Shown here: positions 1-34,537 of the stretch, piece by piece
Position numbering within the stretch: position 1 is the stretch's first letter
How the letters are laid out: each line of letters starts with the position of its first letter
From: a virus
Length of the DNA: 34,537 nt
IMG/VR virus record: IMGVR_UViG_3300017527_000260
Span: 1-34,537 of that record
Strand: one strand, 5' to 3'
Notes under the pieces: model-generated
What the model was told of the DNA's origin: nothing
What the model saw: only the letters and a program-made list of their open reading frames with translations
Database searches by the model: none
Translations under genes and position numbers: made by a program

Positions 1-2
1 AA

Positions 3-740
3 ATCACCGAAAAGATAGTCCTGTACAAATGCCTGACTGCGGCCGGCGTGCCGGCTCATGGTGGCAGCGGACGCTGGAACCTGCCCTCAAAAGACAAAAA
101 CGGCATCTGGACTCCTGGTGAATGGATGCCCAAAATAGACGAGATCACGCCATGCGTGCGTGGTTACCATTACTGCAAGGACGAACAGGTTCTCAAATGG
201 CTCTCTCCTATGATATGCCTTGTTGAGGTACGCGGGGAGACAATCGCCCAAGCAAATAAATGTGTGGCAGAACAGGCAAGATTGCTAAGGGTTTTGACAT
301 CATGGGATGATCGCAACGCGCGCCTTTTCGCCTGCTCATGCGCGATCCGCGCCCATACTCGCTTCTGGGAGCCGCTTTATCCTGACGATGACCAGCCTAG
401 GCAGGCTATCCTGGCAGCACGGGAAAGAGCCTTCGGGCAAATCACAGCAGACGCAGCAGCAGCAGCAGACGCAGCAGCAGCAGCAGACGCAGCAGCATAC
501 GCAGCAGCAACAAGCACATCATACGCAGCAGCAGCAGCAGCAGACGCAGCATCATACGCAGCAGCAGACGCAGCAGCATACGCAGCAGCAGCACGCGCAG
601 CAACATACGCAGCAGCATACGCAGCAGCAGACGCAGCAGCAGACGCAGCAGCAGACGCAGCAGCATACGCAGCAGCAGCACACGCAGAGCGCCAAGAGCA
701 ATACAAAATATTCCTGTCCTACATCAAGGAAGACCTGTGA
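3..740 (+). CDS. Partial phage protein with conserved N-terminal domain and long Ala-rich tail
   Basis: The frame is open to the left edge, so the 5' end is missing. A GTG at 48 lies inside conserved-looking sequence (YKCLTAAGVPAHGG) and is unlikely to be the true start. The first part (to about 430) is a compact domain with W, G and C positions (WNLPSK, GEWMPKI, VRGYHYCKDEQVLKWL) that resembles a small domain common at the start of phage and bacterial hypotheticals (DUF7666-like, from memory). From about 445 to 690 the protein is almost only alanine, broken every three to five residues by Asp or Tyr, before a charged end (AERQEQYK). Such Ala tails are known in metagenomic phage proteins, but their role is unknown. 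It is the first visible gene of the short plus-strand unit and stops 20 bp before the next start. No function is assigned. Confidence 0.75.
   Translation: MTEKIVLYKCLTAAGVPAHGGSGRWNLPSKDKNGIWTPGEWMPKIDEITPCVRGYHYCKDEQVLKWLSPMICLVEVRGETIAQANKCVAEQARLLRVLTSWDDRNARLFACSCAIRAHTRFWEPLYPDDDQPRQAILAARERAFGQITADAAAAADAAAAADAAAYAAATSTSYAAAAAADAASYAAADAAAYAAAARAATYAAAYAAADAAADAAADAAAYAAAAHAERQEQYKIFLSYIKEDL
441..690 (+). repeat. GCA-rich trinucleotide/12-15 bp repeat tract inside a gene
   Basis: About 250 bp consists of runs of GCA interrupted at regular intervals by GAC or TAC, giving units such as GCAGCAGCAGAC and GCAGCAGCATAC. In the coding frame it reads Ala runs with Asp/Tyr spacers. In the next plus frame it reads Gln/His/Thr, and on the other strand Leu-rich, Cys/Val-rich or Ala-rich proteins, so several long shadow reading frames exist here. 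All indels are multiples of three in the coding frame, which fits selection to keep the Ala frame. Confidence 0.85.
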
Positions 741-760
741 CAGAAAGGAGGATAAGATCA

Positions 761-937
761 ATGAGGAAGACAAAAACCGAGCTACTCCAGGTACGTATTC
801 CCGAAGGACTAGCAGAGTGCCTGCACAACACCGCCTACTATTCCAGACTGTCTAAGTCTGAGATAACCAGGCTGGCACTGGCACACTACCTGACCAAAAT
901 GGCGCGTGAGCACGAAAGAACAAAAGACGGATCGTAA
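761..937 (+). CDS. Ribbon-helix-helix (Arc/CopG-type) DNA-binding protein
   Basis: This 58-residue protein has a beta-strand-like segment (ELLQVRIPEGL) followed by two helices (AECLHNTAYYSRLSKSEITRLALAHYL). That is the size and pattern of a ribbon-helix-helix repressor of the Arc/CopG class, which binds operator DNA as a dimer through the beta strand. The ATG at 761 follows AAAGGAGGA at 744-752 with about 8 nt spacing. A GTG at 737 in the same frame would put the ribosome site inside the gene, so it was rejected. It lies between the Ala-rich gene and a small unknown, with no visible operator. The fold call is good, but its target is unknown. Confidence 0.75.
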   Translation: MRKTKTELLQVRIPEGLAECLHNTAYYSRLSKSEITRLALAHYLTKMAREHERTKDGS

Positions 938-964
938 CCAAAGACCCGATCAAAGGAGAAAGCC

Positions 965-1168
965 ATGTTTACCACCAAGAGCACCCTGTTAGACCCGCTG
1001 ACCCTCATGCAGTTTAGTGGCCGTGAATGCCTGTTTTTGATCTACATGTTCTACATGCACCACAAGATTGATGGGATTGAGGCCGAGTACTGGATGCGCT
1101 GGACCCTCCGCAACAAGTACCGCACGCGTGACTATGATCTTCTCGAGCCCAACCCGGTCAACCTGTAG
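965..1168 (+). CDS. Small hypothetical protein, 67 aa
   Basis: The ATG at 965 is preceded by AAAGGAGA at 952-959, a good ribosome site. The protein is rich in aromatic residues and Met (LFLIYMFYMHHKIDG, AEYWMRWTLRNKY) and has no clean membrane helix because His and Lys interrupt the hydrophobic part. It may be a small helical protein. It sits 27 bp after the ribbon-helix-helix gene and 13 bp before the exported protein, so all are probably co-transcribed. I do not recognise a family. Confidence 0.6.
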   Translation: MFTTKSTLLDPLTLMQFSGRECLFLIYMFYMHHKIDGIEAEYWMRWTLRNKYRTRDYDLLEPNPVNL

Positions 1169-1181
1169 AAAGGGGATAATC

Positions 1182-1790
1182 ATGAGTTACAAAGAGACAG
1201 CCTTCTGGATCCTGCTGGTCATGGCACTGATCATGCTGGCCGGCAACGGCAAAGCGCAGAATGAGGATCCTGATCAAATCGGGGTGTATTTTGATTATCA
1301 GCACACAACAAACAGCATTTTCCCAGAACCAGGGCAACCATTTTATGCCTATGTATGGATCACAAACCCAAGCCAGGAGAACATGCAGTCATTTGAGTTT
1401 AAAATGCTGTTTGACCCGCCACTCGGGAGCGCCGTTAACATAATTAGTGTGACGTCTTTGTATACTTATGGGGTTTACTATCTGTACGAGATTGCTGAAC
1501 ACCTTGAGATCGGGTTTACAATTGTTGACGGGCTTGGGGCGCCGGGCGTAGGCCATATAGTAGTTGTAGGGCTTGTAGCAAGCTCAGCCAGCCAGTGTAA
1601 CATCTATATCGGGCCTGTCACAGCACAGCAACCACTTATACCGGGCCATGCTGCGTACACTGGGCCGGGCCACATCACTCCTTTGCACCCAGTGGGTGGG
1701 ATAAGCAACCCTGTGGCTGTTATAAACGGCGATTCACCAATCGCATACGCATCGGCGACCTGGGGCCAAGTCAAGAATCAATACCGCTAG
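1182..1790 (+). CDS. Exported protein with N-terminal signal peptide; 'IGVYFD' beta-sandwich-like surface protein
   Basis: The ATG at 1182 follows AAAGGGGATAATC. Residues 1-25 form a signal peptide: charged start, hydrophobic core FWILLVMALIMLAG, and a likely cleavage site after GKA. The mature part begins with DQIGVYFDY, followed by a strand-rich stretch (FYAYVWITNPSQENM, QSFEFKMLFDPP). This arrangement resembles exported proteins from uncultured FCB-type phyla that start 'IGVYFD' and continue with a 'VxLTNPS' strand (from memory). Total length is 202 aa, Gly/Pro/Ile rich, without Cys pairs or an anchor at the C-terminus, so it is likely released to the periplasm or surface. It is the last gene of the plus-strand unit and ends 49 bp before a convergent gene. 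It may be host-derived cargo; the molecular role is unknown. Confidence 0.65.
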   Translation: MSYKETAFWILLVMALIMLAGNGKAQNEDPDQIGVYFDYQHTTNSIFPEPGQPFYAYVWITNPSQENMQSFEFKMLFDPPLGSAVNIISVTSLYTYGVYYLYEIAEHLEIGFTIVDGLGAPGVGHIVVVGLVASSASQCNIYIGPVTAQQPLIPGHAAYTGPGHITPLHPVGGISNPVAVINGDSPIAYASATWGQVKNQYR

Positions 1791-1796
1791 AACAGA

Positions 1797-1829
1797 CGGG
1801 GAGAGATGGTGACGACGCCTCTCTCCCCG
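1797..1829. terminator. Perfect 10-bp hairpin between convergent genes
   Basis: CGGGGAGAGA at 1797-1806 pairs with TCTCTCCCCG at 1820-1829 around a 13-nt loop that can itself pair GG with CC. It fills the 48-bp gap between the end of the exported-protein gene (plus) and the glycosidase-like gene (minus). No T-run follows on either strand, so intrinsic termination is likely but not certain. It could also stabilise mRNA 3' ends. Confidence 0.6.
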
Positions 1830-1838
1830 ATCATTCCG

Positions 1839-3248
1839 TTAGTTCCCCGTCCACTCCACATCATAGAAACATCCATATCCCCAATGATTCGTACTTATGT
1901 ACGCCTCTAGAGTCCCATTTTCAAATTCCCTTGATACTGGATACTCGTTGCCTATGGTTTCTATAACGGCATACGCAAGCGGAGACCCTGTCACCGCATT
2001 AGATAAATCCAAGTAATATAATTCATCCATCGGAGCATGATATTGTCGGCTCTTAGACCCGGTTCCCTCATTCTGTGCCTCGGGCCGCGCAGAATAAATA
2101 CCCCCGCCGGTATGCTGGACATGACAAGAAAGCACCGCATATCCGCCAAATAATTTTGACATTAACAGGGGATACCAATTGTTCCATTGGTAATCCAATA
2201 GCATATACGGCCCCCCACGCGTGGTGTCACAATAAGACCAATAAGTAGACAGGCTATCGCACACTTTTAGGGCATTGGGATGAGTACTTTGGCCCAAGTT
2301 TTCAATATTGAACCCGTCCAGCAACGCCGCGACCCCTGATCTCTGATAGGCTGTTTTTCCGTTCCCTATTATCTTTAGAGTCGGACAACTATCGTGCAGC
2401 GCCGTTATGACCGCCTTCCCGCCCTCTATCCAAGCATACCACTCATTTGTGTCCTGCAAATCGTAGCGCCAGGCTCCGTCATAGTATGTCCTCGAACATA
2501 GCGGGATACAATCCCTGTCCATGTCCAAAAAACCACCGCCAGTATGGTCCCACACGCCACGGGCGAGAAACTTCTCTGCGGGGAAAAAGTCTAGCCATAT
2601 GCCCAAGCTATCCCCGTCGGGATAATTGAGATCATAGTAAGTCTTAAACACATGAGCCAAGTCTGTTGCGTATCCAGGATTGAGGGGATTAAGTAGTATC
2701 GTCGGATAATCATAAGAGGGGTGATCGGTAGAAAACTTCGCCGTATCGTGATCAGTAGTCCATGCAACATGTTTGATCATCGCGTTATATAAATCCAAAG
2801 ACCAGTGATCAGTAAAACCGTCTGGGTTATTCCCTACATGCTGATGATAGCCAGAAAGCTCAACAAAATTAAAGTACATAAACAACAATATTGAATCATT
2901 GAGGTTATACAAGCTGTCTACATATCTCTCGCCCCCTGGGTATAGTTTGTGAAAATTCAACACCCTGTCAGAGGGCCACCCGCAAGCGTCTAGGTCCGCA
3001 TAATCTTCAAACGCCAATTCTGGGGTCTCCTGATGCACTAGCCCGCATACGTTGTGGTTTCCATCTGGGCTCCCCCCCCACGAAAAACAACATTGCTCGC
3101 TGGACTTGTGGTGCTGGTCAAGCGCATGCGCATCCCTCGCAAAATACACAATGTAAGTCAACCCACCTATCCATCCTACCGCCACTAGGAGAACCAGCAA
3201 GTTTCTAAACCTGACTGCCCTCTTTATCACATCTGTTAATCTCGCCAT
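1839..3248 (-). CDS. Membrane-anchored glycosidase-like protein (resembles glycosyl-hydrolase-like family 15)
   Basis: This 469-aa protein starts at the ATG at 3248, 7 nt after AAGGAGG; a TTG 21 bp upstream would place that site inside the gene. Residues about 21-42 (LLVLLVAVGWIGGLTYIVYF) form a single membrane anchor, leaving a large domain outside the cytoplasm. The middle carries a GIWLDFF strand with an acidic residue, LKIIGNG, and LLDGFNIENLG; the end has SREFENGTLEAY. Strand-end Asp and 'DGxxIE' patterns with a closing 'R-x-FENG' segment are typical of the predicted TIM-barrel 'GHL15' glycosidases found in metagenomes and phages (from memory). It closes the minus-strand early unit and overlaps the preceding membrane-protein gene by 13 bp. 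The substrate is unknown and the enzyme call is moderate. Confidence 0.5.
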   Translation of the reverse strand: MARLTDVIKRAVRFRNLLVLLVAVGWIGGLTYIVYFARDAHALDQHHKSSEQCCFSWGGSPDGNHNVCGLVHQETPELAFEDYADLDACGWPSDRVLNFHKLYPGGERYVDSLYNLNDSILLFMYFNFVELSGYHQHVGNNPDGFTDHWSLDLYNAMIKHVAWTTDHDTAKFSTDHPSYDYPTILLNPLNPGYATDLAHVFKTYYDLNYPDGDSLGIWLDFFPAEKFLARGVWDHTGGGFLDMDRDCIPLCSRTYYDGAWRYDLQDTNEWYAWIEGGKAVITALHDSCPTLKIIGNGKTAYQRSGVAALLDGFNIENLGQSTHPNALKVCDSLSTYWSYCDTTRGGPYMLLDYQWNNWYPLLMSKLFGGYAVLSCHVQHTGGGIYSARPEAQNEGTGSKSRQYHAPMDELYYLDLSNAVTGSPLAYAVIETIGNEYPVSREFENGTLEAYISTNHWGYGCFYDVEWTGN

Positions 3249-3583
3249 TTCATCGCCTCCTTGCTCCAATCCTTGGATTCTACCTCATCAACAAGTTTAC
3301 TAGGTATCTTCATATAGGCTCCGTCATGAAAGTATATTGTCGCTGCTACGCCCTCCTGCTCTATTGACTTAATGGCCTTTGCCGTGAATGCCATGTCCGC
3401 GACAATGGCAATCTCGCCTATCTTTATGTAAATAGGATCTGCCTCTGACTTTGCTTCTGATTCTGCCTTTGCGTCTGGCGGTGGGCACCCATGCAGCGTG
3501 CCAGTACAGGTCTCCAGGATTATCAAGAGCACAACCCCTACTAGGGTCGCCACTATGATCCACGGCCAACTACCTTTCTTCAC
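3236..3583 (-). CDS. Small membrane-anchored protein, 115 aa
   Basis: The chosen GTG start at 3583 follows GGGAGGT by about 7 nt and overlaps the previous gene's stop by 14 bp; a longer frame upstream has no ribosome site. Residues about 6-23 (PWIIVATLVGVVLLIILE) form one membrane helix. This is followed by CTGTLHGCPPP, a charged AKAESEAKSEAD linker, and a mixed alpha/beta domain (IYIKIGEIAIVADMAF, ATIYFHDGAYMKIP). The two Cys just after the helix could be oxidised or lipidated, but no lipobox is evident. It overlaps the downstream glycosidase-like gene and the upstream small membrane gene, so all three are probably made together. No family is recognised. Confidence 0.6.
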   Translation of the reverse strand: MKKGSWPWIIVATLVGVVLLIILETCTGTLHGCPPPDAKAESEAKSEADPIYIKIGEIAIVADMAFTAKAIKSIEQEGVAATIYFHDGAYMKIPSKLVDEVESKDWSKEAMKWRD

Positions 3584-3890
3584 TGGTCTGACCTCCCTTT
3601 TGTCCGCACGCCACGATCTCTTTAATCTCCCGTACATCAGCCTCTGTGGTGGGCAACGTGCCTGATTCATACACCGCCTTTATCCAGGCTATACCTGGCA
3701 TCTCGCCAGTGTAGAGGTAGTGAATGTCGCAGGCGAGGTAACCTTTGTAGTAGCCGTCAATGTGCGAGGCGTTGGCATCGCTCTTACCTGCAAAGTAGCC
3801 GCCTGCGAACAGGCATGCTATCACCGCCACAACCGCTACTGCCCCTATTGCCCCTTTGACGCCGCCGACTTCTACGCCCTCATCACTCAC
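3570..3890 (-). CDS. Small membrane-anchored protein, 106 aa
   Basis: The GTG at 3890, preceded by AGGAAG with 6 nt spacing, overlaps the resolvase stop by 8 bp and is preferred over the longer in-frame start at 3935. An N-terminal helix (GAIGAVAVVAVIACLFAGGYFAG) spans the membrane. The remaining ~75 residues (DGYYKGYLACDIHYLYTGEMPG and a later KEIVACG) have aromatic residues and two Cys that could form a disulfide if exported. It is the first of three consecutive overlapping single-helix membrane proteins. No family is recognised. Confidence 0.6.
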   Translation of the reverse strand: MSDEGVEVGGVKGAIGAVAVVAVIACLFAGGYFAGKSDANASHIDGYYKGYLACDIHYLYTGEMPGIAWIKAVYESGTLPTTEADVREIKEIVACGQKGGQTSEER

Positions 3891-4335
3891 TGTGTTCTTC
3901 CTGCCATTGTCCAAAGCTGACCGGACACCACTCAATTTCCTCTATGTCATAAACCAGCTTGCCCTTTTCCCACTCCTGGGAGTCCTCAAGCCAAATACGG
4001 TGGTAGCCCATAACCTTATCCTCTACGACCCTGATTAGGCAGTCATTGACTATAACGCAGTTGACTTGCAAGGCATCATCTATGGCCTTGGGCAGATTGC
4101 GCATATCCCGCTGGCGCTTGTCTGGCATCCAGATCAGAAGGCGCGCTAACAGATGTCCTGCCAGCGGCTTATCTGGGATTAGGTTATTGGCCCGATGCCA
4201 AAGGATGGAGCCGGCTAATATGTCCTGGTACTGCCGATAGGCTGGGTTCTTGACCATCCTATGCAGTCTCGGATTCCAAATAAGGCGTCTATTGCAACTA
4301 GCTTTGTGCGGGAATGGCAATTCCAAGCTAATCAC
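3883..4335 (-). CDS. rusA: RusA-family Holliday junction resolvase
   Basis: The 150-aa product begins LELPFPHKASCNRR, the RusA N-terminus (small hydrophobic strand then 'P.SxNR'). The catalytic block reads MPDKRQRDMRNLPKAIDDAL with a later NDCLI, matching the E. coli RusA series of acidic residues and lysine: Asp77, Lys83 and Asp98 are present. The position of the second catalytic Asp (Asp72 in E. coli) is Arg79 here, checked against the codons GAT ATG CGC AAT. RusA proteins are homodimeric endonucleases that cut four-way junctions symmetrically. The gene has about 30 residues beyond the usual 120. GTG start at 4335 after AGGGGGT. It follows the initiator and loader genes, as expected for a replication/recombination module. 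Confidence 0.85.
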   Translation of the reverse strand: MISLELPFPHKASCNRRLIWNPRLHRMVKNPAYRQYQDILAGSILWHRANNLIPDKPLAGHLLARLLIWMPDKRQRDMRNLPKAIDDALQVNCVIVNDCLIRVVEDKVMGYHRIWLEDSQEWEKGKLVYDIEEIEWCPVSFGQWQEEHSE

Positions 4336-4355
4336 GGGTCACCCCCTCAGAAGCC

Positions 4356-4664
4356 TCAGCTTGACATCTCACGGCGGATCATCTCATCCACCCTCCGGGT
4401 TAGCTCCTCATCCGAAACGCCCTGAGAATCGCCCACAGGGCGGCTGAGGGCATACCTGCGTTCCTGCTGGGCCGCCTCAATGATCTCGCTCGGTTTTGGC
4501 ATCCACTTGGAGCGCACTAGACAGACCTTCAACCCCTGCACCAGCAGATCCTCGGACAACTCGGAGCTGCCCAATACCGCCAGGTATCCTCGCAGCCTCT
4601 CGGTCTCCATTGTTACCGCATAGATCATTGCTGCTGCCATTATCGCCCGGCTTAATTTTTCCAT
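4356..4664 (-). CDS. Probable helicase-loader-type replication protein (G39P/DnaI-N-like), 102 aa
   Basis: The product is a small helical protein with the order METERLRGYLAVLG, SEDLLVQGLKVCLVRSKWMPK, PSEIIEAAQ. This 'helix - helix - W/F-x-P-x-x-x-E-I' arrangement is typical of the N-terminal domain of phage and Bacillus helicase loaders (SPP1 G39P, DnaI-like; from memory). The ATG at 4664 follows AGGGGAG with 7 nt spacing, a strong site. It starts inside the 3' part of the initiator gene and overlaps it by 188 bp in the +1 frame. Position right after an initiator and before a resolvase fits a role in loading the host replicative helicase. Function is inferred from fold pattern and context. 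Confidence 0.65.
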   Translation of the reverse strand: MEKLSRAIMAAAMIYAVTMETERLRGYLAVLGSSELSEDLLVQGLKVCLVRSKWMPKPSEIIEAAQQERRYALSRPVGDSQGVSDEELTRRVDEMIRREMSS

Positions 4665-5406
4665 CTTTAAGCTCCCCTAGCACGGTCCTGAGCACCTGTT
4701 TATTGTGCGCCTCCACCCCTAACTTGCCACGTACCACCGGCTTACGCTGCATTTGCAGCAAAAGCTGATCAAACTGGGCACGCAGTTTACCCCCCGACCT
4801 GATGTTGCAACGCCAGAAGTCGTCGGCCTGGCACCAACCTATCACCGCCTCAATCGCAGCCCAAGAATGGCCATTTATGCGATGAATTTTATCTATCGCA
4901 TCAACCCACTTATCCAGCTTCTTGGGTATCTTGGCCTTCGGGTTGTTTTGCAATATGAGCATACTGAGCAAGGTTGCTAACCTCGTCGCGTCGGCAGGCG
5001 CGATAGCGACTTCCGACATTCTTATTCCCTTCTTATTCTTGTTCTTATCTGTATCTGTATCTGAGGGCGTCACCGTGACGGCGGGTGTGACGTCACCGTG
5101 ACGTTTCTTTTCTCTCCACTTCCTGGTGCGCTCCTTGCTCGTGTCCGAGTCGTATTGCCTTTCATCCCAACCCTTTATGTCGCCATCTACGATCAGCCCA
5201 GCCTCGCAAAGCAACTTCCAGGAGCGGTCAAATTTGGACGGCTTCAGGCCCAGTTCCCAGGCCAAATCGCGGACGTTTCGCGACCATTTGCCGGCACATT
5301 TGACACACAAAAGGTCCACGTAATGCAGCTGGACCCTCGCAGGCAATCTCCTGACTTTGCGATTATGTAACCAATCTGCATAAAACCGAAACCAATTGTA
5401 TGACAT
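4477..5406 (-). CDS. Phage replication initiator / replisome organiser (O-like)
   Basis: The 309-aa protein starts at the ATG at 5406, after AAAGGAG. The N-terminal ~85 residues form a winged-helix-type domain (MSYNWFRFYADWLHNRKVRRL, ARVQLHYVDLLCVKC, LAWELGLKPSKFDRSWKLL). A hydrophilic linker follows (SKERTRKWREKKRHGD, then a Thr/Asp-rich part). The C-terminal domain ends in the common motif FWRCNIRSGGKLRAQFDQLL. This is the usual layout of phage O-type initiators, which bind repeats inside their own gene and recruit a helicase loader. The last ~60 residues are Gly-rich, look unstructured, and lie in DNA that also codes for the next gene. A candidate origin sits in the linker-coding part. Confidence 0.75.
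   Translation of the reverse strand: MSYNWFRFYADWLHNRKVRRLPARVQLHYVDLLCVKCAGKWSRNVRDLAWELGLKPSKFDRSWKLLCEAGLIVDGDIKGWDERQYDSDTSKERTRKWREKKRHGDVTPAVTVTPSDTDTDKNKNKKGIRMSEVAIAPADATRLATLLSMLILQNNPKAKIPKKLDKWVDAIDKIHRINGHSWAAIEAVIGWCQADDFWRCNIRSGGKLRAQFDQLLLQMQRKPVVRGKLGVEAHNKQVLRTVLGELKDGKIKPGDNGSSNDLCGNNGDREAARIPGGIGQLRVVRGSAGAGVEGLSSALQVDAKTERDH
5020..5104. other. Candidate replication origin (iterons plus A-rich flank) within the initiator gene
   Basis: Two copies of the palindrome CGTCACCGTGACG (5068-5080 and 5091-5103, the second extended to a 7-bp arm) sit 23 bp apart. A perfect GTGACGTCAC (5087-5096) lies between and overlaps the second, giving five GTGAC/GTCAC half-sites in about 34 bp. 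Immediately downstream in the gene's direction is an A-rich stretch (plus-strand T-rich, about 5020-5050) and a threefold ATCTGT repeat (5047-5063). Lambda's origin has the same plan: iterons then A-rich DNA in the linker-coding part of O. This is inference from pattern and position. Confidence 0.5.
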
Positions 5407-5417
5407 CCCTGTCTCCT

Positions 5418-5801
5418 TTACCACTTGCTGGTACGAGCTTCCTTAATGCAGTCCTTGCAGACAACCCCATGCTTGCCCTGGATCGGCTCAGAGCGGACAT
5501 TAATAGCCTTTGCAGGCGGGTCAATCCCGCACAGAATCCGGCCATGATGAAGTAAATGAGGCGTGCAAAATACAGTGCCCACCCACGGCGTCTTGCCCGC
5601 AGCATTGCGCCTGATCTCCGTATTCCATTTAATCACTTCAACTTCGCGGGCTTGACACCACTTCTTCCACTGCGGCCAGTCGTAGTATTGGTCCCAAGTT
5701 CCCACTAAAAGATCTGCGTGCTCCTTAATTGTAAGTGACTCAAGCAGATAGCCAAACGGCCTATCAGGATTCTTTGAGTCCGGCGGCGGCATGTAAACCA
5801 T
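5418..5801 (-). CDS. Small putative zinc-binding phage protein, 127 aa
   Basis: The ATG at 5801 is 5 nt after AAAGGAG; an adjacent GTG would be too close. The C-terminal part has FCTPHLLHHGRILCG and, near the end, VVCKDCIKE. This resembles a phage family that ends in 'LCG ... VTCKDC' and probably binds one zinc. The N-terminal half (YLLESLTIKEHADLLVGTWDQYY, QWKKWCQAREVEV) is helical and Trp-rich. It ends 11 bp before the initiator start and is likely translated with it. The function is unknown. Confidence 0.6.
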   Translation of the reverse strand: MVYMPPPDSKNPDRPFGYLLESLTIKEHADLLVGTWDQYYDWPQWKKWCQAREVEVIKWNTEIRRNAAGKTPWVGTVFCTPHLLHHGRILCGIDPPAKAINVRSEPIQGKHGVVCKDCIKEARTSKW

Positions 5802-5826
5802 CACATCTCCTTTCTTGGTGCCCGTC

Positions 5827-6111
5827 TTAGTGCCTCATCCACCAGAACAGGTCTATCCAGGCGTCACCACAGAACCAGCACAGACCACCTACGTCTTCCA
5901 TCATGGCCATCTGATAGCCAGCCCATAGGGCACCCGCGCCCATCCCGTTGCTCTTCTCAATCTCTTGCCCATTGTGCAAACTCTGTGGATCTTGCTCCTT
6001 TTGCACAACCTCCTGCTCAACCACAGGCAAAGCCCGCTCGCCATCTGTAGGATCACCCGCATAAACACTGCCAGCCATCAGGACAATTGCTATCAACGCT
6101 ATCTTCAACAT
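5827..6111 (-). CDS. Small exported protein, 94 aa
   Basis: The ATG at 6111 follows AAAGGTGTGATC. The first 18 residues (MLKIALIAIVLMAGSVYA) make a clear signal peptide with cleavage after VYA. The mature ~75-residue part is acidic and Gln-rich (VVEQEVVQKEQDPQ), then hydrophobic and aromatic at the end (GLCWFCGDAWIDLFWWMRH, with a CxxC-like WFCG pair). The in-frame extension upstream has no ribosome site. It sits in an otherwise cytoplasmic DNA-metabolism operon, which makes an exported product notable. No family is recognised. Confidence 0.55.
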   Translation of the reverse strand: MLKIALIAIVLMAGSVYAGDPTDGERALPVVEQEVVQKEQDPQSLHNGQEIEKSNGMGAGALWAGYQMAMMEDVGGLCWFCGDAWIDLFWWMRH

Positions 6112-6202
6112 GATCACACCTTTCTTTAGGGTGACGCGAGAAAGGAGATCCAGCAGGTTATGCGCCCTGCCGGCAGAAAAACCCGCGCCACCCGGCAGCG
6201 GC

Positions 6203-6394
6203 CTAAAACCTAACAAAGAAGCCTGCGACAAACCCGATCAGAAAGGCAGCGCCAACAAGCGCACCGCCCATCATCTGGCTACTACGATCAGGACCATGAG
6301 GCTCCTCATCTTCCTTCTTAATCGCACAAGACTGATCCATGAATCTTTCACTGTACCAGCCTATCACATTGTCGCTATCTTCTCCCCAATCCAT
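6203..6394 (-). CDS. Tiny membrane protein, 63 aa
   Basis: The ATG at 6394 follows GAGGGGAGGG. The first ~40 residues are polar and acidic (MDWGEDSDNVIGWYSERF, KKEDEEPHGPD). The last ~22 (MMGGALVGAAFLIGFVAGFFVRF) form a Gly-rich transmembrane helix with a basic end, so it is probably a tail-anchored inner-membrane protein. Its start lies inside the end of the preceding zinc-ribbon gene (20 bp overlap). The role is unknown; small phage membrane proteins of this type can act in exclusion or lysis timing, which is speculation here. Confidence 0.55.
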   Translation of the reverse strand: MDWGEDSDNVIGWYSERFMDQSCAIKKEDEEPHGPDRSSQMMGGALVGAAFLIGFVAGFFVRF

Positions 6395-6788
6395 TGTGCC
6401 CTCCCCTCTTATCAGTGAGAAGGTAATATTCCTCGTATTCCTTATCTGCCGCTTGAGCAATTGCTCTCTCGCTATCGCGCTCGTACCCCATTGCCATTTG
6501 CAGGAACACAGGCTCATGCTTTATCCACCACTTCTTTTCTAGCTCATGATCCAATACCTTGGCCTTCGCCCGCCAGGACTTAACCGTGGTAATCGCGTCA
6601 TATGCAACCACGTTCAGCCAGTCTGGCGTTCCCCGCCAGTCGCCAGTAGCGCGCGAATACTGCCCGCACGGGCACATAACGGCTGCGTCAAACAAGTGCC
6701 CAGGATTACCTCTCACGACATAAGCGTGTCGGCTTGACCAATTGCCGCACGATGTGCATCTATACGTCTGCGTCTTGTAGCCGCTCAT
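6375..6788 (-). CDS. Zinc-ribbon hypothetical protein, 137 aa
   Basis: The ATG at 6788 follows GGGGAGGT. The N-terminus holds a four-Cys zinc ribbon: YRCTSCGNW then VMCPCGQY about 30 residues later. The rest is helical and charged (AITTVKSWRAKAKVLDHELEKKWW, ERAIAQAADKEYEEYY). It overlaps its upstream neighbour by 29 bp and its downstream neighbour by 20 bp. It may bind nucleic acid or a protein partner; no family is recognised. Confidence 0.6.
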   Translation of the reverse strand: MSGYKTQTYRCTSCGNWSSRHAYVVRGNPGHLFDAAVMCPCGQYSRATGDWRGTPDWLNVVAYDAITTVKSWRAKAKVLDHELEKKWWIKHEPVFLQMAMGYERDSERAIAQAADKEYEEYYLLTDKRGGHNGLGRR

Positions 6789-7137
6789 GGCAGACCTCCC
6801 CTGCTGGCAAATCATCATCAATATCAACTAACGCGATCTTAATCAGCAGTCTCATATCCTTGACAACGCTACGCATGTCATCCGTAAGGTTAGGACGGTT
6901 CACGCCACCATTGATCGCAATCTTGTGGTCATTGTAGCTATCAAGTTGATTCTCTATACTATAAAGAAGCATGAACGCGCCCTGTAAGTGACTGCGGGCA
7001 TGGTGCTTACGGTCCTCACCATACTCCCTGATGCGCTCATCAGTCCAGTCATTACAGTAGCCAGCAATCTGGTCTTCCGTCGGGTCGCTGAACCCCATGA
7101 TCTGTAGGTTCTTCTTTGCCACCGCTTGCCGACTCAT
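6760..7137 (-). CDS. Helical hypothetical protein, 125 aa
   Basis: The ATG at 7137 overlaps the previous gene's stop as ATGA, a translational-coupling arrangement. Content: a basic start (MSRQAVAKKNLQIMGF), DWTDERIREYGEDRKHHARSH, and a helical second half (FMLLYSIENQLDSYNDHK, MRSVVKDMRLLIKIAL). It has no membrane helix and no Cys motif. It lies between the annealing-like protein and the zinc-ribbon gene. I do not recognise a family. Confidence 0.6.
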   Translation of the reverse strand: MSRQAVAKKNLQIMGFSDPTEDQIAGYCNDWTDERIREYGEDRKHHARSHLQGAFMLLYSIENQLDSYNDHKIAINGGVNRPNLTDDMRSVVKDMRLLIKIALVDIDDDLPAGEVCHERLQDADV

Positions 7138-8075
7138 AACACACCCCCCGCTTTACGCTCCTCACACGCCTTGATACGAGACACAATCATTGCCTTGCGA
7201 GTTGTCGGATTACCCTCATTGTTGTAGATCTCACATACCGCATCAAGCTCGCCAAACTCCTTGAGCACTTCCGCGCCCTCGTCCATCAGCATTTCAACGT
7301 CCATCTTGTCCCAGTCACGCCCGAACAGGTACTCTTGTGCAGGGGCAGCCTTCTCCAGTTTCTTTGGTGCGCCTCCGTCGCTTGGCGGGCTGCCCCCGAC
7401 ACTCTCAAAGCACTTCTGGTGCGCTGTCCAGGTTTTATTGTTGGGATCTTTGGCCCAGACAATTTTGCTGCCCACAGGCATCCACTCATCGCAAATCTTG
7501 CACTTCCCCGCGTATTGGCTGCTAGGGTAATACTTAGGGTTACTGGGCAACCACCCCTCTTCTACGGGCTGCGCATTCGGCTTTGGCGGGTCATCATAGC
7601 GCGGCTTGGGCGCACTAGCCGGACTACCCTGGTCGCCTAGATAGCGGTTGTCTCCAAACTCATCTTGGAAAACATCGTCATTAAAGCCTAGCTCCGACAA
7701 TGCCTTAGTGATAACATCTGTCCTGATCTTTTTGCGACACTCACCATTGCTGCGCCATGGGAGATCGCTGCTAATGCCCTCAAGCACCCCGCCTGGGCCA
7801 TAGTCCCCATCTGGGTAGTAGAAGTCAGCCTCTAGGCACAACTCTAATGGGTTGCCATTGGCATCGCGTAGATAAGAATACTTGCAGCTCTTTAGGCCCC
7901 ACAGGCCACCCTGCGGCCCCCACTCCTCAGTAGCGGCCTTCTTTTGGCTGGCTGCACGGATAGTGTGGAACCCGCCGCGCTGGTCAACATGCTTAACGTG
8001 CTTCGGGTCGGTTTTGCCCCGGCGCTTGTACAGCGCTAGGTTGTCGTAAGCGGTTTGCTTCTTTGCGGTTGGCAT
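7134..8075 (-). CDS. Possible single-strand annealing/recombination protein with C-terminal zinc finger
   Basis: The 313-aa product starts at the ATG at 8075 after AAAGGAGA. Residues about 50-155 contain WGPQGGLWGLKSCKYSY, LCLEADFYYPDG, and DVITKALSELGFNDDVF followed by FGDNRY. The pair 'TKALSxLGFNxDVF...FxDNxY' occurs in a widespread phage family found with recombination genes and probably related to Rad52-type annealing proteins (from memory, not certain). Near residue 205 a CKICDEWMPVGSKIVW...HQKC segment looks like a zinc finger of the sort attached to annealing proteins. A Pro-rich linker joins the parts. Context supports a DNA role: resolvase and initiator lie downstream in the same operon. 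Confidence 0.5.
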   Translation of the reverse strand: MPTAKKQTAYDNLALYKRRGKTDPKHVKHVDQRGGFHTIRAASQKKAATEEWGPQGGLWGLKSCKYSYLRDANGNPLELCLEADFYYPDGDYGPGGVLEGISSDLPWRSNGECRKKIRTDVITKALSELGFNDDVFQDEFGDNRYLGDQGSPASAPKPRYDDPPKPNAQPVEEGWLPSNPKYYPSSQYAGKCKICDEWMPVGSKIVWAKDPNNKTWTAHQKCFESVGGSPPSDGGAPKKLEKAAPAQEYLFGRDWDKMDVEMLMDEGAEVLKEFGELDAVCEIYNNEGNPTTRKAMIVSRIKACEERKAGGVL

Positions 8076-8115
8076 GAGAATCTCCTTTGGTTTTGTGCGG
8101 CAGTAGCGACGACTG

Positions 8116-8385
8116 TCAGATTTCAAGACACTTTATCAATTCGTCATACTTGTCGCATACTTCTCTCAGCGAGCCCGCGCAGGTTCTAATCCTATGAGCC
8201 AAAGGCACAAGGCCTGGATTATCATCTATTTTAACCTCTGGCTGCTGCGGTAGTGGCCTCGTTACACCATTAAGACAAGTAGATAGCTGTTCATACTGAT
8301 TTTGGGCCATCCCTATTACGGCCTCTAAGGCCAAGATCTCGGTTTGAACTTGTCCTTTGTCTTTCGCAACGCAATCTGAACCCAT
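8116..8385 (-). CDS. Small coiled-coil-type hypothetical protein, 89 aa
   Basis: The ATG at 8385 follows AAAGGAGA. Two predicted helices (TEILALEAVIGMAQNQYEQL, LREVCDKYDELIKCL) flank a Pro-rich middle (TRPLPQQPEVKIDDNPGLVPLAHRIR). Short phage proteins with this 'helix - P/L-S/A-H-R-I/L - helix' plan are common and unassigned. Its ribosome-site leader (15 bp, 8391-8405) is identical to the one in front of the next gene (8081-8095). The function is unknown. Confidence 0.55.
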   Translation of the reverse strand: MGSDCVAKDKGQVQTEILALEAVIGMAQNQYEQLSTCLNGVTRPLPQQPEVKIDDNPGLVPLAHRIRTCAGSLREVCDKYDELIKCLEI

Positions 8386-8635
8386 GATCTTCTCCTTTGG
8401 TTTTGAGGACCGACCAGAGCGTCAGTTTTGCAGGCCCTGGCCGGCCCTCATCCTCGCCACCCCCTAAAGGCGACGCGAGTGGCAGGGGGTGATAAAGGCT
8501 GGGCAGCTATAATTACCACCCCCCACCCGGAAACAGCTGCGGACGGTAGCGGGGGGAGTCTCAGGAGCACCGCCCGCAGCCCCGAACAATCGGCTAGGCG
8601 CAGCCCGCCTGACCTTATAATTGCCGCACCTAGCC
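8386..8635 (-). other. Non-coding GC-rich leader with inverted repeats
   Basis: No gene is seen in these 250 bp. Inverted repeats present: GGCTAGG[C/T]GC at 8592-8601 against 8626-8635 (one mismatch, 24-nt loop), directly after the stop of the excisionase-like gene on the minus strand; and CACCCCCT (8458-8465) against AGGGGGTG (8484-8491), perfect, 18-nt loop. Two TATAATTRCC copies (8508 and 8616) have no -35 partner at the right distance. The region may hold an attenuator or regulatory RNA structure between the regulator and the rest of the early operon. Confidence 0.45.
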
Positions 8636-8842
8636 CTAGTCACAACGCTCTCCGTTGATCTTAGCCTTAATCGTGTACCGCTCAATAAAGTCTTGAGCTG
8701 CCTCGTCCGAGATCCTGTAGGTCCCTCCAGGCACCCGGAAATACTCTATCTCGCCATCCTGAATATACCGCCACACTGTTTGTGGGCTGCAATTCAACAA
8801 CTTAGCAAGCTGCGGGATCGTCTTATATCTATTATCGCACAT
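8636..8842 (-). CDS. Excisionase/MerR-like helix-turn-helix protein
   Basis: The 68-aa protein begins MCDNRYKTIPQLAKLLNCSP, continues QTVWRYIQDGEIEYFRVPGG, and then TYRISDEAAQDFIERY. This is the standard 'HTH domain 17' excisionase fold: a helix-turn-helix followed by a wing (G-x-I...R-V-G-x-x-Y-R-I). The ATG at 8842 follows GAGGTGAG; a longer frame upstream would run through the promoter and was rejected. It is the first gene behind a perfect sigma-70 promoter and heads the early minus-strand operon. It could be an early regulator or a recombination directionality factor, but no integrase is in the window. Confidence 0.8.
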   Translation of the reverse strand: MCDNRYKTIPQLAKLLNCSPQTVWRYIQDGEIEYFRVPGGTYRISDEAAQDFIERYTIKAKINGERCD

Positions 8843-8866
8843 TTCTCTCACCTCGCTTTGTCCGTC

Positions 8867-8895
8867 ATTATAACATGCATCGGCAACTCTGTCAA
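8867..8895 (-). promoter_or_regulatory. Perfect-consensus sigma-70 promoter with extended -10
   Basis: On the minus strand TTGACA (8895-8890) and TATAAT (8872-8867) are separated by exactly 17 nt, and the -10 is preceded by TGT, giving an extended -10. The start of transcription would be near 8860, about 18 nt before the regulator's ATG at 8842, leaving room for its ribosome site. An A/T-rich tract (8900-8920) lies upstream as a possible UP element. Only a perfect match like this can be called confidently by eye. Confidence 0.85.
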
Positions 8896-8924
8896 TAGGC
8901 TTTAATCTTTTTTTATTTTTCTTC

Positions 8925-8953
8925 TTGCGGCCCGCCCTTTTCTTTATTATTGT
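8925..8953 (+). promoter_or_regulatory. Weak promoter candidate for the plus-strand trio
   Basis: TTGCGG (8925-8930), 17 nt, TATTGT (8948-8953) lies upstream of the gene at 9013. It matches consensus at only 3/6 and 4/6 positions. It is listed because the plus-strand genes must be transcribed from this 170-bp divergent gap or a phage-specific promoter within it. Confidence 0.25.
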
Positions 8954-9012
8954 GCCCCCACAGGCCAGCAAGGTGCCGGCCGTAACGATCCAAACTTTCA
9001 GGAGGCCCTATC

Positions 9013-9804
9013 ATGGCCAAGAAGAAGACAGCAAAGAAAGCGGTACAGAAGCCAGCGACTAGCTCGCCAGACGGAATGGTTGTCATCCACCCGATTGAAC
9101 AGTCATTTCTCACTGTGCCGTGTATCGGGCTAACAGACATCATTTGCAACCGGATAACCCAAAAAGTGAAGGGAGGGCTTATTGGCAAACACTTGCCAGG
9201 CGGCAAGGGGCGCAAAAAGGGGGCAGATGAAGCCAGGAATATCTGGCAAGAAGGCATTGACAGCGGGTACTGGGTAGACGACGACCTCAACCTCGTCACC
9301 CCGCCCGAAAGTCCCATCATAGAAACTGACCCCCTAAAGGCCACTGACGAAGACCTTGTACCTGAAGAAGTAAATGAGCTTCTCAGGAAAGGGCAGTTTG
9401 CTATCCCATCACAGGCAGTGGTCCATGCCTGCGTCTCTGCCGCACGCAACCATGTCAAGGTACACATGACAAACCTGAAGCAATCATTCAGCGTCCCCCA
9501 GCCCTACTTTAGCATCACTGGCGACCCATACATTCGCATTGATGTCGTGAAAGTCGGGGGCAAGGGGCGCGGCACTGGCACCGCTGTCATGCGCTACCGC
9601 TTGGCCTTCCGTGCCGGTTGGCGATGTGACATGCTGCTGGACTACATGCCTGGGATGATTTCTGCCGAAAGCCTGATGAACCTGCTCAACACAGCAGGCT
9701 TCGCGTGCGGCATCCTGGAAAACAGGCCTACAAGCCCCGACACGCCGGGGCCTCATGGCCGTTTCACAATTGCCAACTTCGCGCAAGAGGAGGCAGCGGC
9801 ATGA
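9013..9804 (+). CDS. Conserved phage protein of unknown function, 263 aa
   Basis: The ATG at 9013 follows AGGAGG with 8 nt spacing. A Lys/Ala-rich start (MAKKKTAKKAVQKPA) is followed by HPIEQSFLTVPCIGL. The middle has GQFAIPSQAVVHACVSAARNH, and the end DMLLDYMPGMISAESLMNLLN then GFACGILENRP and PHGRFTIA. The sequence 'R-x-D-x-V-x-V...A-x-x-R-Y-R...L-x-Y-x...LLNxAGFxxGxxExRPxxxGxxGxF' marks a protein found again and again in phages and prophages of many phyla, without a known role. It is the first of three plus-strand genes facing the early operon, and overlaps the next gene by ATGA. Confidence 0.7.
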   Translation: MAKKKTAKKAVQKPATSSPDGMVVIHPIEQSFLTVPCIGLTDIICNRITQKVKGGLIGKHLPGGKGRKKGADEARNIWQEGIDSGYWVDDDLNLVTPPESPIIETDPLKATDEDLVPEEVNELLRKGQFAIPSQAVVHACVSAARNHVKVHMTNLKQSFSVPQPYFSITGDPYIRIDVVKVGGKGRGTGTAVMRYRLAFRAGWRCDMLLDYMPGMISAESLMNLLNTAGFACGILENRPTSPDTPGPHGRFTIANFAQEEAAA

Positions 9805-10106
9805 CACCAGCCAAATACAACTGGCGCAAATACGCTAGCGGCAAGCAAGCGATGTACCTAGGCGATGATCTCCGCAACGAGATGAAGCGCATAGGGAAGG
9901 AGTACGGGGTCAACTGGTCCCTCATAACACGGATAGCGGTGATAAACGAGATCACCAGAATCGGTGAATGGGAAAGGAGAGAAAATAATGAAGAAAGAGT
10001 ATGCGTTCACACCTGGATGCCAGTTAAGTGGCAATGCCCAAGATGTGGGGGAAGAGTTGGCGGCGATACAAGCCAAGAACCCTGCCAACTTGTTAGAGCG
10101 GGATGA
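9801..10106 (+). CDS. Ribbon-helix-helix-like protein with extended C-terminus
   Basis: The ATG at 9801 overlaps the previous stop (ATGA) after AAGAGGAGG. The first ~60 residues (KQAMYLGDDLRNEMKRIG, EYGVNWSLITRIAVINEI) have the strand-helix-helix pattern of an Arc-like DNA-binding protein. The last ~40 residues (VCVHTWMPVKWQCPRCGGRV and on) contain a CxxC that looks like half a zinc ribbon, but they lie in DNA also coding for the following gene (119-bp overlap, +1 frame), so they may be a by-product of that overlap. The DNA-binding call is moderate. Confidence 0.5.
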   Translation: MTPAKYNWRKYASGKQAMYLGDDLRNEMKRIGKEYGVNWSLITRIAVINEITRIGEWERRENNEERVCVHTWMPVKWQCPRCGGRVGGDTSQEPCQLVRAG

Positions 10107-10452
10107 TGTCTGGAAGTCGGCAAAGCGCAAAAAGTCTACCCTGCACACCTACTTTACGTGGGACAAAGAAAAGGCCGTTATTAAATGCTGGCGGCTTGAG
10201 GCCACGAAAGTAATAAGATCGGTTAAACTTGTTGTCCGCACAGAAAACAAGGAGCCGATAAGGGTCAGGGCATTTGCTGCGATGGACCCGGACACTGTTG
10301 AACATACGGGGTATATGAGCATTGAGGAAATGATGCTTGAATACCCCGACGAGATGCTTGAGAGAGCCAAGCGGGAGCTACGTAGAGTCCGAGCGCAGTA
10401 CGCCGACCTGGTGGAGCTTGCAGAAATCTTCCAGCTCGTAGACGCGCTTTAA
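9988..10452 (+). CDS. Conserved phage protein of unknown function, 154 aa
   Basis: The ATG at 9988 follows GAAAGGAGAGAAAATA. The N-terminus (YAFTPGCQLSGNAQDVGEEL) is followed by TLHTYFTWDKEKAVIKCWRLE, ATKVIRSVKLVV and PIRVRAFAAMD. The C-terminal helices are MLERAKRELRRVRAQYADL and VELAEIFQLVDAL. The combination 'F-x-W-D...A...Y/W-R-L-E-x-A-x-x-L-I-R-S' with a C-terminal 'R-x-Y-x-x-L-x-E-L-x-x-I-F' belongs to a protein often seen in phages next to homologs of the gene at 9013 (from memory); its role is unknown. It closes the plus-strand unit, directly before the five-base repeat tract. Confidence 0.7.
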   Translation: MKKEYAFTPGCQLSGNAQDVGEELAAIQAKNPANLLERDDVWKSAKRKKSTLHTYFTWDKEKAVIKCWRLEATKVIRSVKLVVRTENKEPIRVRAFAAMDPDTVEHTGYMSIEEMMLEYPDEMLERAKRELRRVRAQYADLVELAEIFQLVDAL

Positions 10453-11060
10453 GTTGCACCTGGATCGGTCGTAGTGTCCCGATATGTCACGTTTTGGCCG
10501 TTCAGCCTCGTAAGGCTCAGTTAAGCAGTGTCCTGTCAGGTCGCGTAGCGCTTTGTACTGGCCGTTCGGCTGCGTCCCGTCGTGTTAGTCAAGGCTCTGC
10601 CACGCTATGTTATGCTAAGTTTCGGCAGACACGTTTAGCCTCGTAGGGTCTTGTTGGGCCCAGTTGAGCATCGCACCGTCGTGGCCGAAATGTTTAGTCT
10701 TGGACGACAAGTTGCATTAGGTAATGTTGGGCTTGGTTACGGCAGTTTGGTCATGCCAAGTAACGTCAAGTCGCGTTCTGTCTTGTTAGGGCAGCCTTGT
10801 CTTGCTAAGTCATGTCGTGCACTGTCATGTCAGGTCGCGTCAGGTCGTTCTCTGTCTTGCTAAGGCAGCCCTGTTCGGTTTCGTCACGTCCGGTCCAGTC
10901 AGGTTAAATTATGTTGAGTAGAGCCCGTCAGGTCTGGCCATGTATCGTTAAGCAATGCCAGGTTACGTCCCATCTCGTTAGGGCAGTCAAGTCATGCCTA
11001 GTCAGGTCGGGTTGAGTTCGGCCGCGTCAAGTCCTGTCCCGCCTCGTCCAGGTCCCGTCT
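10453..11060. repeat. Degenerate pentanucleotide (GTYNN) repeat tract, non-coding
   Basis: Roughly 600 bp between the convergent ends of two genes are built on a five-base period with consensus G-Y (mostly G-T-C/T) then two or three free bases. Cut into pentamers, 10501-10560 gives 12 of 12 that end in G and begin with a pyrimidine. 10561-10620 gives G at position 4 in 11 of 12 and a pyrimidine at position 5 in 12 of 12; 10801-10860 gives the same counts. 10986-11050 gives GY at positions 1-2 in 13 of 13. The phase steps back one base at intervals, as if occasional units were four bases. A period of five cannot be coding and no supported gene lies inside. Confidence 0.85.
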
Positions 11061-11411
11061 TTATGGCGGGGCCTGGTCTAACCGCTCAACACTGGGTTCA
11101 GCCTTCGGGAAGAACACATACTCAGACCACTCACCAGCATCATAATCATATGACTTGCATATAACTATGTCCTTCTCGGACTCCCGGATCAGCCACCCCA
11201 CACTAACTATCTTGCTGTCCCCTAACTCCGTAGTCTTCTCATTCCACTCATCATGCATTGTGATATCAGACCACTCAACCCTGACAATAGGCGCTGTCTC
11301 TGGCGTAAGCAGGTCAGCAAGGTCCTGGATATCCATGTCCCCCGTAGGCGTAGCCTCTATAGCAGCCATATCCAAGACCTCTTCCTCTGTCATTATCGTA
11401 GCGGTCTTCAC
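11061..11411 (-). CDS. Small conserved phage protein, 116 aa
   Basis: The GTG at 11411 overlaps the metallophosphoesterase stop as GTGA; an ATG at 11393 is the alternative. The acidic N-terminal 40 residues (MTEEEVLDMAAIEATP, DIQDLADLL) precede a domain with VRVEWSDITMHDEW and SKIVSVGWLI, ESEKDIVICKSYD. Small proteins with a 'V-x-W-x-D-I...T-V-G-x-x-V/I' core occur in many phages and have no known function. It is the last gene of the long late operon, ending at the edge of the five-base repeat tract. Confidence 0.6.
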   Translation of the reverse strand: MKTATIMTEEEVLDMAAIEATPTGDMDIQDLADLLTPETAPIVRVEWSDITMHDEWNEKTTELGDSKIVSVGWLIRESEKDIVICKSYDYDAGEWSEYVFFPKAEPSVERLDQAPP

Positions 11412-12196
11412 AGCTCTAACGCCTCCCGCTTATAGGGCTTACGGTAGTGGCCGTCACCAAGATGTACCCGATTGCCGAGCGTCATCACTGCCTGGGCCAT
11501 AGCCGCTGGGGCCATCATAGCAGCTTCTGCATAGCTCCCATCATAGTCCAGGGTCGAGCCAGTACCGCAGAAATGCCTGGTATGCCACCGATGCTTGATC
11601 TTGCCACCAGAAGTATTGACCACCTTAACCCGCGTATCAAACTCCACTGATAGATGCGTATGGCCACCTATGTAAATGTCAGCTATCGGCCACGTTTCCG
11701 CGAGCCTAGCCAGAGCATTAGCTTTGCCGCCAATAGTCCTGCCACCACCGGCAATATGGTGAGCAACAATGATGTAATGCGCATTGCCTACTGCTACCCT
11801 ACCAGCCATGGTATAACCGTGGTATGAGACACCCAGTAAATCAGCAATCAGGTTGTCCGGGTCAATCCCAGCAGCCCTGACCGTCCTGCGGCCATGGTTG
11901 CCGGCAATCATCCCTAAACAATAATCCTTTATTGGCTCAAGTAGTTGGACAACTTCCCTTATTTGTGCATCTGGCCCTAGCGTCTGAGCATAGATGTCAC
12001 CTGGAGTCCCGGCCAGGGCATTCTCGCACAGATCCCCTACGCCAATCCAGTACATCTTCTCGTCAAGAATCCGCCCCACAAATTTGCGGACGGCGGATTG
12101 CTTGCATTGAGGGCTGCCCCAATGCCAATCAGAGCAGCAAGCTATCTGGATTTCTTCTAAATCCTTCGGCGCTACAAAGTCTAGTACCTTAGCCAC
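11408..12196 (-). CDS. Calcineurin-like metallophosphoesterase
   Basis: All five metal-binding blocks of the family are present in order: Asp23-Trp-His25 (CCSDWHWGS), Gly-Asp55 with Asn59 (GVGDLCEN), Asn100-His101 (IAGNHGRR), His146-His147 (VAHH) and Gly-His179-Thr-His181 (IGGHTHL). The enzyme should therefore be a two-metal phosphomonoesterase or phosphodiesterase; the natural substrate (nucleotide, nucleic acid end, or other) cannot be read from the sequence. Length is 262 aa with no signal peptide, so it is cytoplasmic. GTG start at 12196 after GAGGGG. It lies downstream of the lysis cassette and is coupled to the small gene at 11061. Confidence 0.85.
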   Translation of the reverse strand: MAKVLDFVAPKDLEEIQIACCSDWHWGSPQCKQSAVRKFVGRILDEKMYWIGVGDLCENALAGTPGDIYAQTLGPDAQIREVVQLLEPIKDYCLGMIAGNHGRRTVRAAGIDPDNLIADLLGVSYHGYTMAGRVAVGNAHYIIVAHHIAGGGRTIGGKANALARLAETWPIADIYIGGHTHLSVEFDTRVKVVNTSGGKIKHRWHTRHFCGTGSTLDYDGSYAEAAMMAPAAMAQAVMTLGNRVHLGDGHYRKPYKREALEL

Positions 12197-12269
12197 ACAA
12201 TCCCCTCAAGAAACGCAGGGAAGCGGTCGTGAAACCGCTCCCCCACTCGCGTGGCAAGGGGGGACCACG
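12197..12269 (-). other. Intergenic hairpins in the late operon
   Basis: Two short inverted repeats fill this gap: AGCGGT (12222-12227) with ACCGCT (12234-12239), 6-nt loop, and GCGTGG (12249-12254) with CCACGC (12265-12270), 10-nt loop. No T-run follows on the minus strand. They may slow transcription or set mRNA ends between the lysis cassette and the phosphoesterase; a full terminator is doubtful. Confidence 0.35.
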
Positions 12270-12755
12270 CTAATGCTTGGCCCTAGCCCTAGCCCTAAAA
12301 GCGGCTTTCTCTTCTTCTGTCTTGGCACTCTCAGCCATAAGCAGCTTGGCTGCATCATCGGCCCCATCAGATAAGTGCCGCAACGCTGCCCAACTGCTGA
12401 CAGTAGCCTCGACCTGAGCTGCTATAACAACACCCTCAGTCTCTGCGTCCAGGTGCTGGTCCTCGCAGGCCGTAATCATTGAAGCAAACATGTTGGCTGT
12501 CTGCGCGGAAGCCGTTGCCGAAGTCTCAAAGAAGCGCTTCAGGACATGCATGGCTGGTATACGGGCATAGAACCACTGACCAGCCTCGTTCTCGCCCCTG
12601 TTGAGCACCTCATTGAACTTGTCAGTAATCTTCTTGACATCCGGGACTGCCTCACTGGCTGCCCTGATAAATGGCAGCAGCATATCAACAACGCCCCAGA
12701 TCTTCTCTGCATTGCCTTTAAGAAAGGCCCAAATCGCTCCGAAATTGATAGCCAT
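12270..12755 (-). CDS. Hypothetical helical protein downstream of lysis genes, 161 aa
   Basis: The ATG at 12755 follows GGGAGGGA and shares a TAATG junction with the tiny membrane gene before it. The N-terminus is amphipathic and hydrophobic (FGAIWAFLKGNAEKIWGVVDMLLPFIRAA). The rest is mainly helical and Ala-rich (TSATASAQTANMFASMITA, TEGVVIAAQVEATVSSWAAL) and ends with Arg-Ala repeats encoded by a short GGGCTA repeat. It has no obvious catalytic motif. It may be membrane-associated through its N-terminal helix. The family is unknown. Confidence 0.6.
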   Translation of the reverse strand: MAINFGAIWAFLKGNAEKIWGVVDMLLPFIRAASEAVPDVKKITDKFNEVLNRGENEAGQWFYARIPAMHVLKRFFETSATASAQTANMFASMITACEDQHLDAETEGVVIAAQVEATVSSWAALRHLSDGADDAAKLLMAESAKTEEEKAAFRARARAKH

Positions 12756-12862
12756 TATGGCTCCCTCCCGTTGCCCCCTCGCGCGCCGTACCATATGATC
12801 AGCGCCACCAGGAAAGCTACTACGGCCAGACCAACCTCATTGAGGTACATTGGCGTGGCCAT
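12755..12862 (-). CDS. Tiny single-helix membrane protein, 35 aa (possible lysis or holin-associated peptide)
   Basis: A frame from ATG 12862 (or the second ATG at 12850, giving 31 aa) encodes MYLNEVGLAVVAFLVALIIW followed by YGARGGNGREP. It is one clean transmembrane helix with a short, positively charged tail. It fills the otherwise empty space between the holin-like gene, which it overlaps by 26 bp, and the next gene, which it meets at TAATG. There is no separate ribosome site, so translation would depend on coupling. Size and place in the lysis cassette fit a pinholin or holin modulator, but this is inference. Confidence 0.4.
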   Translation of the reverse strand: MATPMYLNEVGLAVVAFLVALIIWYGARGGNGREP

Positions 12863-13067
12863 TTTTAGCAGTAGCGTACTTGGACCACCCAACGCTACCG
12901 AAATACGCTACCACAGTTGCAGTCAGTACCACCTGGGCGTTTGTGCTCAAATCGCCCCCATCTAAAACACCTACGCCGTCAGCAGCCAGAGTGGTCAAAT
13001 TTGTAGTCACCAACGCTAAAAGCCTACGCCAGCCTTTGGGCGTAAACCTGCTCTCTCCGTTAGGCAT
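12837..13067 (-). CDS. Holin-like membrane protein, 76 aa
   Basis: The ATG at 13067 overlaps the lysozyme stop by 8 bp. After a basic start (PNGESRFTPKGWRR) comes a moderately hydrophobic helix (LLALVTTNLTTLAADGVGVL) and a stronger one (AQVVLTATVVAYFGSVGW), with a polar C-terminus (SKYATAKNGHANVPQ). Two helices with a short N-terminal basic segment, coded next to the endolysin, are usual for small phage holins. Family membership is not certain. Confidence 0.5.
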   Translation of the reverse strand: MPNGESRFTPKGWRRLLALVTTNLTTLAADGVGVLDGGDLSTNAQVVLTATVVAYFGSVGWSKYATAKNGHANVPQ

Positions 13068-13509
13068 TTCTAATTAACCTCGCATTTTTGCGCGCCCTGT
13101 TAGGCAGCTGATCAGCATACTTGCTATCTAGTGCTTCATCAGCAGCACGCACAAAGTCTTTGTCATTGATAGCAGCTATGAGCTTCTCAAAGGTACGGAA
13201 CCTTGTAGGTCCTAAGTTATAGCGCATGTCCACCAAGGCCCTGCGCACGTTGGCGGGCAGGATTGTCAAGTCTGGTATGACATGCGTGAGATCATTCAGG
13301 GACTCGCGGACATCATTGGCTAGCATGACTAAGGCTTCAGGACCAGTGACACCCTTGTCAGCCAGGTTGCGCCCGAATCCCACTGTAGGAATGCCACTAA
13401 TTGTGTCACCTTTCTTGAGCGGCTCTCCGGTCTTGTCATCATAGACCATCTCCCTGAAGCCCTCATTAGAGGCGATGTAGCCCATCAAGGTAGATTCATC
13501 GTCTATCAT
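13060..13509 (-). CDS. T4-type lysozyme (GH24) endolysin
   Basis: The 149-aa protein has the lysozyme triad in the right order: Glu16 (NEGFREMVY), Asp25 (YDDKTG) and Thr42 (PTVGFGRNL), matching T4 lysozyme Glu11, Asp20 and Thr26 with an 11-residue insertion before the Thr. The second half has ALVDMRYNLGPTRFRTFEKLI and RAADEALDSKYADQLPNRARK, the usual C-terminal lobe with 'N-x-G...F..F..L...G/D..A' and the closing 'R...NRR' type segment. It cleaves peptidoglycan glycan strands at lysis. No signal peptide is present, so it needs the holin for release. ATG at 13509 overlaps the previous stop as ATGA. Confidence 0.92.
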   Translation of the reverse strand: MIDDESTLMGYIASNEGFREMVYDDKTGEPLKKGDTISGIPTVGFGRNLADKGVTGPEALVMLANDVRESLNDLTHVIPDLTILPANVRRALVDMRYNLGPTRFRTFEKLIAAINDKDFVRAADEALDSKYADQLPNRARKNARLIRNA

Positions 13510-13739
13510 GTTGAATCCCCCTTAAGCATTTCTAGTTGTGTCCTGATTTGGATTTGCCACAATTGCATCTCAAATTGCCTGTCGTGCAGTGTCTTGATCA
13601 AGGGCAGGATCTCCTGGACATCCTTGGCCGTCTCTTCTACCTTGGCCTTGGTCTCTATCTGGGTACGGTAAAAGGCTAGCAACGCGCCAGCCACAGTAAC
13701 CCCCAAAGCTACCCACTTGTATAGCTCCTTAGCCTCCAC
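13506..13739 (-). CDS. Small protein with N-terminal membrane helix and coiled coil, 77 aa (i-spanin or holin candidate)
   Basis: The likely start is GTG 13739, 10 bp inside the previous gene. One helix (LYKWVALGVTVAGALLAFY) crosses the membrane. The remaining ~50 residues form a charged coiled coil (TQIETKAKVEETAKDVQEIL, LHDRQFEMQLWQIQIRTQLEML). This shape (short cytoplasmic end, one helix, long periplasmic coiled coil) is that of an inner-membrane spanin subunit. No outer-membrane lipoprotein partner is visible, so a holin or membrane scaffold role remains open. Confidence 0.45.
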   Translation of the reverse strand: MEAKELYKWVALGVTVAGALLAFYRTQIETKAKVEETAKDVQEILPLIKTLHDRQFEMQLWQIQIRTQLEMLKGDST

Positions 13740-14055
13740 CGCGACTCATTATCGTCTTAATCAGTGCCCCAACACCAGCGGCCAGCGCTACACCAATGCC
13801 CGTCCACATCAGCTTGACTTTGGTCCTGTACTCCTTGAAGCTATCAAGCAACTCGGGGGCAGCCTTGATCTCCAGGATGAAGATGCTATGCTTCTCTATG
13901 GCCTTACCGTGTTCGTCAAGCGTGACCTTGCACTCTTCTGACTCATTGGCCAACCGCTTCATTTTATGTGCCAGGCGTAACAAGGCAATTTGCTTTGGGT
14001 TTAGCCCGGCCTCATCCAGAATGGCCGTCTCAATCCCATTGGTCTCATCTGCCAC
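13729..14055 (-). CDS. Coiled-coil protein with C-terminal membrane helix, 108 aa
   Basis: The GTG at 14055 follows GGAGG by 9 nt and overlaps the cupin stop by 11 bp, so it is preferred over a TTG at 14124 without a site. The protein has an N-terminal helical part (GLNPKQIALLRLAHKMKRLA), a coiled coil (LDEHGKAIEKHSIFILEIK) and a C-terminal helix (LMWTGIGVALAAGVGALIKTIM). With the next two genes it forms a run of membrane and coiled-coil proteins in front of the endolysin, consistent with holin or anti-holin duty. The family is not recognised. Confidence 0.5.
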   Translation of the reverse strand: MADETNGIETAILDEAGLNPKQIALLRLAHKMKRLANESEECKVTLDEHGKAIEKHSIFILEIKAAPELLDSFKEYRTKVKLMWTGIGVALAAGVGALIKTIMSRGGG

Positions 14056-14437
14056 CTGGGTAGCCCTCCGCGTCAGGTACTGTGATGCCGATAAGTCGGG
14101 CCACTTGTTCGCCCAAGATGACAAAGTGAGGAGTGCCTGGTGGGATATAGATGTGCCCGCCCACCTCTATTTTGTGCTCTTTGCCATCTAACGAGACGGT
14201 GCAAGAGCCTTCATAGACAATCAGCCATTCATGGCAGGCATGAGCATGGGACTCTAGTACATCATTGGCTGGGCAAGTTGCGGTCTGGATGGCTATCTGG
14301 CCTGGTATATTAAATAGGTTGCGCCCTTGCATAATACTGCCATCACGGCAAGTATACTCTACGGTATTATGCGTGTCGTCATCCCACCTTTTGATAAGGT
14401 CTGTAAGCTCCTGTATCTCTTCCATCTCAAACTTCAA
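14045..14437 (-). CDS. Cupin-domain protein
   Basis: Both cupin motifs are exact. Motif 1, His64-x-His66-x3-Glu70-x6-Gly77, is in HAHACHEWLIVYEG; motif 2, G-x5-P-x-G-x2-H, is in GGHIYIPPGTPH. All four metal ligands are therefore present and the protein should hold a divalent metal in a small beta barrel. The reaction (isomerase, dioxygenase or simple sensor) cannot be told. The start is a TTG at 14437, seven nt after GGAGGT; the ATG at 14425 would be 19 nt away. It lies between the giant internal protein and the lysis cassette, an unusual place for a metabolic-type fold. Confidence 0.85.
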   Translation of the reverse strand: MKFEMEEIQELTDLIKRWDDDTHNTVEYTCRDGSIMQGRNLFNIPGQIAIQTATCPANDVLESHAHACHEWLIVYEGSCTVSLDGKEHKIEVGGHIYIPPGTPHFVILGEQVARLIGITVPDAEGYPGGR

Positions 14438-14442
14438 CAGAC

Positions 14443-17400
14443 CTACCTCCGGCTACCGCGCCTTCCCCCTGAGCTTCTACGAGATCTGCGACGTCCAGTA
14501 GCTGGCGCAGCTCTGCTAGATTTCTCGCCGTAGTCCTTGCTAAAATGCCAGCCAGTCATGCCAGACCAGACTTGTGGGTCACTAAAGAATTGCTTTTTAT
14601 CGTCCCCCACAGCCTTCATCATGGACTCAGCGCTGATAGGTGACCAAGCCCTCAAATAGGCTATCAACCAGGGGTCAATGCCCCACTGTGGCCTGCCATA
14701 TGGGCCTGATGTCTTGCCCTCTTTGATGTCCGCTAGGCGGGCTAATCCCCTGCCGCTCTTAAACTCCATGCCGGAGGTGGCCTCAACGCCAAACCTCGGC
14801 AAGGCAGCGATCTTGCCCACCATGTACGGGGCAGGATCGCGGGCCTCTGCTATCTCAAGCTGGTCAGGTGTGAGCTCATTCCAGAACCCTAGCGCTACCT
14901 TCCATTGCTCACCCCAATGCCGCCATGGGTCAAAGTACATTGTCTGACCGGCATCCTGTGGCCAATTGTCCGGTAGACTGAACTGGACTAGGTGCCGCTT
15001 CCCCTCTTCATTCTCATGCATCCAGTGCCCAGAGAGCATCTTGTTCATCATGTTGCCCGCGACAAAATTTAGCGCGGCGATCCTGGCCATCCCCATACGA
15101 GCTACCTGGCCCTTGGCCCCTGGATCACGTAGCCCCTGCAACCAGAAACTCCAGTTTGATATCTGCCAATCAGGAGCAAGTAGAACCATAGAGGCCACCT
15201 GTTTCGCAGATCTGGCTATACCTTTCCATTCCCAGTCAATGCCACCATGGAGCCTGTTAACAGTTGTCCCTGCGTCCTTTAGCGCCTGCTCGTGGCCGAC
15301 ATTTATGTTGCGGAGCTGGTTATAGACAGCCTTAAACGCAGCCGCCTTAGTGGCCCGGTAAGTATTTTCCCAGAGATGGTAGCTATTAAACCGCTCAATG
15401 CCACCGACGGCCCGTAATGGGCTAAACTTCCTGCGATGGCCCATCTCCTTGACAATCCGCTCCATGCCTGTACGGATATGAGCTATGTCTGGCGGTGTAA
15501 GGGTAAACTGCCCTTTGGCCATGCCCTCGGTAACAATCGGGTCTAGCAATATGTTGTCGCTGATCTTTTGCTTAGTGAGTTTGGCGAAAAGCCCCTTACC
15601 GCCAGCCTTGGGGAACGGGTTAGCGCCAAGGCCCACGTTGTTCATCCACAAAGCCCAATAGTGGAACGGAGATAGCGACAGCTTGGCTACCTTCATCTTG
15701 GCATTGATGTTAAATATAGGCTTGATAAATTTATTGCTGATGCCCTTGTCCAGATAGTTTTCTAATACTGGTGCGATGTCCCGGTGGACCATAAGCTTCC
15801 CATCGCTGACAAGATACTTTTGGAAACGCTCAGGCACCGGCGAAACACCTTCGGCCTCAATAGCCTTACTCCAGTTGCGGACCCGCTTAAACCCCGGAGC
15901 CTCAATAGCAGTATACGTTGCTTGATCCACCTTCTTCTTAAATGTCGGGGTATCGGACCACAGCGCTGCCGGTACAGACTCTCCAGTGGCTCTGTCCATA
16001 ACAACTGTGTCCAGCAACTTTGTGCGCATTTCCTGGGCCGCCATAACCCGTTGGACGTCATTGTATTCCCTGGCAGTGATATTGATTAGGTCAAAGTCCC
16101 GCCAAGTATGGCCCTTGGCCAGGCGCTCGGCTAGCCCGTCCCTATGGCGCTTCTTGGCCTGCGATGGATGCGTTGTGGCCAGGTCACCAGTTTTGCCAGG
16201 CTTGAGCCACACTTTCCGCATGCCCTTTTTGCCCTTAAGCCGCACAACATCATGCTCCGGGAGATAGCTAATGCCCTCACCAAACTCTCCTAGCGGCGCA
16301 TCATACCAGCCAGCATCTTCCTTGATCCTCTTCATCTCTTCATATATGTCCCGGTATGTGTCAAGATACTCAAGGACATCCTTGTACTTCTCTTGGTTGC
16401 CCAGGATCTTGCGCATTTCCTTGTCAAGCCACCGCCACTCTTTGGGGAAGTCTTTGTGCTCGGCCCACTTGGCCCATGTCTTTAGGCCGGGCCTATTCCC
16501 AGCGGCATCGGGCTTACTATACTGATAGAGAGCAGACAGCAATGGAGTTTGGCGATCACCGCGCAGAGCCTCTTTGCCGCGCTTCTTCTTGTAACTCTTG
16601 CGGATAACCTTTTCTGCTGCCCGCTGTGGGGCGATAAATAATTCCTGGGCCTCATGAGCAGTTACTTTGGTCTTGCCCACAAACTTGCGGTACTCCCTGA
16701 CAACCTCTTCCGGGGCGCGGGATATGGAGGTTAGTGACCTTGCTACTCTACGTGCATGGTTTATATGCTCACCGGCCTCTAGGTTGTTAATCTTCCTGCC
16801 CAAAGCCCTGCCGGCCGCCTTGATGGGCTCTGCTACAACCTTGTTGATGATGCGAGCCGGTACTCCCAATGTGCCCTCTGCCAGGCCACGCAGGGCCATG
16901 TCTCGTGCCTTGCCCACCTGCTCTGGCGTAGCTCCGTCAATGCCAGCACCGACTTGAACGTCCTTCGGCTTTTTGGGCAACGGGAGTTCTTGCTGCTCCC
17001 CAAGCCTTTCTTTGATAAAGGCCGGGCCACGCTTTTCTGTCGGCTTCGGGGCCTCATACTCTTCTGGCCTGAGCTGAGTCTTCTCCATCACATCTTTTAA
17101 TGTCGTGCCAGCCTCTTTGGCCACGCGCTCCATCTCAGTGCGCATCTCGCCTGCCTGGCGAATCTTCTCAACACTGCGAGGAGTCATCGGGGCCTTCGGG
17201 CCTCGGGTTAAACCCTCACTCATGCCATGGACAACAGGGAAGGACAGTGCCCCAAGGGCAACATCTCGCAGCGTAGCATTAGGATCAAGCGCCGTCAGGC
17301 CGGCACCAAGAGCAGCCGACTCCCCGTACTGATAGGGGCGAGTAGCCTGTATGTTCTCAACCGCCCGTTTAGCAGTCGGCCCCATAGCTTTGCCAGCCAC

Positions 17401-18135
17401 CGCAGGCGGCAAAAGTCTTTGTGCCTTAAGAAGCGTGCCCAACCCCAGGCCCTTGGCAGCTGCCCCTGGGTCCCCGCCAGAAGCAATCCCCTCGTAGGCC
17501 CCAAAAGCCAAAGGCCCTGAGACATGCTCTGCTGCTTTACGACCTATCAGGCCCTTAAGGCCAGACTTAATCAGGCTCTGGCCAGTGGCAATTGGTGCCA
17601 CCATGCCTGCGACGTCGCCGGCCTGATGAGCCCAGTCCCCTACAAACTCCTCTACAGGATCTGTGCCAGGTAACGGACGAGTCTCTTGGGACTCTAGGCC
17701 AGTCATACGCCGGCCAATGGCATTGAGGAAGCGGTCCTGTGGCGGAGTTGTCAGTCCTGTCTGCTCCATCTTCAGGGCAGACCAGGCCTTCCATTCTGGG
17801 TCATAGGTGCCAGGCTTGGCGTCTTTAGGGGGATCTAGATCGTCAAGGATACGCAGAGGCTGTTTAGCCAATTCTGCTTGGCGCTGCTGCTTGCCGGCCA
17901 GGAACTGAGCCAGTGGCGAGCCTTCGCCCTTAAACGGCCCTGTTTCTATTGCAGGAGTCTGGCTTTCCTGCATGCGCTTACGGATATGTTGACGGAGTTC
18001 TTCGGTCCACTCATACCCATCAGCCTCCATCGCAGCCCGGATATCGGACATGAATTTATGGGTAGAGGCCAGATGCTCAAGCCGGCCTTTGCCAAATACT
18101 GTGCCCGTAGGGTCATATGGGCTAGTAGTAGCCAC
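14443..18135 (-). CDS. Giant internal virion / DNA-ejection protein, 1230 aa
   Basis: The GTG at 18135 follows GGGAGAT and overlaps the previous gene by 14 bp; an ATG 39 bp upstream would overlap 53 bp. The N-terminal third is Gly/Ala/Pro-rich with hydrophobic stretches (AGDVAGMVAPIATGQSLIKS, GLGTLLKAQRLLPPAVAG). The central part is charged and helical (VREYRKFVGKTKVTAHEAQE, KRGKEALRGD). The C-terminal third (KVAKLSLSPFHYWALWMNN, RFNSYHLWENTYRATKAAAF, VASMVLLAPDWQISNWSFW) resembles 'large polyvalent protein' modules and T7 gp16-type ejection proteins that line the path for DNA entry. No lytic transglycosylase motif was seen. Position after the tail genes and two smaller internal proteins supports the role. 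Confidence 0.65.
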   Translation of the reverse strand: MATTSPYDPTGTVFGKGRLEHLASTHKFMSDIRAAMEADGYEWTEELRQHIRKRMQESQTPAIETGPFKGEGSPLAQFLAGKQQRQAELAKQPLRILDDLDPPKDAKPGTYDPEWKAWSALKMEQTGLTTPPQDRFLNAIGRRMTGLESQETRPLPGTDPVEEFVGDWAHQAGDVAGMVAPIATGQSLIKSGLKGLIGRKAAEHVSGPLAFGAYEGIASGGDPGAAAKGLGLGTLLKAQRLLPPAVAGKAMGPTAKRAVENIQATRPYQYGESAALGAGLTALDPNATLRDVALGALSFPVVHGMSEGLTRGPKAPMTPRSVEKIRQAGEMRTEMERVAKEAGTTLKDVMEKTQLRPEEYEAPKPTEKRGPAFIKERLGEQQELPLPKKPKDVQVGAGIDGATPEQVGKARDMALRGLAEGTLGVPARIINKVVAEPIKAAGRALGRKINNLEAGEHINHARRVARSLTSISRAPEEVVREYRKFVGKTKVTAHEAQELFIAPQRAAEKVIRKSYKKKRGKEALRGDRQTPLLSALYQYSKPDAAGNRPGLKTWAKWAEHKDFPKEWRWLDKEMRKILGNQEKYKDVLEYLDTYRDIYEEMKRIKEDAGWYDAPLGEFGEGISYLPEHDVVRLKGKKGMRKVWLKPGKTGDLATTHPSQAKKRHRDGLAERLAKGHTWRDFDLINITAREYNDVQRVMAAQEMRTKLLDTVVMDRATGESVPAALWSDTPTFKKKVDQATYTAIEAPGFKRVRNWSKAIEAEGVSPVPERFQKYLVSDGKLMVHRDIAPVLENYLDKGISNKFIKPIFNINAKMKVAKLSLSPFHYWALWMNNVGLGANPFPKAGGKGLFAKLTKQKISDNILLDPIVTEGMAKGQFTLTPPDIAHIRTGMERIVKEMGHRRKFSPLRAVGGIERFNSYHLWENTYRATKAAAFKAVYNQLRNINVGHEQALKDAGTTVNRLHGGIDWEWKGIARSAKQVASMVLLAPDWQISNWSFWLQGLRDPGAKGQVARMGMARIAALNFVAGNMMNKMLSGHWMHENEEGKRHLVQFSLPDNWPQDAGQTMYFDPWRHWGEQWKVALGFWNELTPDQLEIAEARDPAPYMVGKIAALPRFGVEATSGMEFKSGRGLARLADIKEGKTSGPYGRPQWGIDPWLIAYLRAWSPISAESMMKAVGDDKKQFFSDPQVWSGMTGWHFSKDYGEKSSRAAPATGRRRSRRSSGGRRGSRR

Positions 18136-19201
18136 GCAAATATCTCCCGGAATCAAAAGCCTTCTTGGCGTCATCCTCTATTTTCTCGGGATCTACTGTA
18201 CCAGCACGGGATTCAGCCTCAGGGGGCGTAGGTTGCCGACCCTCCAAAATGTTGGGCAGGTCTTCTAGCCTTAAACGCCCGCCGTAAGAGCTTTTAAGAT
18301 AAGACTCTAGCTTAGACAACGGCACTGGCTTCATATCATTGTCAGCCGCAAATTTCTGTAAGCGCATCAACAGGTTCTGGTGATCTACGGCTTCTATCTG
18401 ACGACCCATCCAGTTTTTGTCTATCCACTGGCCTGTCTCGGGATCACGCTCAAACTCGTCAAAGAACTCACCTAGTGCCGGGTACTCTTGCCCAGCCTCA
18501 TGCCCCTGGTATTCGGGGTGCGCCCGTAAAGCAGCTAGCGCACCAGCAGCCATTGGGCGACCAGGTACGGCCTGAGTGGACTCCACTGCCGCTGCCTGGA
18601 GGTCCCATAGGTCTGGCTGCATTCTGCCGAGAAGATCCTCAGGGATGACCGACCCCTCTTGGCCCTCTCTCGGATACAACTCAGCAGAAATAGCATCCGC
18701 TATCTTCTTCTGGTCAGCCCCGGACATATCCATCCTGATATCAATGCCCTTATGGGGTGGCCCAGTAATGCCGAGCCTGCTTAGGGTGGGTAGATTTTCC
18801 AGACTAGCCCCAAGCTCATAGGCGGCCTTTTCCTTACTAAACGTAGCCCATGGGTCCACTGCCTCTTCTTCTTTAGCCGGTATCCCAAGGACCTCCATTG
18901 CTAAAGGATGTCCCTGTTGTGCCAAGCTAAGAACCTGCCCAAAATTTTCGCCGGTAATAGACTTGCGAAGAGATTCTGGGCTTGACAAGTCAGGCTGCGC
19001 CTTCTTGGGCTTCAGAGACGCCTTATAGTCTGCCAACTGCTCGCGGAGATCATACTCAGTCTCCATTGCCCCCATCTTGCGCATATCCTGCTCTTGCTGC
19101 ATCATATCGCGCAGCTCCATCAACCTGCGCTCCATAGCGTAACGCTGCGAGGCAGGTGCAGCCTGGTCATATGCAGAATGGAAACGTTCCCAGAAACCCA
19201 T
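18122..19201 (-). CDS. Probable internal virion protein, 359 aa
   Basis: The ATG at 19201 follows AGGAGAAGTC. The first ~65 residues form a Met/Glu/Arg coiled coil (RYAMERRLMELRDMMQQEQD, MRKMGAMETEYDLREQL). Then come a flexible acidic region with SPESLRKSITGENFGQVL, and helical segments (ADQKKIADAISAELYPREG, LMRLQKFAADNDMK). It is read between the Gly-rich protein and the giant protein. Its position suggests the second ejection protein of a T7-like gp14/gp15/gp16 set. No catalytic motif or recognisable family. Confidence 0.5.
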   Translation of the reverse strand: MGFWERFHSAYDQAAPASQRYAMERRLMELRDMMQQEQDMRKMGAMETEYDLREQLADYKASLKPKKAQPDLSSPESLRKSITGENFGQVLSLAQQGHPLAMEVLGIPAKEEEAVDPWATFSKEKAAYELGASLENLPTLSRLGITGPPHKGIDIRMDMSGADQKKIADAISAELYPREGQEGSVIPEDLLGRMQPDLWDLQAAAVESTQAVPGRPMAAGALAALRAHPEYQGHEAGQEYPALGEFFDEFERDPETGQWIDKNWMGRQIEAVDHQNLLMRLQKFAADNDMKPVPLSKLESYLKSSYGGRLRLEDLPNILEGRQPTPPEAESRAGTVDPEKIEDDAKKAFDSGRYLRGYY

Positions 19202-19209
19202 GACTTCTC

Positions 19210-19932
19210 CTACCTGCCCAGCGTGCCAAGTATTCTATAGAGTCTGTTCAAATCCTTACCGGCAACAGCCTGTCTCGCCATAGCCCCAGGCCCTACACCG
19301 ATATATGAGCCAGCAGAACCGGCGGGAAGATGCTGAAGGCTAGGACGGCTGCCCAGCGCAGCGGGGCTCCCTACCGCTCCACCGCCCTGTCCAAAGATCT
19401 TGCCGCCTAACCACTCACCAGCGCCCATACCCAAAGTTGTCCCCAGGCCCGGCACAACAGAGCCTAGCAAGCCGCCAGTAACAGAACCAAACAAGCCACC
19501 CAGACCGCCCCCCTGGTTTTGCTTGTTGAGCATGTTCTGATAGCCCATAAGGTTGCGCTGCATGGCATATTGTTCTTGAGCGCTTGTAGGTGTCCTGAGC
19601 CCGGCCAAACCAATACCATAGGCCCTGCGGTTGGCTGCATCAGCAGACATGGCCTGAGCCAGCATTCTCTCGGTTGCAGCATCAGCGCCACCACCGCGGG
19701 AGCTTACACCCCGACTGGCCATCAAGTCTCTGAGGGTCGCAGTACCGGCCCTAGCAGCAGGAGCAAAGCCAAAGTCCTGTCCCCCCTGCTGGTATCTGTT
19801 GACCAGCATACTCAGCAAGCCACGCTGCCCATAGGGATCATACTGCATAGGATCAAGCGTCTGCCTATAACGCTGTTGGGCCTCACCCGCCTTGCGCTTG
19901 ATCTGGTTGGCCATATCAACATAACTAGGCAT
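19210..19932 (-). CDS. Gly-rich internal virion protein (gp14-like ejection protein), 240 aa
   Basis: The ATG at 19932 follows AGGAGAG. A helical N-terminus (MPSYVDMANQIKRKAGEAQQ) precedes a stretch of QYAMQRNLMGYQNMLNKQNQ. A Gly-rich hydrophobic region follows (GGLFGSVTGGLLGSVVPGLG, TTLGMGAGEWLGGKIFG). Such Gly/Leu membrane-active segments are typical of the smallest ejection protein in podoviruses, which inserts into the host outer membrane or periplasm during DNA entry. The order small - middle - giant across three genes matches T7 gp14-15-16. The role is inferred. Confidence 0.55.
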   Translation of the reverse strand: MPSYVDMANQIKRKAGEAQQRYRQTLDPMQYDPYGQRGLLSMLVNRYQQGGQDFGFAPAARAGTATLRDLMASRGVSSRGGGADAATERMLAQAMSADAANRRAYGIGLAGLRTPTSAQEQYAMQRNLMGYQNMLNKQNQGGGLGGLFGSVTGGLLGSVVPGLGTTLGMGAGEWLGGKIFGQGGGAVGSPAALGSRPSLQHLPAGSAGSYIGVGPGAMARQAVAGKDLNRLYRILGTLGR

Positions 19933-19941
19933 TACTCTCTC

Positions 19942-20307
19942 CTAACTCACCAGAATGGCGTTGCGCCATCTGCCATTCAGATATACTTGGATGTAATCAT
20001 TGCCGCCCTCATTGGACGGCTGGTATCTCGCTAATCCATCAGGCGGGTCAGAACCCGTCTTGTGCCGTGGCAGCACTGCTGGGATGTTCTTGGCCTGCCA
20101 TACAACTCTGTCCCCTCTGCGATCTAGCTTGATAAGTCTGTTCTGCAAGCGCCTGATCCTGCGCCGGTTCTCTTTCTCCTGGGCCAGAGTGTCCCTGACT
20201 AATGTGATAAGCTCTGGGTACTGCTTGCGTGTCTCAGCAGGCAGGGCAGCCAGCATCTGCTCAAGCTGAGTTGTGGTTGTGCGCATCCCAAGGCGATCAG
20301 TAATCAT
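19942..20307 (-). CDS. Tail-region protein with LDRRGD motif, 121 aa
   Basis: The ATG at 20307 overlaps the previous stop (ATGA). An N-terminal helical part (TTTQLEQMLAALPAETRKQY) and a coiled coil (AQEKENRRRIRRLQNRLI) lead into KLDRRGDRVVWQAKNI and a short C-terminal region (DYIQVYLNGRWRNAILVS). The LDRRGD-x3-W-x-AK segment is shared with the protein coded just before it. The coiled coil suggests an oligomer attached to the tail, perhaps a needle, plug or fibre-base protein. No database family is recognised. Confidence 0.5.
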   Translation of the reverse strand: MITDRLGMRTTTTQLEQMLAALPAETRKQYPELITLVRDTLAQEKENRRRIRRLQNRLIKLDRRGDRVVWQAKNIPAVLPRHKTGSDPPDGLARYQPSNEGGNDYIQVYLNGRWRNAILVS

Positions 20308-20909
20308 ATTGAGTGGTACTCCGCTGGGCCATCGCCAAAGTTAGGTATATAGATATCAGTGATGTATTCCTTGTCGTCCTGCCATAGATCCATGCTGGGC
20401 ACCTTCCAGCGCCACAAAAACTCGTAAGTCGTCCCACATCTGCCAGCTATAGCCGTTGTGCCCTCGCTGTGAGGCGTGTTCTGCTCCGGGCTAGACCACG
20501 GAGTTGCCGATGTCCACTTATGCACTGGATGGTCAAACAACCACTTCACCTGGCAATCCGGGTCTGTTGTTACCCCAGTCACATCAATCTGCGTATAAGA
20601 CATGTATGGCGTACAGTAGACACTCCACGTAGATAGCGTAGGCAGCGCCAACGGCGGCATGGACTCTTCTGTCCAGTCACCACTGCCTGTATCCATCCCA
20701 ATATGCCTGATCCCCGTCGGGTCATCTGTCAGCCATCGCACAGTCCCAAACACAGGGTTAATTGGCAGGTCATGGCCGTCATGGACCCTGACCAGCTTCT
20801 TGGCGTCCCAACGGATTGTATCTCCCCTGCGGTCAAGCCTAATTGCCTCATCTTCTAAAAGGTCTAGTGCCCTTCTATTATCATCTGGCAGCCGGTATGA
20901 GCGGCTCAT
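20304..20909 (-). CDS. Tail-region protein with LDRRGD motif, 201 aa
   Basis: The ATG at 20909 overlaps the nozzle stop (ATGA). A short N-terminal helix (DDNRRALDLLEDEAI) is followed by RLDRRGDTIRWDAKKLVRV, the same motif as in the next gene. The remainder is Trp-, Thr- and Pro-rich strands (FGTVRWLTDDPTGIRHIG, STWSVYCTPYMSYTQIDV, TTYEFLWRWKVPSMD), which suggests a beta-rich, probably receptor- or glycan-facing domain. Directly after the nozzle gene, it may be a tail fibre or tail accessory. The assignment is inferred. Confidence 0.5.
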   Translation of the reverse strand: MSRSYRLPDDNRRALDLLEDEAIRLDRRGDTIRWDAKKLVRVHDGHDLPINPVFGTVRWLTDDPTGIRHIGMDTGSGDWTEESMPPLALPTLSTWSVYCTPYMSYTQIDVTGVTTDPDCQVKWLFDHPVHKWTSATPWSSPEQNTPHSEGTTAIAGRCGTTYEFLWRWKVPSMDLWQDDKEYITDIYIPNFGDGPAEYHSI

Positions 20910-22855
20910 GCCGTAAGTCCCAGCCACACGCCATAGACGTCCACGTTCCCTGATATTTGGACAGCCCAGTACGTACCCAGCTGCGTCTTGGGCAGATCAA
21001 ACCGCCAGATCTCACGATACGGCGTTATCACCGTTTCTGAATGTGAGTAACCACGGTTATTGGTTATGATGATGGTCGCGTCACGAGTGCCCGTATCAAT
21101 GTCCACCAAACACTCATAGCCGTGGCTGATTGTCCTGAGAGCGCCCTGGACCTGGCCCAAAAACCCACCGAAGTCCCTAGTCTTGATAGTCAAGCTGTCC
21201 CTGCTGCCACCATGCAACTCGTACAGGCCAGCAGTAGAGAGCCCGTATAGGGTCTTGCCGTCACTACTTTTAGACAGATACAGCATGTTGCCGCCGGTAG
21301 TCAGCACCTCGGTGCTCCAGTGCCAGCTATCCCCTAAGTGCTTATATGAGTAGGCGGCTTCTGAACTACCTGTACCCTGGGTGTAGTAAGCCGTAGCATC
21401 GCCATAAGCGCCGCGCCAACTGCCGGCCTCTGCGATCCACTCATTGTAGACGGGCTCTGAGACCTCCCGGGGTATGCCACCGTCGTAAACCCATAACCCC
21501 CGGTCGTTTGCAAAAAGAAGGCCGTATGGTGTGCGGATTACGCTGTCTTGATATGTCGTGCCCCCTTCGCAGTCTATATCCTCCAGCAACCCTAATGCAT
21601 CTATGGGCGAGTAACGCCACATCTTGCCTGGGGAGAACACGATCACAGCATCATCCCAGGTCCCTAAAGCTGTTATGTCTTCTGGGATAATCTGGTAGTC
21701 TAACGGGGCGAAGTAGTCAAACTCGCCCGCCATTGAGTAGTAAAGCTTATCCTCGTCGGCCAGAAATAACCTCTGCTGGCACACCGTAGCTATGTTTGAC
21801 TCTGGTGGCGCATCATGGGCATCATACTCGTCTGTCCAGAGTACCGACAAATCTGTATCCTGATAAGTATCCTCAAACCCAGTATACTGCCCAGAGCCGA
21901 TAATGTCGGCATGTTCTACAGTGGCCACTAGCCAGAATTCGGCCCCTCCAGCCTTAGTCCGCCAAATACGTGCCTGGACTGTCGCCCCGGTATCACTGGT
22001 ATAAGCATCAAGTTCGGCTTGAGTGATACGCCCCACATCAAGATCAATAACCTCTGTGGGATCTATTGTGAAAGTAGAAGCAGAACTCCCTAAATAGTCA
22101 TCAGTGGCCAGTACCGGACTTGACTCTATGGTTGTGCCATCTGTAAATGTGACCTTATAAGAGACCCGCCATTGATAGTCGCCGGTCAGGCCACTGGCCT
22201 CATCATAGACCATACCGGTAGAAGACGACTCAGCTGTCCAACTTGACGCTTGGACATCATCTAAAGAAAACGTATCCGCTGTAAGCCGCGTTACCGTAAA
22301 CGTGCGGCCATTGACCTCAGTCATCTCCGTGCAACCGTCAATATATGCGCGGTCCCCCGTAGCCATGCCATGGGTGGCTGCTGTCACGACTGGCGGGTTA
22401 GCCGCAGTGATACCAGTGATTGTAGTTTGCCCGGCAGTATTGGGATGGACAATAATCGCGGAATCACTGGAACTTGCGAGCGCCCCAATATCTCTATAAT
22501 AAGTCCCGTCATATACCTTGCCGTCTGTGCCGTCCAGCAAGTACAGCTTCTCATAGCTTTGAACAACACGCATAACTGAGTTGTTGCTACTATCATATAC
22601 CTGTACGTTATCATCGTAGACAACCTGGGTGACTTTGAAGATATGGTGGTCTGTATCAGACAGATGCCCAACAGCATATCCCTGTGGCGTGCCCGCCCTA
22701 GAGTATACCTGCTCATTGTCATTGACCGGTTGGAGAGCCCCCGCCTTACTGAAGGACACGTTCTGCGCTACGGTCAAAGCCGTATCAGGCAGCTTATGTG
22801 AGACTGTCCGCGTGTCTAGACCTGTAAAGGCATCCGTGCCAAATAATCTCTTCAT
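20906..22855 (-). CDS. Tail nozzle / stabilisation protein (P22 gp10 / T7 gp12-like), 649 aa
   Basis: The ATG at 22855 abuts the tailspike stop (TAGATG). The start (MKRLFGTDAFTGLDTRTVSH, LPDTALTVAQNVSFSKAGAL) matches the 'x-x-F-x-G-x-x-x...LPD-A...N-x-x-x-x-x-G-x-L' opening of phage nozzle proteins. Residues about 145-215 are an inserted module (TGITAANPPVVTAATHGMAT, then CTEMTEVNGRTFTVTR) common in phage virion proteins. The rest is repeated beta-propeller strands with VCQQRLFLADEDKLYYSMAG, FDYFAPLD and TPYGLLFANDRGLWVYDGG. The family forms the hexameric tube below the adaptor in short-tailed phages. Confidence 0.72.
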   Translation of the reverse strand: MKRLFGTDAFTGLDTRTVSHKLPDTALTVAQNVSFSKAGALQPVNDNEQVYSRAGTPQGYAVGHLSDTDHHIFKVTQVVYDDNVQVYDSSNNSVMRVVQSYEKLYLLDGTDGKVYDGTYYRDIGALASSSDSAIIVHPNTAGQTTITGITAANPPVVTAATHGMATGDRAYIDGCTEMTEVNGRTFTVTRLTADTFSLDDVQASSWTAESSSTGMVYDEASGLTGDYQWRVSYKVTFTDGTTIESSPVLATDDYLGSSASTFTIDPTEVIDLDVGRITQAELDAYTSDTGATVQARIWRTKAGGAEFWLVATVEHADIIGSGQYTGFEDTYQDTDLSVLWTDEYDAHDAPPESNIATVCQQRLFLADEDKLYYSMAGEFDYFAPLDYQIIPEDITALGTWDDAVIVFSPGKMWRYSPIDALGLLEDIDCEGGTTYQDSVIRTPYGLLFANDRGLWVYDGGIPREVSEPVYNEWIAEAGSWRGAYGDATAYYTQGTGSSEAAYSYKHLGDSWHWSTEVLTTGGNMLYLSKSSDGKTLYGLSTAGLYELHGGSRDSLTIKTRDFGGFLGQVQGALRTISHGYECLVDIDTGTRDATIIITNNRGYSHSETVITPYREIWRFDLPKTQLGTYWAVQISGNVDVYGVWLGLTA

Positions 22856-24415
22856 CTATGGCCCCGCGTTACAGGCATCCCAACCCGTGCCGTTGTAAAC
22901 ATACATAATGTTTGTGTCGCTATCGTAGTAAAGCTGGCCGGCATCGGGGTCAAGTGGGGCCGCGCTCCTGGGTGTGAGCATTATAGAATCAGCGACAGCC
23001 TCAGAAGTGCTTACCCTTGTGGCCGGACTAATCTCGTCGCCGTGATGAACATCCTCGTCGCCGCTGGAACCGACAATAATGAGGTTGTCGCTCGTGCTGT
23101 TGTACCAAAGGTTGCCCTCGTCATTGTCGCCATTGGCGATCGGGTTTAACAGTAGCCCGTCATCAGCGATAATGAGCTGTTTATAGGTATACACATAATC
23201 GCCATCAGGGTTTAAAATCATTTCAGCACCGCACTCAAATGTAAGATCCCCATCGCCACCGACATATATTCTGTTGGTTTCCAAATCCCGAGTGAAGGCC
23301 ACTGATTGGCTGTCCGTAGTATTTGCAAAAGACAACGTCTTGGCGACATACGGGTATGTGAGTACGGTATAGGTCGGCAATATGAAGTCATAATCAACGG
23401 CGTACGTAGAGTCGCCAAAGACACTGGCGGATCCGTCAATGTTAATCAGGCCCCAAAGACGGTCAGTCAATAACGTGGCGTCGTCCCATTCCACCAATAC
23501 ATCACTACTGCCACCGTCACTATCAATTGTGAGGTTAGTACCGATCAAGCGCCCGACATTGGCCCCCTGGTTAGAGAGGTAGACCCCGGCTCCGTCATGA
23601 GCCTGAATCCAGCTGTTACTGAATGTCGGAGTTACGCCCTCCACATATAAGGCGCGGCCACCAGACCTGTCTCCGATGTATGAATTGTTGAAGTAGATGG
23701 CCGATGTAGCATCAGTGCCGTACCTGATTTCTATAGCATTGCTATCCACGTTGCCGACTTGAAAGCCATCAAACCAAATCAGCTTGGTGGGCTCAGAACC
23801 AGATGTGAATATCTTGAGCCCGTATTTCTCAAACCTAGAGATAGTCACATTGCGGAAGATACTACTCAAAAGGCCATCAATCCTGACACCCTCTTCGCAC
23901 ATATTGCTATTGTCGCCGTTTTGCTCGCCGACAATCATAATGTTCTCAAAAGACAGGCCCTCTACGGTGTCAGTGGGACTGCCGAGCGTAAACACCGGGG
24001 TATTGGTGTCAGCGGCTGTAAAATATACCTCGTCGGCCTTGTTAAAGAAGCTAAAAGGCTCGCCTATAAGGCGGATGTTGCTAACATCAATCGTGCAGTT
24101 AACTGCGTACTTGCCAGCACGGAAGTAGATGGCACCGCCACCCAAACTGTCTACATAGCTTATCAGGCTGTCTAGTGCGGCCTTGTCCGAGATCCCATCA
24201 TTGGGGATCACGTTCCAGGCCAAAGCATCAATAGGAACAACATGGTGAGCATCTACTGTGATACCGCCATAGATGTACTCTAGCTCGTCAGCCCTATTGT
24301 GCTTGGCATAGTTGATGTCCTCAGTGCTCATCAGAGCCCACTGGTTCTGACCTAGCGCAAGACCGCCTATCAGCAGCAAAGAGACAAGCCAGAACATTGC
24401 CAAAATCTTATTCAT
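22856..24415 (-). CDS. Beta-helix tailspike-like protein with signal peptide, 519 aa
   Basis: Two ATGs overlap the upstream stop; the second (24415) is 5 nt after GAGGAG and is preferred. The first ~22 residues (MNKILAMFWLVSLLLIGGLALG) are a signal peptide. Next is the standard pectate-lyase-3 / tailspike block: ALAWNVIPNDGISDKAALDS, YVDSLGGGAIYFRAGKY and IRLIGEPFSF. Repeated short strands follow (FENIMIVGEQNGD, FRNVTISRF, LIWFDGFQVGNVDSNAIEIR), the right-handed beta helix of polysaccharide-binding or -cleaving spikes. The C-terminal end (DPDAGQLYYDSDTNIMYVYN, GTGWD) is the short trimer-type tail seen on fibre proteins. Catalytic residues are not obvious. Export of a tailspike is unusual. Confidence 0.75.
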   Translation of the reverse strand: MNKILAMFWLVSLLLIGGLALGQNQWALMSTEDINYAKHNRADELEYIYGGITVDAHHVVPIDALAWNVIPNDGISDKAALDSLISYVDSLGGGAIYFRAGKYAVNCTIDVSNIRLIGEPFSFFNKADEVYFTAADTNTPVFTLGSPTDTVEGLSFENIMIVGEQNGDNSNMCEEGVRIDGLLSSIFRNVTISRFEKYGLKIFTSGSEPTKLIWFDGFQVGNVDSNAIEIRYGTDATSAIYFNNSYIGDRSGGRALYVEGVTPTFSNSWIQAHDGAGVYLSNQGANVGRLIGTNLTIDSDGGSSDVLVEWDDATLLTDRLWGLINIDGSASVFGDSTYAVDYDFILPTYTVLTYPYVAKTLSFANTTDSQSVAFTRDLETNRIYVGGDGDLTFECGAEMILNPDGDYVYTYKQLIIADDGLLLNPIANGDNDEGNLWYNSTSDNLIIVGSSGDEDVHHGDEISPATRVSTSEAVADSIMLTPRSAAPLDPDAGQLYYDSDTNIMYVYNGTGWDACNAGP

Positions 24416-25257
24416 CATGACTCCTCTATGTGCTGTGGCACCCTGGGCAGGATCTGCTTGCCAGCCCCACGAGCATAAAAGCTCTGGACTTGCCACTCAC
24501 GATTCAGCCTATCAGCAGCCCTCATCTTCAGCCTGCTCTTGATGTCGTCATATAAGAACTTGTAAAACAGGGCAGTCCCAAAGTTGCGCAGCTCTGTCTC
24601 TGCCTCATAGCAGTCCCTGAGCATCCCCCACAGCACCCCATACTTAGCCCAACCAGGCAGATCAATGTCCGTATGGTCGCCAAGCTCTGTTGGATGTGCC
24701 TTAAAGAAGATCTCAAGCCCGTTAGCAGTCAGGATGTCCACAATAGCGCCCCTGGGGACTGGCCCCGGCGCACTAGCGTCTGCTCTATCTACAACAAAGC
24801 CACGACGAGGGGTTACGTTAGGGTCAGCCGACATATCCACAATGCCGCCCCTAGCTGGCGCAGCGCCCTGAGCATAGGTACTACCGGTACTAGGGTTCTC
24901 ATATAGGCCGATCTGATCATTCAGCTCGCCCACGTAATAGAATCTGGGATCACCGCTGCGCTCTGGCCATTTATGGTTGTGTGCTCTGAGCTTGTCCTGG
25001 GTAATGGCCTCAATGCGCTCCTCATCAAAGGTCACCCGCCATATTTGGCCGCAGTTATCAGGCAAGTCATATACACTGGTCCCTGCAACCACGGACATAA
25101 CATGCCTGCTGTCCAGACACTTAGATGCTTGTACCAGATCCCTAAGCGCTTTTTGAGCCCAAGTCAGAGCCATAAGATTGGTGATATAGAACGGAGCGTC
25201 CTCGTTCTCACCAATGATCTCGTAGAACATGGGCCGAATATACTCGGCATACTTCAC
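24415..25257 (-). CDS. Head-tail adaptor-like protein (second copy), 280 aa
   Basis: The start is GTG at 25257, sharing one base with the previous stop (TAGTG). The N-terminal helical part (NLMALTWAQKALRDLVQASK) precedes a beta region (SVVAGTSVYDLPDNCGQIWR, VTFDEERIEAITQDKLRAH) and a C-terminal helical part (WGMLRDCYEAETELRNFGTA). The pattern 'AL..LV...k-x-L..R...x-V-V-A-G-T-x-x-Y-x-L-P' is typical of adaptor proteins (P22 gp4, phage gp6-like), which form the ring below the portal. It follows a similar-looking gene at 25257-25958, so there are two consecutive adaptor-like proteins, as is often the case in podoviruses. Confidence 0.62.
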   Translation of the reverse strand: MKYAEYIRPMFYEIIGENEDAPFYITNLMALTWAQKALRDLVQASKCLDSRHVMSVVAGTSVYDLPDNCGQIWRVTFDEERIEAITQDKLRAHNHKWPERSGDPRFYYVGELNDQIGLYENPSTGSTYAQGAAPARGGIVDMSADPNVTPRRGFVVDRADASAPGPVPRGAIVDILTANGLEIFFKAHPTELGDHTDIDLPGWAKYGVLWGMLRDCYEAETELRNFGTALFYKFLYDDIKSRLKMRAADRLNREWQVQSFYARGAGKQILPRVPQHIEES

Positions 25258-25958
25258 TAGATGTAGCCCTCGCTCTGGGTCTTAGGATCAGTCACGATAC
25301 CACGCATTTGGGCCGGATATTCTGACTGCCTGGCCTGCCAGTAAATCCTGGCTTCAGGCAGGTTCTTCCAGAACCGATCCATGTACATCTTAGCTAGCTT
25401 AGGCTCTACTGGTGCAGCCATGTGAGCTAGGACATAAGGGACGTAGATGTCATCCTCAATCCACTCAGCATCTGGCGTTGCCAGGGCCTCAAAGGTGGCG
25501 TTATTGTCCGGAGTACAGGCCAGATACGTCACCCGGATTTGCTCCGAAGTAACGGTTGACATGGCCCGGTACACGCCGATCTTGGAATACCCGATGACGC
25601 CGGGACAACTCAACAGCCAGTAATGATGCGGTTGAGTGCCCCGGTCGTCCATCCAGGTCAAAGACAAGCCGTCTAGCTTGTCGTATGTCATAGGAAGAAG
25701 TACCCCGTCATCAAAGTTTGTCCCGTCCGAAGAATAGGTAACGCTTTTGACGGCGATAACATCTTCTGGTAAAGCATAGTAGAATGCGTCCGCTAAGAGT
25801 GAGATGTCGTGTGTTGACCACGCCTTTTCTGCGGCCTCAGAAATAGAGCAGTCCGCTGCATGGACTAGCTTCTGCAAAGCAGAGTCTGGCCAGCGGGTTC
25901 CTGTTCCAGGCGCGGTACTGCGCACCTTGGCTATCACACTATCAACTAGCAGTGTCAT
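25257..25958 (-). CDS. Head-tail adaptor/connector-like protein (first copy), 233 aa
   Basis: The ATG at 25958 overlaps the zinc-ribbon stop (ATGA). An N-terminal part with DSVIAKVRSTAPGTGTRWPD, SALQKLVHAADCSISEAAEK leads to FYYALPEDVIAVKSVTYSSD and a beta region with SEQIRVTYLACTPD, then a helical end (YVPYVLAHMAAPVEPKLAKM, YWQARQSEYPAQM). 'Tr-W-x-D-x-x-L...L...A...' with a 'P-x-D-x-x-x-v' strand is typical of portal adaptors (phage gp6/DUF4054-type). It is the first structural gene after the capsid group. Confidence 0.58.
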   Translation of the reverse strand: MTLLVDSVIAKVRSTAPGTGTRWPDSALQKLVHAADCSISEAAEKAWSTHDISLLADAFYYALPEDVIAVKSVTYSSDGTNFDDGVLLPMTYDKLDGLSLTWMDDRGTQPHHYWLLSCPGVIGYSKIGVYRAMSTVTSEQIRVTYLACTPDNNATFEALATPDAEWIEDDIYVPYVLAHMAAPVEPKLAKMYMDRFWKNLPEARIYWQARQSEYPAQMRGIVTDPKTQSEGYI

Positions 25959-26134
25959 CTACGTAACATCCAGCATTTGAGGCTCTCCCACCGAGTTTGG
26001 TCCGCATTGCAAAACTGAGATTGGCCGCAGATGCACCCGTGGTACTTTTCTATGGTTCTCATTGTCATGATGCGCCTGCACATTGTACAACGCATGTACT
26101 GTGTAATATTGACTCGGCTGTCTACCTCCGGCAT
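25955..26134 (-). CDS. Tiny zinc-ribbon protein, 59 aa
   Basis: The ATG at 26134 is 5 nt after AGGAG, and the start follows the previous gene by 8 bp. One Cys pair (RCTMCRRIM) and a second (GCICGQ) lie about 15 residues apart, giving a four-Cys zinc ribbon, with an extra Cys-containing C-terminus (KCWMLRR). Small ribbons of this kind often sit between structural phage genes. The function is unknown. Confidence 0.55.
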   Translation of the reverse strand: MPEVDSRVNITQYMRCTMCRRIMTMRTIEKYHGCICGQSQFCNADQTRWESLKCWMLRR

Positions 26135-26142
26135 GGCCGCTC

Positions 26143-26604
26143 CTACTGATATGGGCAGGTTAGAATACAAGTACCGACCGCAGTTGCGTCTTCTGCCAGA
26201 TTCAACGCGAATGAGGCATGCGCAGTTGATCCCAGGTCGGCAGTGGCCTGCCCTTCCGCCACTTCTGCATCGGTCATCACTAATTGCACGTCACCGTCGC
26301 GGTTAGCACCAGGAGCCGTTACCGCCTGATCTGTAGTAATATAGTCACAGAACCCGCCAGTCTGGAGCCATCCCCAGCCTGCGGCAGCCTTAGTCTCCGT
26401 TGCCACGCCAGCCGGATGGCTGGAATCTGAAGCAGCGATATTTTCTACGCCACGACCAAGCCAAGCGGTCGTGTCCGACCACTGCTGACAATCGCCCTTG
26501 GTTACGGCATTTTCGAAGTACACATACCGGAACTTCGGTTGTGCGCCTCCCGTGAATTTAGTCGTATTGGGATTAGCAATCCCTGGAATTGTTACATCAG
26601 CCAT
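26143..26604 (-). CDS. Capsid accessory protein (decoration-type candidate), 153 aa
   Basis: The ATG at 26604 follows GAGAGGTGA. Strand-rich with few charges: FTGGAQPKFRYVYFENAVTK, TAAWLGRGVENIAASD (approximate reading around Trp), AGVATETKAAAGWGWLQTGG, FCDYITTDQAV. A 'G-x-C-x-Y-I-x-T-D' core is shared with the gene just upstream (27111). The beta-barrel-like content, size, and place right after the capsid gene suggest a head decoration or stabilisation protein, similar in layout to 'DUF2190' proteins. Confidence 0.45.
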   Translation of the reverse strand: MADVTIPGIANPNTTKFTGGAQPKFRYVYFENAVTKGDCQQWSDTTAWLGRGVENIAASDSSHPAGVATETKAAAGWGWLQTGGFCDYITTDQAVTAPGANRDGDVQLVMTDAEVAEGQATADLGSTAHASFALNLAEDATAVGTCILTCPYQ

Positions 26605-26619
26605 TTAAAGTCACCTCTC

Positions 26620-27111
26620 TTAGCCCAGACAGCTGATATAAGCCTTAGTCAACAGACCAGTGCTCGCATCAGCGTCCAGTGCAATGCCAAAAGGGTGCCC
26701 CAAATACAATTGATCGCCCCCGTGTCCTACCACGGAGAACTGGTTATAGGGGTTAATGCCAGTAGCGACACCAGGCAGGCTACACGGAAAGAGCTGGTCG
26801 CCCTCTTCCACCCAACCGTCTGTGCCGATATACTCGCAATAACCCTTTACTTGCATCTGGAACCATTCACCCTCATTGGCTTCCTCATAGGCAACTCCGC
26901 AAACCATACTACCAGGACTGTCGGCATAAAATACCGTGCAGCCATCAGGAAGTGTGGCATCAGGCAGAGCCTTCCCGCTGCTACGCAGGTCGTCTGAGGC
27001 CCCGCCCCATCGCAGGAGTTGTCCGCGATAGATCTTATCCTCGCCGGCCTTAACGTTCACAAAACTCTTGTTCGCTTGAACGTAGGAATCACCGGCCCCT
27101 GGGATAGTCAT
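26620..27111 (-). CDS. Capsid accessory protein (decoration-type candidate), 163 aa
   Basis: The ATG at 27111 follows GAGGTGAGGC. Strand-rich: SYVQANKSFVNVKAGEDKIY, RGQLLRWGGASDDLRS, CTVFYADSPGSMVCGVAYEE. The core FQMQVKGYCEYIGTDGWVE aligns with the 'GFCDYITTDQ' of the downstream gene, and both end in a hydrophobic strand with a Cys (AYISCLG, CILTCPYQ). The two genes are therefore probably paralogs formed by tandem duplication. It lies 13 bp after the capsid gene. Confidence 0.45.
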   Translation of the reverse strand: MTIPGAGDSYVQANKSFVNVKAGEDKIYRGQLLRWGGASDDLRSSGKALPDATLPDGCTVFYADSPGSMVCGVAYEEANEGEWFQMQVKGYCEYIGTDGWVEEGDQLFPCSLPGVATGINPYNQFSVVGHGGDQLYLGHPFGIALDADASTGLLTKAYISCLG

Positions 27112-27124
27112 GCCTCACCTCCTC

Positions 27125-28189
27125 TTAAGCTGTAAGGGTCTCTTCAATACCCGTGTACAAGCCCTGCTTGCGCCGGTTCGAGCACACAAGCTGCAAGTAC
27201 GCGCGGTAAAGCGCCGTTTTGGCATCCTGGTCTTCTGGGCTCTGGAATTTACCAGGCTTGAAGTCCCTGCCCTTGCCGATAATGAGCTTACAGAACTTGG
27301 AGTTCAGGAAGAACATCGCGCCCTCTGTCCACGAACCACTGTCATAGTTGACCTCAGTCGTAGTGTCGGGCATGTGAGTGTCCCAGAACATCTTGGCGCC
27401 CTTGAAGTAGACAGCCTCAAACCCTGCGGTTGCCCGGTCAGACTTCAAGTAGCGCTTCTTGTCGCTCATGTACTGCTCGTAATGCTCGTAAGAGCCCATG
27501 TCGGTGATAATCAGATCAGGGGACCCACCGCTGCCCTTAGTGCATAGGTTATAGGTCCTCATCATACCGTAGAACACACCAGCCCAGGTATCAGTCGCGT
27601 GAGTAAACAGTTGGCTCTCCCACCAATCATACGCCCCACTTGTATTGGTAATACCGCCATAGGTGTTGGTCGTATTGGGGGCCAGATGGATCATGCAGGG
27701 CAATCCCTGTATGTTCTTGCCGCTATTCCCAGTCGTACTAGTTGATAGTGTGATATTTTCCAGGTCCATCAGATGTTTATTGATCTCTTCGCCGAACGTC
27801 ATTGTCGTCTGCTCAACCTTTGCCCCGAGCAAGTCGATAATTTTGCCTGCACCCGAATTCTGGAATTCAGACAGGCCATCAATCGACACTGCACCGGCAT
27901 ACTGAGCCCAGGGATAGAACGCCTGGGTAATGCCGTCTTGGGGCGCGACATCCAAGACCTCGTAGCGGCTGTAGGACCCAACAGTCGTGTTGGTTCCGTA
28001 CATCAGATTGACAGCTACCTGATAGCCGCCATCTGCGTACTGCATCCGCTTCTTCTCTTTGAATGCCGCAAAAGTCGGGTTAGAGTTAAAGATCGCATCG
28101 TGCATCTTGCCAGACTTGTAATATTTGTCCAGCGTAGTCGAAAGTAGCGCATCATAAGACGCACTACGGGGGGTTGTAATGCCCGCCAT
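27125..28189 (-). CDS. Major capsid protein (HK97-fold candidate), 354 aa
   Basis: The ATG at 28189 follows GGTGGTGAGGGCAA. Segments: ALLSTTLDKYYKSGKMHDAI at the start, GKMHDAIFNSNPTFAAFKEK, YQVAVNLMYGTNTTVGSYSR, YEVLDVAPQDGITQAFYPWA, YDWWESQLFTHATD, LIITDMGSYEHYEQYMSDKK and AMFFLNSKFCKLIIGKGRDF. These match the kind of capsid annotated in many uncultured podoviruses ('phage major capsid, DUF-type with N-arm ...P-x-x-x...K-K-R...Y-x-x-g-G-x-x-i-x-v-x-l-x-Y'). Preceded by a scaffold gene and followed by accessory capsid genes, the assignment is secure by context. Confidence 0.82.
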   Translation of the reverse strand: MAGITTPRSASYDALLSTTLDKYYKSGKMHDAIFNSNPTFAAFKEKKRMQYADGGYQVAVNLMYGTNTTVGSYSRYEVLDVAPQDGITQAFYPWAQYAGAVSIDGLSEFQNSGAGKIIDLLGAKVEQTTMTFGEEINKHLMDLENITLSTSTTGNSGKNIQGLPCMIHLAPNTTNTYGGITNTSGAYDWWESQLFTHATDTWAGVFYGMMRTYNLCTKGSGGSPDLIITDMGSYEHYEQYMSDKKRYLKSDRATAGFEAVYFKGAKMFWDTHMPDTTTEVNYDSGSWTEGAMFFLNSKFCKLIIGKGRDFKPGKFQSPEDQDAKTALYRAYLQLVCSNRRKQGLYTGIEETLTA

Positions 28190-28204
28190 TTGCCCTCACC
28201 ACCT

Positions 28205-29068
28205 CTATAGAGTGATGCCAAGCTCGCGAGCTGCCTCCTTGCCCATCTCTTCAAACGTACTTGCATACTTCTGAGCCGGAGTAGCGCTTTTGGTACTCCG
28301 TGCGTTGGGCTTGTCAACAACCCTGCTTGGCGCAGTTATCTTTCTTTCTTGCTTCTGTTGCGCCACTTGCTGCTGGGTAATGTCGGACTTGGCCCGGTTA
28401 AACAGCTCTGTCATGCCCTCAAAAGACGCGGGTGCATTAGCATAGAAGGGATTGGTCTGGGCAAGCTCAATCATGCGAGACTCAACAACGGGACTATACC
28501 CGTCCATGCCCTCAATCTGCTTGACCCAACCCTCATACTGCTGTGTAGCCCTATTTTCGCGTTCTTTCTGAATGCTCTGTGACAGCTCTGCTGTTTGCTC
28601 AGTTACGCCCTTGAGTGCCTCTTGAACCTCGTACTGCGTATAGGCAGATAGTTTCCTGTTAAACTCGTTGATGTCATCATCTTGAGTCGGCAATGGGGGC
28701 GGCCCGTCCGGTTGACCCTGCTGTGGCTGCTGGGCCGGGGCTTGTTTCTGCTGCGCGATCAGATCTTGGTACTCCTTACGGAGTGCTGCGACCTCACGCG
28801 CTTTCTGATTCCAGCCTCGGACCATTTCTTTGTGAACAGGCTTGAGAGGATCGGGCAGATTGTCTGGGTTGCCGTCCCATTGAGGTGGTTCCGGCTCCGG
28901 CTCTGGCGTCTCTGCGGTCTGCTCTGGTTCGGCAGTCTGTTCTGGTTGAGGCTCTGCCGCTTCCTCTTCGTGGACTTTCCACGGCTCGTCCGGTTCGGGC
29001 TGCACTGACTCATCAATAATCTGAGTGTCCAGTGCCCCGTCTTCGGGTTCAATCATGGGTAAAGTCAT
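28205..29068 (-). CDS. Capsid scaffold protein, 287 aa
   Basis: The ATG at 29068 follows GAGGCGCGAC. The N-terminal quarter is very acidic and Pro-rich (EEEAAEPQPEQTAEPEQTAE), then QWDGNPDNLPDPLKPVHKEM. A coiled coil (NQKAREVAALRKEYQDLIAQ) and a Gln/Pro linker follow. A helical region (AYTQYEVQEALKGVTEQTAE) precedes a basic end (QQKQERKITAPSRVVDKPNA). Acidic-proline start, coiled coil and basic C-terminus, immediately before the capsid gene, are the hallmarks of phage scaffolds, whose basic end docks to the capsid. Confidence 0.82.
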   Translation of the reverse strand: MTLPMIEPEDGALDTQIIDESVQPEPDEPWKVHEEEAAEPQPEQTAEPEQTAETPEPEPEPPQWDGNPDNLPDPLKPVHKEMVRGWNQKAREVAALRKEYQDLIAQQKQAPAQQPQQGQPDGPPPLPTQDDDINEFNRKLSAYTQYEVQEALKGVTEQTAELSQSIQKERENRATQQYEGWVKQIEGMDGYSPVVESRMIELAQTNPFYANAPASFEGMTELFNRAKSDITQQQVAQQKQERKITAPSRVVDKPNARSTKSATPAQKYASTFEEMGKEAARELGITL

Positions 29069-29086
29069 TTGTCGCGCCTCCGTGCG

Positions 29087-29521
29087 CTAGAGTTTGACTT
29101 GCGAAAGGTGCTCTCGCACGTTCCGTTTCATCCTCTTCTTATGGGCAGTCTTCTGCTGCTCCTTAATAGCGGCCTTGGACTCCTGCGTCGGCTCGCTATG
29201 TTCCCGTATGTATTTGGCCTCATCCCGATGCTTCTTCATCTCTGGGTCAGGCTCATAATGGCACATCCCTTTTTTCTTCATCCCCTCTTCTAGGTCTGTC
29301 TTGTCAAAGACCTCTCGGCCCAGCTCGTTGTCGTAGAACCCGAATCTGCTGGGTAAATCGCCGTTGATCTCTGGCACTGACGGCATTCTGTGCATAGGCA
29401 AGTTGCAGTCAGGGCACACAATGCGAGGATCTACATCGCCTATAGGCACGGACTCATCCATGTCCATATACGTGCCCGCGTTCTTACCGCATTGTCGGCA
29501 TTCAAACTCATATACTGGCAC
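29087..29521 (-). CDS. FmdB-type zinc-ribbon protein, 144 aa
   Basis: The GTG at 29521, 8 nt after AAGGAGG, is the start and overlaps the portal stop by 14 bp; a longer in-frame start upstream lacks a site. It begins MPVYEFECRQCGKN, with a second pair in IVCPDCNLPMHRMPS: the CxxC-x~30-CPxC layout and 'M-P-x-Y-x-x-x-C' start of FmdB zinc ribbons. The rest is charged and helical (EEGMKKKGMCHYEPDPEMKK, QESKAAIKEQQKTAHKKRMK). In phages such ribbons often sit between portal and scaffold; the exact role is unknown. Confidence 0.75.
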   Translation of the reverse strand: MPVYEFECRQCGKNAGTYMDMDESVPIGDVDPRIVCPDCNLPMHRMPSVPEINGDLPSRFGFYDNELGREVFDKTDLEEGMKKKGMCHYEPDPEMKKHRDEAKYIREHSEPTQESKAAIKEQQKTAHKKRMKRNVREHLSQVKL

Positions 29522-31442
29522 CGAGATAGCCTCCTTGCTGCGCTCTGTTTTGCGCTTCATTCTCGGGAGCCCCCCTATCGGGCGTCTTCTCATCTGCCGG
29601 CTGCGCTTGCATCATCAGCATCTGCATCATCATCTGACCCGCAGCAACCAGCCCGTCCCGAAGCGGCTCGTTCTTGACCTCATACATGTCCAGGATAGCC
29701 TCTGTAGCAGACGGGTTGATGAACATGGCCGGAGCAACCTTCATCGCATTAGCAATGTTCATCAGCGCTTGGTTAAACCTGGAGATCTCTATATTACTGT
29801 TTCTGGGCTTCATCTCAGAAACATCAACGGTGACATCCATGTCACCTATAATCATTGTCTCATCTATCTCCGCTTGCCAAACCTGACCGTCGGCGCCTGT
29901 AACCGCAATCGCCTGCGGCAAGGTCATATTGGCCTGCAAGGAGTCCAGCAGCTTCTTGTATATTTCCTGGTAGAACTCAGCCACTAAGTTACGGTCATCA
30001 TCCTCACGCAGAGTATTGTGCGTCTCTATGATACTGTGCTCTGTAGCCGTTCCCCCTGTCTGCTGCCCACGCGCAGATGGCGGCTGCCCGCCCACCTCGT
30101 CAAAGTCCTTGGAAGATTGCTGGCTAACCATATACAGATCAGGCGGTAATGAGGGCCAGCTAACTGGGGTAACCATGCCCTCGTTGGGCTGCCCCGTGTC
30201 ATTGACGACGTACTCATTGTCTAGGGGCGATGTAAGCTTGCCCATGTTCTCTGTCGTAGCCAGCTTCTTGTCTATCAGCGCCTTACGCGCCGAGTGCCTG
30301 ACCCCGTGCACTGCCTGAGTACGGTGGATATTGTATTCCTGATTGATCGGCACTAGCTCTGTGAAAGCGGACAGGGGATAGAACTCACCCGGCTTCTCTT
30401 CTGAGCGCAGCATGACATAGCTACTATGATCAATGCCTTTAGGTGTCGGGATATCGCGCAGCTTCTTGCCACAGCCATCAGCAAGGACAATCCAGCGCTT
30501 CTTCTCAAAGTCCTCTATGTAAAACAGGCGGACCTGCTCGCAATAGCTTCTCACGTAAGGATCTAGGTCGCTGACATTGTCAATCTCAGGCTTCGGCCTT
30601 TCATCCTCATAGCTGCTTCCAGAAGCCTCTAGATCTTCTGTATTTTCCAGTAACCTATCTGCCTTGACTTCCTTGAGTGGCCTGATAACCTCATAGGCAA
30701 CCCACCGATGATCTCTAAACTCATTTTCTCCATCAGGGTCTATGACCAAGTTCCGATACTTGGCCCAGTCGGTAAACCATTGTTCTGCGATAGGGCCACC
30801 GCCCTTTGGGATCAGGCGGTTGTCTCTGTCGCGCAGTAGCTCCCCTGTAGTCTGATCAGCCTCAAAGCCACTTAGGTCAGGCAATCCATCAGGCCCGATG
30901 GGCACTTGCTGCTCATCTACAGGCTTAACGTCCTCAAACTCTGCTGTATAGCCTACCTTGACGGCCCCATAGGCGACATGATCGGCCAGGATAGCCCTAC
31001 GCCCTGCTCGCTTCAGGCCAAAAGATGGCTGCTGAGTGAGGTAGTTAAGTAAGTGCTCCATAATCTGGTAGCGTGCGACCATGCGCACTTCTGGCTGGCC
31101 CGTCTGCGTATCTGTCGTCTGGACAGGCACTTGCTGCCAGGCTTCTTTATTCTGGCCCCTGATAACCGCCTTAGGGTTTTTAAACGCTGTCGCTGCACGT
31201 CTGCTCTTGCTCCAAGAGCCGACCTTGTTAATTGTGACCTGATCACCGCTGGCCTCAACATAGGTATCTGAGTCCTGCTCCCAGTGCTTCATATCAAAGA
31301 AGTTCTCGTTGCGCTCCCAGCGCACTTCTTCTTTGCGCCTGCGCTTGATACCCTCGCTTAGGCGATGAAACCAGAGCTGGACCTCCTGGCCATCTTCGCC
31401 CTCGTCCCAAGCCCCAGGAGTTTTCAGATCATTGCCAATCAT
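29508..31442 (-). CDS. Portal protein (P22-like), 644 aa
   Basis: The ATG at 31442 overlaps the preceding stop (ATGA) and follows GGAGAAGTAA. Early segments RWERNENFFDMKHWEQDSDT and YVEASGDQVTINKVGSWSKS recall the podoviral portal opening. The middle has YLTQQPSFGLKRAGRRAILA, DHVAYGAVKVGYTAEF and WFTDWAKYRNLVIDPDGEN, and later LVPINQEYNIHRTQAVHGVR, GGQPPSARGQQTGGTATEHS and SIIETHNTLREDDDRNLVAE, matching the wing/stem and 'q...T-A-T-E' crown regions of large phage portals. Size fits the P22-like group. It forms the dodecameric ring at the packaging vertex, together with the terminase coded just upstream. Confidence 0.85.
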   Translation of the reverse strand: MIGNDLKTPGAWDEGEDGQEVQLWFHRLSEGIKRRRKEEVRWERNENFFDMKHWEQDSDTYVEASGDQVTINKVGSWSKSRRAATAFKNPKAVIRGQNKEAWQQVPVQTTDTQTGQPEVRMVARYQIMEHLLNYLTQQPSFGLKRAGRRAILADHVAYGAVKVGYTAEFEDVKPVDEQQVPIGPDGLPDLSGFEADQTTGELLRDRDNRLIPKGGGPIAEQWFTDWAKYRNLVIDPDGENEFRDHRWVAYEVIRPLKEVKADRLLENTEDLEASGSSYEDERPKPEIDNVSDLDPYVRSYCEQVRLFYIEDFEKKRWIVLADGCGKKLRDIPTPKGIDHSSYVMLRSEEKPGEFYPLSAFTELVPINQEYNIHRTQAVHGVRHSARKALIDKKLATTENMGKLTSPLDNEYVVNDTGQPNEGMVTPVSWPSLPPDLYMVSQQSSKDFDEVGGQPPSARGQQTGGTATEHSIIETHNTLREDDDRNLVAEFYQEIYKKLLDSLQANMTLPQAIAVTGADGQVWQAEIDETMIIGDMDVTVDVSEMKPRNSNIEISRFNQALMNIANAMKVAPAMFINPSATEAILDMYEVKNEPLRDGLVAAGQMMMQMLMMQAQPADEKTPDRGAPENEAQNRAQQGGYLGASI

Positions 31443-31660
31443 TTACTTCTCCAAGCGGTGACTTTCATAATCTGCCTGACATCCCTGTCTGCCAGACAGG
31501 CCGCACAATACATCTGTGGATATCCCATCTTGCCATTGTAATTGTAGACAGCCCCGCAAGTAGGGTATGGGCATTTAAACTGGACCTTGATCCTGCCCTC
31601 TCCCTTGCGCTCCTGTTTCTGCGGAATAATCTCTGTAGTTGATTTAGCCTGCACGGACAT
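31439..31660 (-). CDS. Small zinc-ribbon protein, 73 aa
   Basis: The ATG at 31660 follows AAGGGGGATAAGAACT and overlaps the terminase stop by 17 bp. A basic N-terminus (KQERKGEGRIKVQFK) precedes a zinc ribbon (CPYPTCGAVYNYNGKMG, YPQMYCAACLADRD). It lies between the terminase nuclease and the portal and shares a coupled junction with both, suggesting it works in packaging or head assembly. No family is recognised. Confidence 0.6.
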   Translation of the reverse strand: MSVQAKSTTEIIPQKQERKGEGRIKVQFKCPYPTCGAVYNYNGKMGYPQMYCAACLADRDVRQIMKVTAWRSK

Positions 31661-32612
31661 AGTTCTTATCCCCCTTACGATTCATACGGTCAAACTCTCG
31701 GTCAACCCATTCTAGTGTGTTACGCTTGATAACCCGCTTCTTGCGTGCAGGCCCATGCATTAACTTGTCAAACAGCAGGGCTGTAGCGTCCCAGGCGTGG
31801 TTGTGCTTTTGGACAATCTTCTCTGGGTTATTGGTTCGCTCTAGGCTTGTCTGAGTCCTGTGCTCCTCTAGCCTGAGGTTACTGATTTCCCACTTGAGCT
31901 TAGGACACGCGGACGTGATCCAAGCATGTGGGCGATAGCCACTCTCGCCCCATTTCTCGGCGTTGGCCCAGTAACGCCCCAGGAAATACTGCGCAATGTC
32001 GTAGTCCGAGCCGTGATTGCCTGGGATAAAGTGGACGCCCTCTTCGGCAAAGAGACTGGCAATAGACACCTTCCCCTTTTTGCGTTGCTGGTCCTTGGCA
32101 AAGATCTGAGGGTCCGCTACGATATACTGCAAATGCTTGAAATACGGCCCCGCCTTAATCTTCTCGCACATGTCTATGTAGTTGTTGCAGGGCTCATACA
32201 GCTCCCATAACGCATATGCGTCACTACTGCGATCAATACCCCACACATGGAAATCAGACGGGTTTGTTGACCCATAGTCAAAACAGCCATAGAGAGTCAT
32301 TTCCTTAATAGCTATAGCAGGATCTTTTTGGGCTATATATATTGGGCATTTGGGGTTAAACGCGAACGGGAATACCGGCTCCCCGCCCAGGATGTCAAAG
32401 TTTATCTCATTTTCGCGCTGCCACTTAGAACTTTCTGTGCCACCGATATACCCTTGCAACCGCTTCTGGAGCCATTTCTGGCCCTCTGGCGTATCTGGGT
32501 CCTTTTCCGGGTCAGCTGAGTAATGCACCCACAAGCATGTCAGGCCCGATGGCGTTATGTATGCTCGCATCCCCTTGGGCAATTCAGCCATCCATGGTTC
32601 TACGCGGCCCAA
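31644..32612 (-). CDS. terL: Terminase large subunit, nuclease domain (separate ORF)
   Basis: The product carries the RNase H-like nuclease: Asp112 (YGCFDYGSTNP), Asp167 (IVADPQIF) and Asp275 (HNHAWDATALL), plus the linker LTCLWVHYSADPEKD, GYIGGTESSKWQREN and EPVFP typical of terminase between ATPase and nuclease. It is out of frame with the ATPase ORF, which ends 13 bp inside it. The likely start is TTG 32612, 8 nt after AGGAG; an in-frame ATG at 32591 is the alternative. The enzyme cuts the concatemer during packaging. Either the two domains are translated separately or the frame is shifted. Confidence 0.85.
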   Translation of the reverse strand: MGRVEPWMAELPKGMRAYITPSGLTCLWVHYSADPEKDPDTPEGQKWLQKRLQGYIGGTESSKWQRENEINFDILGGEPVFPFAFNPKCPIYIAQKDPAIAIKEMTLYGCFDYGSTNPSDFHVWGIDRSSDAYALWELYEPCNNYIDMCEKIKAGPYFKHLQYIVADPQIFAKDQQRKKGKVSIASLFAEEGVHFIPGNHGSDYDIAQYFLGRYWANAEKWGESGYRPHAWITSACPKLKWEISNLRLEEHRTQTSLERTNNPEKIVQKHNHAWDATALLFDKLMHGPARKKRVIKRNTLEWVDREFDRMNRKGDKNYVRAG

Positions 32613-33346
32613 GACCTCATCTCCTCGCCTTCCAGCACGAGATCTGCAAAACCACCCTGAGCGGCACTGCTGAGTGCAATGATCCGCTGCACAGCTGGTA
32701 GGGCCGTTGTAAAGGCCCCATAGAAATCGTCCTGAAATGCTGCCTCATCAATGATATACAGCGACGGTGTATGACTCCGTACCTGATGCTCCCCTTGGGG
32801 CACGGCCCTGATCTCAGAGCCCTCCCAAGGGACATACAGGCCTGTATACGGGCACTTATCTGTCTGCGTATAGACCAAGCATCCTTGCTTATTGCCGTTG
32901 CCTGTGACGATGTTATAGTCCATCAGCCACGGTGGCAGCCGGCTTTCTATAAAAGACATGCGCCCGAGCTTAAACTCCTTGCCTCCATGTGTAACCATAT
33001 CCAGGGCATCATCTTCCTTCTTGCCCTGCCACATAATCTTGCGTTCTTGCTTTGTTCTTGCGTACCAGCAGCAGAAAATACAGGCCAGCCACGACATCAT
33101 GACCTGCCTGCTTTTGGGCACAACAACCCGATCGCAAGCCAACCAAGTTCTGAACACCCACTGGATGTATTCCTTCCCAAGCGGTATTTTGCGGTACGGG
33201 CTTTCTGCCAGCGGATCTCTTGTGGTCACGTGTTGCAGGAATCTCCACAGCCCGCTATCGGCGTACCCGAGCTTACGTGTACCCCAGAACTGGATCTGCT
33301 TGATCCACTTATCTCTGTTTGCGTCTTTAGTGTACTTTTTGCCCAT
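32600..33346 (-). CDS. terL: Terminase large subunit, ATPase domain (separate ORF)
   Basis: The 248-aa product holds a terminase Walker A variant (PKSRQVMMSW, residues 77-86), Walker B with catalytic Glu (SLYIIDEAAF, Asp200-Glu201) and a coupling motif (IALSSAAQGGF). It is the motor half only; the nuclease half is in the next ORF. The ATG at 33346 overlaps the deacetylase stop (TAATG). A normal large terminase of this group is one chain of about 550-600 residues; the two ORFs together give 570, so no region seems missing. Confidence 0.85.
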   Translation of the reverse strand: MGKKYTKDANRDKWIKQIQFWGTRKLGYADSGLWRFLQHVTTRDPLAESPYRKIPLGKEYIQWVFRTWLACDRVVVPKSRQVMMSWLACIFCCWYARTKQERKIMWQGKKEDDALDMVTHGGKEFKLGRMSFIESRLPPWLMDYNIVTGNGNKQGCLVYTQTDKCPYTGLYVPWEGSEIRAVPQGEHQVRSHTPSLYIIDEAAFQDDFYGAFTTALPAVQRIIALSSAAQGGFADLVLEGEEMRSWAA

Positions 33347-34536
33347 TAATCCACCACGTCATTGGGATGCATCCAAAACGCACCACCATTTGGCCCGTCT
33401 TCATAATTACAACTATCTCGCGGGGCACATCTTATGTGGTGCTGCCTGTATTTGTGGAACACCTCGCCCATCGTCCTAACATCTATATACTTCCGCTTAT
33501 AGCTGAGATACTCAAATATCCACGATACCCGCATCGGTCCAAGTTCGTTATTGTCTGGGGCGACATCATAATCATAGGAATGCCAATAGAAGTTCGCGGG
33601 ACAATTGCCATTCAGATACATCATGGCAATCCAGTCTTGCACATTATCCCAAATCGTATCTCGGCCTGCTGTATAGTTGCCCTCGGCCCGCCACAAAGCC
33701 ACATTCCTGTTATCCCCATTCCCCTCGCCAACCGTTGCTCTACCTGCTGTAGGTACACCAAAAAGGTTGACCCTCTTGCGCGCCGTGCTGCCGTACCAAA
33801 GCGAGTCGCCGCGATTCATCGACCAGGGCAGCATCTCCCAGGGCATCCACCTTGTTCCATCACCAGCACCAGTGTCCGGCAAGGCTGTATGAAGCTGGAT
33901 GAGACGACCACCTATATAGCCAGAATCAGTCAAGGCCCTCACATAGTGCGTGTCGCAAAACTCAAGGGCAAAGGAATGCATCGTGATGCTCTTGCGCGGA
34001 ATACCAAGACCAGTGGCTAGAGTGTCGCGATTGACATGTGTCTTCATGCTCTCTGTGCGCGAGGCGGCCAAGTATTGCCCATGATGATTGCCATGTTGGG
34101 CGATCTCAAAACCACGGTTATGGAGATACCGATATTCTGATGGTGTCATCCTGCTAGTATACCCGGAATTACCGAAGGCAGAATCGACATGTTCAGTCAT
34201 AATATTGAGCGTGTACTTAAACCCATGCGAGTCAGCCATCTCATAGAAAGTTCGATAGGCTGACGGGTCTGCTAGCCACTCCCAGCTGAAGTTATTTGTG
34301 TCACCATCGTCAGTCGAAATACAGGCCGTCATGGGCTTGTCCCACCACGGCTGCCGGTGCTTTTGGTTCGTATAATACACAACCAAGAACGGATACTTGT
34401 TGTTGTTATCGGTGGGGCCAGCATGGTCTACGGGACATTTCATCTGGGCAGTTGACGATCCGCTCATCCAACCCCACAGCCAAAACCCGTTATTCACCGG
34501 GTCCATATCGACATAGAACTGGACAAGCTCTGTGAC
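33346..34536 (-). CDS. Polysaccharide deacetylase (NodB-like), partial
   Basis: The frame is open to the right edge, so the N-terminus is cut; an ATG at 34506 is internal. Motif 1 is STDDGD (Asp66-Asp67 from that ATG) and motif 2 is HGNHHG (His138, His142), the catalytic Asp and metal-binding Asp-His-His set of NodB enzymes. SAYRTFYEMADSHGFKYTL and EYRYLHNRGFEIAQHGNHH match the usual barrel layout, and YWHSYD near the C-terminus fits the closing His strand. The substrate could be host surface glycan or peptidoglycan. It is the gene directly upstream of terminase, coupled by TAATG, an unusual neighbour for packaging genes. Confidence 0.75.
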   Translation of the reverse strand, partial: VTELVQFYVDMDPVNNGFWLWGWMSGSSTAQMKCPVDHAGPTDNNNKYPFLVVYYTNQKHRQPWWDKPMTACISTDDGDTNNFSWEWLADPSAYRTFYEMADSHGFKYTLNIMTEHVDSAFGNSGYTSRMTPSEYRYLHNRGFEIAQHGNHHGQYLAASRTESMKTHVNRDTLATGLGIPRKSITMHSFALEFCDTHYVRALTDSGYIGGRLIQLHTALPDTGAGDGTRWMPWEMLPWSMNRGDSLWYGSTARKRVNLFGVPTAGRATVGEGNGDNRNVALWRAEGNYTAGRDTIWDNVQDWIAMMYLNGNCPANFYWHSYDYDVAPDNNELGPMRVSWIFEYLSYKRKYIDVRTMGEVFHKYRQHHIRCAPRDSCNYEDGPNGGAFWMHPNDVVD

Positions 34537-34537
34537 A

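Follow-up and report, generated by a model that had tools for sequence, protein, structure and literature searches.

A five-base repeat tract in a viral genome as the very probable guide array of a divergent VIPR system

VIPR (Viral Interference Programmable Repeat) was first described in a 2026 preprint (bioRxiv 2026.04.26.720920, PMC13142463), which assigns to this CRISPR-like kind of system a Vipr RAMP protein, a VIPR accessory protein (vap) and vrRNAs of 9–16 GGY/NN pentamers. There the pentamer-repeat RNA is bound by Vipr, a RAMP protein of about 20 kDa, with which sequenced vrRNAs co-purified; the NN pairs recognize DNA by skipping one base between pairs, and phages use the systems in conflict with one another, to silence genes of their rivals. 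The text allows GGY/NN 'or related consensus', mentions 'staggered arrays with overlapping vrRNAs', and gives DNA binding as predicted for some vaps (PMC13142463).

The stretch analysed here (the window) is the whole of IMG/VR record IMGVR_UViG_3300017527_000260, 34,537 nucleotides, and contains between two convergent genes a tract of about 600 bases that the first-pass annotation had already recognized as a drifting pentamer repeat. We conclude that this tract very probably serves as the vrRNA (guide) array of a VIPR system encoded by the phage, and that the locus is a divergent member of the kind described in the preprint: a Vipr-family RAMP gene precedes an accessory gene that is itself conserved, and downstream of both, on the same strand, lies an array with about ten guides (Table 1). 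The first-pass remark that no named element was known with this structure is no longer true, the element having been named in April 2026 (PMC13142463). Among the roles proposed at that time, an untranslated RNA and a binding array for a small protein came close, both being matched by a Vipr-bound guide-RNA array; a recombination hot spot, a packaging site and a partition site have found no support.

Table 1. Features of the putative VIPR locus; for 4-nt units after the first, the start is given
Feature	Position	Strand	Remarks
vipr (predicted)	9013..9804	+	RAMP (Cas7/Csm3-like) protein, 263 aa; C-terminal glycine-rich motif (CGILENRP..HGRF)
Candidate vap	9964..10452	+	Alternative start ATG 9988 possible
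Putative vrRNA array	10471..11055	+	G(T/C)Y-NN pentamers and 4-nt punctuation
Initial units	10471..10495	+	5 units, perhaps partial guide
4-nt unit	10496-10499	+	GGCC
Putative guide S1	10500..10559	+	12 units: CA TC AG CA AA GT CT AG GC GC TT CT
4-nt unit	10560	+	GGCC
Putative guide S2	10564..10623	+	12 units
4-nt unit	10624	+	GGCA
Putative guide S3	10628..10682	+	11 units
4-nt unit	10683	+	GGCC
Putative guide S4	10687..10740	+	3 + 7 units flanking an extra 4-nt unit (10702-10705)
4-nt unit	10702	+	GGAC
4-nt unit	10741	+	GGCA
Putative guide S5	10745..10789	+	9 units
4-nt unit	10790	+	GGCA
Putative guide S6	10794..10863	+	14 units
4-nt unit	10864	+	GGCA
Putative guide S7	10868..10922	+	11 units
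4-nt unit	10923	+	GCCC
Putative guide S8	10927..10981	+	11 units
4-nt unit	10982	+	GGCA
Putative guide S9	10986..11050	+	13 units

The periodicity of the tract is significant. Lag-5 identity over 10453-11060 is 0.425, compared with 0.261 ± 0.018 in 2000 shuffles that keep dinucleotide content (z = 9; highest shuffled value 0.333), G-to-G pairs at this lag number 110 where 50 ± 5 are expected, and the six highest-scoring 300-base intervals of the whole 34.5 kb record all lie inside the tract. Segmentation by dynamic programming gave 124 units, of which 111 have 5 nt, 11 have 4 nt and one has 6 nt, and about 117–124 units of the form G-(T/C)-Y-N-N make up the array itself. In the 93 clean units G occupies the first position 89 times, T or C the second 92 times and Y the third 80 times, so that units read GTC, GTT, GCC or GCT and the earlier observation of a fixed G followed by a pyrimidine holds entirely; the last two positions vary almost freely (entropies of 1.93 and 1.99 bits), and GG occurs in none of the 93. 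The G steps through a fixed five-base grid because 4-nt units interrupt it, just as had been guessed. The plus strand of the tract is poor in A (T 181, G 176, C 154, A 97). A protein-coding origin was rejected since pentamers and 4-nt steps break every frame, and the repeat gives rise to the 70-aa ORF at 10651-10863 as a by-product. A tandem-repeat finder returned a single 19-bp duplication in the tract and no identical direct repeats with unique spacers of the sort that define a CRISPR array; Rfam gave no match in the window or in nine relatives, and a tRNA/tmRNA scan was empty.

The product of 9013-9804 is identified, on profile similarity and its predicted fold, as a Vipr-family RAMP protein. 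Protein families were built by clustering the products of 48 loci with strong arrays, and the family holding this product adjoins or lies near the array in 26 of the 48. Its profile matched a single solved structure, PDB 36pp_D, 'SUSP1 Vipr protein' (E=3.6e-19), and found no match in Pfam, NCBIfam or the named PHROGs. The AlphaFold2 model of the window Vipr has a pLDDT of 84.7, and all 29 Foldseek matches of that model below E=1e-3 are CRISPR RAMP subunits, chiefly Csm3/Cas7 (best E=3.9e-5). The protein sits on a very long branch, its closest relative being 32% identical; a single-sequence search with it recovered no relative from IMG/VR or isolated phages, the putative coat protein likewise recovered none, and by these searches IMG/VR contains no close relative of the phage. 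Across the Vipr tree the second base of the motif has switched between G and T/C at least five times, and GTY arrays are present in several lineages.

The accessory product falls in a second family from the clustering of the 48 array-bearing loci and belongs to phrog_15946, of unknown function. Its family has a confidently predicted fold (pLDDT 94), no Pfam match and no significant relative in the PDB or among solved structures; the best structural matches are weak (E 0.6 and worse) and fall on winged-helix forkhead domains; at best, these would be in keeping with DNA binding. Another accessory family, HTH-like, is found in L010, L016, L031, L048, L050, L122 and L123, whose arrays differ from those of the window's group in having their GTC strand opposite vipr.

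Elsewhere in the window, about 19 imperfect copies of the 12-bp unit CAGCAGACGCAG occupy 445-678 within ORF 48-740, where they encode an Ala/Asp/Tyr-rich stretch, and the N-terminal part of this ORF matches DUF7666 weakly. On the minus strand, two overlapping ORFs (31644-33346), judged by eye, resemble a large terminase subunit, one its ATPase half and the other its nuclease half, and neither matches Pfam; 33346-34506, in a structural-gene neighbourhood, weakly resembles polysaccharide deacetylases just below the Pfam cut-off (E=1.3e-4).

Similar arrays occur in other viral contigs: scanning IMG/VR for (GTCNN)x7 recovered at least 120 stretches, many of which are long arrays with a fixed trinucleotide, free NN and occasional 4-nt units. 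Since this first set had been picked by arrays, a reciprocal set was selected by Vipr similarity alone, comprising 94 loci, 14 of them in named genomes and the other 80 on viral contigs. Arrays are present in 91 of the 94, mostly beside vipr or after the following gene and on the vipr strand in 91/91, and two of the three array-less loci end just after vipr; the window's vap family occurs, on the same strand, in 85/94. The layout vipr–vap–array is therefore standard, and the minimal VIPR locus (vipr, vap and a long non-coding flank) is found in the window. In isolated phages (SUSP1, Donkeykong, ODay, Pipp, Trine and Cy-LDV1) the arrays adjoin Vipr too. Some loci (L010:7889-8457, also L027 and L061) have GTCNN guides of 21–24 units with a 33-nt spacer between them; this spacer, GAAAAACAGCCTCCTTGTCTGAGTGATAAACAC, is conserved, has no Rfam match at the gathering threshold and could be a tail. 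In L167, L171, L176, L161 and L213 very long punctuated arrays adjoin Vipr, with about 320–590 units and 37–115 four-base units, equivalent to dozens of putative guides.

The 4-nt units of the window (ten or eleven) are not scattered at random: they recur about every 12 units, more evenly than under random placement (CV 0.31, P about 0.001), and of ten, nine contain GG and eight read GGCA or GGCC. Among the relatives, 70% of 901 such units are exactly GGCA, the interval between them has its mode at 10–12 units, 54% of intervals fall within 9–13 units as against 19% for random placement, and GGCA-punctuated guides are about 8–14 units long. We infer that GGCA/GGCC marks the boundary between guides; on the assumption that it does, the window guides S1-S3 and S5-S9 have 9–14 units, within the 9–16 repeats of VIPR, and S4 has 3 + 7. 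This punctuation may be what the preprint calls 'staggered arrays with overlapping vrRNAs'.

What the guides of the relatives might recognize was examined with 490 guides of at least ten units from all loci, searched against the fetched loci, 3.5 Mb counting both strands, allowing 0, 1 or 2 skipped bases and using shuffled-unit controls. Matches numbered 1, 43 and 1, respectively, against 2–4 in the controls, and the 43 stem from about a dozen guides. Guides of L222 and L227 among them matched only other arrays and are not counted as having real targets; the matches of the remaining guides are regarded as candidate targets. By sequence matching, NN pairs with one base skipped between them thus match DNA of other phages, the skip falling at the codon wobble position. 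Several matches fall within vipr genes belonging to other phages, although the proportion is not meaningful, vipr targets being over-represented because the searched loci surround vipr genes. When vipr genes alone were searched, five guides matched at the 1-nt skip and none at skip 0 or 2 or after shuffling, and each of the five fits its own vipr worse (3–8 mismatches) than the best foreign one (0–4). In L236 the first guide fits the EDMVR-GMGT codons of 21 vipr genes with 2–3 mismatches of 22, the eight-unit guide of L144 matches exactly as far as GGCA, and a guide of L161 matches vipr in antisense orientation, where the skipped base likewise falls at the wobble position. Apparent matches in vap frames were discarded, these frames overlapping vipr. 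Considering that unit matches in decoded guides were 7/8 for GT units and 36/43 for GG units, GTY units appear, in a small sample, to be no worse than GGY units as carriers of the code.

An early all-versus-all search among the array-selected loci found no target, the signal emerging only once the Vipr-selected loci were added. Guides of M. szulgai had no target in 149 mycobacterial genomes, and the seven contigs found when a mycobacteriophage guide was scanned in IMG/VR were judged chance. Five mycobacteriophage contigs (L169, L170, L173-L175) share a guide, AT TC AT GC TT (T/A)G AT TG GC .., with single NN substitutions; its best IMG/VR match, 21/22 NN bases in contigs L240-L242, is probably chance. 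For L219:4057-4234 and L221:5562-5720, two guides of one prophage array point to sites about 126 bases apart within a single stretch of a related prophage contig. When composition was tested by codon phase, positions 1-2 were preferred to 3-1, but G+C content largely accounts for this and the window alone gave a neutral result.

In the window nine guides and one partial were decoded. The cores of S1, S7 and S8 gave only eight-unit chance matches, none extended, in the 2.9 million viral contigs of IMG/VR, and the window guides matched neither the fetched loci nor the phage's own vipr; the 1-nt-skip rule holds for relatives of the same architecture, the window's own guides having matched no target. 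That rivals of this phage are lacking in IMG/VR is unsurprising because the phage itself has no close relative there.

This lack of targets, together with T/C in place of G at the second base, the long-branch Vipr and a few broken units (TCAAG, ATTAG, ATTAT, ATCTC and TCTCT), could also be expected of a decaying or non-functional VIPR locus whose repeat has drifted from GGY. We consider this quite unlikely: G1 is retained in 89/93 units and GG in the 4-nt units, guide lengths are regular, the vipr and vap frames are intact, and GTY arrays recur in several Vipr lineages, with units of this kind giving correct decoding in relatives. It is very unlikely, too, that the array acts as DNA, as a multi-site binding or nucleation platform for a RAMP-like protein in partition, packaging or recombination. 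Such a platform would suit the fixed 5-bp grid, and the loci with HTH-like vaps, with their GTC strand opposite vipr and arrays between several genes, are consistent with it, but RAMPs bind RNA, NN pairs of the relatives fit genes of rivals only when read by one particular rule, and the preprint sequenced vrRNAs and found them to co-purify (PMC13142463).

T7 primase recognizes 5'-GTC-3', and TRAP binds (G/U)AG repeats with a period of 5. An array of primase sites, suggested by the NNGTC unit, or a TRAP-like RNA sponge, suggested by the pentameric spacing, is scarcely credible and was abandoned after Vipr had been identified, given that arrays accompany 91/94 Vipr-selected loci, that GTC is not conserved (relatives with the same Vipr, vap and punctuation use GGC, GGT or GCC) and that the window units are not the TRAP triplet.

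With the guide-array reading retained, the window resembles VIPR in its Vipr RAMP gene, vap gene, phage-borne array of pentamers with hypervariable NN, guides of 9–14 units and relatives that follow the 1-nt-skip code. It differs in having GTY/GCY units and not GGY, GG being confined to 4-nt units, and in contiguous guides without a SUSP1-type 3' tail. Since strict GG is missing from its 5-nt units, the fixed trinucleotide with hypervariable NN agrees with VIPR only through the 'related consensus' wording of the preprint; because that text mentions both related consensus motifs and staggered arrays, which may be the window's form, we do not claim the form as distinct. The type II system of SUSP1 (L126) shares a homologous Vipr and pentamer repeats on the vipr strand; unlike the window, it has separate vrRNAs of about 100 nt with tails, short GGY runs and a second gene that does not match the window's vap family. 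The invariable structured 3' tail of SUSP1-like type II systems is absent from the window, only 4 nt lying between guides, with no Rfam match. Class 1 CRISPR-Cas systems (type III Csm3/Cas7 with crRNA arrays) have the RAMP fold and RNA-guided recognition in common with it, whereas the window has a single RAMP, a non-contiguous code, no CRISPR repeats or spacers and no other cas gene that we could see. We tentatively suggest, as a possibility we would not yet favour, a tail-less form of VIPR in which GGCA/GGCC delimits guides within one continuous pentamer transcript, pairing units having drifted to GTY/GCY while GG was reserved for the delimiter.

For this phage, the array would be transcribed from the plus strand, one Vipr subunit would hold the GYY of each pentamer and leave NN free for pairing, and each guide RNP would bind and repress DNA of a rival phage.

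VIPR systems, described in one preprint, are proposed viral forerunners of the CRISPR RAMPs. The window locus and the 94 Vipr relatives allow the non-contiguous 1-nt-skip code to be checked independently in differently built arrays, and the relatives suggest that GTY works like GGY, define a conserved 4-nt punctuation and point to guides directed against the vipr genes of rivals.
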